NCBI RefSeq assembly: GCF_013282625.1
Contig: NZ_CP054020.1
Location: forward strand, 2,170,001-2,234,000
Length of the DNA stretch: 64,000 nt
Direction of reading: 5' to 3'
Source: Thiomicrorhabdus xiamenensis
GTDB lineage: Bacteria > Pseudomonadota > Gammaproteobacteria > Thiomicrospirales > Thiomicrospiraceae
In this document: piece by piece, positions 1 to 64,000 of the stretch
Numbering within the stretch: the stretch's first letter is position 1
Layout of the letters: every line of letters begins with the position of its first letter
Notes under the pieces: generated by a model
The model's input: only the letters and a program-made list of their open reading frames with translations
What the model was told of the DNA's origin: nothing
Database searches by the model: none
Translations under genes and position numbers: made by a program

Positions 1-443
1 TTGAGGTGAACCACATCAGCCGCCCACTTAAGATTGCAACGATCCATTGCCAATTCAGTAATCACCTTGGAAAACACACCGAAGCGTTCGCCGTTATCCC
101 ACCAATCAGTTCCATCCTCGGCCAGATAAGGATTCCCGGCACGACCGAAGAGTGCAGGAATATCCACCAACCAGACCGGAACCTCTATCGAATCAAAAGC
201 ACCGGCTTTTAATTGCAGAATACGGACATCCAACTGTTTGCCGCACCCACCGATCTTGAAACTGGCAACCTGACGATAGGACTTGTCCGGCAGTTTTTCC
301 ATCACATCGTGATAGGCAGGAAGCACCATGCGAACCTGATGTTTAAGCTTTTTCAAGGCGTTGGGCAAACTGCCGCTGACATCCGCCAGACCGCCGGTTT
401 TAATTAAAGGATGCGCTTCCGAAGTGGCAAATAAAATTTTCAT
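1..443 (-). CDS. glgA: Glycogen synthase, N-terminal part (cut by window edge)
   Basis: Bacterial glycogen synthases transfer glucose from ADP-glucose to the growing alpha-1,4-glucan. The reverse strand from 443 encodes MKILFATSEAHPLIKTGGLA, with the ADP-glucose binding KTGGL motif at residues 15-19, followed by DVSGSLPNAL typical of GT5 enzymes. About 147 codons are visible and the frame stays open to base 1. The ATG at 441-443 lies 23 bp after the glgB stop, so this is the last visible gene of the glgC–GH57–malQ–glgB–glgA operon. Identification is firm; length and C-terminus cannot be judged. Confidence 0.93.
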   Translation of the reverse strand, partial: MKILFATSEAHPLIKTGGLADVSGSLPNALKKLKHQVRMVLPAYHDVMEKLPDKSYRQVASFKIGGCGKQLDVRILQLKAGAFDSIEVPVWLVDIPALFGRAGNPYLAEDGTDWWDNGERFGVFSKVITELAMDRCNLKWAADVVHL

Positions 444-466
444 AATGGCTGTTCAAATCCGTTTTC

Positions 467-2713
467 TTAATCTTTTCTTTTTAAGACCAGTACACCCAAA
501 GGCGGCAGGGTTAAATCCAGATGGAAGGGTTGATTCATCCAATCGCCCTCCTGCGCCGGAAGGTGGCCGCCATTGCCGAGATTTCCGCCCCCGAAACATT
601 CCGCATCCGAATTAATCAATTCCAGATACTCGCCCGCCTCCGGAACACCGATACGATAATTTTCGCGAGGAACCGGCGTGAAATTGAAAAGGCAGATTAC
701 AGTCTCGTCATCACTGTGACGCATAAAACTCAAAACCGACTGCTGGTAGTCGTGACAATCAATCCAGCTGAAACCATCGCTTTCAAAGTCTCTCTGGTGC
801 AAGGCGCTATGCTCCTTATACAGGCGATTCATTTCCCTGCTGAACAACTGAACGCCCCGGTTTAAAGGATGATCACACAAATACCAGTCCAGAGAATGCG
901 ACTCGGACCACTCTCCCCATTGGGCGAACTCCGATCCCATAAAGAGCAGTTTTTTACCCGGGTGCAGCATCTGATATCCCAATAGCAGTCGTACATTTGC
1001 CGCTTTTTGCCAATCATCGCCCGGCATCTTGCCGATCAGAGATCCCTTCAGATGCACCACTTCGTCGTGCGACAAAGGAAGAATGAAATTTTCCGAATAG
1101 GCATACATCTGACTGAATGTCAGTTCACTGTGATGATAGGAGCGGAAAACCGGCTCTTTCTCAATATAGGACAACGTGTCGTTCATCCAACCCATATTCC
1201 ATTTCATCGAGAACCCGAGTCCGCCCATCCAGGTTGGACGCGACACCATCGGCCAGGAAGTCGATTCTTCGGCCATAACCAATACGCCCGGAGCCTGAGC
1301 ATGGACTTCGGCATTCATCGTCTGCAAAAATTCAATGGCGTCCAAATTTTCCCGACCGCCATATTTGTTCGGCAGCCAGTCACCGTCATTTCGCGAATAG
1401 TCCAGATAAAGCATGGACGCAACCGCATCAACCCGCAGACCGTCGATATGCAACTCCTTAACCCAATAGAGCGCATTCGCAATCAGGAAATTTCGGACTT
1501 CATTGCGTCCGAAGTTGAAAATATAGGTCCCCCAATCCTGATGCTCACCCATACGAGGATCTTCATGCTCATACAACGCAGAACCGTCAAAACGCCCCAA
1601 TGCAAAACTGTCTTTTGGAAAGTGTGCCGGAACCCAATCGAGAAAAACGCCAATCTGATTCTGGTGACAGTGGTCAACAAAATAACGGAAATCGTCCGGC
1701 GTTCCGAAGCGGCTTGTCGGAGCGAAATAGCCGGTCGTCTGATAGCCCCATGACTGGTCAAGCGGATGTTCTGAGACGGGCAAGAGTTCAATATGGGTAT
1801 AACCCATCCACTGAACGTATTCGACCAGACGGTGCGCGATCTCCCGATAATTGAGAAAATTCCCGTCATCGTCTTTTTGCCAGGAACCCAAATGCACTTC
1901 ATAAATATTGATCGGTGCCTTATGCCAGTCGGAATGCCCGCGCGCCTGCATCCAACTCTGGTCTTGCCAGCGATAATCCGATTCGGTAATCCGGCATGCG
2001 GTCGCAGGACGAATCTCCATCGATTGCGCGTAAGGATCGGTTTTGACCATCACCTGACCGCTATCGCGGTTACGGATCTCGAATTTATACAAATCGCCCA
2101 GCTGCAATCGCGGAATAAAGATTTCCCAAACACCTGAACCACCCAGCACTCTCATTGTATGACGCAAGCCATGCCAGCCGTTAAAGTCGCCAACGACCGA
2201 AACACGCTCGGCCGATGGAGCCCAAACCGCGAAACGTACACCGGATATGCCGTCGACTTCCATAACCCGTGCGCCGAGAACTTCATACAGATGCCAATGA
2301 CGCCCTTCGGAAAACAGATGCAGATCCAACTCGCCAATCTGCGGTAAAAAAGTATAAGGGGATTCCGCCTTATGCCACTCGCCATTGCCTTCGCACCATT
2401 GAACCTCGTAATGCTGCGGCAGTTGATGGAATTGCTCCTCGTTCAACAGAGCATAAAACAGATCACTGTCTGGGTAGCGGAGCAGATCGATAAAATCCTC
2501 TTGCAGCAGTTTCACTCTTGCTCTTTCTGCCGTCGGCAGCCATTCGCAGATAACCCACTGTTGGGAAGAACCAGCTTGTACGGCATGAATTTTGTGAACC
2601 CCCAGAAAATCGTAAGGATCATGATGACGCCCTTGTTGCAGACGATTAACATGATCTTTGACTTCTGGAATTAGACGATCCAACGGTTCGGCAGCCTGAA
2701 AGCTATTTGGCAT
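467..2713 (-). CDS. glgB: 1,4-alpha-glucan branching enzyme
   Basis: Makes the alpha-1,6 branches of glycogen. The 748-residue protein has the family layout: an N-terminal region with two carbohydrate-binding-like modules (second around residues 150-250, with VVGDFNGW), a GH13 barrel, and a C-terminal beta domain ending [10 protein letters not shown]13 regions are clear: [20 protein letters not shown] carrying the nucleophile Asp, VMAEEST carrying the acid/base Glu, and PLSHDEVVH with the transition-state Asp. Length matches the family (about 730). AAGGA lies upstream of the ATG. It sits 68 bp after malQ and just before glgA in a glycogen operon. Confidence 0.97.
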
Positions 2714-2781
2714 AATTTTTCCTTAAATCGAACTTCATTACCGCGAAATGATTAAAGCACTTTCGCGATTTGTTTTTATTA

Positions 2782-4209
2782 TCACGCACTGTCACCGCGA
2801 TCGGTCAAGGCAACTAAAACAGCAATTTCCTTAGACGTTTCTTTCGAAAGCTGGGACCAATCAAACTGCCAGCGCCAATTTCCCTCGGCGACGCCCGGAA
2901 CATTCATCCGGTGTTTAGAATCCAGCATTAGAAAATCCTGCATCGGAACAATGACTCTTTGAGCGACCGAAGCAAAAGCGGCGACGATTAACGGCCATGG
3001 CATAGCGTTTTCCAGACCGGATTTTTCCAAAAGCGATCCGCAGTGTTCTTCAAGCTGCTGCCACACCCAAGCCTTACCGCCTTCGTCGAGCGTCTCAAAC
3101 CAGCCGATGGTCGTATCGTTGTCGTGTGTCCCGGTATAGGCCACCGAATTGACGACCTGCTCATCCAGCGCATGCGGATTATCAGGCAGACCGTTAAAAC
3201 CGAACTGCAATACCGACATGCCCGGTAGATCGAATTTCTCCTTGAGCTCAACCACCTCTTCGGTAATGACCCCGAGATCTTCGGCGATTAAGGGTAAATG
3301 TGGAAACTCCTGCTGCAACTTCTCTAGAAGCGCTTCGCCCGGAACCTCTTTCCAGTGACCATTAATCGCGGTCTCTTCCTTTGCGTCAATCTGCCAGCAC
3401 GCCTGCAGGCCTCTGAAATGATCGATACGCAGAAGATCAAACTGTCGCAAGGCATGTTCGATTCGCCTTATCCACCAGGAGAAACCGTCTTTCTGCATCG
3501 CATCCCAGTCATAATGGGGATTTCCCCAACGCTGGCCGGTTTCGGAAAAATAATCCGGCGGCACGCCGGCGACCACTTTCGGCATCAGCGACTCATCCAA
3601 TAGAAACTCTCCGGTATTCGACCAGACATCCGCACTGTCCAAAGCAACAAAAATCGGCATGTCACCGAACAGCTGAATACCTCTCTGATTGGCGTCACTC
3701 TTGAGTTTCTGCCATAAATAATCGAGTACGCACTGCTGTTGCTTCAGTTGTTCGATTCGTCCCTGATGCTGCCTGCTAAAACGCTTCAAACTCTCCGGAT
3801 CGCGTCGTTTGAGTCCTTCAGGCCAGTTCACCCAACTGGCTCCCTGCAATTGCTCGCGAATCGTTACAAAAAGCGCATAGTCCTGTAACCAGTGCGGTTC
3901 ATTCTGCAAAAATTCGGCATAACGTTCGGCGTTGAGATACTGCATCCAATCGTCCGGCAAAAAAGCCGGATTAAACGCAAAGGCCGATAAGGCCGAATAA
4001 GGCGACAGGTCGGCATGCGGATGATTCAGTGGCAACGTCTGCCAGATACTGAGACCGGATTCCTGAATCCAATCCAGAAAACGCCACGCTTCGGAATTCA
4101 ATTGTCCCAGTTTTCCCGCCGCATTCGGCAAGGAGGTAATATGTAATAAAACGCCGGCTTGGCGTAGTGGTGGATCGGACGGCTCGGCTCTATCAATCAA
4201 CTTTTTCAC
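2782..4209 (-). CDS. malQ: 4-alpha-glucanotransferase (amylomaltase)
   Basis: GH77 enzyme that disproportionates maltodextrins by moving glucan segments between chains in the cytoplasm. The 475-residue protein is of compact amylomaltase size. Visible motifs: SLPNAAGKLGQL near the N-terminus, LLRIDHFRGL with the nucleophile Asp, IAEDLGVIT with the acid/base Glu, and YTGTHDNDTTIGW with the third catalytic Asp. It lies 18 bp after the GH57 gene, so the two are probably cotranscribed. In this context it would recycle short oligosaccharides released during glycogen turnover. The malQ name is by family; no maltose-uptake genes are nearby. Confidence 0.95.
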   Translation of the reverse strand: MKKLIDRAEPSDPPLRQAGVLLHITSLPNAAGKLGQLNSEAWRFLDWIQESGLSIWQTLPLNHPHADLSPYSALSAFAFNPAFLPDDWMQYLNAERYAEFLQNEPHWLQDYALFVTIREQLQGASWVNWPEGLKRRDPESLKRFSRQHQGRIEQLKQQQCVLDYLWQKLKSDANQRGIQLFGDMPIFVALDSADVWSNTGEFLLDESLMPKVVAGVPPDYFSETGQRWGNPHYDWDAMQKDGFSWWIRRIEHALRQFDLLRIDHFRGLQACWQIDAKEETAINGHWKEVPGEALLEKLQQEFPHLPLIAEDLGVITEEVVELKEKFDLPGMSVLQFGFNGLPDNPHALDEQVVNSVAYTGTHDNDTTIGWFETLDEGGKAWVWQQLEEHCGSLLEKSGLENAMPWPLIVAAFASVAQRVIVPMQDFLMLDSKHRMNVPGVAEGNWRWQFDWSQLSKETSKEIAVLVALTDRGDSA

Positions 4210-4227
4210 TGCAACCGCCTCCCGATA

Positions 4228-5946
4228 CTAATTTCGACGCATGGTGCCGGAGTTTTCCATCTCTCCGCCCCCGAAAGAGATCGGAGTCTCCAGGTTTACC
4301 GGCGGAGGCTCATCCAGAATCTGATACAGCTTACGCAGATGAGAGCGGAACAACAGATCAAAATCACTGACACTGTCGGCCGGGTTATATCCTCCGAACC
4401 ACCAGAACCAATCCGAACCTTCACAGATGGCCAACTGCTCGGTCGCCTGCTTCTGTTGCTGGGCCGTCAACTGGCCCGACGCGACCTTCTTATCATACGC
4501 CTGTTTCGCCTCGATCAATCGATCCCAGCCAACATTCTTATCCGGGTCGCCCATCCAGGTTGAAAAAGAACCATACACCCAGCTTCCTGCCTGAATTTCC
4601 GGCAACGGAATCGGTTTAACACCGGATTGCAAAGCCTCGCTGAAAGTCGTCAATTCCACATGAGAGTGATCGGAAAGTACCGAATAGAGTTCAATCAAAA
4701 AGTGATAAGCGTTATCCGGGTAGTACTCCCAGGCATTTTCTCCATCGAGAATAACGCTGACGGTATGCGACTGCCCGTCTTTACAGACAAAATTAGCAAT
4801 ATTGGTCAAATGATTGGCAAAATCGTTCGCCGCATCTTCGGCACGCCAGTCTTTGTACTGAAATCCGATCAGATCGGAAAGACCGTCGTCCCGGAAAAAC
4901 AGCGAGCACTCTTTCCCTACCGGACGCATCGGACGGTACAGCGCCTTTTTACTGTTAAGGTCGTGTTCATTAATATGCGATTTTTCGCAGGAGTGGCGCC
5001 AAACCCCCTCTCCCGAAGCACTCCACTTAATTTTATATTCATCCAGCAAAGCGATCGCATCGTTACTGATCGCGCCCTCAGACAGCCAGACCCCGCCAGG
5101 TTTACGGCCGAAATAATGTTCAAAGACCTCAAGTCCTTTCTTCATATGCCAATGCGCTCTTTCCCGACCGCCCGGATATTGCGGATAGGACGGCATAGGC
5201 GCGTTCGGCATCGCTTCCAGCAGACTGTCGAAGTCCAGTAACAACGGAACAATCGGATGCCCGTAAGGCGTCATCGAAAGCTCGACCTGACCGCTGTCCT
5301 GCAGGGCTTTGTAACGGGGAATAATTCCGGAAATAGCATCCGCCATAATCTGCATCAACAAGCGTTGATCTTCCGCAGAAAAATTACGTTTTTTGAACAT
5401 CAGCGTCTGAATACGCGAATCGTCCTGGCGCAGACTCACCCCCATCCATGCCAAGTGATACCAAACAAGCAAATCGGTAAAAAACTGGCTGTTAAGGTAG
5501 GTGATCAAGGTCTGATTCGGCTCATCCAGCAATTTGCTTTCATTCAGCAAATCGACCAGTTCTCGAAAAGCGGGGAAAACATTAATAATGGTCGGTGCAT
5601 GCGCTTTCTGGCAGGCTTCCGCAATCGCAATACGCTGCTCGGCATCTTCAGGAATGGCTTGTGCACCGGAAACCCAATTCAGCAACGGATCGGACATCAG
5701 ACTGCCTTCATCCAGCCACGCCTGAATCTGCGCCTGATAATCATCCAGCTGCTCGAGCAAAACTGGAGCAAAATTCACCACTGCCTTGGCCGCTGGCTGT
5801 TTTTCAAGGTGCCAAACCATATCGGTATAATCTTTAAGGGCATGCAGATAAACCCAAGGCAGTCGATAGATGCCATCCTCACCATCGCGATAGTGCGGCT
5901 GGTGCATATGCCAGCACAAGACAACTTTAAGTTTATTTTCCTGCAT
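4228..5946 (-). CDS. GH57 family glycoside hydrolase (alpha-amylase/glucanotransferase type)
   Basis: A 572-residue GH57 protein, expected to cut or transfer alpha-glucan chains inside the cell; no signal peptide is visible. Conserved regions: CWHMHQPHYRD near the start (CSR-1), VWLSEGAISNDAI around residue 290 (CSR-3, nucleophile Glu), and VILDGENAWEYYP around residue 395 (CSR-4 region). GH57 contains alpha-amylases, 4-alpha-glucanotransferases, branching enzymes and amylopullulanases, and the exact activity cannot be read from the motifs. Its place between glgC and malQ suggests a role in glycogen shaping or breakdown. Spacing to malQ is 18 bp and to glgC 33 bp. Confidence 0.9.
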   Translation of the reverse strand: MQENKLKVVLCWHMHQPHYRDGEDGIYRLPWVYLHALKDYTDMVWHLEKQPAAKAVVNFAPVLLEQLDDYQAQIQAWLDEGSLMSDPLLNWVSGAQAIPEDAEQRIAIAEACQKAHAPTIINVFPAFRELVDLLNESKLLDEPNQTLITYLNSQFFTDLLVWYHLAWMGVSLRQDDSRIQTLMFKKRNFSAEDQRLLMQIMADAISGIIPRYKALQDSGQVELSMTPYGHPIVPLLLDFDSLLEAMPNAPMPSYPQYPGGRERAHWHMKKGLEVFEHYFGRKPGGVWLSEGAISNDAIALLDEYKIKWSASGEGVWRHSCEKSHINEHDLNSKKALYRPMRPVGKECSLFFRDDGLSDLIGFQYKDWRAEDAANDFANHLTNIANFVCKDGQSHTVSVILDGENAWEYYPDNAYHFLIELYSVLSDHSHVELTTFSEALQSGVKPIPLPEIQAGSWVYGSFSTWMGDPDKNVGWDRLIEAKQAYDKKVASGQLTAQQQKQATEQLAICEGSDWFWWFGGYNPADSVSDFDLLFRSHLRKLYQILDEPPPVNLETPISFGGGEMENSGTMRRN

Positions 5947-5979
5947 AATGCTTACCTTTTTTTAATACCTGAAAATCCC

Positions 5980-7248
5980 TTAGCGAACGACATGCAATCT
6001 CTGGCCGAACATATCCGGGGTCACCAGAACAATACCGGACGATTCTTCAACATAAAAACGTTCGGCATCCGCTACCGGGTCTTCGCCGATAATGGTGCCC
6101 GGAGGAATGACGGTTCCTTTGTCGATCACGGCATTCTGAATACGGCAGTTACGCCCTACCTCAACACGCGGCAAAATGACCGAATCCTTAATCAGGCTGT
6201 AGCTATGAATATGGCATCCGGTCGAGATAATCGAACGCTTAATACGCGCACCGGAAACAATGCAGCCGCCGGAAACGGACGAATCAATCGCTTCCCCTCG
6301 GCGTCCTTCGTCATCGAAAACGAATTTAGCCGGTGGATACTGAGCCTGGTATGTCCAGATCGGCCAGTCACGGTTATAGAGGTTCAACTCCGGTTCGACC
6401 GAACACAAATCCAGATTCGCCTTCCAGAAGGATTCGATGGTTCCGACATCACGCCAATAAAGCGGTTCTTCTTTTTCATCTACAAACGGATAGGCACGGA
6501 CATACTGATCGTCGATAACCGACGGAATAATATCCTTACCGAAATCGCGGCTCGAACTTGGATTATCGCGATCTTCAATCAATTTCTGATACAGGAACTC
6601 GGTCGAAAAAATATAGATCCCCATCGATGCCAATGCCATATCCGGTTTGCCCGGCATTGCTTCGGGATCCGACGGTTTCTCGGTAAATTTAGTAATGCGC
6701 AACGTCTCATCGACCGACATGACACCGAACCCTTTGGCCTCTTCACGCGGTACTTCGATACAGCCAATCGTTACATCTGCACCTGAATTGGCGTGATCGA
6801 GAAGCATTTTGCTGTAATCCATCGAGTAGATATGATCGCCACCAAGAACCAGAACATATTCCGGATTATGGCGACGCATAATATCCAGATTCTGGTACAA
6901 CGCATCCGCGGTTCCTTTATACCAGTCTTTATCGATACGCTGCTGTGCCGGAAGCAATTCGACAAACTCTCCGACTTCATAGCGCATAAAACTCCAGGCA
7001 CGTTGGATATGACGGATCAGAGAGTGCGACTTGTACTGAGTCAAAACCCCGATCTTGCGAATCCCGGAATTCACGCAATTGGAAAGAACAAAATCGATAA
7101 TCCGGTATTTTCCACCAAACGGCACAGCCGGCTTGGCACGCCAGCGGGTTAACTCTTTCAGGCGGCTTCCTTCTCCTCCAGCCAGAACTAGGGCCAGGGT
7201 TTTGCGGGTTAAATCCGAGCTGGTTTTGGTCTCAGTGTAATATTTCAT
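5980..7248 (-). CDS. glgC: Glucose-1-phosphate adenylyltransferase (ADP-glucose pyrophosphorylase)
   Basis: Makes ADP-glucose from ATP and glucose-1-phosphate, the committed step of bacterial glycogen synthesis. The 422-residue protein opens with the nucleotidyltransferase signature [16 protein letters not shown] and [20 protein letters not shown], has [14 protein letters not shown] mid-domain, and ends with a left-handed beta-helix region ([18 protein letters not shown]). Length is standard. It is the first gene of the minus-strand glycogen operon; the 519-bp gap upstream must hold the operon promoter, shared as a divergent region with kdsD. Confidence 0.97.
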
Positions 7249-7767
7249 TCAATCTCTATCCTCATCTAGCTATCATCGCTTTAAAGAAACGTTCCATTTT
7301 GGTGTCGTGCACCAAAATGCATCGCAAAGGAAACCATTTAAAGCAAAAACATGCCTTGAAATGCCTACAGCAAAAAACAATCCTGATTTATTATTTTCTG
7401 TTTAACAGACCAGTTTTTTTAAGGTTTTATGACGTCTCAGTCACCTATTCAATAAACTTTTCAGGTTTCCGGTACGCTTTTAGACATGCATCTTTGGCTA
7501 GGATAGCAAAAGGGAAAATACTCGGCTCAGATTCTCTTCCGTAATCCAAGGAATCGTATAAAATCTTGATACTACGCAAATTCACATAATTCAATTTAAA
7601 AACGAAATCGATTAAAAACCGCAACAGATCACCCAGAAGAGGGTAAAACCGACCCCGCGTTCGGCTTTCACTTTTAGGCAAGCCGCCCGAGAATATCGGT
7701 ATAATCTGAACCGTTTAAAAAGCAAACGCGATCTGTATTACTTTTTTCAGCAAGGACGCCACTGTCG
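7249..7767. other. Intergenic region between divergent glgC and kdsD
   Basis: A 519-bp stretch with no convincing gene. It must contain the glgC operon promoter (minus strand) and the kdsD promoter (plus strand). A TATAAT at 7700-7705 is a fair -10 for kdsD, but no good -35 stands at the right distance. A 78-codon frame at 7445-7681 on the minus strand has no start signal or recognisable motif and was not called. Confidence 0.5.
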
Positions 7768-8703
7768 ATGACCAATCAATACCAAAATATAGCCAAACGA
7801 GTTTTCAATATAGAAGCCGAAGCCATTGCCAATCTTAGCCAGCAACTGACTGACGACTTCGATCAGGCAGTGGCCGCAATTTTGAAGACGCAAGGCCGAG
7901 TGGTTATTTGCGGCATGGGAAAATCGGGACTGATCGGTAAAAAAATCATGGCAACTCTGGCCAGCACCGGAACGCCGTGCTTTTTCATGCACCCCGGCGA
8001 AGCTTTTCACGGCGATCTCGGGATGGTTGCGCCAAACGACATTTTTCTGGCCTTGTCCAACTCGGGTGAAACCGAAGAAGTGATTCGCCTGCTGCCATTC
8101 CTGAAGGACAACGGTAATACACTGATCTCGATGACCGGCAGACCACAGTCCACTCTGGCAACCAACTCCGATTACCATCTTAATATCGATGTTCCTCAAG
8201 AAGCTTGCCCGCACCAGCTGGCCCCGACCTCCTCGACTACCGCAACCCTGGTGATGGGAGATGCTCTGGCCGTGGCGCTGATGGAAGCACGCGACTTCCA
8301 ACCGCACCATTTTGCACGCTTCCATCCGGGCGGAAGCCTTGGACGTAAACTGCTGACTCGAGTAAAACATGAAATGAGTGCCCAAGTTCCAACCGTCGAC
8401 CCGCAGGCTCCGATGAGCGAAGTGATCCACGCGATCAGTCAGGGACGCTTGGGCTTATGTGTCGTCGGCAACGGCGTAGGCATTATCACCGACGGCGACC
8501 TGCGCCGTCATATGGAACAGGATCCTGCCGGCTTAATGCAAAAAACCGCTCAGGACATCATGAGCCGCCAGCCGAAGTTCATCTCTGCGGAAGCGCGTCT
8601 ATCCGAAGCTGAAGAAGTCATGAACCAACATAAAATCACCGCCCTACTGGTTCGCGAGAAAGAGCAGGTCGTCGGTATCATTCAAATCTACGATCTGAAA
8701 TAA
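7768..8703 (+). CDS. kdsD: Arabinose-5-phosphate isomerase
   Basis: Interconverts D-ribulose-5-P and D-arabinose-5-P, the first step to Kdo for lipopolysaccharide. The 311-residue protein has an N-terminal SIS domain (VVICGMGKSGLIGKKI around residue 47, then FFMHPGEAFHGDLGM and ALSNSGETEEV) and a C-terminal CBS pair (MSEVIHAISQGRLGLCVV, GIITDGDLRRH, ISAEARLSEAEEVM). This SIS-CBS-CBS layout is that of KdsD/KpsF. It is slightly shorter than E. coli KdsD (328), mostly at the N-terminus. waaA, another Kdo gene, follows 16 bp downstream. Confidence 0.95.
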   Translation: MTNQYQNIAKRVFNIEAEAIANLSQQLTDDFDQAVAAILKTQGRVVICGMGKSGLIGKKIMATLASTGTPCFFMHPGEAFHGDLGMVAPNDIFLALSNSGETEEVIRLLPFLKDNGNTLISMTGRPQSTLATNSDYHLNIDVPQEACPHQLAPTSSTTATLVMGDALAVALMEARDFQPHHFARFHPGGSLGRKLLTRVKHEMSAQVPTVDPQAPMSEVIHAISQGRLGLCVVGNGVGIITDGDLRRHMEQDPAGLMQKTAQDIMSRQPKFISAEARLSEAEEVMNQHKITALLVREKEQVVGIIQIYDLK

Positions 8704-8719
8704 ACCTTCGTAGAATGCC

Positions 8720-10021
8720 ATGCGAAATCTGCTCTATCTGCTGCTGACCCACCTAGCCCTTCCCGCTGTTGCCTGGATCAGCTGGCGCAAATGCCTTAGA
8801 GCCCAAAAAGACAATCCGTCCCTGCCGGATTGTTTTGCCGAAAAGTTCGGCCGCATCCACCCGCAGAAACGGCATGGCATCGTCATCCATGCCGTTTCGC
8901 TAGGCGAAACCCGTTCCGTCCTCCCTTTAATCAGCGCCTTGCAGAACCTGCATCCCGACCTGCCGATCACCTTGACCAACGGTTCGGTACGCGGCGCAAA
9001 ACAATTAGCCGGAACCCTGCCCGAAGGCGTCGAGCATCACTTTCTACCTCTCGACTACCCGTTTGCGGTCAAAGGCTTCCTAGAGTCTCTGCAACCCAAG
9101 CTGGTCGTTATTGTCGAAACAGAAATCTGGCCAAACCTGATTCGCGCCTGCGAAAAACAGAATATCCCGATTGTTCTGGCCAATGCACGCTTAAAGACAA
9201 GTTCAATGCGCTCTTATCGAAAATTCGGCGGCGCCTGGCTACAAAGCAGACTGCAGGCATTTAAGTGGATTGGCTGCCAGTTTGAGGCAGATAAGCAACA
9301 CTTTATCGAACTTGGCGTACAGGCCGATAAACTGAGGATTCACGGCAACCTCAAATTCGACCTGACGCTCGATCAGCAACTCGCACACAAGGCCAGGGCG
9401 TGGAAACAGCAATTTATTCCGACCGCCGGAGAAAGGTTTATCTGGGTTGCTGCCAGCACCCATAAAGGCGAAGAAACGTTAATGCTTGATGCCCACCGCA
9501 CCCTGCAGGCGAAACACCCGAACGCGCTTTTGATTCTGGTTCCACGCCAAGCCGATCGATTTTCGGAAGTCGAACAGTTACTTCAGCAACAGCAGAGCAA
9601 TTACGCCACACGCTCCAGCCGGACCCCCATACAGCAACAAACGGAAGTCTTACTGGCCGATAGCGTCGGAGAAATGATGCTTTGGTTTGAATTGGCGGAT
9701 GTCGCTTTTGTCGGTGGCTCTCTGGTGCCTTTCGGCGGCCATAACATTCTCGAGCCTGCCGCAGTCGGAACGCCGGTTATCTCAGGAAAATGGCACCACA
9801 ATCTACAGACACTCTACGATGCGATCAAACAGGAAAATGGGGTAGTTATTGTCGATAGCGCCGAAGCCCTGGCCCAACAGCTACTTCTGTTTGCGGACGC
9901 ACCCGACCGACGTCAGCTTCAGGGCCAGCAGGGCTATCGGGCATTCCGCAAACACAGCGGCGCCCTGCAGAACCTGCTGCAGGACATTGAGCCGTCACTC
10001 AAAAATCATAATCGCCAATAA
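8720..10021 (+). CDS. waaA: 3-deoxy-D-manno-octulosonic acid (Kdo) transferase
   Basis: Inner-membrane-associated GT30 enzyme that attaches Kdo to lipid IVA. The 433-residue protein starts with a hydrophobic anchor (LLYLLLTHLALPAVAWI), followed by HAVSLGETRSVLPLI, VVIVETEIWPNLI and the C-terminal donor-site region FVGGSLVPFGGHNILEPAA, all hallmarks of WaaA. Length is normal. It follows kdsD by 16 bp on the same strand, and a strong hairpin terminator lies directly after the stop, so kdsD–waaA form a two-gene operon for Kdo supply and transfer. Confidence 0.96.
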   Translation: MRNLLYLLLTHLALPAVAWISWRKCLRAQKDNPSLPDCFAEKFGRIHPQKRHGIVIHAVSLGETRSVLPLISALQNLHPDLPITLTNGSVRGAKQLAGTLPEGVEHHFLPLDYPFAVKGFLESLQPKLVVIVETEIWPNLIRACEKQNIPIVLANARLKTSSMRSYRKFGGAWLQSRLQAFKWIGCQFEADKQHFIELGVQADKLRIHGNLKFDLTLDQQLAHKARAWKQQFIPTAGERFIWVAASTHKGEETLMLDAHRTLQAKHPNALLILVPRQADRFSEVEQLLQQQQSNYATRSSRTPIQQQTEVLLADSVGEMMLWFELADVAFVGGSLVPFGGHNILEPAAVGTPVISGKWHHNLQTLYDAIKQENGVVIVDSAEALAQQLLLFADAPDRRQLQGQQGYRAFRKHSGALQNLLQDIEPSLKNHNRQ

Positions 10022-10044
10022 AAAAGGAGCCTGAGGCTCCTTTT
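10022..10044. terminator. Bidirectional rho-independent terminator
   Basis: AAAAGGAGCC, loop TGA, then GGCTCCTTTT: a perfect 10-bp stem with A-run and T-run on opposite sides. It lies between convergent waaA and the lipoprotein gene ending at 10072, so it can stop transcription from both sides. Confidence 0.92.
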
Positions 10045-10071
10045 AAAAACAGACTGACCAAGCTGGCTTTT

Positions 10072-10662
10072 TTATTGCATTCCGTTGATCGTCTTATATT
10101 CAGCCATCAAAGCAACCGGCTTCTCTTTTTTATTACTCTTATTCAGAACAAAAACCACCGTTTCGCCTTTAGGACCCGCACCGATCTGCGTATACATATA
10201 AGACGGTTCACCAACTTGACGTACAGCATCCATATCTTCTTTTGAAGCGAACACATAAATACGGCCATGCTTTCTCATTTCGCCATAAAACTTGCCTTCA
10301 ACCTGCGCCTTGCCATCCCAGATCATCGCAGCCGGAGTTTCTGAGCCCTTCTTCTTATCTGCTTTCGCCAGACCGAAGACCAATGTCTCGCCGTGCGGCC
10401 CGCCGCCGATACGCGTCAGACGGTAAGCCGTTTCACCGACACTCAAAAATGACTGATAAGTCGCAAAGTCGTAGAAACTGTAATAACGGCCATCATGAAC
10501 CACATCAAACAGCTTAGTTGTAACCGCTGCTTGCTGAACCGCCGACGCCTCAACCTTTTGCTCTTGTGCTACAGGCGCTTCGTTTTTTACCTGCGCAGAC
10601 TCACACCCTGCCAACAAGGCCGCACTGATCGCGGCACCAATTACTGCTTTAGAAAACTGCAT
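10072..10662 (-). CDS. Predicted lipoprotein with two internal repeats, function unknown
   Basis: I do not recognise a named family. The 196-residue protein has a type II signal peptide with lipobox LLAGC (Cys around residue 19), so it is probably anchored to the outer or inner membrane. The mature part contains two copies of a unit of about 55 residues. The first holds DGRYYSFYDF, SVGETAYRLTRIGGGPHG and ETLVFGLAK; the second holds GRIYVFASKE, QVGEPSYMYTQIGAGPKG and ETVVFVLNK. Both repeats end in a lysine-rich tail. It is monocistronic, closed by the terminator at 10022-10044. Confidence 0.75.
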   Translation of the reverse strand: MQFSKAVIGAAISAALLAGCESAQVKNEAPVAQEQKVEASAVQQAAVTTKLFDVVHDGRYYSFYDFATYQSFLSVGETAYRLTRIGGGPHGETLVFGLAKADKKKGSETPAAMIWDGKAQVEGKFYGEMRKHGRIYVFASKEDMDAVRQVGEPSYMYTQIGAGPKGETVVFVLNKSNKKEKPVALMAEYKTINGMQ

Positions 10663-10807
10663 GGGAACACCCTTTCTCTGATTATTTAAAATTCGTCAAT
10701 ACGCCTGAAAAACGTTGCGCCAAGAATAAAATAAATTAGTAACAGACAAATAACAGCTTGATGACAGTTTTGTTTAAGGTCTAAAAACGCCGAAACGACA
10801 GACAATA

Positions 10808-10842
10808 AAAAACCCGCTTAAGTTAAACTTAAGCGGGTTTTA
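10808..10842 (-). terminator. Rho-independent terminator after the YqhA-family gene
   Basis: A long perfect hairpin, AACCCGCTTAAGTT paired with AACTTAAGCGGGTT, flanked by A/T runs; on the minus strand it ends in TTTTTTATT. It lies 23 bp past the stop of the membrane protein gene at 10865. Confidence 0.9.
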
Positions 10843-10864
10843 ACGGACAGAATTTCTGTTCGGT

Positions 10865-11467
10865 TTAGTGCGAGTAGGCTTTATGCGAAAGATAAAGAGC
10901 CAAGGCAACTAACATGATCGCCAAAGAGTAGTACAGCAATTCCAGTGGTGCGGTCGGCTTGAGGAAAATCGCCTGCTCGAAGAACATGACCACCAGAATC
11001 ATCAGAATCACTTTGGCCAGCTTATCTTTAAGATCGTCCAGCGAGTTGATAATCAGAATTTTACTGGTACTGTTGCCTTTCGCCAGATCGATTTTGGAAA
11101 TAAACAGTTCATACAACCCCAAAGCGAAAATCAACATAATCGCCCCGAGTAGAAAGCCGTCGACCGAACCGACTACATGCGCCACCGTCTGTGCTTTCAA
11201 GGTCGCGCGATCAGCATCGCCCAACTCATGATAGTGCGTCAAGTGGGCGATGGTATAGAAGACATCGATCGTCGTGGTATAAAAAATCGCAAACGCCGTC
11301 AGCAGACTGGCGATAACCGCAACCATGACCACATAACGGCTATTCCATAGAGCCGATTCCACCACCCTTTCGGTAACGCCTTGCTCTCTTGGCGTACAGA
11401 CCATTGTGGACTCGTCAGTCATCTCTTCGAACGTTTCTTGTTGCGCTTGTTTTGCTTGTTGCGCCAT
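10865..11467 (-). CDS. YqhA-family (UPF0114) membrane protein
   Basis: A 200-residue protein with about four membrane segments: VVMVAVIASLLTAFAIFY, FLLGAIMLIFALGLYELF, VILMILVVMFFEQAIFL and LYYSLAIMLVALALYLSH. The conserved UPF0114 features are present: LWNSRYVV before the first segment, a VDGFLLG turn, and INSLDDLKDKLAKVILMIL. The function of this family is not established. The N-terminal 30 residues are soluble and Gln/Glu-rich. It sits 34 bp from hslV and may be read from the same transcript, but its own terminator follows. Confidence 0.8.
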   Translation of the reverse strand: MAQQAKQAQQETFEEMTDESTMVCTPREQGVTERVVESALWNSRYVVMVAVIASLLTAFAIFYTTTIDVFYTIAHLTHYHELGDADRATLKAQTVAHVVGSVDGFLLGAIMLIFALGLYELFISKIDLAKGNSTSKILIINSLDDLKDKLAKVILMILVVMFFEQAIFLKPTAPLELLYYSLAIMLVALALYLSHKAYSH

Positions 11468-11501
11468 AAATTTCTCCTTAAACCGAATAAACGGAAAACG
11501 T

Positions 11502-12044
11502 TTATTCTCCGCGTTTCAGACTCTCGATCGTCAAATTATGGTTAGTATAGATACACAGATCGGCGGCAATGGTCAGAGATTTCTCAACCACATCGTGCGC
11601 ACTGAGTTCGGTATTCTTCATCAGAGCCGCCGCTGCCGCGTAAGCGTAATTACCGCCGGAACCGATAGCGATGAAATCTTCCTGCGGTTCAATCACATCT
11701 CCGGTACCGGAAATCAATAACATATTGTCCTGATCAGCGACCAGCATCATCGCCTCGAGCTTACGCAAAGCGCGATCGGTTCGCCAATCCTTAGCCATTT
11801 CCACTGCGGCACGCATCAAATGGCCGCTGTGCGTCTGCAAACGCGCTTCAAAGCGCTCGAACAATGTAAAAGCGTCGGCGGTCGCTCCGGCAAAACCGGC
11901 AATGACTTTACTGCCGTACAGACGGCGCACCTTGCGCGCATTGCCCTTCATCACAACATTGCCCAAAGTAACCTGGCCGTCACCGCCAATCACCATTTCA
12001 CCTTCGCGTTTTGCACATAATATTGTGGTACCTCTGAAGGACAT
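11502..12044 (-). CDS. hslV: HslV, peptidase subunit of the HslUV protease
   Basis: Threonine peptidase that forms a double hexamer and degrades unfolded proteins fed by HslU. The 180-residue protein begins [15 protein letters not shown]. The catalytic Thr must be the new N-terminus, so a five-residue propeptide (cut after Gly5) is implied rather than simple Met removal. Conserved [20 protein letters not shown] and [19 protein letters not shown] follow. Unusually its partner hslU is not adjacent: it lies 3.1 kb away on the other strand, beyond xerC, DUF484 and dapF. Confidence 0.96.
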
Positions 12045-12094
12045 CGGCTCTCCTTTATTTCTGGTTTATTTCGAGTACACCGCTGCGAAACGGC

Positions 12095-12121
12095 GGGGTA
12101 ATATTTCCATAATCGTTCAAT
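12095..12121 (-). promoter_or_regulatory. Possible RpoH (sigma-32) promoter of hslV
   Basis: On the minus strand ATTGAAC (12121-12115), a 16-bp spacer, then CCCCGCC (12098-12092) resembles the heat-shock pattern CTTGAAA…CCCCATNT, about 50 bp upstream of the hslV start. The match at the -10 is partial. Confidence 0.35.
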
Positions 12122-12235
12122 ATTAGCAGGCACTATTCTAAAGGAAATCCGCAACAGAAACGAGATGAATAAAATAACGGCGGAATGATTAAGCGTCTCT
12201 ATCACTCGCTTCAGAGCGAAAAAGTCTGCGCACAA

Positions 12236-13204
12236 TTATTGGCGGCGCTTCTTGGCTCGAGGGTGCGTCTGGTCATAAACTTTGGCAAGGTGTTGCAGAT
12301 CCAACTTGGTATAAATCTGCGTGGTCGAAAGATTCTCATGGCCAAGCATCTCCTGAACCGCGCGCAGATCTCCGCTGGATTCCAATACATGGGTAGCGCA
12401 AGCGTGTCGCAATCGGTGCGGCGACATCTTGGTCGGCAGCCCTGCCTCAGCGGCACGCTTATCCAAGCGAGACTGAATCGAACGCACACTCAAGCGGTTC
12501 CCGAACCGGTTTACGAACACCGCCTCTTCTCCGGTTTTCGCATACTCATGGCGTATTGCCAACCAAGCCTGCATGGCCTGCTGCGCTTTAGAACCGACCG
12601 GCGCCAAACGTTCTTTGGCTCCCTTCCCGAAAACCTGAACCCAACCTGCAGAAAGATTATCCAGTCCGGGCGACAAGTCCAGCTGAGCACACTCGCTGAC
12701 ACGCAGTCCAGCCGAATACAGCAGTTCGAAAATCGCCTGATCCCGCACATCCTGCCAAGAATGCAGTGGTTGATCCAGCAACTGTGAAGTCAGATCCACA
12801 TCCAGACTTTTCGGCAAAGGCTTAGGGAGTTTAGGCGCTTTCAGCCCTTCGGCCGGATTGATTTTGAGCTGTTTGCGTTCCAGCAGAAACTGAAAAAAAC
12901 TGCGCAGGCTGGAGAGTTTACGCGCCAGGGAGCGCGCCTTGATTCCTTCGGCAAAACGCTGACTGATAAAGTGCTGGATATCTTGAGAATGCAGCCGAGT
13001 CCATTCGACACGGCCGGATGAAGAAACTATCTGCAGATCTGAATGCGTCAGATAGTCGATAAATTCGTTTAAGTCCGCGCGGTAATTCTTAATGGTATGA
13101 GGCGATCGGTTCTGCGCCTGCATCGATTCGCAGAATCGGACAACGGCCGTATCTAATTCCTGCGACGAAGCATAGCCCTGCTCTTCCCGAGACAACTCAG
13201 TCAC
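12236..13204 (-). CDS. xerC: Tyrosine recombinase XerC
   Basis: Site-specific recombinase that, with XerD, resolves chromosome dimers at dif. The 322-residue protein has the N-terminal SAM-like core-binding domain (SPHTIKNYRADLNEFIDYL) and the catalytic domain: Arg in AGLRVSECAQLD, HRLRHACATHVL with His-x-x-Arg, LGHENLSTTQIYTKL with His and the nucleophile Tyr. The start ATG overlaps the DUF484 stop by 4 bp, so the two are translationally coupled in the common dapF–DUF484–xerC order. This is the housekeeping recombinase, not a mobile-element integrase. Confidence 0.95.
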   Translation of the reverse strand: MTELSREEQGYASSQELDTAVVRFCESMQAQNRSPHTIKNYRADLNEFIDYLTHSDLQIVSSSGRVEWTRLHSQDIQHFISQRFAEGIKARSLARKLSSLRSFFQFLLERKQLKINPAEGLKAPKLPKPLPKSLDVDLTSQLLDQPLHSWQDVRDQAIFELLYSAGLRVSECAQLDLSPGLDNLSAGWVQVFGKGAKERLAPVGSKAQQAMQAWLAIRHEYAKTGEEAVFVNRFGNRLSVRSIQSRLDKRAAEAGLPTKMSPHRLRHACATHVLESSGDLRAVQEMLGHENLSTTQIYTKLDLQHLAKVYDQTHPRAKKRRQ

Positions 13205-13962
13205 TCCTTCTCCGAGGCGGTCGCCGGCTCCACGACACGTAACTTTGCACGTTCTCCGGAAGACGCCTTCGGTTTTCTCAAAGGCTGGGCCTCTTTATTG
13301 AACAGGCATTTCAACTTGGCATCGACCATTTCGCAAATCAGACGTAAAAAGAAGTGTCCGAAGTCGTTTTCAAACCGCAGATCATGGCTGCCCAAAACCA
13401 GTATCCCCCAAATCCGTTCTTCCCCTAAAGGCAAAATACACACGGAATGAATCGACTCGCCGTTTTCAAACAACCCTTGACGCCACTCCTTTTCCAGAGC
13501 GCCGCAGAACGGTGTCTTCGGCGATAAGAGCGCACTTAATGCGGCGGTCCACTTTGCTGACATCCCAAGCTGGCGAATACCGGCAACACTGCGAATCGGC
13601 ATATCAAAAGAGTGAATCACACTCTGGTCAACCCGGAACAACTCACGAAGCTGATCATGCAGCAACCGAACCGCCTCTTCTTCCGTTCGACTCGCCATCA
13701 ACCCCGAATTCAATTGCATCACCCGTTGGAAAAGCTGACCGTTCTCTCCGGCAATATCCAGCATGGTTTCAACTTCGACCTGATAACGGTCCCGCTGTTC
13801 GCGGAACTGGTGTAGCTGACGTTCAATCAATGAAATGGCATTGCCGGTCTGCGGATGTGGCAAACTCAGCGTCTCCAGCAATTCCGGATGACTATGAAAA
13901 AAATCCGGATGCTCATGCAGATAACGGCTGACCTCCTCCGGCAACAGAGTACGATCACTCAT
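13201..13962 (-). CDS. DUF484 family protein
   Basis: A 253-residue protein of the DUF484 family, found almost always between dapF and xerC in gammaproteobacteria; its biochemical role is not established. The start was taken at the ATG at 13962 (MSDRTLLPEEV), which overlaps the dapF stop as ATGAGTGA; an in-frame ATG two codons upstream is the alternative. The N-terminus has the family pattern VSRYLHEHPDFFHSHPELLETL. A central coiled-coil-like stretch (SLIERQLHQFREQRDRY) and a GAF-like C-terminal domain follow. The C-terminal 30 residues are basic and low-complexity. Confidence 0.88.
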   Translation of the reverse strand: MSDRTLLPEEVSRYLHEHPDFFHSHPELLETLSLPHPQTGNAISLIERQLHQFREQRDRYQVEVETMLDIAGENGQLFQRVMQLNSGLMASRTEEEAVRLLHDQLRELFRVDQSVIHSFDMPIRSVAGIRQLGMSAKWTAALSALLSPKTPFCGALEKEWRQGLFENGESIHSVCILPLGEERIWGILVLGSHDLRFENDFGHFFLRLICEMVDAKLKCLFNKEAQPLRKPKASSGERAKLRVVEPATASEKE

Positions 13963-14794
13963 CGGCAATGACTCCCTCGAAAACCGTTTCCGCCGGCCCA
14001 GTCATCCAGACGACGGAATCGGGCTTACCACTCCATTCGACCAACAGGTCGCCGCCCGGCAGGCGAATTTTGACACGATCGCTGACCAGTCCCCAGTTAT
14101 GCAGTACCACCATCGCGGCACAAGCACCGGTTCCACACGCCAGAGTTTCCGCAGCGCCGCGCTCGTAAACGCGCAAACGCACTTCTTCGAAATCGAGTAC
14201 CTGAGCAAATCCGACATTGACCCTTTCCGGAAAAAGTTCGTGCGACTCCAGGGCTTCACCCAAAGCTTCAACCGGCGCGGCATCGATGTTGTCGACCTTA
14301 ACGACCGCATGCGGATTCCCCATGGAAACCGCACCAAGCACCACGTCTTCGCCAAGAACAGGAACCAGATAGCGTTGCTGCTGCTGCGGCACCAAAAAAG
14401 GCAAGCTCTGCGGCGCAAAGTTCGGCACCCCCATATTCACTTTGACCCAGCCGTCATCCTGAACATACAGCACGATAATGCCGGAAGCGGTCTCGACGCG
14501 AATCTCTTTTTTATCGGTAAGCTGCTTGTCGACCACAAAACGGGCGAAGCAACGCGCGCCATTACCGCACTGCTGAACTTCGGAACCGTCAGCATTAAAA
14601 ATACGATAGCGGAAATCCACATCGACCTGCTGCGCCGGTTCGACCACCAGCAACTGATCAAAACCGATACCGAAATGGCGGTCGGCCCAGCGACGAACCT
14701 TTTCTTCGGAAAACGTCACCTGCTGGTTGATGGCGTCTATGACCATAAAGTCATTGCCAAGCCCATGCATTTTGCTAAAGCGTAACTCTTTCAT
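13955..14794 (-). CDS. dapF: Diaminopimelate epimerase
   Basis: Converts LL- to meso-diaminopimelate for lysine and peptidoglycan. From the ATG at 14794 the protein is 279 residues (family about 275). It starts MKELRFSKMHGLGNDFMVID and contains both active-site cysteines: QQCGNGARCFARF and TLACGTGACAAMVV. The frame stays open upstream to about 14959 with a hydrophobic stretch, but the conserved family N-terminus argues for 14794. The stop overlaps the DUF484 start. Confidence 0.95.
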   Translation of the reverse strand: MKELRFSKMHGLGNDFMVIDAINQQVTFSEEKVRRWADRHFGIGFDQLLVVEPAQQVDVDFRYRIFNADGSEVQQCGNGARCFARFVVDKQLTDKKEIRVETASGIIVLYVQDDGWVKVNMGVPNFAPQSLPFLVPQQQQRYLVPVLGEDVVLGAVSMGNPHAVVKVDNIDAAPVEALGEALESHELFPERVNVGFAQVLDFEEVRLRVYERGAAETLACGTGACAAMVVLHNWGLVSDRVKIRLPGGDLLVEWSGKPDSVVWMTGPAETVFEGVIADE

Positions 14795-15179
14795 CCTGTA
14801 TTCTTTATTGTTATTTCTCTTAATTGCCCCTTGCACTGCGGATATTGATGCAGTCGGACAGCGTTGTGCCACATGCCCGGGGAGGCATTTCACTTCTGCT
14901 GAATTTAGCAAACAAAGCGACAACAGGCAAACCGCCATAAAAACCATTTTTCCGTTCAAGCAAGCGCCTGGAGACGCTTCAGAGGAAGCTTAGACAGCTG
15001 TCGGAAAAAACATTTTGCTTTGTAAGGAAGTATTATGACTTATTCACTGCTTCCTTAGCGACAAAAAAGCTTGATAAGTTTTATAATGCCCCCATTAATC
15101 CAATTCGGCGGAAAACTCCCGCCCCATCGAAAACCAAATAAGCATTCCAGATTAGAAAGAGATTGAAAGGACCCGAATT
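14795..15179. other. Divergent intergenic region dapF / hslU
   Basis: A 385-bp region. The dapF-proximal 165 bp carry an in-frame upstream extension of dapF with a signal-like stretch (VFMAVCLLSLCLL); no recognisable lptM (the small lipoprotein gene usual before dapF) can be read in any frame. The hslU side holds a good RpoH-type promoter at 15070-15097. Confidence 0.55.
15070..15097 (+). promoter_or_regulatory. RpoH (sigma-32) heat-shock promoter of hslU
   Basis: CTTGATA at 15070-15076, a 13-bp spacer, and CCCCATTA at 15090-15097. This matches the E. coli sigma-32 pattern CTTGAAA-N13-CCCCATNT with one change in the -35. A TATAAT at 15082-15087 overlaps the spacer and could serve a housekeeping sigma. 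The hslU ATG is at 15180. Confidence 0.75.
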
Positions 15180-16499
15180 ATGATGACGCCAAAAGAGATT
15201 GTGCACAGCTTAGACGCCCATATCGTTGGTCAAGCAGAAGCAAAAAGAGCCGTAGCCGTTGCGCTGCGCAATCGCTGGCGTCGCAGTCAACTGTCCGAAG
15301 AGTTACGCGCCGAAGTGACACCGAAGAACATTCTGATGATCGGACCGACCGGGGTCGGTAAAACCGAAATCGCCCGCCGTCTGGCGAAATTGACCAACGC
15401 CCCCTTCCTGAAAATCGAGGCAACCAAATTCACCGAAGTCGGCTATGTCGGGCGAGATGTTGATTCGATTATCCGCGATCTGGCGGAAACCGCGGTCAAA
15501 ATGCAACGCGAGCAGGCGATGAAAGAGGTGCAGCGTCAGGCGGAAGATCGTGCCGAAGAACGTATTCTGGATATTCTGCTGCCTCCGGCGCGCGGCCGCG
15601 AAGAGGACAGCTATAACAATATGTCCGAAACCCGCCAGAAATTCCGCAAGCGTCTGCGCGAAGGCGATCTGGACACGAAAGAGATCGAAATCGACCTTAG
15701 CGCAGCGCCAAGCCATGTGGAAATTCTCGGTGCGCCGGGAATGGAAGAGATGACGCAACAGCTGCAAGGCCTGTTTGAAGGCATGGGTCAAGGCAAAAAA
15801 GAGAAGCGCAAGATGCCGATCAAACAGGCGATGAAAGCGCTGATCGAAGAAGAAGCGGCAAAAATGGTCAATGACGAACAGATTAAGGCGCAGGCCATCG
15901 AAAGTCTTGAACAGAACGGCATCGTCTTTATCGACGAAATCGACAAGGTAGCCAAAAATCAGGATAACAGCAGCGGCAGCGTTTCCCGCGAAGGCGTACA
16001 GCGCGACCTGCTTCCCCTGATTGAAGGCTGCAGCGTGTCCACCAAATACGGCATGGTTAAAACCGATCATATCCTGTTTATCGCGTCGGGCGCTTTCCAT
16101 CTTTCCAAACCGTCGGATCTGATTCCGGAACTTCAGGGGCGTCTGCCGATCCGCGTCGAAATGAAATCCTTGAGCGTAGACGATTTCGTACGCATTCTGA
16201 CCGAACCGAAAGCCGCCCTGACCACTCAGGCAATCGCCCTGCTGGGAACCGAAGGTGTCGAACTTTCGTTCACCGACGAAGGGATCCGTCGTCTGGCGGA
16301 AATCGCCTTCCAGGTGAACGAAGGCACGGAAAATATCGGCGCCCGCCGTCTGCACACCGTTCTGGAACGCCTGCTGGAAGACATCTCCTTCGAGGCGTCC
16401 GATATGCGTGGTGCGCGAGTGGAAATCACCGCTCAGTTTGTCGATGAGCGTCTTGGCGAACTGGCGGTCGACCAGGATCTGTCACAATACATTCTATAA
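15180..16499 (+). CDS. hslU: HslU, ATPase subunit of the HslUV protease
   Basis: AAA+ unfoldase that feeds substrates to HslV. The 439-residue protein has [17 protein letters not shown], Walker [10 protein letters not shown] around residue 60, the pore loop GYVGRDV, a charged I domain (around residues 110-240), Walker [12 protein letters not shown] and sensor/arginine motifs through to the usual C-terminus DLSQYIL. AGGA lies 8 bp before the first of two tandem ATGs (15180); 15183 is possible. It heads the plus-strand run hslU–DUF971–ubiE–ubiJ–ubiB and is divergent from the dapF–xerC cluster. Confidence 0.97.
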
Positions 16500-16513
16500 A
16501 TTGGAGAGAATCC

Positions 16514-16897
16514 GTGCCGCATCCAATCGAAATCAAACTGCACCAGAAATCGCGTAAACTGGAAATCGGTTTCGATACCGGGGAAACCTTCGAGCTCAGC
16601 TGCGAGTTTTTGCGCGTCTACTCTCAGTCGGCCGAAGTAACCGGCCACGGCCCCGGGCAGGAGACTCTGCAACTGAATAAACAGAATGTGAACATCGAGG
16701 CTATCACGCCTGTCGGCAATTACGCCGTCAAGCTGCATTTCGACGACGGTCACGACACCGGACTTTATACCTGGGAACGCCTGTACGATTTAGGGAAAAA
16801 CCAGCACAAGTACTGGATGGATTATCTGCGCCGTCTTATGCGCGAGGGGCATTCCCATCCTGAACTGGACGCATTAAAATCGCAACAAACCCATTAA
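16514..16897 (+). CDS. DUF971 family protein
   Basis: A 127-residue protein of the DUF971 family (gamma-butyrobetaine hydroxylase N-terminal-like fold), which also occurs fused to iron-dependent oxygenases and in Fe-S assembly contexts; the role of stand-alone members is unclear. Visible family features are IKLHQKSRKLEIGFD, LSCEFLRVYSQSAEV, VGNYAVKLHFDDGHDTGLYTW and YDLGKN near the C-terminus. The start is GTG at 16514 with GGAGAG just upstream. It lies 14 bp after hslU and 40 bp before ubiE, a neighbourhood common in gammaproteobacteria. Confidence 0.85.
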   Translation: MPHPIEIKLHQKSRKLEIGFDTGETFELSCEFLRVYSQSAEVTGHGPGQETLQLNKQNVNIEAITPVGNYAVKLHFDDGHDTGLYTWERLYDLGKNQHKYWMDYLRRLMREGHSHPELDALKSQQTH

Positions 16898-16937
16898 ATG
16901 ACCGTCAGTACAGCCGGCTAGCAAAACGAGGAAAATT

Positions 16938-17690
16938 ATGAGCGACAAGAAATCCACCATCGACTTTGGCTTCACCGAGGTTCCCCTCGAAGAGAAAGTC
17001 AAACGCGTCAAAGGCGTCTTCGACTCGGTTGCCGGCAATTACGACATTATGAACGATGTCATGTCGATGGGTGTTCACCGCCTGTGGAAGCGTCAAACGA
17101 TCGATCTGAGCGGCGTGCGCCCGGGGCACAAGGTTCTGGATCTGGCCGGTGGTACCGGTGATCTGACCAAAGCCTTCGCCAAGCGCGTCGGCAAAAGCGG
17201 TCAGGTGGTTCTAGCCGACATTAACGAAAGCATGGTTCGGGTCGGCCGCGACCGCCTGATCAACGAAGGCATCATCGGCAATGTGGAATACACCATTACC
17301 AATGCCGAAGCGCTGGCTTTTCCGGACAACACTTTCGATCTGGCAACCATCGCCTTCGGTCTGCGTAATGTCACCAACAAAGACAAGGCTCTGGCCGAAC
17401 TGTACCGGGTTTTGAAACCGGGCGGTCAGCTGATGATTCTAGAGTTTTCCAAAGTGACCAATCCGGCTTTCGCCAAGCTCTACGACTTCTACTCGTTCAA
17501 TATCCTGCCCAAAATGGGCAAAGTCATAGCCGATGATGAAGAAAGCTACCAATACCTGGCAGAGTCGATTCGCATGCATCCGGATCAGGAAACCCTGAAA
17601 CAGATGATGCTCGATGCCGGCTTCGACAAGGCCGAATACATCAATATGACTCAAGGCATTGTCGCCCTGCACCGCGGCTGGAAGTACTAG
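16938..17690 (+). CDS. ubiE: Ubiquinone/menaquinone biosynthesis C-methyltransferase
   Basis: SAM-dependent methyltransferase of quinone biosynthesis. The 250-residue protein shows the UbiE signature: [20 protein letters not shown] near the N-terminus, SAM site [15 protein letters not shown], the [13 protein letters not shown] segment, and [15 protein letters not shown]. The C-terminal region [16 protein letters not shown] is typical. AGGAAAA lies before the ATG. It is followed by ubiJ (18 bp gap) and ubiB, as in E. coli. Confidence 0.97.
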
Positions 17691-17708
17691 ACGATCAGGA
17701 ATAAAACC

Positions 17709-18323
17709 ATGAGCACCGAACTGCAAAGACTCCCGATTTTTCTCGCCGAAGCACTGGAGAAGACATTAAACGGCAGCTTACGACTCGACAGCGATCACGG
17801 CGCTTCGATCAAAGCCTTGCCGGAATGCATCATCACCTTGCAGATTCTGCCGCTGAAAACGCCTTTCTACTGCCTGATCAATGAACAACAGATCTCGGTG
17901 CAGACTCACCTTCAGGGAGAAAGCGACGCCTCCATCTCCGCTCAGGCGGCAGACTGGATCGCGCTCAAGCATGCGAAGGATCTGTCCTGCTTCGAACTTG
18001 ACGGTAATCGCGACTTGGCGCAACAGTTCCTGCACGCTCTGGCCGCAATCGATATCGACTGGGAAGAGCACCTCTCCAAGATCACCGGTGATCTGATCGC
18101 GTTCAAAGTCGGTCACGGAGTACGATCCTATATGCAGCTCAAACGCGACCAGCGCGATTACATCATGCAAACCCTGAAAGAGTACCTGCAGTTCGAACTT
18201 CAGGCCGTACCGAGCAAACCGCAGATCGCCGCTTTCAGCCAGGAAGTCTCCGCTGTCGAGCAACGCCTGCAAGAGCTGGAACAGCGTTTTAACCAGCTCG
18301 ACGCCTCTTCAGTCAACCGTTAA
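17709..18323 (+). CDS. ubiJ: Ubiquinone biosynthesis accessory factor UbiJ
   Basis: Lipid-binding accessory protein of the Ubi complex. The 204-residue protein has an SCP2-like domain in its first 110 residues and a C-terminal helical segment that looks like a coiled coil (SAVEQRLQELEQRFNQLDA). Sequence conservation in this family is low; assignment rests on size, domain pattern and the ubiE–ubiJ–ubiB position. GDLIAFKVGHGVRSYMQL in the middle resembles the conserved central part of UbiJ. Spacing is 18 bp from ubiE and 20 bp to ubiB. Confidence 0.88.
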   Translation: MSTELQRLPIFLAEALEKTLNGSLRLDSDHGASIKALPECIITLQILPLKTPFYCLINEQQISVQTHLQGESDASISAQAADWIALKHAKDLSCFELDGNRDLAQQFLHALAAIDIDWEEHLSKITGDLIAFKVGHGVRSYMQLKRDQRDYIMQTLKEYLQFELQAVPSKPQIAAFSQEVSAVEQRLQELEQRFNQLDASSVNR

Positions 18324-18343
18324 CCCCATTTAGAAGCACATTC

Positions 18344-19960
18344 ATGAAAGCCATCAAGCAACTGCGCCGCCTTATTAAAATCAACCGAGTCCTGAGCCAT
18401 TACGAAATCGATAAAATGGTGCTGAGCGGCAGTAAATTCGCCTGGCTGGTCTGGTTTAACAAACTCTTTCCGTGGAACTGGAAAACGCCGTCCAAACTGA
18501 GCCGTGGCGAACGCATTCGCCTGGCTCTGGAAGAACTCGGACCAATTTTCATCAAACTCGGTCAGGCACTTTCGACCCGTAAGGATCTACTTCCGTACGA
18601 CATCGCCATTGAACTGGCCAAATTGCAGGATGATTGCCCGCCGTTTGACGAACAGCACTCGCTGCAACTGATCGAAAAAGCATTGCAAAAACCGGTCGGC
18701 GAAGCTTTTTCGGAATTTGACCCTATGCCGATGGCCTCCGCGTCTATCGCTCAAGTTCATGCGGCCAAACTGCACGACGGCACCGAAGTGGTCGTCAAGG
18801 TTGTGCGTCCGGACATTAAGCCGGTGATCGAACAGGATGTGGCGATTATGTATATCCTTGCCAGCCTCTTCGAAAAGGCCGTCAAAATCGCCAAACGCCT
18901 GCATCCGGTCGAAGTGGTCGCGGAATTCGAAAAAACCATTCTCGACGAACTGGATATGATCCGCGAAGCGTCAAACGCCGCGCAGCTGAAACGCAATTTC
19001 GAAGACTCGGATCTGTTGTATGTGCCGGAGATTTACTGGTCGCACACCGCCGAAAACGTCATGACGATGGAACGTATTTACGGCATCCGCATTTCGGAAA
19101 CCGAAAAGTTGATTGAAGCCGGCGTCGATCTCAAAGACCTTTCTGCCAAAGGCGTAATCATCTTCTTCACTCAGGTCTTCAAGCATAATTTCTTCCACGC
19201 CGACATGCATCCCGGCAATATTTTTGTTCTTCCCGACGGTCGTTACGCCGCGATCGACTTCGGTATTATGGGAACTTTGACGCCGGAAGATCAGCGTTAT
19301 CTGGCAGAAAACTTTCTGGCATTCTTTAACCGCGATTATCTGCGCGTTTCCGAACTGCATATCGAATCCGAATGGGTGCCATCCGATACCCGTGTCAATG
19401 AGCTGGAAGCGGCGATTCGTTCTGTCTGTGAACCGATCTGGGATCGCCCGCTGAAAGAGATCTCCTTCGGTCTGGTGCTGATGCGCCTGTTCCAGACTGC
19501 ACGACGTTTCGGGATGGAGATTCAGCCGCAACTGGTTCTGCTACAGAAAACCCTGCTTAATATCGAAGGACTGGGACGCCAGCTGGATGACGAACTGGAT
19601 CTGTGGGATACCGCCAAGCCTTTCCTCGAAGATTGGATGCAGGAACGTGTCGGACCTAAAGGCCTGGTTAAAAACATCAAGGCCAACCTGCCTTTCTGGA
19701 TGGAACAAGCACCGACTTTACCGGGTCTGTTGCACACAACACTAAACAAACTTGCGCATCAGGGCGTAGGCCTGCAGTCTGAACAGTTACAGAAAATCGA
19801 ACGCGAACTGGAAAAGCAGAACCGCCAAAACCGTAACCGCTGGATCGCCGTTGCTCTCGCCGCTGCGCCATTCCTGGCCGCCAGCCAGAATATGCCGCTG
19901 GATCAAAATGTCACCTTGGCAATCTGGCTTTTGGCTGTCTGGTTCCTGATTAAAAAATAA
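18344..19960 (+). CDS. ubiB: Ubiquinone biosynthesis regulatory protein kinase UbiB
   Basis: Atypical kinase/ATPase of the ADCK family needed for ubiquinone synthesis. The 538-residue protein has the KxGQ region (IFIKLGQALSTRKDLLP), the Ala-rich loop MASASIAQVHAAKL, HADMHPGNIFVLPDG and AAIDFGIMG. The C-terminus has membrane segments (WIAVALAAAPFLAA and VTLAIWLLAVWFLI) that anchor it to the inner membrane. Length matches E. coli UbiB (546). It ends the hslU–ubiB run and is followed by a terminator. Confidence 0.97.
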   Translation: MKAIKQLRRLIKINRVLSHYEIDKMVLSGSKFAWLVWFNKLFPWNWKTPSKLSRGERIRLALEELGPIFIKLGQALSTRKDLLPYDIAIELAKLQDDCPPFDEQHSLQLIEKALQKPVGEAFSEFDPMPMASASIAQVHAAKLHDGTEVVVKVVRPDIKPVIEQDVAIMYILASLFEKAVKIAKRLHPVEVVAEFEKTILDELDMIREASNAAQLKRNFEDSDLLYVPEIYWSHTAENVMTMERIYGIRISETEKLIEAGVDLKDLSAKGVIIFFTQVFKHNFFHADMHPGNIFVLPDGRYAAIDFGIMGTLTPEDQRYLAENFLAFFNRDYLRVSELHIESEWVPSDTRVNELEAAIRSVCEPIWDRPLKEISFGLVLMRLFQTARRFGMEIQPQLVLLQKTLLNIEGLGRQLDDELDLWDTAKPFLEDWMQERVGPKGLVKNIKANLPFWMEQAPTLPGLLHTTLNKLAHQGVGLQSEQLQKIERELEKQNRQNRNRWIAVALAAAPFLAASQNMPLDQNVTLAIWLLAVWFLIKK

Positions 19961-19977
19961 ATGCGATCTTCGTGAAT

Positions 19978-20001
19978 AGCCGGGCCAGACCCCGGCTTTT
20001 T
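19978..20001 (+). terminator. Rho-independent terminator after ubiB
   Basis: AGCCGGG, loop CCAGAC, CCCGGCT, followed by a T-run; 17 bp past the ubiB stop. Confidence 0.88.
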
Positions 20002-20034
20002 ACTATTTAGCGCACTGTATTTATGGAGAAAATT

Positions 20035-20673
20035 ATGTTATCCCGTCTGGCCCTCTTGACACTGTTTTCCGTACTTTTAAGCGCCTGCGCCAGTTCAAAC
20101 CCTCTAGGCATGAGCGATGAGCAATGGCAACAGCTTACGCCAGACGAGCGCAAAGAGCTGTTATTACGCGAACAGCAGATCCGTGCCGAGCGCAGCAAAG
20201 CTCAACAGATTGCGAACAATCAGGCTCGCGAACTGGAGCTTCAGCGACAGATTGAAGAACAGAAACGTCTCGATAAACTGTACGCTGCACCGCAGAACGG
20301 CAATGTCATTCGCGTTAATATTATGGGCGGCAGTTTCCAGCGCGATAAGCAGCACTATAAAATCATGCCGCAGAGCTACACGCTGGCTCGGGGAGAACGC
20401 TATGAAATTGATATCGAATTGCGTGATGCCGCTAACGGCCGCTTGAGGGATCTGCCAGCCTATCTTCATTATCGTCCCGACGGAGCCGGTGTAGAATTGA
20501 GTCTGCATTATCAGAACAGTTCGGATCAACTGCGCTTTCTGAATGATGGCGACTGGCAGTGCGGCAGCCACTATCAGCAGTCGCTGAGACTGGACAAAAA
20601 AGAACTGATCAAACTGAAAACCTATATCGAATACCTTGGCGGCAAGGCAAACCGCTGCAACCGATATCGATAA
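20035..20673 (+). CDS. Predicted lipoprotein with a coiled-coil stretch, function unknown
   Basis: Unrecognised. From the ATG at 20035 (GGAGA 8 bp upstream; an ATG 12 bp earlier contains that site) the protein has 212 residues. A type II signal peptide ends in LLSACASS. A heavily charged helical stretch (about residues 30-85) follows, rich in Glu/Arg/Gln. A C-terminal beta-rich domain includes IRVNIMGGSFQRD and GERYEIDIELRD. Two cysteines (WQCGSH and NRCNRYR) near the C-terminus could form a disulfide, of interest because an exported thioredoxin-fold gene follows 25 bp downstream. Confidence 0.7.
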   Translation: MLSRLALLTLFSVLLSACASSNPLGMSDEQWQQLTPDERKELLLREQQIRAERSKAQQIANNQARELELQRQIEEQKRLDKLYAAPQNGNVIRVNIMGGSFQRDKQHYKIMPQSYTLARGERYEIDIELRDAANGRLRDLPAYLHYRPDGAGVELSLHYQNSSDQLRFLNDGDWQCGSHYQQSLRLDKKELIKLKTYIEYLGGKANRCNRYR

Positions 20674-20698
20674 CAAATACTAGTGAGGAGTCCTACCG

Positions 20699-21259
20699 AT
20701 GCGAAATTACCATAAAAAAAGCTCGGTCAGCCTGAAAACCATCCTGCTCGGCCTGCTACTGAGCCTAAACCTTTCCCATGTAAGTGCCGGAGACGTACTT
20801 CCGCTGGCCGTCGACCTGCAGAAAGCGGGGCAATCCGCCGCCAAAAAGAATGTTCCGGTGGTTATTTTCGCCACGGCAACCTGGTGTAACTACTGCAAGA
20901 AACTGGAACAGAATATTCTCTACCCGCTTCTGCAGACGACCGATCTGGAAGAGTACGGGCATTTCAGTCAGCTGGTTCTCGACAAGGATCACTGGATGAT
21001 GAAAGATTTCCAGGGACGAGACATCGAAATGAAAACTCTGGGACCGAAACTCGGCGTCAAGGTTGCTCCGACGACACTGATTTTCGACTCTCAGGGCAAC
21101 CAGATCGCCGATCCGATTATCGGTCTTACGCTTGAAGAGTTCTATCCGGGAAATCTCGAACGCGCCATCAATCAGGCACTGGAAAAGCTGGGCAATCCAA
21201 AACGGGTCGACATCTATAAGATGGTTGAAGAGAGCAAAGTGGATTATCAGCCGCAATAA
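20699..21259 (+). CDS. Exported thioredoxin-fold protein
   Basis: A 186-residue protein with an N-terminal signal sequence (LKTILLGLLLSLNLSHVSAG) and a thioredoxin-like domain: VVIFATATWCNYCKKLE carries the CxxC pair (CNYC), and VAPTTLIFDSQG holds the cis-Pro region. It resembles periplasmic thiol-disulfide proteins of the SoxW/DsbD C-terminal type. The N-terminus is compatible with export and no clear lipobox is seen, so the site of action is probably periplasmic. It is paired with the upstream lipoprotein and closed by a terminator. The substrate is unknown. Confidence 0.8.
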   Translation: MRNYHKKSSVSLKTILLGLLLSLNLSHVSAGDVLPLAVDLQKAGQSAAKKNVPVVIFATATWCNYCKKLEQNILYPLLQTTDLEEYGHFSQLVLDKDHWMMKDFQGRDIEMKTLGPKLGVKVAPTTLIFDSQGNQIADPIIGLTLEEFYPGNLERAINQALEKLGNPKRVDIYKMVEESKVDYQPQ

Positions 21260-21290
21260 TCTCTCTTCCCCCCCGTGACCATATAACGCA

Positions 21291-21317
21291 AAAGGCTCGG
21301 AACTCCCGAGCCTTTTT
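21291..21317. terminator. Bidirectional rho-independent terminator
   Basis: AAAGGCTCGG paired with CCGAGCCTTT around a short loop, then a T-run. It lies between the thioredoxin-fold gene (plus) and the convergent end of the T2SS/peptidase operon (minus). Confidence 0.9.
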
Positions 21318-21372
21318 ACTTTTAAATGACTTTTAAACAGCTGTTAAACGCCTATTAAAACGTCCTAGACAA

Positions 21373-21942
21373 CTAACGCAGCTGATAACGCGGTTCACTC
21401 ATTAAAGGCGCAACCAGCTCGACATCGCGATCCTTATCCAGCATCTCGATCATATCGTCGTAGGACTGAATCGGTTTGACATCGATAATCACCGTATCCG
21501 GCTTCGGCAAGCGGGTCACCAGACGAAAACCGTAGCGTTCAATCACCTCATCAAGGTGCTTCGCCCGATAGGTTTTTAAAAGAAAAGTTCCGGTCAGAAC
21601 CGCATTACGCCCGGTCTTTTTATTCAAAAGCACCGGCATAAACTGCAAGTTTTTGCCCTGTACCGTTCGTAGCTGAGGCCCGCAGGTTCGGCGTTCAAAC
21701 CACGGCTCCGGTGTCTGATAGATATACCAGCCGCCATGACGCTCGAGCAACTCCAAGCCCATCGCTGCCGGCAAATCCTCCGGCGCCGTCATGGAAGCAA
21801 CCCGCTGCAACTTTGCTTCATACACCTCGGATCCAGCCATCTGCGTTACCAGCTGACAAGGCAATAGATACGCCTGTACCTGAAAAGAGAGGAATAAGCC
21901 GGCGATTGCCAGTAATTTCAAAAAGGTTCTTTTAAACAGCAT
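21373..21942 (-). CDS. Exported small protein, probable trans-encoded prodomain/chaperone of the S8 peptidase
   Basis: No named family recognised. The 189-residue protein has a signal peptide (cleavage probably after QVQA, residue 24). Its last 60 residues read as a beta-alpha-beta-beta-alpha-beta unit: LVTRLPKPDTVIIDVKP, SYDDMIEMLDKDRDVELVAP, LMSEPRYQLR. That is the pattern of subtilase prodomains, which end with a strand like xVxxVxPxxxxx. Two cysteines (LPCQLV and RTCGPQ) may pair. The gene starts 2 bp after the S8 peptidase stop, and that peptidase has no prodomain of its own. The role as trans prodomain or inhibitor is inference. Confidence 0.6.
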   Translation of the reverse strand: MLFKRTFLKLLAIAGLFLSFQVQAYLLPCQLVTQMAGSEVYEAKLQRVASMTAPEDLPAAMGLELLERHGGWYIYQTPEPWFERRTCGPQLRTVQGKNLQFMPVLLNKKTGRNAVLTGTFLLKTYRAKHLDEVIERYGFRLVTRLPKPDTVIIDVKPIQSYDDMIEMLDKDRDVELVAPLMSEPRYQLR

Positions 21943-21944
21943 AT

Positions 21945-23876
21945 TTACGACTCATGCACATAGAATTTAAGAGACCAATCGACCAGCTTTCCTTCGCCGG
22001 TCAGCTCGGCTTGTGAATCCAGATCACGGACAATTAACTTCCAGTCGCCATTCAGGTTTTCACCATAAAACGCATGACTGATCATCGGGTAATCAATAAT
22101 ATCTTGCTGCTTATCAAATCCATGGAACGGGGTCATTAAAATGCTCTGGGTACCATTCGGCGACTCGAGAAGTATTTGATAATCGCTGAAATCAAAGTTT
22201 GTTGCTTCAATTTCGGGATGCTCTGAATCATAATTTGGAAGCCCATCGGTTCCTGAAAGAGAAATAATAAGCTGAACACTCTCGACAATCGGGTTCCCCG
22301 TCTCGTTAACGCTTAGAGTTTCACTAATCCCTGATGCAGATGCATCGGGGATCTCACCGGTATTGGTAACCGGACCGGCGAAACCGTTGTCTCCCGGAAG
22401 CAGTTGCATTGCCGGAAGGAGCGAGTAACCGTTCTTCGCCATACTGATAGCGGCATCCGCATCCAGAGCGCCAAAACCGAAATAATTGGAAAAATGATAA
22501 CCTGCCGCATTATCGACCCAGCCATCTTCGAGCACAACCTGACTCAACCCAAGCGTCAAAGTTTTTTCGGCGTAGCCCGGATCGATCTTACGCGCCGTTG
22601 TTGCCAGAATATGCTTGATATCACGCCAGGTCAAAGCCGGATTCGCTTCCAGTAACAAGGCCGCGGCGCCACTGATGATCGGCGTCGCTGCGGAAGTTCC
22701 GTTAAAAATACTGATGTAATTACACTCAAGGTTCTCTTGCGTATTTCCATTATCGAAATCCGAAGAACTGTAGGTAGAATCGGTTTGACTATAACCCGCG
22801 TCACAGCCGCTTTGATCCGTTGTCAGCATGGCGGGGCTGAGCTGCCCGTATTCACCACCCGGAGCTGCAATCCAAATCGACGATCCTGTACTGGCATAGC
22901 TGGCTCTCTCGCCCTCTGCGTTAAATGCCCCGACCGGGATCACAAACGGATAAGCCTGATCACGTTCAAGATTCGTATTGAAACAGGTCACACCGTTTTC
23001 GATTGCCTGGGTACATTTCTCTACCGGCAGCGGGTTATCCGCAGGATTGACGTACTCACTGTCTTCGTGACCGGAAAACTCATTCCCGGCCGCTTTGAAA
23101 TACAAAGCACCTTTGCCTTCTCGCAGATTTTCCGTTCCCCACTGTTGCGCATACACTAAAACAACGTAATACAGCTCTTCCCCGCTCGGCAGATCATAAG
23201 TTATGGTTCGTCCGTAACTCAAATTGAAAATATCGACCTGAGGAGAAGTTAATTCCGGGTAATTGCCGTTATTGACAGTATCCTGATAGCCCAGCGCAGC
23301 CAATTCGTTCGGATAGTCCTGGGCCAAAAGCATATTGTACCCGCGCAGTTCTGCGCTCGGCGCCACGCCCGTTATACCGAGTGCATTCCCCCCGCGGGCA
23401 GCGAGATAACCGGCGACACTGGTGCCATGCCCACCGCTGGAATAGGTCGCGGTCGGGTTATGTAATCCCTGTCCATTGGAAGGAACCGTGTCTTCGGCGA
23501 CATAAGTGAAGTTATAAGACGCATCGGGAACAACATTCTGCTGCAGGTCTTCATGGGCAATTTCCAGATCGGAATCAACGACCGCGATTTTGATGCAATC
23601 ACCGCTGTACCCCTGAGCCATCTGACCGGCGGCGAAAATATTAATATCTTCACCGGCGACACCACCGCTTCCGTCAGCGGTCAAAGCTGTTTGGCCAGTA
23701 TTTTCCAGATACCACTGATACCCGAACAGAGAATCATCAATCGAAGTTATCGGGGAATCTTCGCCGCAGGTTTCGTACTCAACCGCGGGTGTATCCGATG
23801 AACCGCCTCCACCGCCGCAGGCGGTTAAAACACTCGAACATCCCAACAGCAGCAACAAATTAAATCCGGACTTCAT
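21945..23876 (-). CDS. Subtilisin-family (S8, kexin-like) lipoprotein peptidase with C-terminal P-domain
   Basis: A 643-residue secreted serine peptidase. The signal peptide ends in the lipobox LTAC (Cys20), followed by a Gly/Ser linker. The mature part enters almost at once into the kexin-type catalytic domain: DSLFGYQWYLENTGQ is the usual mature N-terminus, so no cis prodomain is present. Catalytic residues: Asp in IAVVDSDLEI, His in SGGHGTSVAGY, Ser in FNGTSAATPI. A proprotein-convertase P-domain forms the last 130 residues (SLSGTDG, ILLESPNGT, ENLNGDWKLIVRD). It starts 23 bp after gspN in the T2SS operon, suggesting it is a secretion substrate or surface-anchored by the system. Confidence 0.9.
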   Translation of the reverse strand: MKSGFNLLLLLGCSSVLTACGGGGGSSDTPAVEYETCGEDSPITSIDDSLFGYQWYLENTGQTALTADGSGGVAGEDINIFAAGQMAQGYSGDCIKIAVVDSDLEIAHEDLQQNVVPDASYNFTYVAEDTVPSNGQGLHNPTATYSSGGHGTSVAGYLAARGGNALGITGVAPSAELRGYNMLLAQDYPNELAALGYQDTVNNGNYPELTSPQVDIFNLSYGRTITYDLPSGEELYYVVLVYAQQWGTENLREGKGALYFKAAGNEFSGHEDSEYVNPADNPLPVEKCTQAIENGVTCFNTNLERDQAYPFVIPVGAFNAEGERASYASTGSSIWIAAPGGEYGQLSPAMLTTDQSGCDAGYSQTDSTYSSSDFDNGNTQENLECNYISIFNGTSAATPIISGAAALLLEANPALTWRDIKHILATTARKIDPGYAEKTLTLGLSQVVLEDGWVDNAAGYHFSNYFGFGALDADAAISMAKNGYSLLPAMQLLPGDNGFAGPVTNTGEIPDASASGISETLSVNETGNPIVESVQLIISLSGTDGLPNYDSEHPEIEATNFDFSDYQILLESPNGTQSILMTPFHGFDKQQDIIDYPMISHAFYGENLNGDWKLIVRDLDSQAELTGEGKLVDWSLKFYVHES

Positions 23877-23899
23877 ATATCAACTCCATGGCAGCCCGA

Positions 23900-24727
23900 T
23901 TAATTGAGCGCCCAATTCCCCTGAAAACGGCTCTGTGCCGAAGAGTCCGAAGAGTCCGAAGAAGACTTCATCAGACTGGCCCAATTAGGCAAACTCTCAG
24001 CAGAGGGCGCCGAAACCTTGACTAACCCCTGATATTGAATCGATTGCAATCCCTTTTCCCGTTTAAGCGGCGTCAAAACAATTTCACCGCTCATCGTCCA
24101 TTTTTGTTCGGCAGAGAGTTTAATAATGACCTGCTCATCCTGCTGACTGACGGTAATAAACACCGGCGGCAAGGATTCCCCCAGAAAGCTGAATCCGTTG
24201 AGACGCATGGCGCCCTGTGTTTTTTGCAACCATTGTCCGGCATCGACCCACCGGGTTTGCAGAGAAATCCCCTCGAGTCGTCCGCTTAAACCGTTCAACC
24301 AGCGTCCGATATCCCGATTCAATGCCAGCAGCGGCATAATATCTTCAAACTGGAGCGTACCTTCACTGAGACTTAGCGCAAGGTCGCCCGACAAAAGAGA
24401 CCACTCTGCGGAGAACGGCAATTCACTGCTTCGTCCGCGGAACTGCCCGTTCAGCTGCGGATGCAACAGCAACCAGTCGAGATAAGACTGCTGCCAGCGC
24501 AGAATACCCAAAGGCTGATAATCCGGATTCGCAAGCCCGATAGCCAGAGAACCCTGCGCCAAATCTCCTTTAAGTTCACTTAACTGAACAGGCTTGTTTT
24601 CCATGCCTATAAATGAATTCAAGGCACTGATTTTAAAAGAACTTATCAGTGAGATACAAAACAGCACTATTGCCAAAAATAATAGCAGAATTACCTGTTT
24701 CTTTCTAAAGAAATACATATAAATCAA
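23900..24727 (-). CDS. gspN: Type II secretion system protein N
   Basis: Bitopic inner-membrane T2SS component of uncertain role. The 275-residue protein has an N-terminal membrane anchor (VILLLFLAIVLFCISLI) and a periplasmic domain with family-like elements (LKGDLAQGSLAI, LNGLSGRLEGISLQTRW, AMRLNGFSF). The C-terminus is low-complexity Ser/Asp-rich (SSSDSSDSSAQSRFQG), an odd tail. It is identified by its place after gspM and its general pattern; sequence conservation of GspN is weak. Confidence 0.8.
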   Translation of the reverse strand: MIYMYFFRKKQVILLLFLAIVLFCISLISSFKISALNSFIGMENKPVQLSELKGDLAQGSLAIGLANPDYQPLGILRWQQSYLDWLLLHPQLNGQFRGRSSELPFSAEWSLLSGDLALSLSEGTLQFEDIMPLLALNRDIGRWLNGLSGRLEGISLQTRWVDAGQWLQKTQGAMRLNGFSFLGESLPPVFITVSQQDEQVIIKLSAEQKWTMSGEIVLTPLKREKGLQSIQYQGLVKVSAPSAESLPNWASLMKSSSDSSDSSAQSRFQGNWALN

Positions 24728-24776
24728 TCTTTATTATGAGTAAACCGGCGCGTTTCCAGCCACCAAACACCTGCAC

Positions 24777-25298
24777 CTACTCCGGTACAACAAATTCAAT
24801 CTGAGCCTCGACCACACCGCCTTCAAGAGGAACTATCTGCGCCCTTTGACTGACAACACCTTCCTGCTCCAGGGTCGCCAACCATTGCAAAAGCCTCGGG
24901 GCATCCGCCTGTTTGAATACCACTTTCACCCCCTTGGATGTCAGATCGACTTTGCTGATCTGTTTATGCAGATTAAGTTGGCGTAAAGACTGTTGAACCT
25001 TGCTCATCAACTGATTGCGGTTTGAAATCGCCGCCTGATTCTGCTCCGGTCCCTGACGCTGCCAAAGAGGTATCTGTTGATTAAGCCACTGCCATTGGTT
25101 CTGTGCATTCAACAACTGCTGATGCGCTTCCTTCTGCTGTTGCTGAATCGGCTGCCACAACAACGCGTACAGCAACACCCAGAAGAGGAAAATACCCAGC
25201 ATCGCCAGCAACACTTTTTCCCGGTCGGCCAGCGGTTGCCAGAAAGCATTAAAGCGCAGCTTGATCGGCTGCAGAAGATTTTCAATTTGCGACCACAT
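24777..25298 (-). CDS. gspM: Type II secretion system protein M
   Basis: Inner-membrane platform protein that partners GspL. The 173-residue protein has a short cytoplasmic N-terminus (PLADREKVLLAML), a membrane segment (LGIFLFWVLLYALLWQPI), a coiled-coil stretch rich in Gln, and a ferredoxin-like periplasmic domain (VDLTSKGVKVVFKQADAPRL). The start overlaps the gspL end by 17 bp. Size and layout are normal. Confidence 0.92.
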   Translation of the reverse strand: MWSQIENLLQPIKLRFNAFWQPLADREKVLLAMLGIFLFWVLLYALLWQPIQQQQKEAHQQLLNAQNQWQWLNQQIPLWQRQGPEQNQAAISNRNQLMSKVQQSLRQLNLHKQISKVDLTSKGVKVVFKQADAPRLLQWLATLEQEGVVSQRAQIVPLEGGVVEAQIEFVVPE

Positions 25299-26481
25299 TT
25301 AACTCTCCCAGAGCCACTTCAGGCGTGACATTCTTAATGCTCAACTGCGCCTGCAGTTTACCTGCCCGCTGTTGAATCTGCTGCTGCAGCTTTTGCAAAT
25401 CACCGCTCTGTTTCGCCGTCAGACGCAGATTCAATTTGCCGCCCTGAGCCTGGCGCTGCCAATTCAATTCATCGATACGAACTTTTGTCTGCCCGGATAA
25501 CACCGGTTCGAGCTGGTAAACGAGCGGCATTAAACGCGCACTCGTTACATCTTGCGACGGCGCTCTCAGGCGGGTCATGGTCTGCGTCTTGATACTGACC
25601 ACTCTCTTTACATCAGGAAACATCGCTTTAAAGAGCTGCTCGCTCTGAGAACGGTAAACCTGCGCATCCTGCAGCGCCTGCTCCTTTTCTAGCCAGTTTG
25701 ATCCCAGCAATACCACGAACAGAAGCCCCGCGGCCAGATTCGGCCATAACCATTGACGCCAGAGATTTTGCGACTCCTTCAACGCGAACTCGCCGACCGC
25801 CAGATTGGTGCTCTGTAACTGCTGCCAGGCACTCGGCGAAAAGGCGATTTTCTGCCATTGCGCCTGCTGAGGCGTCAAATTGCGCACCTCCTCGGAAGAA
25901 GATGCCAACTGCTCGCTAAGCGTTTCGGGAATGGCAAAACCGCTATAACGCCCATCACGATAGATCACCACCGGCGCTCCGGGAAGCACCATCGCGACAG
26001 ATACGTCAGTTTCCGGTTCAGGCAGAGCGAAACAATCGGCGCTCAACAGACAGTTATCCAGTTCGAGACGCTTAAGGGCTTGATACCATTGATTCATTAA
26101 AACCTTGGCGATCACGGCAACCTGTAACTGTGTTCCCTCTTGCGCCGGCTGTTTGTGCAAAATAACAAAATGGTAATTCTCGACCGCGTCGGACAGTTGC
26201 TCTTCCAGTGCATACGGCAGGGCTGCGCGCAACTCTGACTGACGGCTTCCCGGCAAAACAACCTGCGCTATAACCAACTGGGAAGTCGGAACCCAGACAA
26301 CACCGATCTGTCGGAGCTGTTCCGAAGTGATACGCCCCTGCTGTAGAAGCGATTCAACGCTTTCCTCTTTGACATCCGCTGCCCCGTCGGCGAATTGCCG
26401 CAACAGCAACTCCCCCTGCAGATTGAAGCACAGAGCCTTAGCGTCGGCTTGTAAAGTTACATTCGAGTTATTCGGGGACAC
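25282..26481 (-). CDS. gspL: Type II secretion system protein L
   Basis: Links the ATPase GspE to the membrane platform. The 399-residue protein has an actin-like cytoplasmic domain (about 1-240; VWVPTSQLVIAQVVLPG, LRAALPYALEEQL), one membrane segment (LWPNLAAGLLFVVLLGSNWL) and a periplasmic domain with RLTAKQSGDLQKLQQQI, as in GspL. It overlaps gspK by 14 bp and gspM by 17 bp, consistent with translational coupling. Confidence 0.94.
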   Translation of the reverse strand: MSPNNSNVTLQADAKALCFNLQGELLLRQFADGAADVKEESVESLLQQGRITSEQLRQIGVVWVPTSQLVIAQVVLPGSRQSELRAALPYALEEQLSDAVENYHFVILHKQPAQEGTQLQVAVIAKVLMNQWYQALKRLELDNCLLSADCFALPEPETDVSVAMVLPGAPVVIYRDGRYSGFAIPETLSEQLASSSEEVRNLTPQQAQWQKIAFSPSAWQQLQSTNLAVGEFALKESQNLWRQWLWPNLAAGLLFVVLLGSNWLEKEQALQDAQVYRSQSEQLFKAMFPDVKRVVSIKTQTMTRLRAPSQDVTSARLMPLVYQLEPVLSGQTKVRIDELNWQRQAQGGKLNLRLTAKQSGDLQKLQQQIQQRAGKLQAQLSIKNVTPEVALGELNVVAN

Positions 26482-27439
26482 TTAACCACCTTTGCAGTAT
26501 CTTCACCTGATTTTGCTCATTACGATAGAACAGCCCTGAAACCTGCTGCCGCGCCAGACCAAAATCAATTCGTCCGTTTAAAATAAAAAAATCACTTCTG
26601 ACCGAAATCAGGCCTTCCGGCAAATCCTTAGCCACCTCTTCCAGAGTCAGCCCCGTAACGCCGATCAGAAAACGATGGAAATCATCCACCTTCTCGGCCG
26701 GATTGCCGATCCTCTGGTTTAACCAGGCCTGCACAACCTGCACCGTCATCCAGGGACTCAAACTGAGCAACACCGCTTCGGAAGCGGTATTAATATTGAC
26801 CGCAGTCTCCTGCGGCAAGGCGCTTAAGTTCGCCACAAGCAGCGTTTTCTGCTGAAAAGTTAACGTCTGCACTCCTTGCAGATTGAACACTTCCTGCGGC
26901 GTAACCATCGGCTGATTGGCGGCACTGAAAGCCGGAGTATTCAATAGATATTGATCGCTTTCCGCGCCACCCGCCAACGGCTCTGAATCACGGTCAATCC
27001 AGTCCTCGATCAGATCCGCCAGATTCAAATTCAGGTTCTGCTGCTGGGCATAACGGTTAAAAACCGCATGCCACAACTCTTTACGCTTAGCGTCAACACT
27101 CAACAGAGCGTTTACATTCAGTTTTGCCTGAGCATCCAGCAACTCGCCGGAAATTTCGCCGTCCTCAAACGGAATCGGCGGCAAAGGCTGCGCCCAGAGT
27201 TCGCCCAGATGATCGGTTTTATTGTTTTTCCCATCCAGAGCCAATCCCTGTTTCACCCAGGACTCCAGCCCCCAGGCAACACTCAAAGCCTGTGTCTGAT
27301 GCAGCATATAACCGCTGCGCTGAATCTGTGCCTGTTGCTTGCTTAAAAGCTCCGAACTGATAATCGCCACCAGAGCAGCCACCAGAATTACAGTAATCAA
27401 GGCGAAACCGGACTGAGTTTGTCGCTGCCGACTACTCAT
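26468..27439 (-). CDS. gspK: Type II secretion minor pseudopilin K
   Basis: Large minor pseudopilin at the pseudopilus tip. The start was taken at the ATG at 27439 (MSSRQRQTQSGFALITVILV), overlapping the gspJ stop as ATGAGTAG; this gives 323 residues. An upstream in-frame start at 27463 is possible. The prepilin motif SGFALI lacks the Glu5 of most pilins, as is normal for GspK. The large periplasmic part with LNVNALLSVD, VQTLTFQQKTLL and VNINTASEAVLLSL matches the family's alpha domain. Confidence 0.93.
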   Translation of the reverse strand: MSSRQRQTQSGFALITVILVAALVAIISSELLSKQQAQIQRSGYMLHQTQALSVAWGLESWVKQGLALDGKNNKTDHLGELWAQPLPPIPFEDGEISGELLDAQAKLNVNALLSVDAKRKELWHAVFNRYAQQQNLNLNLADLIEDWIDRDSEPLAGGAESDQYLLNTPAFSAANQPMVTPQEVFNLQGVQTLTFQQKTLLVANLSALPQETAVNINTASEAVLLSLSPWMTVQVVQAWLNQRIGNPAEKVDDFHRFLIGVTGLTLEEVAKDLPEGLISVRSDFFILNGRIDFGLARQQVSGLFYRNEQNQVKILQRWLSVPE

Positions 27440-28103
27440 TGACTCCCTCCTGTCCGGAGACACTGTCCAATGCGGCTGCCGGATAAGGGTTAAACTCCAT
27501 CCAATCCGTGCCTAAAAAAAGCCGCTTCACTTCACCAAGCCGATTAAGCATGCGCACCTCGACGGCCTTCGGCAGGAGATTATTTAACGGCGGTGTTTCA
27601 CGGTTTTCCGGCGGCCAGTTTTCCCGCCATTGACTCTGCTCATCGAGAAAACGCAAATCAAACCTTTGCACATCCTCAAGCAGAACCCTTCTAACCGGAA
27701 CCGAATCCGGCGCCCGATCCATCACCGGCCACAGCAGACGCACCAGCTGCTTGTTTTCCAGACGATAGGCCACACGATTCAGCCCATAAGAACCCGCCAT
27801 CGCCATAGGACTTTGCGCATCACTTAAACGACTGAACTCCAAACCCAAATCAACGCGATAGGTCATAGCAGGAAGTGAACCGCCTAAACCGTCGTTGACC
27901 GCTCTTGGAGCCATCTGAATCAGATCCTGTTCCAGCCACCACCAGGCACCTTGCAGGCGCTTCAGTTCCTGCTGATGCGTCTCCAGAGACTGATTGACCC
28001 GTACTCCCGAATCGATCGTCTGGTAAGCCAGCATACTGATAATCGCGGCGATAGACATGGCGATCAACAACTCGATCAGGGTAAAACCTTTCTGCGATTT
28101 CAT
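27432..28103 (-). CDS. gspJ: Type II secretion minor pseudopilin J
   Basis: Minor pseudopilin of the I-J-K tip complex. The 223-residue protein has the type IV prepilin signal [17 protein letters not shown]. Family features include the WWWLEQDLIQMAPRAV segment and RLLWPVMDRAPDSVPVRR. The start overlaps gspI by 4 bp. Length is standard. Confidence 0.94.
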   Translation of the reverse strand: MKSQKGFTLIELLIAMSIAAIISMLAYQTIDSGVRVNQSLETHQQELKRLQGAWWWLEQDLIQMAPRAVNDGLGGSLPAMTYRVDLGLEFSRLSDAQSPMAMAGSYGLNRVAYRLENKQLVRLLWPVMDRAPDSVPVRRVLLEDVQRFDLRFLDEQSQWRENWPPENRETPPLNNLLPKAVEVRMLNRLGEVKRLFLGTDWMEFNPYPAAALDSVSGQEGVNE

Positions 28104-28483
28104 GGTACGCCCACCACAGTGACCAGACGAGTACTGACAGATGCGTCATCGCCTGTAGACGCTGTATCCGGCTTGACCTCTATCGTCAATTTTTTGAATT
28201 GCGCCAACTGTGTCGCTTCGATCTTCTGGGTAAGAAGCCAGTTTCGTCCCAGCATCTTCTCTTCACGGGAAAACTGGTTGCTGCCGGTTTGGATCTGTTG
28301 CTGCGTTAACGCATTTTGCGCGACCCAGGTGGCGACCACTTTTTCTTCAAGCAAAGCCTGATTGTGAGTTGTGACACCGAAACTTCGACTCATGGCCGCC
28401 AATGCAATCGCTGCGATAACCAAAGCGATCAGCACTTCAATCAGCGTAAATCCGCACTGGCGCTGTACCGTCTTTTCTGCCAT
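28100..28483 (-). CDS. gspI: Type II secretion minor pseudopilin I
   Basis: Minor pseudopilin that nucleates the tip. The start was set at the ATG at 28483 (MAEKTVQRQCGFTLIEVLIA), preceded by GAGGCAGGT; the frame is open further upstream into gspH but that would give an implausible leader. The resulting 127 residues match GspI size. The prepilin cleavage site precedes FTLIEVLIALVIAAIALAA, and NQALLEEKVVATWVAQN is typical of the family. Confidence 0.92.
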   Translation of the reverse strand: MAEKTVQRQCGFTLIEVLIALVIAAIALAAMSRSFGVTTHNQALLEEKVVATWVAQNALTQQQIQTGSNQFSREEKMLGRNWLLTQKIEATQLAQFKKLTIEVKPDTASTGDDASVSTRLVTVVGVP

Positions 28484-28493
28484 ACCTGCCTCG

Positions 28494-28994
28494 TTAAACA
28501 GCATCACTCGCAACCAATTCAAATTCCAGCCACTGGTCCCACTGCAGGATCGTGTCTTCAGCCTCGGCATTTTTCACTCGCCAGCTGATTGATCCCGGCT
28601 GAACCTCTCCGCTCGGCAAAACCCACCAGCCTCTGTTAATCAGGCTTTCCTCACGGCTCTGCAACATAGGCAGTTGCCACTCGACGTCAAAAGACGCTTT
28701 CCACGACAAGGCTTTGGCCTCGTCATCTTTATGCCACTGCCCTTGCTGCCACTTGAAAAGCGTCAACCCCTTATTATCCGGAATGAGCAGATACGTCCTC
28801 TGCTGCCATGTAGCCTGATCCTGAGCATAATGAAACAGCGCCTGAATCTGACTCGCCTGCTGGCGGGACAGGGCGCTGTCGCTGTTTTTGAAACTCAGAC
28901 TGGCGGCCGTCAACAGAAGGCCGATAATCAAGAGTACGACCATCAGCTCGATCAGAGTAAAACCGTTTTGCCGAAGACGCACCCGAGGCTCCAA
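28494..28994 (-). CDS. gspH: Type II secretion minor pseudopilin H
   Basis: Minor pseudopilin. The 166-residue protein begins [20 protein letters not shown], a short type IV prepilin leader and N-methylated Phe site followed by a hydrophobic helix. The SRQQASQIQALFHYAQDQA segment and the beta-rich C-terminal half agree with GspH. It is 5 bp after gspG and 10 bp before gspI. Confidence 0.92.
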   Translation of the reverse strand: MEPRVRLRQNGFTLIELMVVLLIIGLLLTAASLSFKNSDSALSRQQASQIQALFHYAQDQATWQQRTYLLIPDNKGLTLFKWQQGQWHKDDEAKALSWKASFDVEWQLPMLQSREESLINRGWWVLPSGEVQPGSISWRVKNAEAEDTILQWDQWLEFELVASDAV

Positions 28995-28999
28995 ATCGT

Positions 29000-29446
29000 C
29001 TATTTCTGTTGCCAGTTACCGATGGTGGCATTTATGTCTTCACCGCCTTCTGCACCATCCGCACCATAGGTGAACAGATCGAACTCCCCATGCTCGCCGG
29101 GAGAAAGATACAGGTAAGGATTACCCCACGGATCCAGAGGCAGGGTATCCAGCAGCTTTTTCCAATTCTTCGGCTGCGGATCATCGCTTGGCTGCTTAAC
29201 CAGTGCCTCCAACCCCTGGTCGGTTGTCGGATACTGATAATTGTCCAGCTTATAAAGCTGCAGAGCCGAAGCGATCGCGGCGATGTCCTGCTTCGCCTTC
29301 ACTATTCTCGCTTCATCCGGGCGATCCATCAGTTTCGGTACTACAAATCCGGCCAGAATCGCCAGGATGACGACCACCACCATCAATTCAATCAAGGTAA
29401 AACCTTTCTGACGTGACTGTTTCCACTGCTGTCTGTCTAATCTCAT
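29000..29446 (-). CDS. gspG: Type II secretion major pseudopilin G
   Basis: Major subunit of the pseudopilus. The 148-residue protein carries a prepilin leader ending [17 protein letters not shown], then [52 protein letters not shown] and [16 protein letters not shown]-like calcium-binding C-terminal residues ([11 protein letters not shown]). Size and motifs are those of GspG. Confidence 0.97.
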
Positions 29447-29468
29447 TTTCTTTATCCTAAATTTACAG

Positions 29469-30689
29469 TTAACCTATCATCTGATTCATTTCGAAAATCG
29501 GCAGCATAATCGCCAATACGATGACCAGCACGACCGCACCCATCACCATAATCAAAATCGGTTCGATCAGGCTGACCAGAGTCGAAGCGGCGTTTTCCAC
29601 CTCGTTCTCGTAATGCTGCGCACCGCGCAACAGCATCGAATGCAGCTGCCCTTTACCTTCCCCTGTTCCGACCAGGTTCAGCAACAACGGCGGGAACACT
29701 TTCGATTGCTGCATTGAATAATGCACGCTTTTCCCCTGACGGACCAGTTCGACCATATTCATCACCGACGCTTTCAGCGGCTCTAAAGTCATCACTTCAG
29801 CGGAAATCGCCATGGCGTCGCGCACCGGAACACCGGAGGCCAGAAGCACCCCAAAAGTCCGCGCCCAGCGCGCAGCGGCCGAATATAATAAAAATTTTCT
29901 CGCCCCCGGCAGGCGCAGCCAAATCTGATGGATCCGGTAACGGCTTTTTTCCCGCGAAAGAAGCCAGCGGTACAGTAACCATACGGAAATCAGCGCCAAC
30001 CCGATCCAGCCCCAATTGGCCTGAACAAAATCGCTGGTTGTCAGCAAACCTTGAGTCAACGGCGGCAGCGTCTGTTGCATATTATCGAATACCGTCACGA
30101 CTTTAGGCACAACATAAACCATCAGAAACAGCACGATTGCGATAGACACCACAACCATCAACACCGGATAGATCAGCGCGGTTTTGAGCTTTTTGTTCAA
30201 CTGTTCACGCTGCTCGATGGTGTCCGCCAGACGCGACATCACTTCAGTCAAATGACCGCTGTGTTCGCCTGCCTGAATAATGGCGATATAGTCGGACGGC
30301 ACTTTATAGGGAGCTTTCTGCAAAGCCTGCGTCAGCGAATACCCTTCCCCGACCTTGGCGTGCAAACTACGGATAAAACGCATCATGACCTTTTTCTCAG
30401 CCTGTTCGGTCAGCGCCTTTAACGCCTGATTAAGAGGCGTCCCGGCATCAAGCAGAGTATGCAATTCACGGGTAAACAGCGCCAGATCGGCTACCGCCAA
30501 CTGACTCTGCAGAAATTTTGCCGAGCCGTCGGCCGTTTTACTCGTTTTGGCTTGAATCTCCTGCAGCGCAATTGGCGTCAATCCTTGGTCGCGAAGCTGC
30601 TGACGCGCCAAACGTTCGGAATCGCTCTCCAGCATGCCTTTCTGGGTTTTTCCGCGTCTATTAAGCGCCTTGTATTCAAATACCGCCAT
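29469..30689 (-). CDS. gspF: Type II secretion inner-membrane platform protein F
   Basis: Polytopic core of the T2SS platform. The 406-residue protein has two GspF repeats ([17 protein letters not shown]… around residue 70 and [17 protein letters not shown]… around residue 270) and three membrane segments ([53 protein letters not shown]). The [11 protein letters not shown] and [10 protein letters not shown] motifs are conserved. It lies between gspE (17 bp) and gspG (22 bp). Confidence 0.96.
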
Positions 30690-30706
30690 CTCGATTCAAG
30701 CCCTGC

Positions 30707-32170
30707 CTACGACTGAGTGACCCGCAAAACCTCTTCCAGAGAAGTTTTGCCGTCCAGCACCGCCTGATAACCGCTTTCGTTCAACGAAGGCGTGGTTTCG
30801 CGCAGATAAGCTTCGATTTCCGATTCGGAGTGGTTGGAGTGGATCATAGAACGAACCTCTTCGTCGACCAGAAGCAATTCATACAGTCCCATGCGCCCGG
30901 AATACCCGGTCTGCTGGCAGTGATCGCAACCTTTAGGCAGATACAGCAGCGCCTGTTGCACACCAAGCAGTTCGCATTCCGCCTGATCGGCAGAGTGCGC
31001 CTGTTTGCAATGCGGACACAGACGTCGTACCAGACGCTGCGCGAGCACGCCGTTCAGACTCGAAGCGAGAAGAAACGATTCGATGCCCATATCTCTTAAA
31101 CGGGTGATGGCACCGATGGCCGTATTGGTATGCAAAGTAGATAGCACCAGATGCCCGGTTAAGGATGCCTGCACGGCAATCTGCGCAGTCTCATGATCAC
31201 GGATTTCCCCGATCATGACAACATCCGGGTCCTGACGAAGCAGCGCCCGCAAACCTTTGGCAAACGTCAGTTCCGCTTTGGTATTGACCTGAGTCTGGTT
31301 AATGCCTTCGATGTTATATTCGACCGGATCTTCAATGGTCATAATATTGCGCTGAGAATCGTTCAGTCGTGTCAATCCGGCATACAACGTTGTGGTTTTA
31401 CCGGAACCGGTCGGGCCGGTCACCAGAAAAATCCCGTGCGCCTTGGACAACGCCAGCTGCATGCCCTGCTCCAGCCTTTCCGGCATACCGAGATCTTTGA
31501 GGGTCAAGCGTTCCGCACCTTTATCCAACAGACGCAACACAACCCTTTCTCCGAAACTGGACGGCAGAGTGGAAACACGCAAATCCACCGCACGACCGCC
31601 GAGTTTCAAGGCGATACGACCATCCTGAGGAATTCGTTTTTCGGCAATATCGAGACGCGCCATAACTTTGATACGCGACACCAGCATCGAAGCCAGCGCC
31701 GGTTTGGGAGACAATACGGTTTTGAGTACGCCGTCGACCCGGAAACGGATACGCAACTGATTTTCATACGGCTCGATATGCACATCGGACGCTTCCGAAC
31801 GGATCGCTTCGGTCAGCACTGCATTGAGCAATTTAATAATCGGCGCATCGTCGGCACTGTCCAACAGGTCTTCAGGCTCTCCGATTTCCGCCACCACCGA
31901 AGCCAGATCGTCGGTCTCGATCGAATGCGCGACCTCGATGGAATTCGAACCGCTGTCGGCATAAGCACGCTGCACTTTGGCTTTGAACGCCTGTTCGGAA
32001 ATTTTTTGCCAGCGGATTTCAGCAATCCCCGAAGCGAGTAGGCGAGCCTGAACATCCTGCAGTGCCACTATGGGCGTCTGTTCGGTGAAAAAGACCTCTG
32101 GCCCATTATCGGACTGCAGCAGAACCTCGTTCTTGCGGGCGAAGCTGAACGGCAGATCAATAGTCGCCAT
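30707..32170 (-). CDS. gspE: Type II secretion ATPase E
   Basis: Cytoplasmic secretion ATPase. The start was set at the ATG at 32170 (MATIDLPFSFARKNE), giving 487 residues with a 14-bp overlap with gspD; an ATG at 32200 is possible. Motifs: GPTGSGKTTTLYAGL (Walker A, about residue 250), IMTIEDPVEY (Asp box), LRQDPDVVMIGEIRD (Walker B), LSTLHTNTAIGAI (His box), and the zinc-binding CPHC…CDHCQQTG near the C-terminus. All are as expected for GspE. Confidence 0.96.
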   Translation of the reverse strand: MATIDLPFSFARKNEVLLQSDNGPEVFFTEQTPIVALQDVQARLLASGIAEIRWQKISEQAFKAKVQRAYADSGSNSIEVAHSIETDDLASVVAEIGEPEDLLDSADDAPIIKLLNAVLTEAIRSEASDVHIEPYENQLRIRFRVDGVLKTVLSPKPALASMLVSRIKVMARLDIAEKRIPQDGRIALKLGGRAVDLRVSTLPSSFGERVVLRLLDKGAERLTLKDLGMPERLEQGMQLALSKAHGIFLVTGPTGSGKTTTLYAGLTRLNDSQRNIMTIEDPVEYNIEGINQTQVNTKAELTFAKGLRALLRQDPDVVMIGEIRDHETAQIAVQASLTGHLVLSTLHTNTAIGAITRLRDMGIESFLLASSLNGVLAQRLVRRLCPHCKQAHSADQAECELLGVQQALLYLPKGCDHCQQTGYSGRMGLYELLLVDEEVRSMIHSNHSESEIEAYLRETTPSLNESGYQAVLDGKTSLEEVLRVTQS

Positions 32171-34352
32171 TGGCAATCGCCTCATAAGCCTCATAGGCAC
32201 TCTGAGCCTTTATTTCGTCAGCCGTCTCGACTTTATCCTCAGCGACCGGTGTCGGTGCGGATACCTGCTGCGCTCGATTCTGATCCGACTTCAACGGAAT
32301 ATTCTGAGGATTTTTTTCCGGCGTATTGTTCTGCCACTGCTGATAGTCCGGCAGCTTAGGACGCAATCCCGGCGTCACCCAAGACTTTTGCGGCTGATCC
32401 AGCAAACGCTGTTGCTGTTCGTTGATATATTTATATTTCTGCTGACTGTAGAAATCACTTTTAAGGTTGTCGCGTACAATTACCGGGCGCAGGAAAACCA
32501 TCAGATTGACTTTCTCACGCGTGTTTTTGGTTGAGCTGAATAAAGCCCCCAAGCCCGGAATATCACCCAGTCCGGGAACTTTGGAATCAACCTGAGTCTC
32601 TTTCTCATTAATCAATCCGCCCAATACGACCACATTGCCGTCGCCGACAATCACTCTCGTCTTAATCTGTCGTTTGGTCGTTTGAATATCAACGGCCTCG
32701 CCTTTCGGAAGAACGTCGGACACTTCTTGATCGATTTCCAAATAAATTTCGTCACCTTCGTTGATCTGCGGCTTGACCACCAAGCTTAAACCGACATTTT
32801 TACGCTCAATGGTGCTAAACGGATTGGACACACTGGTTGTAGTCGACGTATAACTCCCGGTCTGAAACGGCACTTCCCGTCCGACCAGAATTTCCGCTTC
32901 TTCGTTATCCAGCGTCAGCAGCGAAGGCGTCGCCAGAATATTCGATGCCGAATCGCTGTGCAGGGCCTGCAACAAAGCTCCCCAACCGCTATTCGAATCA
33001 TAATCACCGACCGCAAAATTAGCACCGGTACTTAAAGCACCGACCTGCGCCAAAGGATTGCCGATATTACCGAGAATGGTTGGTAAAGTACCGGAAAAAT
33101 TAATCAACCCGGCACCTTTGTCACCCAACGCGCCCCACTCAACCCCCAGATTGGCAGCACGGTCTTCCGAGATTTCCACGAAAATCGCTTCGATCAGCAC
33201 CTGGGCGCGGCGAATATCCAACTGACGGATTACTTCTTTTAATGCGGTTAAAATCGGCGTCGGCGCACTGATGACCAGTGCATTCATACGCTCATCCGCT
33301 TCAATACTGATCTGTTCCTTGAGCTGCTTTTGATTGGCCAGAGTCAAAGGATTGGCCGAAGTTGCCGGCGCCGCACTTTTTGATTCGCCAACACCATTAT
33401 CAGCCGGCGCCGCAGGTGCAACATCGGCCGGCGTATCGTTAGCCACCGCAGCCTGCGCCAAAGATTGGTTTGACGAGATTTTTTGCAGCACCGGAACCAG
33501 ATCCGCCGCCTTCGCATAGCGCAGATAAATAACCTGAACCCGCCCTTCAGAAGCCATCGGCACGTCCAGTTCCGCCAGCAATGCCCGCAGCATGATGCGC
33601 TTCTGCTCGTCTCCGGTCAGAATAATTCGATTGGAACGCTCATCGAAAGAGATCGTGACATCGGTACCGCCTTTATTTTTCGGAATCAGACCTTTCAAGG
33701 TTTTGGCCAGATCCTCCGCCGGCGCATGTTCAACCTGAATCACTTCAAATTGACCGTAATTATCGATATCCACTTTGCGCAATACCGATTTGATGCGGCG
33801 GATATTGGCAACGGTATCGGTAATGATCAAACGGTTGCTTTCCGCCAGCCCGACTAGATGGCCTTCACGCGCAACCAACGGACGCAAAACAGCAACCAGC
33901 TTGGTGGCCTCGACATGCTGCACATCCAGCACCTCAGTAACCCAGTCTTCAGACGTTTCCTTGTAATTTCGATAACTCAGCTGGTCCTTTGCCAGATTGG
34001 CCGGAACGATCTTTGTCACTCCGCCGGATTCCACCGCAACATAACCGTGGACATTGAGAATAGACAATAGTGTCTGATACAGCTCCTGCGGATTCATGCC
34101 CTCCGGGGCAATCAGCGTCACCTTCCCTTTTACCCGCGGATCAACGACAAAGTTATGTCCGGAAATTTTTGCCACCGCTTCGATAACCTTTTCCAGTTCA
34201 ACATTCTGGAAATTACCGAAACTCTGCTCACTCATGGCCTCGTCAACCTGTGCAAAAATCGGCACACTGTAACCTGCAAAGCAGAGTGAACCGGCCAGTA
34301 AAACGCCTTGAAGCCATTTATGGGTCGAGTTAAAAAGCGGGGTCTGTTTCAT
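32157..34352 (-). CDS. gspD: Type II secretion secretin D
   Basis: Forms the outer-membrane channel. The 731-residue protein has a signal peptide (WLQGVLLAGSLCFAGYSVPIFAQ), N0-N3 domains (NFQNVELEKVIEAVAKISGHN; AVLRPLVAREGHL), a low-complexity Ala/Pro linker in N3, and the secretin core with VPFQTGSYTSTTTSVSNPF, RVIVGDGNVVVLGGLI and VPGLGDIPGLGALF. The C-terminal 110 residues are Gln/Pro-rich and may be the S-domain, but no pilotin gene is nearby. The gene follows gspC with a 59-bp gap. Confidence 0.96.
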   Translation of the reverse strand: MKQTPLFNSTHKWLQGVLLAGSLCFAGYSVPIFAQVDEAMSEQSFGNFQNVELEKVIEAVAKISGHNFVVDPRVKGKVTLIAPEGMNPQELYQTLLSILNVHGYVAVESGGVTKIVPANLAKDQLSYRNYKETSEDWVTEVLDVQHVEATKLVAVLRPLVAREGHLVGLAESNRLIITDTVANIRRIKSVLRKVDIDNYGQFEVIQVEHAPAEDLAKTLKGLIPKNKGGTDVTISFDERSNRIILTGDEQKRIMLRALLAELDVPMASEGRVQVIYLRYAKAADLVPVLQKISSNQSLAQAAVANDTPADVAPAAPADNGVGESKSAAPATSANPLTLANQKQLKEQISIEADERMNALVISAPTPILTALKEVIRQLDIRRAQVLIEAIFVEISEDRAANLGVEWGALGDKGAGLINFSGTLPTILGNIGNPLAQVGALSTGANFAVGDYDSNSGWGALLQALHSDSASNILATPSLLTLDNEEAEILVGREVPFQTGSYTSTTTSVSNPFSTIERKNVGLSLVVKPQINEGDEIYLEIDQEVSDVLPKGEAVDIQTTKRQIKTRVIVGDGNVVVLGGLINEKETQVDSKVPGLGDIPGLGALFSSTKNTREKVNLMVFLRPVIVRDNLKSDFYSQQKYKYINEQQQRLLDQPQKSWVTPGLRPKLPDYQQWQNNTPEKNPQNIPLKSDQNRAQQVSAPTPVAEDKVETADEIKAQSAYEAYEAIANGDY

Positions 34353-34411
34353 GAAATCAAGCCTTTAAAATTAGCCGGTTTTATTAATCGTTTTACGGTT
34401 CAATGTTTATG

Positions 34412-35257
34412 CTACTGCAATACCACGGACAGACTTTGCTGCTGTCCACTACGTTCGATCTGCAGATCAAAACGGGACTTCTGTAACAGTTTCTGCATCT
34501 GTTGCGGATCCTCGGCCAGTGTCGAAACCGCCACGCCGTCTACCTGTAGAATTTTGTCACCGTTTTTAAACCCGAGACTTTCAAACAGCTGCCGCTCACG
34601 ACGCGGCCAGACTTGAATAGCATTAACCTGTCCATTGCCCTTCAACATACGGAAACGGACATAACGATTCAGAGCGAGGGGAGACTTGCGAACTTCGTCA
34701 CGAATCTTTTGCAAATCCGCGCTCTGACCTTGGTTTAAAGAAGCGTTACCATTGGTTTCAACAGCCTTTCCGGGCAAATCACTTTCTTCAAGCATCAACC
34801 GTTCCAAGCCGCCACGGTTATTCAAGACGACAAAATCCGGTTGAATCTGTTCAACCGCAACCCCTTGACGCAACACCTCCCCCTCTTTCAAAACAAACGT
34901 CTCCCGCCCGGATTCAATAACCGCCACGGAAGATTGCGGCGTATAAATCACACCGGTAAGTTTGACATTCAAGCGGGTTTGTTTGATCTCGTCCTGGTTA
35001 AGCAATTCTGCTTTGCTCTTGGACGCGTTTGCCTCGGGCTGACCGAAAAGAAAAGACGGTTTTTGCGGCATCAGCTCAACGGAAGAGTTATCCGATAATT
35101 TCTGTAAACTCGGCACTAACACCTTGACCGGTGGTTCAAGCCATATGGCAATCAAGTTTCCGATACCCCATACAGACATCAAGAACAAAGCCAGAGTCGC
35201 CCCCTGAACCAGAAAAGTCTGAATGTTTTTTTGTAGAACGGAAAAACTCAAGATCAC
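34412..35257 (-). CDS. gspC: Type II secretion protein C
   Basis: Connects the inner platform to the secretin. The 281-residue protein has a short cytoplasmic N-terminus, one membrane segment (GATLALFLMSVWGIGNLIAIW), an HR domain (VKLTGVIYTPQSSVAVIESG) and a C-terminal PDZ-like domain (LFESLGFKNGDKILQVDGVAV). The annotated start is GTG at 35257; a TTG two codons later with AGAGG upstream is equally possible. It is the first gene of the T2SS operon. Confidence 0.92.
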   Translation of the reverse strand: MILSFSVLQKNIQTFLVQGATLALFLMSVWGIGNLIAIWLEPPVKVLVPSLQKLSDNSSVELMPQKPSFLFGQPEANASKSKAELLNQDEIKQTRLNVKLTGVIYTPQSSVAVIESGRETFVLKEGEVLRQGVAVEQIQPDFVVLNNRGGLERLMLEESDLPGKAVETNGNASLNQGQSADLQKIRDEVRKSPLALNRYVRFRMLKGNGQVNAIQVWPRRERQLFESLGFKNGDKILQVDGVAVSTLAEDPQQMQKLLQKSRFDLQIERSGQQQSLSVVLQ

Positions 35258-35581
35258 CTCTGAGCGATGAAAAACAAGAAATTAATCGTAAATTGTAGCT
35301 TAATCTCAATAGGGTTTGGTTATCAATAATCGAAGGATAGATGACGATTGCGTGACAAACGAAAGGAAAGGTAAGCAAAATGCGTTTTTAGTAGCGTTCT
35401 TTTAGATACGACGCCGAATAAAATTCATTGCTTTCCATGCTCACTCGGCGCTCTCAACCTGCGGTATGGAAAAGAAATGCAACATTCTATTGATTAACGC
35501 ACTTCTTAATATCTGAATATCTACTCTCTAAACTTAAACAATGCCGCCAACCCATCTAGGCACGACATTTTCAAACCCTAG
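35258..35581. other. Intergenic region upstream of the T2SS operon
   Basis: A 324-bp AT-rich stretch between gspC and the PilZ gene, both on the minus strand. It should carry the gspC operon promoter. I see no gene, no strong hairpin and no repeat. Confidence 0.5.
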
Positions 35582-35962
35582 TTATGAGTGTTTTTTCAGC
35601 ATCAAATCCCGTAAGAGTTTCGAACGAAAAGAGACACGCGTATTATTCTTTTGCTCGACAAACTTCCTAAATTCTTCATTGCTGTGAATGACCTGACAAC
35701 CGTAGACGTTGTGGTCGTGCAATTCGGTAACGTGCATCACTCTCAATACACACTCCACAGAATCCAATCCAAGCTCGGTAATACCACCTATCTCGAGAAT
35801 AACATGCTCATGCAAAAAAAATTTGGAGCTCGAAATAAAACCAACCCCGTTTGCATCAAGAGAAAGATCTTTTAGATGGCAAGGATACTTGACCCCTCTT
35901 TTCTCGATGACACATTTTCTACGTGCATTAATCCTATCGGATAACCTACGGTTAGTACCCAT
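35582..35962 (-). CDS. PilZ-domain protein
   Basis: A 126-residue single-domain protein with the PilZ c-di-GMP-binding pattern: an Arg-rich N-terminal loop (NRRLSDRINARRKCVIEKRG) followed by LKDLSLDANGVGFIS, the D/NxSxxG element. In this protein the second motif reads LSLDANGVG, so the spacing is slightly unusual and binding is not assured. No partner gene is adjacent. It would be a cytoplasmic c-di-GMP effector, perhaps for motility or surface attachment. The gene is the last chromosomal gene before the integrated element. Confidence 0.75.
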   Translation of the reverse strand: MGTNRRLSDRINARRKCVIEKRGVKYPCHLKDLSLDANGVGFISSSKFFLHEHVILEIGGITELGLDSVECVLRVMHVTELHDHNVYGCQVIHSNEEFRKFVEQKNNTRVSFRSKLLRDLMLKKHS

Positions 35963-36203
35963 ACCCCTCCCAAAAAGTCACTATCCATGTAAATGAGCGT
36001 GCTCCAATAGTACACTTAGTTTTACGCAATTAGCAACCAGAGCCAGTACCGAAGTTCGTTTGAATCAATTTCCAACATCAGATCGGGCAGAGAGGTCGAA
36101 AACCCAACAGAAATGCAAAATAAACACTGTCGGCTTGAGCGGTTTGAAGCGAGCTTAAAGAGTAAAGAAGAAACCCTTTCCCACCTCAAAAATCAGATAA
36201 TAA

Positions 36204-36237
36204 AAAAGCCCGTAAACATAGGTGTTTACGGGCTTTT
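36204..36237 (-). terminator. Terminator, originally of the tRNA-Met gene
   Basis: A 15-bp perfect stem (AAAAGCCCGTAAACA with its complement) and a T-run on the minus strand. It lies directly outside the left attachment repeat. Since the tRNA is now 11.9 kb away, this was probably the tRNA-Met terminator before the element inserted. Confidence 0.8.
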
Positions 36238-36238
36238 A

Positions 36239-36257
36239 AAATATGGTGGCTACACCG
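36239..36257. repeat. Left attachment site repeat
   Basis: AAATATGGTGGCTACACCG, identical to 48122-48140. Fourteen of the 19 bases are the last 14 of the tRNA-Met gene including CCA. The copy here is a tRNA fragment, so it is the far att site. Confidence 0.92.
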
Positions 36258-36307
36258 GCCTTTAACTACCCAACAAATTCAAATACTTAAAACACACCCA
36301 TAAACTA

Positions 36308-36334
36308 TTACCCTCAATATTACCCGCTTTTTTC
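36308..36334. repeat. 27-bp direct repeat, left copy
   Basis: TTACCCTCAATATTACCCGC followed by TTTTTTC, identical to 47986-48012 at the right end in the same orientation. It contains the TTACCC unit (GGGTAA on the other strand) that also recurs upstream of the integrase; a candidate integrase arm site. Confidence 0.8.
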
Positions 36335-36664
36335 AAAGTAACCCCCTATTTTTTATCTTTTTGGGGGTGGTTCGCTGTTTGTTCTATTCAAGGCAGAAAA
36401 TATGCTTTGTTCGGGTCTCAAAATGGAACCCGAACTCTGGACCCCATCTTTATTAATTTGCTTGCCTTGGCCAACACATACGCTAAGAACACTAAACCGG
36501 CTGAACCTTATTACAGCTAAACACCTAAGTAATATAAAAACCGCTTGGCATTTTTGCCAAAGGGGAAACACCCCGCGCGCAAATTGGCCTAGGTGTGTCT
36601 TTCAGTTTTCGGTCACTGGACCCACTAACCAACCAGATCACATACCGCAACACCGGCAGGCGAT

Positions 36665-36730
36665 AACCATTCTTATTTATACCTTTTATTTTTTAATAGA
36701 GAAAACTTAGTAAATAGAGGGAACTAGGGA
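36665..36730. repeat. 66-bp inverted repeat, left arm
   Basis: Begins AACCATTCTTATTTA and ends TAGAGGGAACTAGGGA. It is the reverse complement of 37218-37283 with about three mismatches. The arms enclose 487 bp without a gene. Confidence 0.9.
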
Positions 36731-37217
36731 ATAAACCGGAACCCCCTACTATAAAAAATACATCTACATAAAAACCGCGGTTCTAATTCCCCGTGCATGG
36801 AAAACATACGCAAGGACCCAACCCAAGCACCGGCCTACATACTTGCCTTTCATATCCCACCTTAAAAAATATTGGTCGTGGTATTTTTTGACCGCCCACT
36901 ATGAACCGCTTCAATTCTGGGAAATCAAAAAGCTAATATATAAGCACTTTTACTAGATACCCCCCCCTATAAAATTTGCCGTGCGAGTACGCAAAACTAG
37001 GGCTACGGTCTAGGTCTAAGGCCGCCTAGACTTTTAGACCCGCCCTTGCCCTATGGCCAACCAGATCACCAAGGAAAAACCGCGGCCGGTTTCTGCTTTC
37101 CGTTCGGAATTTACAGCAATTAGAAAAAGTTACCGGCTATCGGTTCGCGTTCACTTTTTGGCAAATCAACACAATCAAACCGCCACCAAAGCAAACCGGC
37201 CGAACTTAAAAACCTTT

Positions 37218-37283
37218 TCCCTAGTTCCCTCTATTTACTAAGTTTTCTCTATAAAAAAATAAAAGGGTTAAATAAGAATGGTT
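37218..37283. repeat. 66-bp inverted repeat, right arm
   Basis: Begins TCCCTAGTTCCCTCTA and ends AATAAGAATGGTT, the partner of 36665-36730. No matching target-site duplication was seen outside the arms, so a simple MITE insertion is not shown. Confidence 0.9.
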
Positions 37284-37357
37284 CTTACTGATTTGGCAAA
37301 GTGATAAACGCGGCTTATTCCGGTTTCGTTTTCTGCTTTGGTAAATGTGGGGGCGTA

Positions 37358-37487
37358 TTTTGTAATATGCCGTTTTTCGGTGGGAATGGTGGGAACAGTG
37401 GGAACCGGCAAGCGTCGCGCGGCTTGCAGCGGTTCCCCCTAAATTTTTCGTGGTGGGAACGGTGGGAACTTTTGCGAGTTTTGATAA
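37358..37487. repeat. 130-bp iteron/hairpin block, left copy (candidate ori or crr)
   Basis: Order of parts: three GGTGGGAA-type iterons; a hairpin whose outer stem is GGGAACCG…CGGTTCCC with an inner GCAAGC…GCTTGC; an AT-rich step (CCCTAAATTTTTCG); two more GGTGGGAAC iterons. It is the reverse complement of 46444-46573, same length, about 16 mismatches by eye. Paired iteron regions bound by the replication protein (ori and crr) are known from phage P4. Confidence 0.85.
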
Positions 37488-37852
37488 CAAAAAGGCGCGT
37501 TAAGTTTACTGAGTGCCATTTTTGAATTGTGTAACTCTTTGCCCGCCAACCGGTATTAGCCTACAACCACAAACCAAACGCCCCAACCGCCATTAACTAA
37601 ATTTATGCTCTGGCCATTATCGAACATTCAACTAAGCACCTGCACCAAAGCGGTGAATCTGTTGCAGGTTGCCTATAAATCTCATACGCGACCTAGCGCT
37701 TTTCCGCGCCTCTACGCACCCGTACAGGGTAAATTGTTGCAGGGACCCTGAAAAAATCGCGCGGGAGTTTTCTTTATGGCCAAAAGGCCAAGCGCGTTTT
37801 TTAGTTCACGACATAGCCGAACGGATTAGAGTTAATAGAGATAAAAAGGCAG

Positions 37853-37878
37853 ATAAACAAAAGCCCCGTAAAGGGGCC
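37853..37878 (-). terminator. Terminator of the element's replication operon
   Basis: On the minus strand GCCCC-TTTAC-GGGGC followed by TTTTGTTT, 37 bp past the DUF927 gene stop. Confidence 0.75.
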
Positions 37879-37914
37879 AAGGTTTAACGATTAGAAAGGA
37901 TTGATAAGACACAC

Positions 37915-39807
37915 CTAGGCCTGTGCTTGTTGCTCAGTGCTTGGCTCTGGCTCTTCACCGTGGCCATGATTCAGAATTGAAGCGTACACCGCGTAAACAC
38001 TCACCTTGTTTTTACGGTGTGCCTCTTCTTTTTCTTTATTCAGTTCAGGCGGTGCAATCTTGTAGGTATTGCGCTGTTTCGTCTTACCGGTACGCTTATC
38101 AAATTCCGCTTTATTGGTCTTTAAATAGCCGTACTTGCGTAACACTCTAAACACTGTCTTAGGGTCTAGGCCGCTGATTACTTCGTTAAAGTTACTGGTA
38201 GTAAAACAGAATAGCTTTTGCTCTGCTTCATGGTCGTACTTAACGTAACCATATTTATAAACGGTCTTGGCTTGATGGTCGCGGTGCGCGTCCATATCCA
38301 TAAAGCCGCCCTCGTTATTGCGCTCAATAAACACCTTAACGCGCTCTATGGCTTGCTGTTCTTCCAGTGAATCGCTAATGCTTGGCTGACTGTACATCCA
38401 GTTCTTAGCGCATTCCCCGACCAACTTAAACGCCATGCCTTGTGGCCAACCAGTAAGCCCCCAAACGGTAGCCAGTTCACCGGCACCGGCTACCGTGGCA
38501 AACATACCCAAACCACGCCCAATAGTGCTATTTGCATCTTTAGGCAGATAGGTTTGCATAAATGCCTCTTGAGCCTTTCTAACCGCCTCTAGCGCGCCCT
38601 CCTTATCCGTTATTAGTCTATTAATGAACTCAATACCCGCTAAACCGTAATACTCGCCAGTATTTGCAACAATCGTTTTAGATTGCTTTATAGCGCCCTT
38701 TTTCCCCTCCCCCATACCGCTAAACAGTTCGTCATAGATACCAAGTGCCTCACTGCACTGGGCTTCAATATCCAGTAAACGCACCTCTTGGCCCGCTTTG
38801 GCTTCTAGCCCCGCGGATTTCATCGCATTTTTTAAACTCAACTCCCCAGTAGAGAGAAACAAGGTACGCCAAGACATAATCTTGCCGCCATTATTGCCGC
38901 GTGTCTTGGTTAAGCCATTGGCCAACATATAGACCGTTTTACCGATTACTTTAGGGTCCATCTCCCCCATTTCATCAAGTAATAACAAGTTATCGTTATG
39001 CTGATAAGCGGCAATCTCTAAGCCGTTATCCGTAGCCCGCCAAGTCTGTTTACGTTGGTGACTCCCCCAAACCGAACCGGCCATAAATAAAGCCGTGGTT
39101 TTCCCTTGTGAAGAATCACCGCGTAAATGCAGGCCGCCACCCTCAACACCAAGAGGAGTTAATAAAGGCGCGGCAAAGGCGGCACTAATCGCCAAACATG
39201 GGCGGCTATTGTTTACCGCAAAAGCGCTGACATTTTCCCGCCATTCTTGCAAAGTGCCTTTTGATTCAAACCCTAGGCTAGCCGGTATCTCACTTTGATA
39301 AACAACTTCTTTAGAATCAGGCGGTGCAATGGTCCGATCAGGTAGAACATAAACACTGTTCTCTAAGTTCCAACCGGTTTTATTGGTGCAAGTTACCACC
39401 TTGGTTAAGGGGGTGTTTTGAATGAACTCATTCAGCAAATTCTTAGCGCGGCTCGTATGCAAACCACGCACCCCCATATTTAGCAAAGTACCATGTAACA
39501 GATCACCGCGGCCGCCTAGCATTTCGGCAGGCATTACCCATTTTTTCACACGGTTTAAACGGTCTTTAAATTCCAGAACATAACCCCAGTTATTGCCCTC
39601 AATATCACACGTAACCGCGCTAACTTTGATATGCGAACAAATCCGCACCTCTTTAGCGTTCTCATGGTCTGGGTCTTTAAAGCTGATACCGCTAGCACCC
39701 GACTCAAACCCCTCCGGAAACACGGCATTTTTATAGAAATCATCGGCTACCGCTTTTTTAAAACCTTTCTTAGCCTTTTCAAAATCTAACGGCTTGTTAT
39801 CACTCAT
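37915..39807 (-). CDS. DUF927 helicase-like ATPase
   Basis: A 630-residue protein of the DUF927 type common in integrative elements and satellites, thought to act as the replicative helicase partner of a primase. Residues about 150-420 form the ATPase: Walker A GDSSQGKTT at 230-238, Walker B LLLLDEMGE with Asp278-Glu279. The N-terminal 150 residues have the family's strand pattern (VSAVTCDIEGNNWGYVLEF). The C-terminal 100 residues include a winged-helix-like part (KTVFRVLRKYGYLKTNKAEFD). It overlaps the primase gene by 4 bp (ATGA), so the two are coupled. It probably acts at the iteron blocks, by inference. Confidence 0.85.
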   Translation of the reverse strand: MSDNKPLDFEKAKKGFKKAVADDFYKNAVFPEGFESGASGISFKDPDHENAKEVRICSHIKVSAVTCDIEGNNWGYVLEFKDRLNRVKKWVMPAEMLGGRGDLLHGTLLNMGVRGLHTSRAKNLLNEFIQNTPLTKVVTCTNKTGWNLENSVYVLPDRTIAPPDSKEVVYQSEIPASLGFESKGTLQEWRENVSAFAVNNSRPCLAISAAFAAPLLTPLGVEGGGLHLRGDSSQGKTTALFMAGSVWGSHQRKQTWRATDNGLEIAAYQHNDNLLLLDEMGEMDPKVIGKTVYMLANGLTKTRGNNGGKIMSWRTLFLSTGELSLKNAMKSAGLEAKAGQEVRLLDIEAQCSEALGIYDELFSGMGEGKKGAIKQSKTIVANTGEYYGLAGIEFINRLITDKEGALEAVRKAQEAFMQTYLPKDANSTIGRGLGMFATVAGAGELATVWGLTGWPQGMAFKLVGECAKNWMYSQPSISDSLEEQQAIERVKVFIERNNEGGFMDMDAHRDHQAKTVYKYGYVKYDHEAEQKLFCFTTSNFNEVISGLDPKTVFRVLRKYGYLKTNKAEFDKRTGKTKQRNTYKIAPPELNKEKEEAHRKNKVSVYAVYASILNHGHGEEPEPSTEQQAQA

Positions 39808-40895
39808 ACGCGCCCCCAGATTTCATTAACGGCTACACCTCGACCAACTACAGGACGTTGCAACCCTTGCGGGCAATCCAACAAAAAGCGGTCGTTCCAA
39901 TCGCTACCGGCTTCACTCTCTGCAAACTCAGGATAATTCATAACACAATCAATCGCCTTAGCCGCGGCCTTAGCTTTAACTAGCCCAACATTAACCCCCG
40001 TGGTGCGTTCAGTGTCGCGGTCGTTATCCGCGGCAATGGTAAAGGCCGCAGTGGGGAACGCCTGCTTAAACGCTTGCGCTACCGGCTTCAAATTAGCGGC
40101 ATTAAAGGCACAAATTACATTCGCGTAACGCTCGTAAAACCCTGCAATGGTCAAGCCGGTGGCCACCCCCTCACAAAGAATAAATTCACGGCATTCATAA
40201 GATAGGCGAACCGGAAAGAAACCGCCCTTAACGCGGCCACTTTTTAAAAACCACTTAAAGCCGGTGGCGCTGATTTGTTGCAAGTTCCAAGGCTCATACT
40301 CGGGGGCGGTAATACCCGGCTCGTATGGGCGCTTAATAGTTCGCATTGCATCGGTAAACTGATACACTGGAACAATCAAATTTAAGCCAATTTGATAAAC
40401 ATTATCTAGGGGTGAACCAATCACCCCTTTTTTATTCAAATATGGGTGTTCAGGATTGCACCGAACCGCCCGCGCTAACATATCCACCGCTTGCGCTTTT
40501 GTTGCCCGCTGATTCAATGCCGTTTCGCGCTTTTGCTGTTCCTCTTCCTGTTTACGTTGTGCCTTGCGCTGTTTCTGCTCATCGCGTAAACGCTGTTTAT
40601 CTGCTTTGCTCATTGGTGCAAACTTAAAGCCGTTATCCTTGGCCATACTCACCAAAGTAGCGATCGTGACACCGCCACCGGCTTTAATGCTTTTCCAAGT
40701 GGCATTAAAAGCATCCTGTTTAAAACTCTCAGCCGTTGCGCTCCAATCTTGGGCCACGCCTTTTCCAGAATCACCAAACTCGGATTTAATCGCCATAAGA
40801 ACGCGGGTCCATGTTTCACGGTCACACTCAGCGCTAATAAAATTCAGCATATTGGCCACGGTGCCAAGGTCTAAAGGTTCGTTATTTATCATCAA
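39804..40895 (-). CDS. Toprim-type primase with PriCT-like N-terminus
   Basis: A 363-residue protein. Residues 1-90 resemble a PriCT-2 domain (LDLGTVANMLNFISAECDRETWTRVLMAIK…). A Lys/Arg/Gln-rich helix (about 95-135) is the linker. The second half is a Toprim-like domain with FILCEGVATGLTI, AFNAANLKPVAQAF and FTIAADNDRD, the acidic metal-binding positions. No zinc finger with four cysteines is apparent. It would make RNA primers for element replication. Overlaps: 14 bp with the upstream 307-residue gene, 4 bp with the DUF927 gene. Confidence 0.82.
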   Translation of the reverse strand: MMINNEPLDLGTVANMLNFISAECDRETWTRVLMAIKSEFGDSGKGVAQDWSATAESFKQDAFNATWKSIKAGGGVTIATLVSMAKDNGFKFAPMSKADKQRLRDEQKQRKAQRKQEEEQQKRETALNQRATKAQAVDMLARAVRCNPEHPYLNKKGVIGSPLDNVYQIGLNLIVPVYQFTDAMRTIKRPYEPGITAPEYEPWNLQQISATGFKWFLKSGRVKGGFFPVRLSYECREFILCEGVATGLTIAGFYERYANVICAFNAANLKPVAQAFKQAFPTAAFTIAADNDRDTERTTGVNVGLVKAKAAAKAIDCVMNYPEFAESEAGSDWNDRFLLDCPQGLQRPVVGRGVAVNEIWGRV

Positions 40896-41805
40896 AGCAC
40901 TCTCCTTTCCCTAATTGAATAAAGCTATGCTCGACTTCTCTAAATGGAACCAAACTAGACCCTGCCTTATCAGCATCTACCAACAAATTAAACTGCTTGA
41001 TCTGCTCTAAAGTAAGTGCCAAATAGCAATCTTTTAAGGTTCCGGCTTGCCTTGCAATTTCATCACCGCGACCACGCCCAACAAACTTTAATAAATGCAC
41101 CAAGCTAAGCGCCTCCTTAACCGTAAAATCTGGAAATCGTTTAAGGGCCGCTATTGCGTTCTCATAACCACACACCCAAACAACCGGCATACCATGCGCC
41201 AAGCGGTGAATATGCAAACTAGGTGGGATAGCGCCAAAGATTTCACCTTGCAGATCATCGGCTAGCAGTGAACGGACCGCGGTTAATTTGGGCTCTACCG
41301 GCCCGCGTTCATCTTGTCCTTTCGGTGAATAAAACGGCTGTAAGATTGCTTCCTTATGCTTGCGTAATGCACCAGCTGTTACACCATTGGGGAAATAATC
41401 ATCATGGCCACCCAATACACCGGTTAATACAGGCACCTTATAACCCGCTTCCAATAGCAAAGGTTCAGTGCTTAGCGTTACCGATTCAGCCGCTTGGTAC
41501 ATCCACTTAACTTGCTCAATGATTTCATTTAGCCGGATTGCTTGCGCCTTATTTCGGTAATCTTGGTAATCCCGATCAACTCCGTTAAAAATGTAATCCT
41601 CTTTGGTATCTTTAGAAAGCAAGCGTAATTGTTCACCCCCTAGATACACCAAAATAGCGCGGTTCTCTTTATCCGTGCCATTAGGTAGCGGGATATTAAT
41701 TTGACGGCCTACAGGGGGCGCAACTTCTGGAATATTGAAACCGGTTACAGACTCAACAACCGACTTTAAAAGCAAATACGTTTTAGCATCATGTGAAAGA
41801 TTCAT
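40882..41805 (-). CDS. Unrecognised replication-operon protein, 307 residues
   Basis: I do not recognise this protein. It is acidic-neutral, with no membrane segment or signal. Visible features: NIPLPNGTDKENRAILVYLGGEQ and a region around residues 110-190 with GVLGGHDDYFPNGV and SPKGQDERGPVEPKL. The spacing suggests a globular protein. The reading frame is secure because it overlaps both neighbours (4 bp and 14 bp) in a coupled chain between the AlpA-type regulator and the primase. A replication accessory or loader role is only a guess from position. Confidence 0.75.
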   Translation of the reverse strand: MNLSHDAKTYLLLKSVVESVTGFNIPEVAPPVGRQINIPLPNGTDKENRAILVYLGGEQLRLLSKDTKEDYIFNGVDRDYQDYRNKAQAIRLNEIIEQVKWMYQAAESVTLSTEPLLLEAGYKVPVLTGVLGGHDDYFPNGVTAGALRKHKEAILQPFYSPKGQDERGPVEPKLTAVRSLLADDLQGEIFGAIPPSLHIHRLAHGMPVVWVCGYENAIAALKRFPDFTVKEALSLVHLLKFVGRGRGDEIARQAGTLKDCYLALTLEQIKQFNLLVDADKAGSSLVPFREVEHSFIQLGKGECFDDK

Positions 41806-42062
41806 AAAAGCGCCTCCTGTTGGCTATCGCTTTGTACTGAATAGGCGAACTTGTACACCTTGCCGCCCTTGGCTTTTTGGATAACACACACGCTCTTTCT
41901 AGTGTCCATCAGGTAAATAAACCGCTCGCTTTGCCCATTGCGAACCGCGGTAAACTTGCGCCAATGGTCATCAAACACAATAGGCGGCATTCGCTTGATC
42001 TGATAACCGTTAAACTCGGTTTGCAAGGCTTGGCGAAGCTTGGCTTTAATATCGTCATTCAT
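41802..42062 (-). CDS. Unrecognised small protein, 86 residues
   Basis: Start taken at the ATG at 42062 (MNDDIKAKLRQALQTEF), which overlaps the upstream stop as ATGAATGA; an ATG at 42116 is also in frame. The protein is basic, with IVFDDHWRKFTAVRNGQSER and CVIQKAKGGKVYKFAYSV, a likely alpha+beta fold. No family recognised. It is part of the coupled replication operon. Confidence 0.65.
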   Translation of the reverse strand: MNDDIKAKLRQALQTEFNGYQIKRMPPIVFDDHWRKFTAVRNGQSERFIYLMDTRKSVCVIQKAKGGKVYKFAYSVQSDSQQEALL

Positions 42063-42432
42063 CTGCCGCGCCCTCTTCTGGTAATGGCTTACCACCATGC
42101 TTGAAATGCTGTTCAATCCCGAAATTAGCGTTCGACTGGATATAATCCAACTGGTTTAACAGGTCCATTTCATCCTCTAACCAGAATGCAAAGGTTTCAA
42201 TCTCATGCTGTTCTAAAGGGTTATCTTCAAAATGCAAACCGGCCCGCAATAACTTGGCCATTAACTTAATTCGATCAGGTCTAACTTCAAATTCATTACT
42301 GCTTAACTGCCGCGCTGTATGCAAAGCCTCTAACTGCTTATCGGTTCGCACAGGGTTTGAGTAATCCACTTCAAGATTTTTTGAAAACTCAGGGGTTCTT
42401 AGGTGTTCGATTAGGGTAGCTAGATTATTCAT
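42055..42432 (-). CDS. Unrecognised small protein, 125 residues
   Basis: No family recognised. A mostly helical, acidic protein (FAFWLEDEMDLLNQLDYIQ; HFEDNPLEQHEIETF) without cysteines. It abuts the 200-residue gene by one base and overlaps the next by 8 bp. The continuous coupling from 43327 to 37915 argues that it is real. Confidence 0.65.
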   Translation of the reverse strand: MNNLATLIEHLRTPEFSKNLEVDYSNPVRTDKQLEALHTARQLSSNEFEVRPDRIKLMAKLLRAGLHFEDNPLEQHEIETFAFWLEDEMDLLNQLDYIQSNANFGIEQHFKHGGKPLPEEGAADE

Positions 42433-43034
42433 TACTCACCCCCTCCTGCCACGTTCACGGCATTCGGTAGCATGACTTGCATTTGTGGCACACCTTGAGA
42501 GGCTAACCAAAGGGCTAGGCTATCCAGTGTTTCAAAGTAGCGCGGTGCATTGGTGGAATGGTTTTTAACCGTGGCCATTTGGCCGCGTTCGGTTTCGATA
42601 GACAAAACCCAAGCACCGGCAAACGATACGGCAATAAAGCGCTTAATAAAGCTGTTTTCAGGCAGATTAATAGAAAATGAGAACTGCCCCACGGTAGCGC
42701 GGGTAATAGGTGACATAGCCATAGTTTGGCCTCCTTGCGGTTTTAGTAAAGCTTGGCCACCTGTTTTAGTTTCAGGTGGTCGGGTATCACTAATCGCCGC
42801 AAGACGACTGCACTTCTTCCCCTGTAAAGGGTCTTTTATCCGTGCATTAACCCGACCATATTTAGAAATACGGTTACGGTTTTTCATGCCTATACGGGTA
42901 CAGATACCCCATAATTTAGGCACAAAAAAAGCACTGTTTAAGACTTTGCTCTGTCTCTTGCGGTTTTTAGTTAGGCTTGCAATATTAGCGGCAATCGAAC
43001 GCGGGTGCAAGTTGAAAACGGTTACAGCGGTCAT
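42432..43034 (-). CDS. Unrecognised protein downstream of the AlpA-type regulator
   Basis: A 200-residue frame whose ATG overlaps the AlpA-type gene stop (ATGA). The N-terminal 100 residues are very basic with several cysteines (KKCSRLAAISDTRPPETKTG), unlike a folded domain. The C-terminal 95 residues (from MAMSPITRATVGQFSFSI) look globular and could be an internal start product. Small proteins in this position are common in P4-like elements and some inhibit division or regulate the helper; no such function can be shown here. Confidence 0.6.
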   Translation of the reverse strand: MTAVTVFNLHPRSIAANIASLTKNRKRQSKVLNSAFFVPKLWGICTRIGMKNRNRISKYGRVNARIKDPLQGKKCSRLAAISDTRPPETKTGGQALLKPQGGQTMAMSPITRATVGQFSFSINLPENSFIKRFIAVSFAGAWVLSIETERGQMATVKNHSTNAPRYFETLDSLALWLASQGVPQMQVMLPNAVNVAGGGE

Positions 43035-43327
43035 ACTGCACCCCCAAGCGCGGCCTGTTTTCGCGCTTCAATAAATTGGTAAACGTCCGAACTATCCCAA
43101 ACACTGGTATTTTCAGAAAGCTTGATAGGTTTAGGGAACTGCCCAAGGCGGGCTAATTTATAGATTTGCGCACGGCTTAGCGTGGTGATCTCGCACACCT
43201 TACCAATGCGGATTAAAGCACCAAAAGGCGGTAACTCGGGGGCGGCGGTTTCTGGGTTTGGCGCTTGGCCATGAATTGGCACCACATTACCGGCTTGGCT
43301 TGTGGCGGTTTTTGGGTCTTGGGTCAT
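43031..43327 (-). CDS. AlpA-family transcriptional regulator
   Basis: A 98-residue protein with a MerR/excisionase-type helix-turn-helix in its second half: LIRIGKVCEITTLSRAQIYK, LARLGQFPKPIKLSENT, VWDSSDVYQFIEAR. This is the AlpA pattern of P4-like elements, where such proteins activate integrase or excision. The first 35 residues are Pro/Ala-rich and disordered-looking. It is the first gene of the coupled replication operon; the 194-bp gap upstream is AT-rich and should hold its promoter. Confidence 0.85.
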   Translation of the reverse strand: MTQDPKTATSQAGNVVPIHGQAPNPETAAPELPPFGALIRIGKVCEITTLSRAQIYKLARLGQFPKPIKLSENTSVWDSSDVYQFIEARKQAALGGAV

Positions 43328-43521
43328 AACAATACTCTCTATTTCGGTTTAATCGAAGATAGAGCCGTTTAACTTGTCTATTCGCGGCTCTTGAGACGTA
43401 TTAATGACCTGTAAAAAATGGAAAACAAAACAACTAAATTAAGCTTTCGAATGTTTTCTATTACTTTCTAAAACTTCTGAAACACCTATCAATAAAGGGC
43501 TTCAATGTTTTCTAAAAAAAA

Positions 43522-44493
43522 TTAAATATTTCTGGGAAAAGGGAGTTTGTACCAACCTGAACCAAGCCTTTTGGCTAATTCTTTCTGGATTGAGTCTTTG
43601 CTTACATTTCTCCCGTTCGCATTTTTATGCCCTAATTCTTCTAGTCGAACCTCCAACTGTTCCGCATAAAACCCTGCTTGACTTATAGGAAATTTATTCT
43701 TTAAATCTTGAAGCTCAAGATACATTGCTTCTTGCCAAGATTTAGCCTTTTCTTTTATTTTTAAAACATGGCCAGATTCAGAGTTAAACCCCCGTAGCAT
43801 TTTTTCCTTTCTTTTATTGATTTGCTCAATTGTTGGCATTGGCGCGTACTCTTCGACTTGATCAGGCGTTAAGCCATGATTCATAAAGCCTGCTTTTTGC
43901 TCAAATGCCATGAGATTTTCGCGGGTAGTAAAAACTTCATTAAAGTTAACAGGATCCAATTCAGCAGACCTATAGAGAATTTCACGCTGCCGTGGATCCA
44001 CTTCATTAAGAATTTTTGCAACCTCAATAAATTTAGCCTCTTTACCTAAAAAAGAAATTTCATCTATTTCAATCTGGAAATCACGATTTATACTCATCAT
44101 TTCTATTTGTAACATCGGTTGCTTAAATTCACCATTCGCCTCCATTGGGTACTGATCAATAAGCTCAAACCCTAACTGATCTATTTCATTTTCAGTTACA
44201 CCGTGCTCAGTTTCACTAACGCTATCTCTACAAAACAGCCTATCCCATAAACGCCAACCATCTTTAAAAGGCGGAACTGTTCTGTTACTACACATAACGT
44301 TTACATGACATAAAAAGTAATTCGCGTTGTATAAAAAGTGAAGCTCCTGTTCATCGTGATATTGTGTAATTAATGTTGCGAACTGGTCTAAACAATCTTT
44401 ATCTTTCGGTTTGCCAATTTGGCCAAACCCCCAACGATAGAACAAAAAATCAAAGTTTGGGTAAATAGGTATAGGGGCATAAAAGTTACTCAT
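43522..44493 (-). CDS. Unrecognised 323-residue protein, cargo of the element
   Basis: I cannot assign a family. It has no signal or membrane segment. The N-terminus is rich in aromatic residues (YPNFDFLFYRWGFG). The centre is acidic, with LNEVDPRQREILYRSAELD. The C-terminus is a charged helical stretch ending NVSKDSIQKELAKRLG that could be a helix-turn-helix. GAGG precedes the ATG. The gene is AT-rich compared with the replication operon, and stands alone between it and the membrane-protein/toxin module, the usual place for accessory cargo. Confidence 0.65.
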   Translation of the reverse strand: MSNFYAPIPIYPNFDFLFYRWGFGQIGKPKDKDCLDQFATLITQYHDEQELHFLYNANYFLCHVNVMCSNRTVPPFKDGWRLWDRLFCRDSVSETEHGVTENEIDQLGFELIDQYPMEANGEFKQPMLQIEMMSINRDFQIEIDEISFLGKEAKFIEVAKILNEVDPRQREILYRSAELDPVNFNEVFTTRENLMAFEQKAGFMNHGLTPDQVEEYAPMPTIEQINKRKEKMLRGFNSESGHVLKIKEKAKSWQEAMYLELQDLKNKFPISQAGFYAEQLEVRLEELGHKNANGRNVSKDSIQKELAKRLGSGWYKLPFPRNI

Positions 44494-44858
44494 ACGCGAA
44501 CCTCAAACCACCAAAGACAAAGCACCGGCCTGCCTTATGGTGATCTATCAAATTTAAGCCAATACCACGCCCATTAAGCGCGGCTGTTTATGTATTACCG
44601 TCTATTGCGGTCTATTTCATTATGATAACGGCTTAAATAAATAATTGGGGGCGCAAATAACCGGCTATTTTTGAATAAGGCGAACGCCACTAACTGGCAT
44701 AGGAATACAGAAAAGAAAACGACAACCGGCCGCATAGGTCCTATGTTGGACTGGTTCGATAAATACTACCGACACCTAGAAACAAAAACGCCCCACTACT
44801 ATAGGCGGGGCGTTCTCTTTCAATTTAACATAACGTAGCACCATATTAAGCCGCTATA
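44494..44858. other. Intergenic region with terminator and repeat block
   Basis: 365 bp without a gene. It should hold the promoter of the 323-residue gene. It also contains a terminator (44782-44813) for the membrane-protein gene and one copy of a repeat of about 80 bp shared with 46359-46440. Confidence 0.55.
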
Positions 44859-44860
44859 CT
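44781..44860. repeat. Direct repeat block, left copy, flanking the cargo module
   Basis: Starts AACAAAAAC, contains GGCGGGGCG and the exact 16-mer AATTTAACATAACGTA (44822-44837), then xCACxxTATTAA and GCTAT. The same order of parts recurs at 46359-46440. Confidence 0.7.
44782..44813 (-). terminator. Terminator of the 124-residue membrane protein gene
   Basis: On the minus strand ACGCCCC…GGGGCGT followed by TTTTTGTT, about 45 bp beyond the gene end at 44859. Confidence 0.82.
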
Positions 44861-45233
44861 AATCAAACCACCGTCCTAGAATTCTAGAAATGATACCTAC
44901 ACCGGTTTCACCCGTCTTTGATAGACGCTGAGCAAAGAAATAATTCTTTACCGCAAAGAACGCTCCTACAAGCCCTAAAACAATACCTAGATACTCAACC
45001 CAGTGAATACGATGCTCAAGCACTAACCGCAAAGCACCGCTTAATGGTGATTGAGTTGAGCGACTTTCAAACCAGTTCTCTAACCAGATAGGAACCATCC
45101 AATAGAAGAGAATAAAGAACACCGCCCCCATTAACGCGGAACCCCACCAAGGCAAACGATTGCCTACGGCTACCGAATCCCGAATTAAAGCACCGGCTGA
45201 ATTTCTACTTCTTCTACGATAACGGCGGGCCAT
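44859..45233 (-). CDS. Small two-helix membrane protein
   Basis: A 124-residue protein with an Arg-rich N-terminus (ARRYRRRSRNS) and two membrane segments: WGSALMGAVFFILFYWMVPIW and WVEYLGIVLGLVGAFFAVKNY. Positive-inside reasoning places both ends in the cytoplasm. No family recognised. It lies between two terminators and so forms its own unit. A role in phage defence or superinfection control would be typical for such cargo but is not shown. Confidence 0.7.
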   Translation of the reverse strand: MARRYRRRSRNSAGALIRDSVAVGNRLPWWGSALMGAVFFILFYWMVPIWLENWFESRSTQSPLSGALRLVLEHRIHWVEYLGIVLGLVGAFFAVKNYFFAQRLSKTGETGVGIISRILGRWFD

Positions 45234-45271
45234 TGGCTTACCTCTCTATATTGGCTTCAAAACCAAGAAAC

Positions 45272-45296
45272 AAAAACGCCCCTCGATGGGGGCGTG
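45272..45296 (-). terminator. Terminator of the ADP-ribosyltransferase-like gene
   Basis: On the minus strand ACGCCCCC-ATCGA-GGGGCGT then TTTTTGTTTC, just past the gene end at 45305. The first 16 bases on the plus strand side (GAAACAAAAACGCCCC) are identical to those of the terminator at 44778-44793. Confidence 0.85.
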
Positions 45297-45304
45297 TTAT
45301 CGTA

Positions 45305-45925
45305 CTACTTTGGTTCTGCGAACACCGGCTTTTGCCCAGCTTCCCTTGGCAAAAATATACCTTTTATGCAGTCATGATTAATTATCGCTATTTGAATATG
45401 ACTTCCTGTATAGAACTTAGCCCCATTATAGACTTCATCACCTTCAATGAATACCGCTCTTACTGAATCAAATGGTGGATTCCCTATTTCTTCCCAAAGA
45501 GTACAAGCATGGCGAATAACAGCACAATCCAATTCTCTCTTACTCTCGTCTGTATCACTTGGATAAAATTTTGCATTGACCGGCATAGTCTTCCCTTCCT
45601 GCGCCAGGATGTCTTTCAAATCTTCATAGGCAACAGGTAAAAAATCAATGTACCTTTGATCTAGCAAATCCATACAGTTACCTAACTCAATAACAGAACC
45701 CAAAACAAATGGGTCTTTAATGCTTGACTCTTTGCGTTCACTGTCTTTTTTAGCATACTGCTTAGCCCGTTCAAGGTTATTTTCCCAAAAATAAATACCT
45801 TGACCTAGCCAATCGTAGCTATTGTTGCTGTGCAAAAATTGATCTTTGTGATTTAGAATATTTAGAGCGGCTTCCCTATCAATACCATGGAAGCCATAAA
45901 TAACGGCAGGTTTAGAGTTATACAA
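45305..45925 (-). CDS. Probable ADP-ribosyltransferase-like toxin
   Basis: A 206-residue protein whose N-terminus matches the PARP-type pattern: VIYGFHGIDREAA with His13-Gly14, then DWLGQGIYFWENNLERAKQYA with Tyr45 in the GxGIYF motif. The C-terminal strand GSHIQIAIINHDCIKG (about 174-189) sits where PARPs have their third motif, with no Glu at the expected place, so activity is unsure. The start is TTG with no ribosome site, preceded 20 bp upstream by a 77-residue frame that could be an antitoxin; a weak start would keep toxin level low. Function as a defence toxin is inference. Confidence 0.7.
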   Translation of the reverse strand: MYNSKPAVIYGFHGIDREAALNILNHKDQFLHSNNSYDWLGQGIYFWENNLERAKQYAKKDSERKESSIKDPFVLGSVIELGNCMDLLDQRYIDFLPVAYEDLKDILAQEGKTMPVNAKFYPSDTDESKRELDCAVIRHACTLWEEIGNPPFDSVRAVFIEGDEVYNGAKFYTGSHIQIAIINHDCIKGIFLPREAGQKPVFAEPK

Positions 45926-45945
45926 ATTTTTATGTACTTTTTAAC

Positions 45946-46179
45946 TTACTTTTTATAAAGAAAAGACACTGTAGAACTATTATTGTAATTCTGTGTATAT
46001 GTTGTATTTATCTGTATTTTTGCATGTCTACTGACATTCCGAATAGTAGTAAAAAATTCATTTACACTCTCATCTTCATCTAAGATTCGGGACTTTTTCA
46101 AAAGGCGAATACGTTCTTCATGAGTGCGATTCTTTGCATTCTCTTGAACACGCTTTGTAAGTTCTGCAATGGATAGCAT
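45946..46179 (-). CDS. Small protein upstream of the ADP-ribosyltransferase-like gene, putative antitoxin
   Basis: A 77-residue protein starting MLSIAELTKRVQENAKNRT with a strong ribosome site (GGGGG, about 8-9 bp upstream). The first 50 residues are helical and charged; the rest is Thr/Asn-rich (YTQNYNNSSTVSF). No family recognised. It precedes the ADP-ribosyltransferase-like gene by 20 bp on the same strand. The size, order and stronger start fit an antitoxin-toxin pair, but this rests on arrangement alone. Confidence 0.6.
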   Translation of the reverse strand: MLSIAELTKRVQENAKNRTHEERIRLLKKSRILDEDESVNEFFTTIRNVSRHAKIQINTTYTQNYNNSSTVSFLYKK

Positions 46180-46358
46180 TTAACGCCCCCTTACTAGTTA
46201 AAAGCTTTAATAAACTATATTACACACGATAAGACTCTATTAGACAAGAATTAAACCTGTATTAAGTCTTACCATAGCTACTAAACAAACATACTCGGGG
46301 GCGTTATAAAACGGTTATTCAACGACTACACGCCATTAGTGTACTTATCAATCCTTTT

Positions 46359-46440
46359 AACAAAAACAAGGCCGTTAATAAAGGCGGGGCGGCCTATCTT
46401 AATTTAACATAACGTACCACTCTATTAAAAACGCGCTATT
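46359..46440. repeat. Direct repeat block, right copy, flanking the cargo module
   Basis: Shares AACAAAAAC, GGCGGGGCG and AATTTAACATAACGTA (46401-46416) with 44781-44860 in the same orientation. It includes a minus-strand hairpin (AGGCCG/CGGCCT, then TTGTTTTTG) that has no gene upstream to terminate. Confidence 0.7.
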
Positions 46441-46443
46441 TTA

Positions 46444-46573
46444 TTATCAAAATTCCAGAAAGTTCCCACCGTTCCCACCACGGAAAATTTAGGGGGAACC
46501 GCTACAAGCCCCGCCACGTCTGCCGGTTCCCACCATTCCCACCGTTCCCACCAAAAAACGGGGTATTACAAAA
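46444..46573. repeat. 130-bp iteron/hairpin block, right copy (candidate ori or crr)
   Basis: Inverted copy of 37358-37487: on the minus strand three GGTGGGAA iterons, the GGGAACCG…CGGTTCCC hairpin, an AT step and two further GGTGGGAAC iterons. The inner hairpin stem is less perfect here than in the left copy. Confidence 0.85.
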
Positions 46574-46581
46574 CACAGGCA

Positions 46582-46606
46582 CAAAAAAGGGGCTAACTTG
46601 CGCCCC
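46582..46606 (-). terminator. Terminator of the integrase gene
   Basis: On the minus strand GGGGGCGCAAGTTAGCCCC then TTTTTTG, about 30 bp past the integrase stop. Confidence 0.8.
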
Positions 46607-46634
46607 CTATTGATAAACCTAGCTTATTAGACTG

Positions 46635-47882
46635 CTAACTTTTTAGCTTGCCATGTATTGGCACCACATCAGCACCGGCTTTAATGCTATCTAGGTGATC
46701 CGCCCAAACTTGCATCATTTTGATACGCTCAGCTAGGTACTCAGCCTTGTTATAGGTGCCACGTACTTTATTGCCCTCTTCATGGGCTAGCTGTTTCTCG
46801 ATATGGTCACGATTAAATCCCATTTCATTTAGCAAGGTGCTAGCGGTATGCCTAAAGCCGTGGGCGGTCTGTTTGCCGTTATAACCAAGGCGGTGCAAAC
46901 CGGCATTAAGACTCTGTTCACTGAATGACTTACTAAAGGTTCTAGGGCTTGGAAACACATAGCGGCTTTTCTCGCTGTAATCCTTGATACTCATAAGCAA
47001 CCGCTGAACCTGTTTACTCATTGGCACCACATGGGGGCGGCTCATTTTCATACGTTCGGCCGGTATGGTGATGATATCCGCGTAAAAATCCACATCAGCC
47101 CACTCTAGGCCCGCTAATTCATCCGGACGTAAAAAGATATAAGGCTGAACCAATAAAGCCGTTTTAACGCTTATATGACCCTTATAGTTTTCTAGGTCGT
47201 TTAATAGTTGGTGCAGGTCTTTGGTAGCGGTCAAAAATGCAAAGTTCTTTCTAACCGGTGCTTTAAAAATATCCGTAGGCAGATCACGAACCGGATTAAA
47301 CGCACAATGGCCCATACCTACCCCATATTGCAGAATAGCGTTAGCGAACTGCTTAACCTTGCGCAAGGTTTCCAGTTTGCCGGTGGCCTCAATCGCTTTA
47401 AAGGCATCGCGGGCAATTTCGGGGGTGATCTCTTCTAATGGATAGTTACCAAGGTTCGGCAGTAAATTACCCTCGATGCGTTCGCGGTTCTTTTTAGCCG
47501 TGTAGTAGGTCCACGATTCCGACTTGTAGAGGTGCCATTCTTCAAACAGTTCTTTAAAGGTCATACGACTGGCTAAGCGCTCTTTCTCTTGCTCAGCGGC
47601 TTTAACTTCCTGCTTAGCGGCTTGTTTCTGTTCGTTAGGGTCAATGCCACGGGCTAAGAGTTCTTTTGCTTGGTCGCGTTCCATTCTGGCAAGCGCCAAA
47701 CCGACCGCGGGATATTCACCAATAGTAAAGACTTGCTCTTTCTTGGTCAGGGGGTGACGGTAGCGGAACCGGAAAAACTTAGCACCGGATTTACGCACCT
47801 CTAAATATAAGCCTTGGCTGTCAGTTTCCTTGTAGACCTTATCAGCCGGTTTTAGTCTCTTGATTCTGGTATCAGTAAGCAT
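46635..47882 (-). CDS. P4-type tyrosine integrase
   Basis: A 415-residue site-specific recombinase. The N-terminal arm-binding domain is of the DUF4102 type (LTDTRIKRLKPADKVYKETD, GLYLEVRKSGAKFFRFRYR). The catalytic domain shows Arg in YIFLRPDELAGLEW, HGFRHTASTLLNEMGF with His-x-x-Arg, and QLAHEEGNKVRGTYN with His and the nucleophile Tyr. The family usually has TRPGEL at the first site; LRPDEL here is a mild variant. It lies 244 bp from the tRNA-Met gene used as attachment site. Confidence 0.95.
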   Translation of the reverse strand: MLTDTRIKRLKPADKVYKETDSQGLYLEVRKSGAKFFRFRYRHPLTKKEQVFTIGEYPAVGLALARMERDQAKELLARGIDPNEQKQAAKQEVKAAEQEKERLASRMTFKELFEEWHLYKSESWTYYTAKKNRERIEGNLLPNLGNYPLEEITPEIARDAFKAIEATGKLETLRKVKQFANAILQYGVGMGHCAFNPVRDLPTDIFKAPVRKNFAFLTATKDLHQLLNDLENYKGHISVKTALLVQPYIFLRPDELAGLEWADVDFYADIITIPAERMKMSRPHVVPMSKQVQRLLMSIKDYSEKSRYVFPSPRTFSKSFSEQSLNAGLHRLGYNGKQTAHGFRHTASTLLNEMGFNRDHIEKQLAHEEGNKVRGTYNKAEYLAERIKMMQVWADHLDSIKAGADVVPIHGKLKS

Positions 47883-47985
47883 CGGCTCCCCCTTTGTTCT
47901 GATTTGCTTATAGCGTTTTGAACGGGTAACGATAAAACGACAAAAGCGGGTAACACCTAGAAGAAAAAACGGATAACGCTAAGTG

Positions 47986-48012
47986 TTACCCTCAATATTA
48001 CCCGCTTTTTTC
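47986..48012. repeat. 27-bp direct repeat, right copy
   Basis: Identical to 36308-36334, same orientation. Here it is part of a larger palindrome with AAAAGCGGGTAACA at 47943-47956. Confidence 0.8.
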
Positions 48013-48093
48013 GGAGCTTGCACGATTCAGAATAGACCGTAAAATACAGCAATAGACGCTAAGTTATTGATTTTACGTTCTTACAGACACAAA

Positions 48094-48115
48094 AAAGCCC
48101 GTGCTAGACGGGCTA
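48094..48115 (-). terminator. Element-supplied terminator after tRNA-Met
   Basis: On the minus strand AGCCCGT-CTAGC-ACGGGCT then TTTTTTGTG, starting 12 bp past the tRNA 3' end. It replaces the original terminator at 36204-36237 and separates the tRNA transcript from the integrase gene. Confidence 0.82.
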
Positions 48116-48121
48116 ATTTAT

Positions 48122-48140
48122 AAATATGGTGGCTACACCG
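48122..48140. repeat. Right attachment site repeat, within the tRNA-Met 3' end
   Basis: AAATATGGTGGCTACACCG, identical to 36239-36257. Confidence 0.92.
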
Positions 48141-48203
48141 AGATTCGAACTTGGGACCCCATCATTATGAGTGATGTGCTCTAACCAGCTGAGCTATGTA
48201 GCC
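48127..48203 (-). tRNA. tRNA-Met (CAT), elongator
   Basis: 77 nt including an encoded CCA. The acceptor stem GGCTACA pairs with TGTAGCC; the anticodon loop CTCATAA gives CAT; the T-arm has GTTCGAATC. The sequence resembles E. coli elongator tRNA-Met (metT), not initiator. The gene is intact and is the integration site of the element. Confidence 0.95.
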
Positions 48204-48442
48204 ATAAATGTGGTGCGTATTATAAAGACTGGCGACCAGCTGTCAACCCAATTTTTAGAAAATTTTAAATAAAGCGGATTATTTTTTTCCAACCCTACTC
48301 TACACGACAAAACGAGGGGATCAGGCAATCCATTCGAGCTCCAATTCCATTCATTCACACGCCCCTCCCTGCCAGTATCACGCGCAAAACATCACCGTTT
48401 ACAGCCACGTCAGCTTAACAACTTTTAATAGCAATTGATTAA

Positions 48443-48497
48443 TTGGGATTATTTTCCCAAATATATTGATTTTATATTTAATGGGAATATAATCCCA
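48443..48497 (+). promoter_or_regulatory. Promoter and paired operator palindromes of the DUF6502 gene
   Basis: TTGATT (48466-48471), 16 bp, TATAAT (48488-48493) form a good sigma-70 promoter. Two palindromes, TTGGGATTATTTTCCCAA (48443-48460) and TGGGAATATAATCCCA (48482-48497), share GGGA…TCCC half-sites; the second contains the -10. The start codon is only 8 bp after the -10, so the mRNA is probably leaderless. Confidence 0.72.
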
Positions 48498-48501
48498 AAA
48501 C

Positions 48502-49335
48502 ATGAAAGAGAAAACACTGAACACCATCAATCGCAATATCACCAAACTATTGCGTCCATTGGTTCGAATCCTGATTCGCCAAGGCATTCCATCGTCACAC
48601 CTGGAATCCCTGGTAAGAAAGGCGTATGTTGACGAATCTTTTGCTCTGAACGAAGCAAAAGGCGGCAAAACAACCGTCAGCAGCGTCGCCGCTCAAACCG
48701 GACTATCCCGAAAAGAAGTTAAACGACTCAAAGAACTCCCGGAAAGCGATGCTCAACGGCAACAACAGAAATACAACCGTGCAACCCGGGTTCTTAGCGC
48801 ATGGGTTCATCACGATGCCTTTATCGATCAAGACGGAAAACCTCTTCCACTGAATTTATCCGATAAAGAACCGAGCTTTGCACAACTGATTAAAAAATTC
48901 AGCGGAGACATCACGGTTAAAGCGATGCTTGACCAGCTGACTTCTGCCGGCTGTATTCGAGTCGAAAACGATCAAGCCTATCTGCTTAAGGTGTCTTACC
49001 TGCCTGCAAACGACCAAGAAGAACTCATCAAAATTCTCGGGGCCGATACCGCTGAGTTGCTCGACACCATCGACCACAACATAAACACTGCGCTCTCGGA
49101 AGATAAGCGCTACCAGAGAAAAGTTTCCACCAAACATCTGGATGTTAAACACCTGCAAGCGTTCAAGGAATTGAGCTCAGAACAGGCCCAGTCTTTACTG
49201 CTCTCCTTGGATAAATGGTTATCCGAGCACGAAGCCGAGGAACCAGAAAACGGATGCTATGTCAGCTTAGGCATCTACTTTTACGAATCGACAAATGAAT
49301 TGAAAAAAGGAGACGCAAATGACATCTCTAATTAA
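48502..49335 (+). CDS. DUF6502 family protein, probable transcriptional regulator
   Basis: A 277-residue protein of the DUF6502 type, which contains an N-terminal helix-turn-helix: LLRPLVRILIRQGIPSSHLE, then VSSVAAQTGLSRKEVKRLKE. Such proteins commonly sit upstream of DUF5666 lipoprotein genes, as here, where the next gene overlaps by 17 bp. The two operator-like palindromes over its own promoter suggest autoregulation. The ligand or signal is unknown. No Shine-Dalgarno site precedes the ATG. The C-terminus ends with GCYVSLGIYFYE, conserved in the family as far as I recall. Confidence 0.8.
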   Translation: MKEKTLNTINRNITKLLRPLVRILIRQGIPSSHLESLVRKAYVDESFALNEAKGGKTTVSSVAAQTGLSRKEVKRLKELPESDAQRQQQKYNRATRVLSAWVHHDAFIDQDGKPLPLNLSDKEPSFAQLIKKFSGDITVKAMLDQLTSAGCIRVENDQAYLLKVSYLPANDQEELIKILGADTAELLDTIDHNINTALSEDKRYQRKVSTKHLDVKHLQAFKELSSEQAQSLLLSLDKWLSEHEAEEPENGCYVSLGIYFYESTNELKKGDANDISN

Positions 49336-50827
49336 ACGCCATCGCCTCAAACTCACCACTCTAAGCGGCGCGCTCGCTCTGGCATTGACCGGGTGCGGCG
49401 GCGGGGGCACAGCAGGCATTGGCGGCACGGGCTACATTTCAACCGGAACCATTACCGGCTTCGGTAGCGTCATGGTCGGCGGCGTCAAATACGAAACGGA
49501 TAACGCAGTTTTCGAAGTCGATGGCAATACAGTTGATGCAACCCAGGACGATCTGAAAGTGGGGATGGTCGTGCGCGTCGAAGGGACGATTAATGACGAT
49601 GGAATCAGCGGGACGGCAACCAAAATTATCTTCGACGACGATCTACAAGGACCTATTGCCAATTTGGCGGTAGATCCAAATGACCCTGACATCACGACTT
49701 TCACCATTTACGGCACAACCGTTATCGTCAAACGAACTCGCACAGAATTCGATGATGCCTTGACCTATGCCACTCTGGCAAACGACATCCCGGTAGAAGT
49801 CAGCGGCTACTACAATGCCGACGGCGCACTGGTTGCCACCTATATCGATGATAAAAATGATGCCGAAAGCGACAGCAACGAATTCAAAATCAAAGGGGAA
49901 ATCACAGCTCTTGATACAGACAACGGCACTTTTGTCATCAACGGACAACAGATTCAGTACACCGATCAAACCGATCTGGACGACGACATTAGCGCTCTGG
50001 CAAACGGCCTGACTGTTGAAGTCGAAGGACTAATCGATGGCACATCCGGTGCGCTTATCGCATCTGAAATTGAGTTTGAAAGCCCTGATGATTACTTGCA
50101 AGGCGCATCCGACGACGATGAGTTTGAACTTGAAGGCTACATTGAGAATTTCGACGGCACCAACTCAACCTTCACTTTACACGGCATTACGGTTGACTTT
50201 ACCGGCGTGGAAATCGAATCCGACTTTATCTCGCTGGCTGACAACGTCTGGGTGAATGTCGAAGGCTTCCTGCAAGACGGAGCCTTAATCGCCACGGAAA
50301 TCGACCTGCGCGACTCAGAAATCGACTTGGACGGAACCGTTAAATCGACAGACCTTGATGCAAACGGCGTTGGCAGCTTCGTGCTTACCGTAGCTGGCTC
50401 GGATTTAACCATCTATACCGGCTATGCGACCTCTTTTGATGATAGTGACGACCACATTGATAACCGCCAGTTGACTGTCGGCGAGTTTATCGAAGTCGAC
50501 GCCTATCGCACTGCCGACGGCGAACTCTTTGCACTGGAAATCGAACGCGACGATGAAGGCAGTAGCTCCGACGATGGTTCCTATGAATTCCAGGGCATCT
50601 ATGAAGGAACGGTTGACTCCGAAATTACGGTTTCAGGCGTCACCTTCACAATCGACACCAGCGGAACCAATACGCTGTTTGAGAACGACGAGCTCAGTGG
50701 CCCGCAGAGTCTTAGCGAACTGCTCAGCTACGACACGACAACTCAACCGAAACTGCTGCTGGATCTTGACTATGATAGTAACGGATTTGTTAGCAAGATC
50801 GATGTCGAAGATACTGAGGACAACTAA
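49319..50827 (+). CDS. DUF5666-repeat lipoprotein
   Basis: A 502-residue exported protein. The signal peptide ends in a lipobox (ALALTGCGGGG), followed by a Gly-rich linker. The rest is built from about five DUF5666 beta units of 70-80 residues, each with a pattern like IxxFDxxxxxFxxxGxxVxxxxxT and VxVEGxxxxGxLxAxxIE, for example GSVMVGGVKYETDNAVFEV and GLTVEVEGLIDGTSGALIA. It is very acidic (many Asp/Glu), which suggests cation binding or surface exposure. The start overlaps the DUF6502 gene, so expression is coupled. The function of DUF5666 is not established. Confidence 0.85.
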   Translation: MTSLIKRHRLKLTTLSGALALALTGCGGGGTAGIGGTGYISTGTITGFGSVMVGGVKYETDNAVFEVDGNTVDATQDDLKVGMVVRVEGTINDDGISGTATKIIFDDDLQGPIANLAVDPNDPDITTFTIYGTTVIVKRTRTEFDDALTYATLANDIPVEVSGYYNADGALVATYIDDKNDAESDSNEFKIKGEITALDTDNGTFVINGQQIQYTDQTDLDDDISALANGLTVEVEGLIDGTSGALIASEIEFESPDDYLQGASDDDEFELEGYIENFDGTNSTFTLHGITVDFTGVEIESDFISLADNVWVNVEGFLQDGALIATEIDLRDSEIDLDGTVKSTDLDANGVGSFVLTVAGSDLTIYTGYATSFDDSDDHIDNRQLTVGEFIEVDAYRTADGELFALEIERDDEGSSSDDGSYEFQGIYEGTVDSEITVSGVTFTIDTSGTNTLFENDELSGPQSLSELLSYDTTTQPKLLLDLDYDSNGFVSKIDVEDTEDN

Positions 50828-50887
50828 GCAGTCGTCCGCAATACGGAATGGCCCGACACACAGTTGGGCACATCTCATTACTGCAAT

Positions 50888-50917
50888 AAAAAAGGGAGCC
50901 TATCGCTCCCTTTTTTA
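50888..50917 (+). terminator. Rho-independent terminator after the DUF5666 gene
   Basis: GGGAGC-CTATC-GCTCCC flanked by an A-run and TTTTTT, about 60 bp past the stop. It could also work toward the minus strand. Confidence 0.9.
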
Positions 50918-51090
50918 TTATCGAGACAAGGAAATCCACTCTTCCCGAATAAAACCCTTATAACAACAAAACGGCCAAACCGCAGTCGATTAAAACGCTA
51001 TCCACCTAGTTGCAGATTCCCGTTTAACCTTTATGCCGTTTGACCGTTTAAAATGCTGATCAATTCCGTAATCAGACGATGCTACTGCGC

Positions 51091-52182
51091 TTAGACATTG
51101 AAACGGAAATGCATCACATCACCGTCCTGAACAATGTACTCTTTCCCTTCCAAACGCTGCTTACCGGCCGCTTTCGCTCCGGCATCCCCTTTACAGGCAA
51201 CGAAATCTTCATAGGAGGTCACTTCGGCACGAATGAAGCCTTTTTCAAAGTCGGTATGAATCACACCAGCCGCCTGCGGCGCGGTTGCGCCCTTCTTAAC
51301 CGTCCAAGCACGAACTTCTTTAACACCGGCCGTGAAATATGTCTGCAGACCAAGAAGATCGTAGGCAGCACGGATAACACGGTTCAAGCCCGGCTCTTCC
51401 TGTCCCATCTCTTCCAGGAAATCCGCTTTATCTTCGTCGTCCAACTCGGCGATTTCCGCTTCAATCGCGGCACAAACCGGCACCACGACCGCGCCTTGCG
51501 ATTCGGCAATTTCGCGCACTTTATCCAGAAGAGGATTATTTTCAAAACCATCTTCATTGACATTGGCGATATACATCATCGGCTTAATGGTCAGAAGCTG
51601 AAGATCACGCAACAGTAGCTTTTCGTCGTCAGTTAGTTCAACCAAACGAATCAACTTACCGTCTTTGATTTCATCCAGAACACGCTCATACAGAGCTTGA
51701 CGGGCTTGCGCTTCTTTATTACCGCTCTTACCTAGCTTTGCTTGTCGTTGTGCATTTTTTTCCAGCGATTCCGAGTCAGCCAGAACCAGCTCCATATTGA
51801 TAATTTCAATATCGCTCACCGGATCCACCTGACCCGCCACATGCACGATATCGTCGTTTTCAAAACAGCGAACAACCTGCACGATTGCATCGGTTTCACG
51901 GATATTCTGCAGGAACTTATTCCCCAGACCTTCACCTTTTGAAGCACCTTCTACCAAACCGGCAATATCCATGAAATCCACCGTTGCCGACAGTACGCGC
52001 TCCGGCTTAACGATTTCCGCCAACGCATCTTCACGAGGATCTGGAACCGCCACAACACCAACATTTGGATCGATGGTACAGAACGGATAGTTTGCAGACT
52101 CGATTCCCGCATTCGTCAAAGCATTGAACAGAGTGGATTTACCAACATTCGGCAAACCAACAATACCGCATTTAATTGCCAT
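51091..52182 (-). CDS. ychF: Ribosome-binding ATPase YchF
   Basis: Obg-family P-loop protein that prefers ATP and binds ribosomes. The 363-residue protein has G1 [14 protein letters not shown] at residue 8, [17 protein letters not shown] (G3), YIANVNEDG (the changed NxxE G4 motif that sets ATP specificity) and a C-terminal TGS domain ending [16 protein letters not shown]. Length is exact. It follows pth by 42 bp in the rplY–pth–ychF run. Confidence 0.97.
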
Positions 52183-52224
52183 GGAAGTCTCCTCGTGGGC
52201 AGATAGGGATAAGTAAAAAGTAGA

Positions 52225-52800
52225 TTAGGATTTGGTGTGCAGCGTCATCATCGCTTTTTCAAGCTGACCATTTACCAGCTCAGGCACAACTTTCGAGGCT
52301 GCATAACTGGCGTCATCAATCAGCTGTCGATCGCTTTTGGAAGGTGCCTTAAGAACATAATCGACAACCTGGTCACGATGACCCGGATGACCGATTCCCA
52401 GGCGTAGTCGAAGGAACTCCTTGCCCATTGCAGCAATCGTATCGCGCAGACCGTTATGCCCGCCGTGACCGCCGGCTTTCTTCAACTTCGCCGTACCTGG
52501 CGGCAGGTCCAGTTCATCATGCACAACCAGAATCGATTCGACCGGAATCTTATAGAATTTGGCCAGAGCCGAAATCGACTGGCCGCTGCGATTCATAAAC
52601 GTAGCGGGCTTTAGAAGCCAGAAATCCAAACCGTTGGACTGGACTCGCGCCGCTTCACCAAGAAATTTGGTCTCTGGACGAAATACCACACCGTACTGAC
52701 GTGCTACTTCGTCCACAAACCAAAAACCAGCGTTATGTCGGGTTAAATCATATTTGTCGCCCGGATTACCCAAACCGACAATTAATTTAATCTGTGACAT
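52225..52800 (-). CDS. pth: Peptidyl-tRNA hydrolase
   Basis: Recycles peptidyl-tRNAs released from ribosomes. The 191-residue protein has VGLGNPGDKYDLTRHNAGFW with the catalytic His, KPATFMNRSGQS, VVHDELDLPPG with the catalytic Asp, and GGHGGHNGLRD. Normal length. It is in the conserved order rplY–pth–ychF. Confidence 0.97.
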   Translation of the reverse strand: MSQIKLIVGLGNPGDKYDLTRHNAGFWFVDEVARQYGVVFRPETKFLGEAARVQSNGLDFWLLKPATFMNRSGQSISALAKFYKIPVESILVVHDELDLPPGTAKLKKAGGHGGHNGLRDTIAAMGKEFLRLRLGIGHPGHRDQVVDYVLKAPSKSDRQLIDDASYAASKVVPELVNGQLEKAMMTLHTKS

Positions 52801-52835
52801 AAGCGCTGGCTCTCGATCTAAAGGTTAAGGGTTAA

Positions 52836-53423
52836 TTAACCTTTACGCTTAGGCTTACCGATGTTTACAACTGCTTGGTCGTAGTCAGTGTTGCCGTGAG
52901 TCAATGCAGTCAGGATAACACCTTCAGGCATGTTCAACTCAGATAGACGCATGCTGGTACCGGCTTCCATTTTAGAAACGTCAACTTCGATTGACGCTGG
53001 AAGGTCTTTCGCCAAACAACGTACTTCAACAGTAGGCTGTAGGAAAGACATAAGGCCACCCATTTTCACACCAGGAGCAGCTGCTTTACCGTTGAAGTTA
53101 AGCGGAACTTTCTTAGTGATCATCTTGTTATCAGACGCACGCTGAAGGTCCATGTGCGCAACATCGTTAGTAGCAGGATGACGCTGGATGTCTTTTACGA
53201 CAACCTGCTCTGCATCACCACCTTGAACATCAACAGTAACAACTGTGTTGAACAGGTCTACGTTTTCAAAAACGTGTGCAATGAAGTTAGCGTCGAAAGC
53301 AATTGAAGTTGCTGCCTTGTCACCACCGTAGATGATCGCTGGAACCTTACCAGCTTTACGAAGGCGGCGGCTCGCACCTTTCCCTTCTTCAGAGCGAATT
53401 TCTGCAGTCCAATTTTGGCTCAT
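52836..53423 (-). CDS. rplY: 50S ribosomal protein bL25 (CTC form)
   Basis: 5S rRNA-binding protein. At 195 residues it is the two-domain CTC/TL5 form: an L25 domain (KGASRRLRKAGKVPAIIYGG…, about 1-95) and a C-terminal beta domain (VEVRCLAKDLPASIEVDVS). E. coli has only the first domain (94 residues). It starts the rplY–pth–ychF run. Confidence 0.95.
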   Translation of the reverse strand: MSQNWTAEIRSEEGKGASRRLRKAGKVPAIIYGGDKAATSIAFDANFIAHVFENVDLFNTVVTVDVQGGDAEQVVVKDIQRHPATNDVAHMDLQRASDNKMITKKVPLNFNGKAAAPGVKMGGLMSFLQPTVEVRCLAKDLPASIEVDVSKMEAGTSMRLSELNMPEGVILTALTHGNTDYDQAVVNIGKPKRKG

Positions 53424-53597
53424 TGTTTTTTCTCCAATAGGATCAAGATCATAAAGATCGGATCAATTAACAAAACTCATGTTCGCGACCAAACACAAGC
53501 AAAGCGCGGATTATACTAAAAACGGCAGAAATTTCCACAGATTTTTCAACACCTTGCCGCATTTCCAGGCAAATAATTTATTTTGCGATTGCCGAAA

Positions 53598-53626
53598 AAC
53601 AAAAAAGCGCCTATTAAGGCGCTTTT
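53598..53626 (-). terminator. Terminator of prs
   Basis: AAAAGCGCC paired with GGCGCTTTT; on the minus strand the stem is followed by a T-run. It lies about 20 bp past the prs stop and separates prs from rplY. Confidence 0.88.
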
Positions 53627-53644
53627 CACGGGATGCGGATACGA

Positions 53645-54601
53645 TCAGTGCGACATCAAAGCAGTCACCGACTCTTCCTGGTTAATGCGGCGAATCGTTT
53701 CACCCAGAAGTTCGGCGACAGACACTCGACGAATCTTCTCGCAATGCAGTGCAGCTTCGCTTTCAGGGATAGAATCGGTTACTACCAACTCTTTCAATAC
53801 AGAACCTTTAACATTGTCTACAGCCGGACCAGACAGTACCGCATGCACAACATAAGCGGACACACTCTTAGCACCGCGATCCATAAGTGCTTGCGCTGCT
53901 TTACACAGCGTACCGGCGGTATCGACCATATCGTCGATAATGATACAGTCGCGACCTTCGATATCACCAATGATATTCATAACCTGGGCGACATTCGCTT
54001 TAGGACGTCGTTTATCGATGATCGCCATATCGGCATCAATCGCTTTCGCAACGGCACGCGCACGCACTACCCCACCCATATCCGGCGAAACAATCGTGAC
54101 ATTTTCCAGATCCTGATTCTTATGCATATCTTCGACCAGAAGAGGCGATCCGTAGATATTATCAACCGGAATGTCGAAGAAGCCTTGAATCTGGTCGGCG
54201 TGAAGATCAACCGTTACTACACGGTTAGCACCGGCAATAGTAATCATATCAGCAGCAAGACGAGCGGTAATCGGAACACGCGCCGAGTGAGGACGACGAT
54301 CCTGACGGGCAAACCCGTAATAAGGAATCACAGCGGTAATACGACCGGCTGACGCACGTTTTAGCGCATCGATCATCACCAGCATTTCCATCAGATTGAC
54401 GGCTGGTTCCGGAGTACAAGTCGGCTGTAAAACATACACATCTTGTCCACGAACAGATTCTTTGATTTCAACCATGATTTCGCCGTCACTGAAACGACCA
54501 ACGTCTGCTTTGCCGAGGGGGATATCTAAATACTGAGAGATCTTTTCTGCTAGACTGACATTTGCGTTTCCCGCAAAAATCATGACATTTTTTGTAGCCA
54601 T
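53645..54601 (-). CDS. prs: Ribose-phosphate pyrophosphokinase
   Basis: Makes PRPP from ribose-5-P and ATP. The 318-residue protein has [47 protein letters not shown] and the PRPP loop [15 protein letters not shown]. Length is standard. A tRNA-Gln gene lies 56 bp upstream on the same strand, a common gammaproteobacterial arrangement; the usual ispE and lolB are absent from this locus. Confidence 0.97.
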
Positions 54602-54657
54602 TTAAGGCACTCCTGTTCAGAGGAAAAAATGATTTGGGGAATTCGGAAGGTAGATAA

Positions 54658-54732
54658 TGGCAGGGATAGCAGGATTCGAACCTGCGGTACACTGGATCAA
54701 AACCAGATGCCTTACCACTTGGCCATATCCCT
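54658..54732 (-). tRNA. tRNA-Gln (TTG)
   Basis: 75 nt with encoded CCA. The acceptor AGGGATA pairs with TATCCCT; the anticodon loop TTTTGAT gives TTG; the T-arm is GCAGGTTCGAATCCTGC. The outermost anticodon-stem pair looks like a T-T mismatch. It lies between the TPR lipoprotein gene and prs. Confidence 0.93.
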
Positions 54733-54843
54733 GTATATCTGTGTCGTTGAAGACAGGTGCGTATGATACAACGATTTTTTAGAAGTTCAACACTTTTTTC
54801 GAAAAAATCGTTATTTTTTTAACCCCATCAGAGCAACTTATCA

Positions 54844-56679
54844 TTATTCCACCTTCTCGATCCACTCCTGTAAAGTTGTAAACTCTTGATTTAACTGTTG
54901 CTCTTCGCGGTAACGCTGCCAAAGGGCCTCTGCATCACTGCGCATGCCAGCCATCCAATAAGCGCGAATCAGGTGTTCCATCACCACCTCATCTTCATTA
55001 ACGGCAAACGCTTTGCGCAGAAATTCCACCGCCTTAGCGTACTCTTTAAGCTGATAGTGAACCCAGCCCATACTGTCGAGAATGAAGTAATTATCCGGAT
55101 CAAGTTCCAGCGCTCGGGCAATCAGCTTCTTCGCTTCGTCCAGCTGGATATGATTCTCTGCATAATAATATCCCAAGCCGTTAAGAGCATCGACATTGTC
55201 GGCATCCAGTTCCAACAGACGCTGCATATTGGCAACATAGCTGTCGTAACGCTCAAGCTGAAAATACAAATTACCCTGTTCCAGCAGCGCACGCTGATTA
55301 TCCGGTTCGACTTCCAGTAACTCCTGCAAGACATCGACCGCCTGCGAGTACTGTTTCTCATAGCGATAGAAAATGGCTTTGGCCAAAAGCACCTTTTTCA
55401 GACTGGCAACATTACTGGTATCAACACTGTCCAACGCTTCGAACGCTTTGGCGAGATCGCCCTGAGTGAAATAGATTTCCGCCTGATGCAATAACGAATC
55501 GGTCAGATACGCCGGAGAATAAACTTTCTGAAAATATTCAAGCGCCTCATCGAGCTGCTGCATATTCTGCAGTACATACCCCATATAATAGGTAGCGATA
55601 TCCTGATAGGCCGGCACCTGCAATAAGATTTCCAGCAATTCTTTCGCCTGCTGGTTCTGATTGTTTTCCAATTTCAACAAAGCCAATGCAAAGCGCGCCG
55701 AGTGCTGTTGAGGATTTTTATCGATAATCGATTGATAGCGTTGTTCGGCCTGCTGCACCATACCCGCCTGAACTTCCAGACGCGCCAGCTTTTCCTGCAG
55801 AGAGATGCTTTCCGGATCCTTGTCGACATACTGGCTGAACTGAGCCACCCCTTCCTGATACTTCTTCATCTGCAGGTAGAGTTTGGCAATCAAGTCATAG
55901 ATACTGTCTTTCTGCTCCAAGCCATCAAAAGTCAACGCCTTCTGAAAAGCCTCCAAGGCTCTGGGAAACTCCTGCCTTGCCATCAAAACCGTTCCGAGCC
56001 CCAGTTGACTCGACCATTGATCAGGGTAACGTTCGGCAATCCGCTGCATAAATTCGGTCGACGCATCCACATTGCCGATCATAGCGGAGCCCAGCCTTTG
56101 AGCTGCCGTCAGAATATCCTTATCTAAAGGATCCGCTGACAGATCCGCATAGGTCTGCCACTGCTGCAGCGCACTGTCGACATCGCCGCTACGCAGGCTT
56201 AACACGAAACTGGCCCGCCAGACCACCGGTTCTTCCGGCTCGATCGAACGCCATAAAGAAGCCGCTTGAGCAATATTTTCCGGTTGATAGGTTGCCATAG
56301 CGACTGCAAAGGCGCGACGAGCCAGTTCGGCTTCACGCGTTTCATCCGCGAGCTGATAATAGGTATCGAAAGCGTCTTGACCCAATCCGCGTTTAAGCTG
56401 CATCTCCGCCCGCAAAAGCAAAAACATCTGCTCCGCCGTCAGAAGATGGTCGGCAATGACATTGTGTTTGACTTCATCCTCTTTCAGGATTTCGTCCATC
56501 GCTTTCTCTTTACTCACTTCATCCATCGGAACCGACGGTGCCGCCTGAATAAATTGACTGCTGGAGGCACAGCCCTGCAACCCCATAATACCGGCACAAA
56601 GCATTAAGGCGCCCGGTAAGCGTCCCAAAGCGAAAGGTTTCAACCTGAATGTCGGCAGAGCTGGCACACAAAACTTCAT
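54844..56679 (-). CDS. TPR-repeat lipoprotein
   Basis: A 611-residue protein, start taken at the ATG at 56679 so that the signal peptide is of normal length; an in-frame start at 56736 would add 19 residues. The lipobox is GLQGCASS. About a dozen TPR-like helix pairs follow, the clearest being ALLEQGNLYFQLERYDSYVA, DALNGLGYYYAENHIQLDEA and YFILDSMGWVHYQLKEYAKA near the C-terminus. Similar TPR lipoproteins lie beside hemA and lolB in pseudomonads. It is divergent from hemA and probably acts at the outer membrane as a scaffold; function unknown. Confidence 0.85.
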   Translation of the reverse strand: MKFCVPALPTFRLKPFALGRLPGALMLCAGIMGLQGCASSSQFIQAAPSVPMDEVSKEKAMDEILKEDEVKHNVIADHLLTAEQMFLLLRAEMQLKRGLGQDAFDTYYQLADETREAELARRAFAVAMATYQPENIAQAASLWRSIEPEEPVVWRASFVLSLRSGDVDSALQQWQTYADLSADPLDKDILTAAQRLGSAMIGNVDASTEFMQRIAERYPDQWSSQLGLGTVLMARQEFPRALEAFQKALTFDGLEQKDSIYDLIAKLYLQMKKYQEGVAQFSQYVDKDPESISLQEKLARLEVQAGMVQQAEQRYQSIIDKNPQQHSARFALALLKLENNQNQQAKELLEILLQVPAYQDIATYYMGYVLQNMQQLDEALEYFQKVYSPAYLTDSLLHQAEIYFTQGDLAKAFEALDSVDTSNVASLKKVLLAKAIFYRYEKQYSQAVDVLQELLEVEPDNQRALLEQGNLYFQLERYDSYVANMQRLLELDADNVDALNGLGYYYAENHIQLDEAKKLIARALELDPDNYFILDSMGWVHYQLKEYAKAVEFLRKAFAVNEDEVVMEHLIRAYWMAGMRSDAEALWQRYREEQQLNQEFTTLQEWIEKVE

Positions 56680-56898
56680 AGTATTTTTTGATTCCGGATA
56701 AAGTAGTCGACCCGTTACATGAAATGACAGCCACAAAGGTCTAAACGGCTGTCATAATTAAGTAATTTTATAAATCTTTGACTATTCGACCCCGTACAGG
56801 GCCTTCTTATAAAAACTTGCAATTGAGGGGATAATTTAGCAGAATTACGCCTCTTTAGTTGCATGTTCATGCGTTTTGATCAATGGTAAACAGTTAAT

Positions 56899-58176
56899 AT
56901 GAAGCTTATTACACTCGGTGTCAATCACGAAACGGCTCCTGTCGATATCCGTGAAACAGTTTCGTTTACCCCTGAGCAAGCGAAAAGCGCTCTGCATGAA
57001 CTTAAATCCAATTCGTTGGTGGGCGAGTGTATCATTTTATCGACCTGCAACCGAACCGAAATCTACTGCACACCTAAGAAAGACACCGACGCTGACCGGA
57101 TCAAAGAGTGGCTGCATCACTTCTTCGAACTGGAATCCAAAAGCATCAATCCATTCCTGTACCAATATCAGAATATCGACGCCGTTAAACACATCATGCG
57201 TGTCGCGTCCGGCCTGAATTCATTGGTCCTCGGTGAGCCGCAAATCTTCGGACAACTTAAAGACGCCTATAATCTGGCGCATAAAAATGACAGCATTCAT
57301 CAGTCGATGGATACGCTCTTCCAGCATATTTTCAAAACCGTCAAACAGGTACGTACCGATACGGCAATCGGAACCAGTCCGGTTTCCGTCGCTTTCTCCG
57401 CCGTCTCGCTTTCCAAGCAGTTTTTCGGCGACCTGAGTGAACAGACGGCCGTGCTGCTGGGTGCCGGCGAAACCATCGAACTGGTTGCACGCCACCTGAA
57501 AGAAGCGAATATCGGCAAACTGATTATTGCCAACCGAACGCTGGAACGCGCGCACAGCCTCGCCGAAAGCGTTGCCGGTTACGGAATCCAACTGGACGAA
57601 CTGGACGATCATCTGCATGAGGCAGATATCGTGATCGGTTCGACCGGCAGTCCGCACGCTATCCTTAAACGTGATCAGGTCAAACAGGCGCTGAAAAAAC
57701 GCAAGAACCGTCCAATGTTCATGATAGATATTGCCGTTCCTCGCGACATCGAAGCCAGTACCGGCGAACTGGATAACGTCTATCTATACACAGTGGACGA
57801 CCTTCAGGAAATTATCGAGAGCAACAAGCAATCGCGCCAGAGTGCAGCGGTGCAAGCCGAAGAGATCATTGACCTGCAGGCGGAAAACTTTATGGCGCAG
57901 CAAGACGCCATTGCACGCGTCAAGCCGATTATTCGCGACTACCGCCGACAGGCGGAACAGATCAAACAGCACGCGCTTGAACATGCTCTGCATCAGATTG
58001 AAGAAGGCGGCGACCCGAAAACCGTCATCAAACTGCTGGCCAATCAGCTAACCAACCGTCTGCTGCACACACCGACATCGCAACTGAACCAGGCCGGAAT
58101 CGAGGACAATCAAACCTTGATTGATTCGGCCCAACAACTGCTGATCTGTCCTGACCTCCAAAACGACAAACACTAG
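56899..58176 (+). CDS. hemA: Glutamyl-tRNA reductase
   Basis: First step of tetrapyrrole synthesis by the C5 route. The 425-residue protein has the N-terminal catalytic domain with LGVNHETAPVDIRE and the nucleophile Cys in LSTCNRTEIY, the GEPQIFGQLKDAY segment, an NADPH-binding domain (LLGAGETIELVARHL, ANRTLERAHSL, DIVIGSTGSPH) and a dimerisation helix at the C-terminus. Length is normal. It heads hemA–prfA–prmC–moeB. Confidence 0.97.
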   Translation: MKLITLGVNHETAPVDIRETVSFTPEQAKSALHELKSNSLVGECIILSTCNRTEIYCTPKKDTDADRIKEWLHHFFELESKSINPFLYQYQNIDAVKHIMRVASGLNSLVLGEPQIFGQLKDAYNLAHKNDSIHQSMDTLFQHIFKTVKQVRTDTAIGTSPVSVAFSAVSLSKQFFGDLSEQTAVLLGAGETIELVARHLKEANIGKLIIANRTLERAHSLAESVAGYGIQLDELDDHLHEADIVIGSTGSPHAILKRDQVKQALKKRKNRPMFMIDIAVPRDIEASTGELDNVYLYTVDDLQEIIESNKQSRQSAAVQAEEIIDLQAENFMAQQDAIARVKPIIRDYRRQAEQIKQHALEHALHQIEEGGDPKTVIKLLANQLTNRLLHTPTSQLNQAGIEDNQTLIDSAQQLLICPDLQNDKH

Positions 58177-58249
58177 CCTGCCGTAACCGGAACTGCGCTG
58201 CCAAGTCTTGCTGCGCAAGGCGCAACTGAATATTTAAGAGATTACTACC

Positions 58250-59338
58250 GTGAAAGAGTCGATTCGTCAAAAACTGGAAAACCTGGTTGAACGCCTTGAA
58301 GAACTGAACCACCTGATTTCCGATCCGGAGATCATCAGCGACCAGAAAAAGTTCACCGCACTGACTCGCGAACATGCGCAACTCACTCCGGTCGTGAAAA
58401 CCTTCACCGCTTACAATGCAACCGAAGGCGACATTGAAGAAGCCAAAGAAATGCTTCAGTCCGGCGACGCCGATCTGGAAGAGATGGCCAAGGAAGAACT
58501 GCCAGATCTGAAAAATCAGTTGGAACAGCTGGAGCTGGAGCTGCAAAAAATGCTGCTTCCGAAAGATCCGCGCGACGACTCCAATATCTTTTTGGAAATT
58601 CGCGCCGGTACCGGTGGCGACGAAGCGGCAATTTTCGCCGGCGATCTTTTCAAGATGTACTCTCGCTATGCCGAATCCATGAAATGGCAGGTAGAGGTCA
58701 TCAACTCCAACGAAGGTGAACACGGTGGCTACAAAGAGATCATCGCCCGCATCATCGGCGGCGGCGCCTATTCACGTCTGAAATTCGAATCCGGCGCGCA
58801 CCGCGTACAGCGTGTTCCGGCGACCGAAACCCAGGGCCGCGTACACACCTCCGCTGCGACCGTGGTTATTATGGCCGAAGCCCCTGAAGTCGAACAGGTC
58901 GAGCTTAATCCTGCTGATCTTAAAGTTGATACTTTCCGCGCTTCCGGTGCCGGTGGACAGCACGTCAACAAAACCGATTCAGCCATCCGCATCACCCACC
59001 TTCCGACCGGAACCGTGGTCGAATGTCAGGACGAACGCTCGCAGCATAAAAACCGCGCCCGCGCCATGTCGCTTCTGGCCGCCCGCATTATGGATGCGAA
59101 ACAACAGGCACACGATGCAGAAATCGCCCAGGAGCGCAAAAGTCTGGTCGGAACCGGCGATCGTTCAGACCGTATTCGAACCTATAACTACCCACAGGGA
59201 CGAGTCACCGACCACCGTATCAACCTGACGCTGTACAAGCTGGATGAAGTAATGAACGGTGCCCTTAACCATGTTATCGACCCACTGATTCAGGAGCACC
59301 AGGCGGAACTGCTGGCAAGCCTGAACTCTGACACCTGA
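58250..59338 (+). CDS. prfA: Peptide chain release factor 1
   Basis: Ends translation at UAA/UAG. The 362-residue protein begins with GTG (58250; AAGAG upstream). Motifs: the stop-codon recognition region [18 protein letters not shown] (PAT-type, PATETQ), and the catalytic GGQ in [18 protein letters not shown], followed by [11 protein letters not shown]. Normal length. prmC, which methylates the GGQ glutamine, follows 14 bp downstream. Confidence 0.97.
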
Positions 59339-59352
59339 TTGCAGGTATATTG

Positions 59353-60240
59353 ATGCCCTCCGATTACACCATTCAACGGGCTCTGCTTGAAGCGAGCGAA
59401 AAACTCTCTGCCTGCAGCTTTATCGACAGCCCGAAGCTGGAAGCAGAAATTCTTTTGGGCCACTTGCTTGGATGCCGTCGCAGCTACTTTTATACCTGGC
59501 CGGAAAAATTGCTTTCCGCTGAAGAAGCCGAACAGTTTCAGGCCTTGTGCAAGCAGCGCCTCTCTGGACAGCCAATCGCCCACATTATCGGAAGCAGAGA
59601 GTTCTGGGGCTTGGAACTCAAGGTATCCGCCGATACGCTGATCCCTCGCCCGGACACCGAAACACTGATCGAAACGGCGTTAGAACTGCTGTCAGCAACA
59701 CCGCAAGCCCTCATTCTGGATCTCGGCACCGGAACCGGAGCCATCGCCCTTGCCTTGAAAAGCGAACTACCACAGGCCGATATCACCGCCGTCGACTTCT
59801 CGGCGGCAGCCCTCGGGATCGCCAAAGAAAACGCCAAACGCCTCGATTTACCGGTCACCTTTATACAGGGAAGCTGGTGCCAGCCACTGACAACAGAGCA
59901 GCGTTTCCACCTGATCGCCAGCAATCCGCCCTACATAGAAGAACAGGATCCGCATTTGCAGCAGGGAGATGTTCGCTTCGAACCCCTCAGCGCGCTGACA
60001 TCGGGTCATGATGGACTGGACGACATCCGCCTGATAGCCGAACAGGCATGGGCGCATCTTCTGGATAACGGCTGGCTTATCCTGGAACACGGTTACAATC
60101 AGGCACAGGCGGTACAGCAAATCCTCGCACAAAACGGCTATCAGCAGATACAAACTCGCTGCGATTACGGCGGCAATCAACGGATTACCTTCGGACAAAA
60201 AACCGAACGCAAGAAAGAGGTAAGCGATGAACACGAATAA
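59353..60240 (+). CDS. prmC: Release factor glutamine methyltransferase
   Basis: Methylates the GGQ glutamine of release factors. The 295-residue protein starts at the ATG at 59353; a TTG one codon earlier is in frame. Motifs: PRPDTETLIE, SAM site LILDLGTGTGAIALAL, and substrate-binding NPPYIEEQDPH. The next gene overlaps its 3' end by 14 bp. Confidence 0.96.
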   Translation: MPSDYTIQRALLEASEKLSACSFIDSPKLEAEILLGHLLGCRRSYFYTWPEKLLSAEEAEQFQALCKQRLSGQPIAHIIGSREFWGLELKVSADTLIPRPDTETLIETALELLSATPQALILDLGTGTGAIALALKSELPQADITAVDFSAAALGIAKENAKRLDLPVTFIQGSWCQPLTTEQRFHLIASNPPYIEEQDPHLQQGDVRFEPLSALTSGHDGLDDIRLIAEQAWAHLLDNGWLILEHGYNQAQAVQQILAQNGYQQIQTRCDYGGNQRITFGQKTERKKEVSDEHE

Positions 60241-60988
60241 AACGGAACTCAACGATCAGGAACTCTCCCGCTACAGTCGACAGATTCTTATGCCGGAGAT
60301 CGACTATGCCGGCCAACTGACTCTGGCGCAATCGCACGCGGTTATCTTCGGACTGGGCGGGCTCGGTTCACCGGCCTCGCTGTATCTGGCGGCAGCCGGA
60401 ATCGGCAAACTGACGCTTGTCGATTTCGACGAAGTCGACGACTCAAACTTACAACGTCAGATCGTACACAGGGAAGCCAATATCGGGCAGGCCAAGGTCG
60501 CATCGGCAAAAAGCAATCTGGCTCAGCTGAACCGACATATCGAGATCGAAACCATTGCCCGCCACATGGACGAAAAAGAGGTAAACGAACTGGTCCGCCA
60601 GGCGGATGTAGTTCTCGACTGTACCGACAATTTCGCATCGCGCTTCGCGCTCAATCGAGCCTGTTATGCCGAGAAAAAACCGTTGATTTCCGGTGCCGCC
60701 ATCCGCTGGGAAGGACAGCTGAGCACCTACGATTTCCGCAATGAAGACTCTCCTTGCTATCAATGCCTCTATCCGGAAGATAACGGTCAGGAATTAACCT
60801 GTAGTCAGAACGGGGTGCTATCCCCTGTCGTCGGAATGGTTGGTTCGATGCAGGCGATAGAAGTGGTCAAAGCGCTACTGAAACTGCCGACCTTAACCGG
60901 AAAACTGATGATTATTGATGCCTACAGCATGATGATCCGCACCCTGAATCTGAAAAAAGATCCAGGCTGCAAGCACTGCGCCCGATAA
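60227..60988 (+). CDS. moeB: HesA/MoeB/ThiF family adenylyltransferase
   Basis: E1-like enzyme that adenylates the C-terminal Gly of a sulfur-carrier protein (MoaD or ThiS). The 253-residue protein has RYSRQILMPEI, VIFGLGGLGSPASLYLAAAG (ATP site), DDSNLQRQIVH, DCTDNFASRF, and zinc cysteines CYQC and CKHC. Without a rhodanese domain it fits MoeB or ThiF equally; moeB is the usual name beside prmC. The stop is only 2 bp from that of convergent motB, with no terminator between. Confidence 0.88.
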   Translation: MNTNKTELNDQELSRYSRQILMPEIDYAGQLTLAQSHAVIFGLGGLGSPASLYLAAAGIGKLTLVDFDEVDDSNLQRQIVHREANIGQAKVASAKSNLAQLNRHIEIETIARHMDEKEVNELVRQADVVLDCTDNFASRFALNRACYAEKKPLISGAAIRWEGQLSTYDFRNEDSPCYQCLYPEDNGQELTCSQNGVLSPVVGMVGSMQAIEVVKALLKLPTLTGKLMIIDAYSMMIRTLNLKKDPGCKHCAR

Positions 60989-60990
60989 GG

Positions 60991-61749
60991 CTACTGGCGC
61001 CCTGCTTTAAATGCGTTGCCTTGCGGCGGCTGATAAGGATTGACCGTCGGCTCTTCCTTAGGCGTGGTCTTATCGACATAAATTACCACGCGGCGGTTCA
61101 GTGAACGTCCGTAGGCCGTATCATTACCGGCCACCGGATCGTTATCCCCTTTACCGGCAATCGTCACCAGCGCAGGATCGACCCCCATATAGATAAAGGT
61201 TCGCGCCACGGTCGCAGCACGCGCTGCAGACAACTCCCAGTTGGACGGAAACAGGATACTGCTGATCGGAATATTATCGGTAAAACCGGTGATCGTAATA
61301 TCCTGTTCACGTGATCCCAGCGTTTCGCCCAGCTTCTCCAACTCCTCACGCGTGTTGTCACTGATCGTCGCCCGCCCGCTCTCGAAAAAGCTGTCCGAGC
61401 GCAGGGTAATCTTGGTGAATTCCGGCGTATCCTCGATATCGACATCTTTAGGATTGATATTATCCAGCGCCTTCTCCACTTCCTCTCTTGAGACCGGAGG
61501 TTTCATTTCCAGATTAATCAATGACTCCTGCGGCGGCAGCAGTTTCTGATCGTCGACCTCAGCACCGATCGGCGGCTCCCCCATCATGCTGTTGACAAAC
61601 GATTGACGGTCTTTCGGATCCACAACGGAAATCAGCCACAGAACCAGAAAGAAAACCATCAGAACGGTCATCAGATCCGCCAGAGCGATTTTCCAGGAAC
61701 CACCATGCGCCCCGCCTTCGTCATGATCACGGCGACGCGACATATTCAC
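60991..61749 (-). CDS. motB: Flagellar motor protein MotB
   Basis: Stator subunit that binds peptidoglycan. The 252-residue protein has one membrane helix, ALADLMTVLMVFFLVLWLIS, with the proton-path Asp at residue 25, and a C-terminal OmpA-type domain (TITGFTDN-like ITITGFTDNIPISS, NWELSAARAATVARTF, DNDPVAGNDTAYGRSLNRRV). It is 33 bp after motA. Sodium versus proton use cannot be settled from this. Confidence 0.92.
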   Translation of the reverse strand: MNMSRRRDHDEGGAHGGSWKIALADLMTVLMVFFLVLWLISVVDPKDRQSFVNSMMGEPPIGAEVDDQKLLPPQESLINLEMKPPVSREEVEKALDNINPKDVDIEDTPEFTKITLRSDSFFESGRATISDNTREELEKLGETLGSREQDITITGFTDNIPISSILFPSNWELSAARAATVARTFIYMGVDPALVTIAGKGDNDPVAGNDTAYGRSLNRRVVIYVDKTTPKEEPTVNPYQPPQGNAFKAGRQ

Positions 61750-61782
61750 ATCCTCGGCAAGGGGTTACACAAAGCATCGGCG

Positions 61783-62625
61783 TTATTCTTCCTCTTCTCT
61801 CGGAATGGCGAATTCAGGCGGCACAATTTGCCGTCCGATCTCAATTGCCAGGTTCGGCGAGACACCGTTCGAATAGGCTTCCAGGAAAGCCGCCGCCATT
61901 TCAAACAGCGTACGATCCTGACGAATCATGACTTCAACCGCATGCACAAAAGGCGCGACAACCGCAAAAGCGAAAAAGACACCCGTCAGGGTTCCGACCA
62001 GCGCGGCACCGATTGCCGTACCGATCTTGGCCACGTCCATATCACCGCCAAGCAGTTCCATGGTCAGAATGACCCCCATAACCGCCGCGACGATCCCGAA
62101 GCCGGGCAACCAATCAGCGACCTTCCCGGCCGCCTTCGGCACTTCCATCATCGACTGAGAAATCGAGTAGATCTGATTCTCCATATGCGCACCGAAACTC
62201 TGCGTCGCAGGCGGATTCAGCATCAGGTAATTGAAATTATCAATAATGAATTTTTTCAGATCGGGATGCTTGAGCACTCGCGGATATTCGGCAAAGATCG
62301 GACTGTCGTCGGGGTTCATAATATGTTTTTCAACGGCCAGCACCCCCGAGCTACGCGACAGGCGGGCAAGATCTTCCAACAAACCCAAAGTTTCGCGGTA
62401 CAACTGCTTGGTAACTCTTTCCCCGGAAAAATAACGTCCCAGAAAAAACAGCGTCCGCGCCCAGACATAAACCGGAGTCGATGCAAGAAATGCACCCAGT
62501 GAAATACCGAGAATAACCAACAGCTCGGACGGGTGCCATAAAGCTGACAAACTCCCGCCCATCAAGATAAAGCCGCCGAAAAAGCTCAAGGCGATAACTA
62601 AAATTCCAAAAGGTTTTGCGAACAT
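61783..62625 (-). CDS. motA: Flagellar motor protein MotA
   Basis: Stator subunit with four membrane segments (FGILVIALSFFGGFILM, LLVILGISLGAFLAS, FGIVAAVMGVILTMELLGG, ALVGTLTGVFFAFAVVAPF). The cytoplasmic loop has LKHPDLKKFIIDNFNYL, and MIRQDRTLFEMAAAFLEAY follows the last segment. The 280-residue length is usual for E. coli-type MotA. It starts 270 bp after parC and is cotranscribed with motB. Confidence 0.95.
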   Translation of the reverse strand: MFAKPFGILVIALSFFGGFILMGGSLSALWHPSELLVILGISLGAFLASTPVYVWARTLFFLGRYFSGERVTKQLYRETLGLLEDLARLSRSSGVLAVEKHIMNPDDSPIFAEYPRVLKHPDLKKFIIDNFNYLMLNPPATQSFGAHMENQIYSISQSMMEVPKAAGKVADWLPGFGIVAAVMGVILTMELLGGDMDVAKIGTAIGAALVGTLTGVFFAFAVVAPFVHAVEVMIRQDRTLFEMAAAFLEAYSNGVSPNLAIEIGRQIVPPEFAIPREEEE

Positions 62626-62895
62626 AAAATAACCTTACTAGCCTGTCTGAGGCGCGCCATCAAGCACGTACTTCAAACCTGACTCGACAAATTCTGATTC
62701 ATTTACGAAATCCAATGATTAAGCAAATCTAAAACAAACTCTTCAAAAGGGTTAGCTGCTGATTTAGCTTACCGAAATAGCCTAAGCAAATGTCATACCA
62801 TTAGCTATTCACTCTATATCAAAGGGCTTCATCTTATTGTCTAGACGGCCGATTCCTCTTGTTCGCTATCAACTTCCCAGAAAATTAAAACTCTT

Positions 62896-64000
62896 TTACT
62901 CGGCTGCCTCGATGGAATGGACCTTTTTCAAAGTTCTCGGCAAGACAATACCGCGTTTCGCCCGCGCGCCCAGCGCCTCCTGCAGCGCCGTCGGCCCGAA
63001 CTGTTTCTCATATTTTTCAGTCTTGAGATTCAGCTTCTCCCCGTCATTGAACGCGAATACCGCATTCACTTTCTCGCCTTTCGGCAATTGAATCAGCTTG
63101 TTGCCTTTTCCTTTTGCCAATTCAGGTAATTCCTCCAGCGAGAACACCAGCATCCGCGGCTCAGAAGTGACAACGGCAATAAAGGCTTTATCTTTCACAG
63201 CCGCAGGTGTCAAAACATCCGCACCCTTCGGCAGGGTAATCACACCCTTACCGGATTTATTTTTCGAATACAGGTTTTCAAACTCGGTAATGAAACCATA
63301 ACCAGCGCTGCTGGCCAGAATAAATTTGTCTTTCGGATTCGCCAACAGAACCTGAGTAAACTGACTGTCAGCAGGCGGATTTAAACGGCCGGTCAACGGC
63401 TCCCCGTGTGATCGCGCCGAAGGCAGGCTGTGCGCGGCCAAAGAATAACTGCGCCCGGTAGAATCCAGAAAAACCGCCATCTGACGACTCTGCCCGGCAG
63501 CCTGCCCTCTAAAGGCATCTCCGGATTTATACCCTAAGCTTTCACCGTCAATATCATGCCCTTTGGCTGCTCGAACCCAGCCATTTTCCGACAGTACAAC
63601 CGTAACCGCTTCGGACGGCAACAGATCCTGCTCGCTCATTGCCTGAGCGCCTTTGGCTTCGACGACCGGAGAATTTCGTTCATCGCCGTACTCCTCGGCA
63701 TCCGCAAGCAATTCTTTTTTCACCAGCGTCTTCAAGCGTGCAGCCGAATTGAGAATTTTCTCCAGCTTGTCGCGCTCAGCAGCCAGCTCTTCCTGTTCGG
63801 CTTTGATTTTCATCTCTTCCAGACGAGCCAAGTGGCGCAGTTTCAATTCCAAAACCGCTTCAGCCTGAATATCGGTCAAACCGAAACGTTCCATCAAGAC
63901 CGGCTTCGGCTTTTCCTCTTCACGGATAATCTGGATCACTTCATCGATATTCAAAAAGGCGATCAGCATCCCTTCAAGAATATGCAGACGTGCCAAAACC
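62896..64000 (-). CDS. parC: DNA topoisomerase IV subunit A, C-terminal part (cut by window edge)
   Basis: About 367 codons of the C-terminal half are visible; the frame is open to the edge. [20 protein letters not shown] and [22 protein letters not shown] are the conserved end of the breakage-reunion core. A coiled coil ([20 protein letters not shown]) and a beta-propeller C-terminal domain ([28 protein letters not shown]) follow. The RAAKGHD form and short CTD fit ParC rather than GyrA. The catalytic Tyr lies beyond the window. Confidence 0.93.

Follow-up and report, generated by a model that had tools for sequence, protein, structure and literature searches.

A subtilase with a predicted prodomain encoded as a separate gene at the end of a type II secretion operon

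The sulfur-oxidising bacterium Thiomicrorhabdus xiamenensis appears to make the folding helper and active-site plug of a protease from a separate gene that neighbours that of the protease itself. Within the window, the stretch of 64,000 nucleotides analysed here, two adjacent genes very probably encode a split subtilase of the ASP-ORF2 type, whose products would be exported separately, the peptidase being carried by the type II secretion system (T2SS) and activated when the small protein is lost. Judged by sequence and predicted structure, the pair belongs to the known ASP-ORF2 two-gene subtilase system: ORF2 is the best structural match of the small protein and ASP, the Aeromonas sobria protease, is the closest solved relative of the peptidase, which would make the pair a variant of that system. 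A separately encoded prodomain was already known from A. sobria; published excerpts date the description of that pair to 2000 and that of its complex to 2015. New here are the breadth of the arrangement, its lipobox and T2SS-operon setting, and tail-less orphan partners under selection.

The peptidase lacks a recognisable cis prodomain

The peptidase gene (21945..23876, reverse strand) encodes, by ORF call, Pfam and alignment, a 643-residue ASP-like S8 subtilase with a lipobox and a P-domain. Only two domains exceed the Pfam cut-off, Peptidase_S8 (residues 93-469; 22470..23600, reverse strand) and P_proprotein (residues 563-638; 21963..22190, reverse strand); the protein shares both its S8 catalytic domain and its P-domain with ASP, to which it is homologous. 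Alignment with ASP places the catalytic triad at Asp101, His150 and Ser395. The lipobox, VLTAC-GGGGG, contains Cys20 (codon at 23817..23819, reverse strand, from the peptidase alignment), a column occupied by Cys in all 18 of the peptidases aligned, and the protein is a predicted lipoprotein, apparently anchored in the membrane. A short linker joins the lipobox to QWYL, and DSLFGYQWYLENTGQ starts 28 residues past Cys20, which leaves no space for a cis prodomain. Among the 18 relatives, a Pfam domain scan found no known prodomain domain; PF16361 (Peptidase_S8_N) appeared in two, with a best E-value of 0.027, far too weak to count. The coordinates, Pfam and all 18 relatives thus bear out the sequence-only reading, which had described an S8 peptidase with a lipobox at Cys20 and no prodomain in cis. 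The recurrence of the peptidase and small-protein arrangement in relatives argues that it is more than chance. In four of the 18 peptidases (L050, L055, L056 and L058), a bacterial Ig/cadherin-like domain aligns between the lipobox and the catalytic domain.

The small protein has a predicted prodomain fold

Downstream of the peptidase gene, and separated from it by 2 bp, lies a gene for a 189-residue protein (21373..21942, reverse strand), a candidate trans-prodomain and external chaperone/inhibitor of the ORF2 type by ORF call, Pfam and predicted structure. Convergent to it is a thioredoxin-like gene (PF13098; 20699-21259, forward strand). By eye, the signal peptide comprises approximately residues 1-24. 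An N-terminal β domain, at about residues 25-107 in the alignment and predicted structure (21622..21870, reverse strand), carries the invariant cysteines Cys29 and Cys87 and is followed by a C-terminal segment delimited by Pfam and the predicted structure (21397..21606, reverse strand). The tail comparison described below defines a C-terminal tail, PRYQLR (residues 184-189; 21376..21393, reverse strand), which ends in a basic residue, Arg189. The Fervidolysin N-terminal prodomain family, PF22148, matches residues 126-179 at 21.6 bits, against a cut-off of 21. The protein is 99% identical in genome G043.

Structure prediction gave a high-confidence model (pLDDT 92), whose best match in the PDB is ORF2 in the ASP-ORF2 complex, followed by the prodomains of PC1/3, subtilisin and fervidolysin among unrelated folds. 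The prediction supports a subtilase-prodomain fold. Those of subtilisin, fervidolysin and PC1/3 (I9-like) are cis prodomains that the enzyme itself removes, whereas the window protein is a separate gene product ending at the proposed P1 residue. The ORF2 chain in the PDB was found neither by phmmer with the window protein nor by hmmsearch with the family profile, and PF18492 did not match the window protein alone; the link to ORF2 rests on the predicted structure, on Pfam matches in some other members and on profile comparison. The ORF layout, PF22148 and the model agree with the earlier proposals of an exported, prodomain-like 189-residue protein 2 bp downstream and of a prodomain encoded as a separate gene, and the structure prediction that had been put forward as a check returned the anticipated fold.

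The likeness to ASP-ORF2 (PDB 3HJR, 3WQB) extends over a kexin-like S8 and P-domain peptidase with no cis propeptide, a small partner gene just downstream with a prodomain fold, and a basic partner C-terminus, Lys in ORF2 and Arg in the window protein. The systems differ in that the window peptidase carries a lipobox and lies at the end of a T2SS operon, in that some relatives of the window pair keep the partner without a peptidase, and in that the partner gene is found upstream in other, more remote relatives. To our knowledge, ASP has no lipobox; ORF2 is shorter than the window protein.

Setting in the T2SS operon

The next gene upstream of the peptidase, 23 bp away, is gspN-like (23900-24727, reverse strand), a name that comes from its position and the sequence-only reading, as it matches no Pfam family; ORF coordinates confirm the 23-bp spacing given by the sequence-only reading. 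It is preceded by genes gspM to gspF (24777..30689, reverse strand), for which, as throughout gspF-gspN, names follow gene order and the sequence-only reading, with GspL (25282-26481, reverse strand) checked by a family model (PF05134). The small-protein gene ends the operon. Among 62 genomes of the family, GspL occurs in all 22 that have the peptidase and in 20 of the 40 others (Fisher p 2.8e-5, with kinship among genomes uncorrected). In 19 of the 22 (the window, 16 further loci, G061 and, judged from contig positions, G011), the peptidase comes after T2SS genes and a gap large enough for gspN; G023 and G035 could not be judged, as contigs end nearby. Operon position and co-occurrence suggest that the T2SS probably carries the peptidase to the cell surface. 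Pullulanase PulA, a lipidated T2SS substrate, is a lipoprotein thought to reach the surface via the T2SS encoded beside it; it is a different enzyme and has no trans prodomain.

Its place at the end of the operon could also mark the small protein as an auxiliary component of the T2SS, a pilotin or GspC-like, with no relation to the peptidase. We give this already disfavoured reading hardly any credence: the predicted fold matches subtilase prodomains, the small protein persists in six genomes that have no peptidase and in which GspL was not found, and in G022, where the T2SS lies elsewhere, it stays with the peptidase. As a separate observation, in G026 (L163) and G032 (L164) the T2SS operon continues after the gspN position with ORFs of 641 and 232 residues where the peptidase pair would be, the latter response-regulator-like by eye.

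A proposed mechanism of folding and inhibition

When the prodomain is made in cis, the subtilase itself cleaves it off, and the C-terminus created in this way remains in the active site. In the split arrangement the stop codon of the small-protein gene makes the C-terminal end, so that no maturation cut would be needed. We propose that the two proteins are exported separately and that the tail of the small protein would act as an active-site plug, with Arg189 at P1. Such an arginine fits a kexin-like enzyme, and in the alignment Glu304, an invariant residue of the peptidase, pairs with an Asp of ASP in a region that we take to be the S1 site. The peptidase, lipid-anchored and encoded at the end of the T2SS operon, would probably reach the cell surface through that T2SS; the small protein would then be lost or degraded, leaving the peptidase active. 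Folding and inhibition by the small protein, placement of its end in S1, lipidation and T2SS export are the steps that we infer. A fused model, made by in-frame read-through of the two adjacent genes in a relative, had low confidence and left the tail unplaced.

Alternatively, the small protein might be solely a regulatory inhibitor, like the yeast peptidase B inhibitor or the malarial SUB1-ProM, with the peptidase folding unaided. Excerpts of PMC6993865 describe these two and TgMIC5 as stand-alone propeptide mimics that inhibit independently of chaperone activity; SUB1-ProM, as is proposed for the window protein, is a separate prodomain-like inhibitor, and its gene adjoins subtilase genes. 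According to the same excerpts, however, its target SUB1 carries its own propeptide, in contrast to the 18 peptidases here with no known prodomain domain, and ORF2, the nearest structure, is reported in the available literature extracts to be a required chaperone. We therefore consider pure inhibition improbable, and favour a small protein that both helps to fold the peptidase and plugs its active site.

Partners of distant peptidases

Distant peptidase loci were fetched from named genomes by peptidase alignment, blind to any partner. Sixty-eight were scanned, namely 65 of 80 named loci (L084-L148) and three same-genus loci (L158-L160); L069-L083, which share the bacterial family of the seed, were left out of the recruitment test, and L145, Piscirickettsiaceae by title and perhaps a family member, was kept and yielded no recruits. 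A profile seeded only with 39 family members and iterated (E <1e-3) against the 2808 ORFs of at least 90 residues in these loci recruited 58 ORFs in 52 of the 68. All 58 adjoin a peptidase gene and share its strand, lying either upstream or downstream of it; two are pieces of one gene, in L123. Six ORFs passed in the first round, all peptidase-adjacent, and the first non-adjacent ORF had an E-value of 3.7. Titles of the loci include Xanthomonas, Stenotrophomonas, Bacteriovoracaceae, Acidobacteria and others. Nine of the 16 loci with no recruit (L086, L092, L094, L095, L096, L098, L099, L101 and L112) have a gene upstream whose product has a basic C-terminus, in most cases ...EWR or ...EWK, and scores below the threshold at E 0.0035-3.4. 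L111 has an ORF_2_N protein (31.1 bits, Pfam cut-off 29.2) that was not recruited, at a profile E-value of 1.4; L090, L126, L132, L140 and L145 are cut by the contig or locus end, and L088 retains only a short upstream ORF.

The recruits fall into 28 clusters at 50% identity, 20 of which end by majority in Lys or Arg, against a background of 18.3% of 569 ORFs (binomial p 1e-9); the remainder are two Xanthomonas clusters and six others. None of 10 peptidases scanned by Pfam from these loci had a known prodomain domain, and PF16361 matched two of them weakly (14-15 bits, cut-off 30.5). Comparison of the family profile with eight hand-picked partners, seven later recruited plus L111, gave a probability of 95.9. 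Comparisons of the family by hhalign were not significant in three cases: the probability was 6.8 with the G039/G044/G046 partners, 4.4 with a set of partners from Xanthomonas, Stenotrophomonas and the like, and 0.2 with L111 by itself. The partners in the first two of these comparisons entered the iterated profile only in its later rounds. Among 20 proteins put through Pfam, 19 of them partners outside the seed, four (L085, L091, L111 and L117) matched a prodomain or ORF2 family at E ≤0.06, with only L111 above the cut-off. A search with PF18492 found nothing in 369 class genomes; as it also found nothing in 14 controls, it is uninformative.

These results suggest that a large group of bacterial enzymes is built as ASP-ORF2-like pairs and that ASP, treated as an exception among subtilases in excerpts of a 2022 survey (PMC9549277), represents a large class. 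In the open-licence papers searched, neither upstream partners nor a distribution this wide had been described. Many natural pairs would thereby become available for studying a prodomain that acts as chaperone and inhibitor in a separate molecule.

Membrane-protein-like ORFs at L131, L136 and L144 were false candidates of a downstream-only scan and were rejected. L158, L159 and L160 (G039, G044 and G046) hold a second split-subtilase type within the same genus, with a lipoprotein-like S8 peptidase followed by an exported partner of 208-221 residues that ends in QERTTR, QERVKR or QERATR (Arg in four of four); G046 has two such pairs in tandem, and no T2SS gene was seen in the 10-13 kb read. Four Xanthomonas loci (L103, L105, L134 and L135) have two partner-like genes each, perhaps tandem peptidase-partner pairs; in most of these partners the last residue is Leu or Met, not Lys or Arg.

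The C-terminal tail tracks the peptidase

Sequence and profile searches found the small protein in the same 36 of the 62 family genomes. The peptidase query matched 30 at E 0.001, 22 of them below 1e-50; the eight weaker matches (best 2.9e-25; G030, G033, G038, G039, G040, G044, G045 and G046) are more distant S8 proteins. All 22 peptidase genomes have the small protein, adjoining the peptidase in 21 and apart from it in G061. The other 14 of the 36 (G005, G006, G009, G014, G026, G027, G028, G030, G032, G033, G049, G050, G056 and G057) have the small protein as an orphan. A ubiB homologue lies near 12 of the 14 orphans and a trx-like gene near eight in the stretches read, so most orphans would sit in the inherited place; no consistent partner beyond this neighbourhood emerged as a clue to orphan function.

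We compared the C-termini of 39 small proteins from 36 genomes. The tail E-[PKQ]-x-[YF]-x-x-R occurs in all 22 proteins with an adjacent peptidase, among them L067, where the peptidase is broken up, and L048 and L066, where it runs off the end of the contig. Of 17 without an adjacent peptidase, 15 lack the tail, ending in SEP, SEPR, SEPRK, EPN, EPD, PRMRRN and the like, one of them with an extension, and the rest of these proteins aligns throughout. The other two are L047 (G061), with a peptidase elsewhere in the genome, and L059 (G014), a true exception, with the tail and no peptidase in a genome that is 94% complete. A C-terminal Arg occurs in 13.7% of 453 ORFs in these family loci. Peptidase in the genome and tail are associated at Fisher p 6e-10, a value that assumes independent rows, which they are not. 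On the tree, five changes are needed for the peptidase and six for the tail, and independent pairs differing in the peptidase number five on all branches and two on well-supported ones; in the latter two the tail differed in the same direction in 1.7 pairs on average, in the opposite direction in 0.0 and not at all in 0.3. With only two well-supported pairs (sign test p 0.5), this test is underpowered. L067 (G058) is a second, near-identical small protein on a 5.2-kb contig, a duplication in decay or a misassembly.

The dedicated pair put forward by the sequence-only reading stands in part: the tail tracks the peptidase, but homologues in genomes lacking the peptidase, which had been named as evidence against such a pair, exist in 14 of the 36, with the active-site tail absent from the copies in 13 of those 14.

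Orphan small proteins are conserved

Nei-Gojobori dN/dS, calculated on the mature small protein without its tail, was 0.12 in the closest orphan pair (G033/G028, dS 0.95) and 0.23 in G006/G009 (dS 1.06), compared with 0.07-0.11 in the four closest peptidase-bearing pairs at a lower dS of 0.07-0.76; many other pairs were saturated or nearly so at synonymous sites. In a seven-member orphan clade and a six-member peptidase clade, respectively, identity was 0.604 versus 0.602 for the N-domain and 0.754 versus 0.761 for the C-domain, so that both domains are equally conserved. No S8 peptidase matched at E 0.001 in seven orphan genomes, G006, G009, G027 and G056 (99-100% complete) and the less complete G014, G049 and G057 (83-94%), and GspL had no match in six (G006, G014, G030, G049, G056 and G057). 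Neither was found in G006 and G056, both 100% complete. Conservation of the orphans, together with near-complete genomes that have no S8 match, suggests that the core of the small protein has a use needing neither peptidase nor T2SS; our guess is periplasmic binding through the same surfaces.

From these data one could argue that the small protein chiefly serves some other function in the periplasm and is merely used by the peptidase, so that the pairing is secondary. The 14 genomes with orphans, their dN/dS values, the equal domain conservation and the four genomes at least 99% complete with no S8 match all speak for this, yet each of the 58 recruits around distant peptidases adjoins its peptidase and small proteins without a peptidase mostly have no tail, which makes the pairing look older. 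The family profile also found no member at E 0.001 in 365 class genomes outside the family, a setting that would miss distant partners too. We regard a secondary pairing as unlikely, though less so than the other alternatives, and retain the ASP-ORF2-type split subtilase as the preferred reading.

A broader proposition, to which we give slightly less than even weight, is that the ASP-like S8 and P-domain peptidases of many bacteria form one class whose prodomain is always a separate gene, with a modular core and a removable tail, the core being kept after protease loss. If so, the prodomain gene may lie upstream or downstream, the conserved core would have a peptidase-independent job, and a short C-terminal tail would commit the prodomain protein to the protease and erode once the protease is lost. 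The orphan genomes are a natural experiment, as they appear to separate the tail that the protease needs from a part retained for another purpose.

In one orphan genome, G005, the T2SS has the neighbour genes seen in G061, and no peptidase follows gspN (L166); its small protein (L051) has a changed and extended tail, PHYRPDKRPTP.
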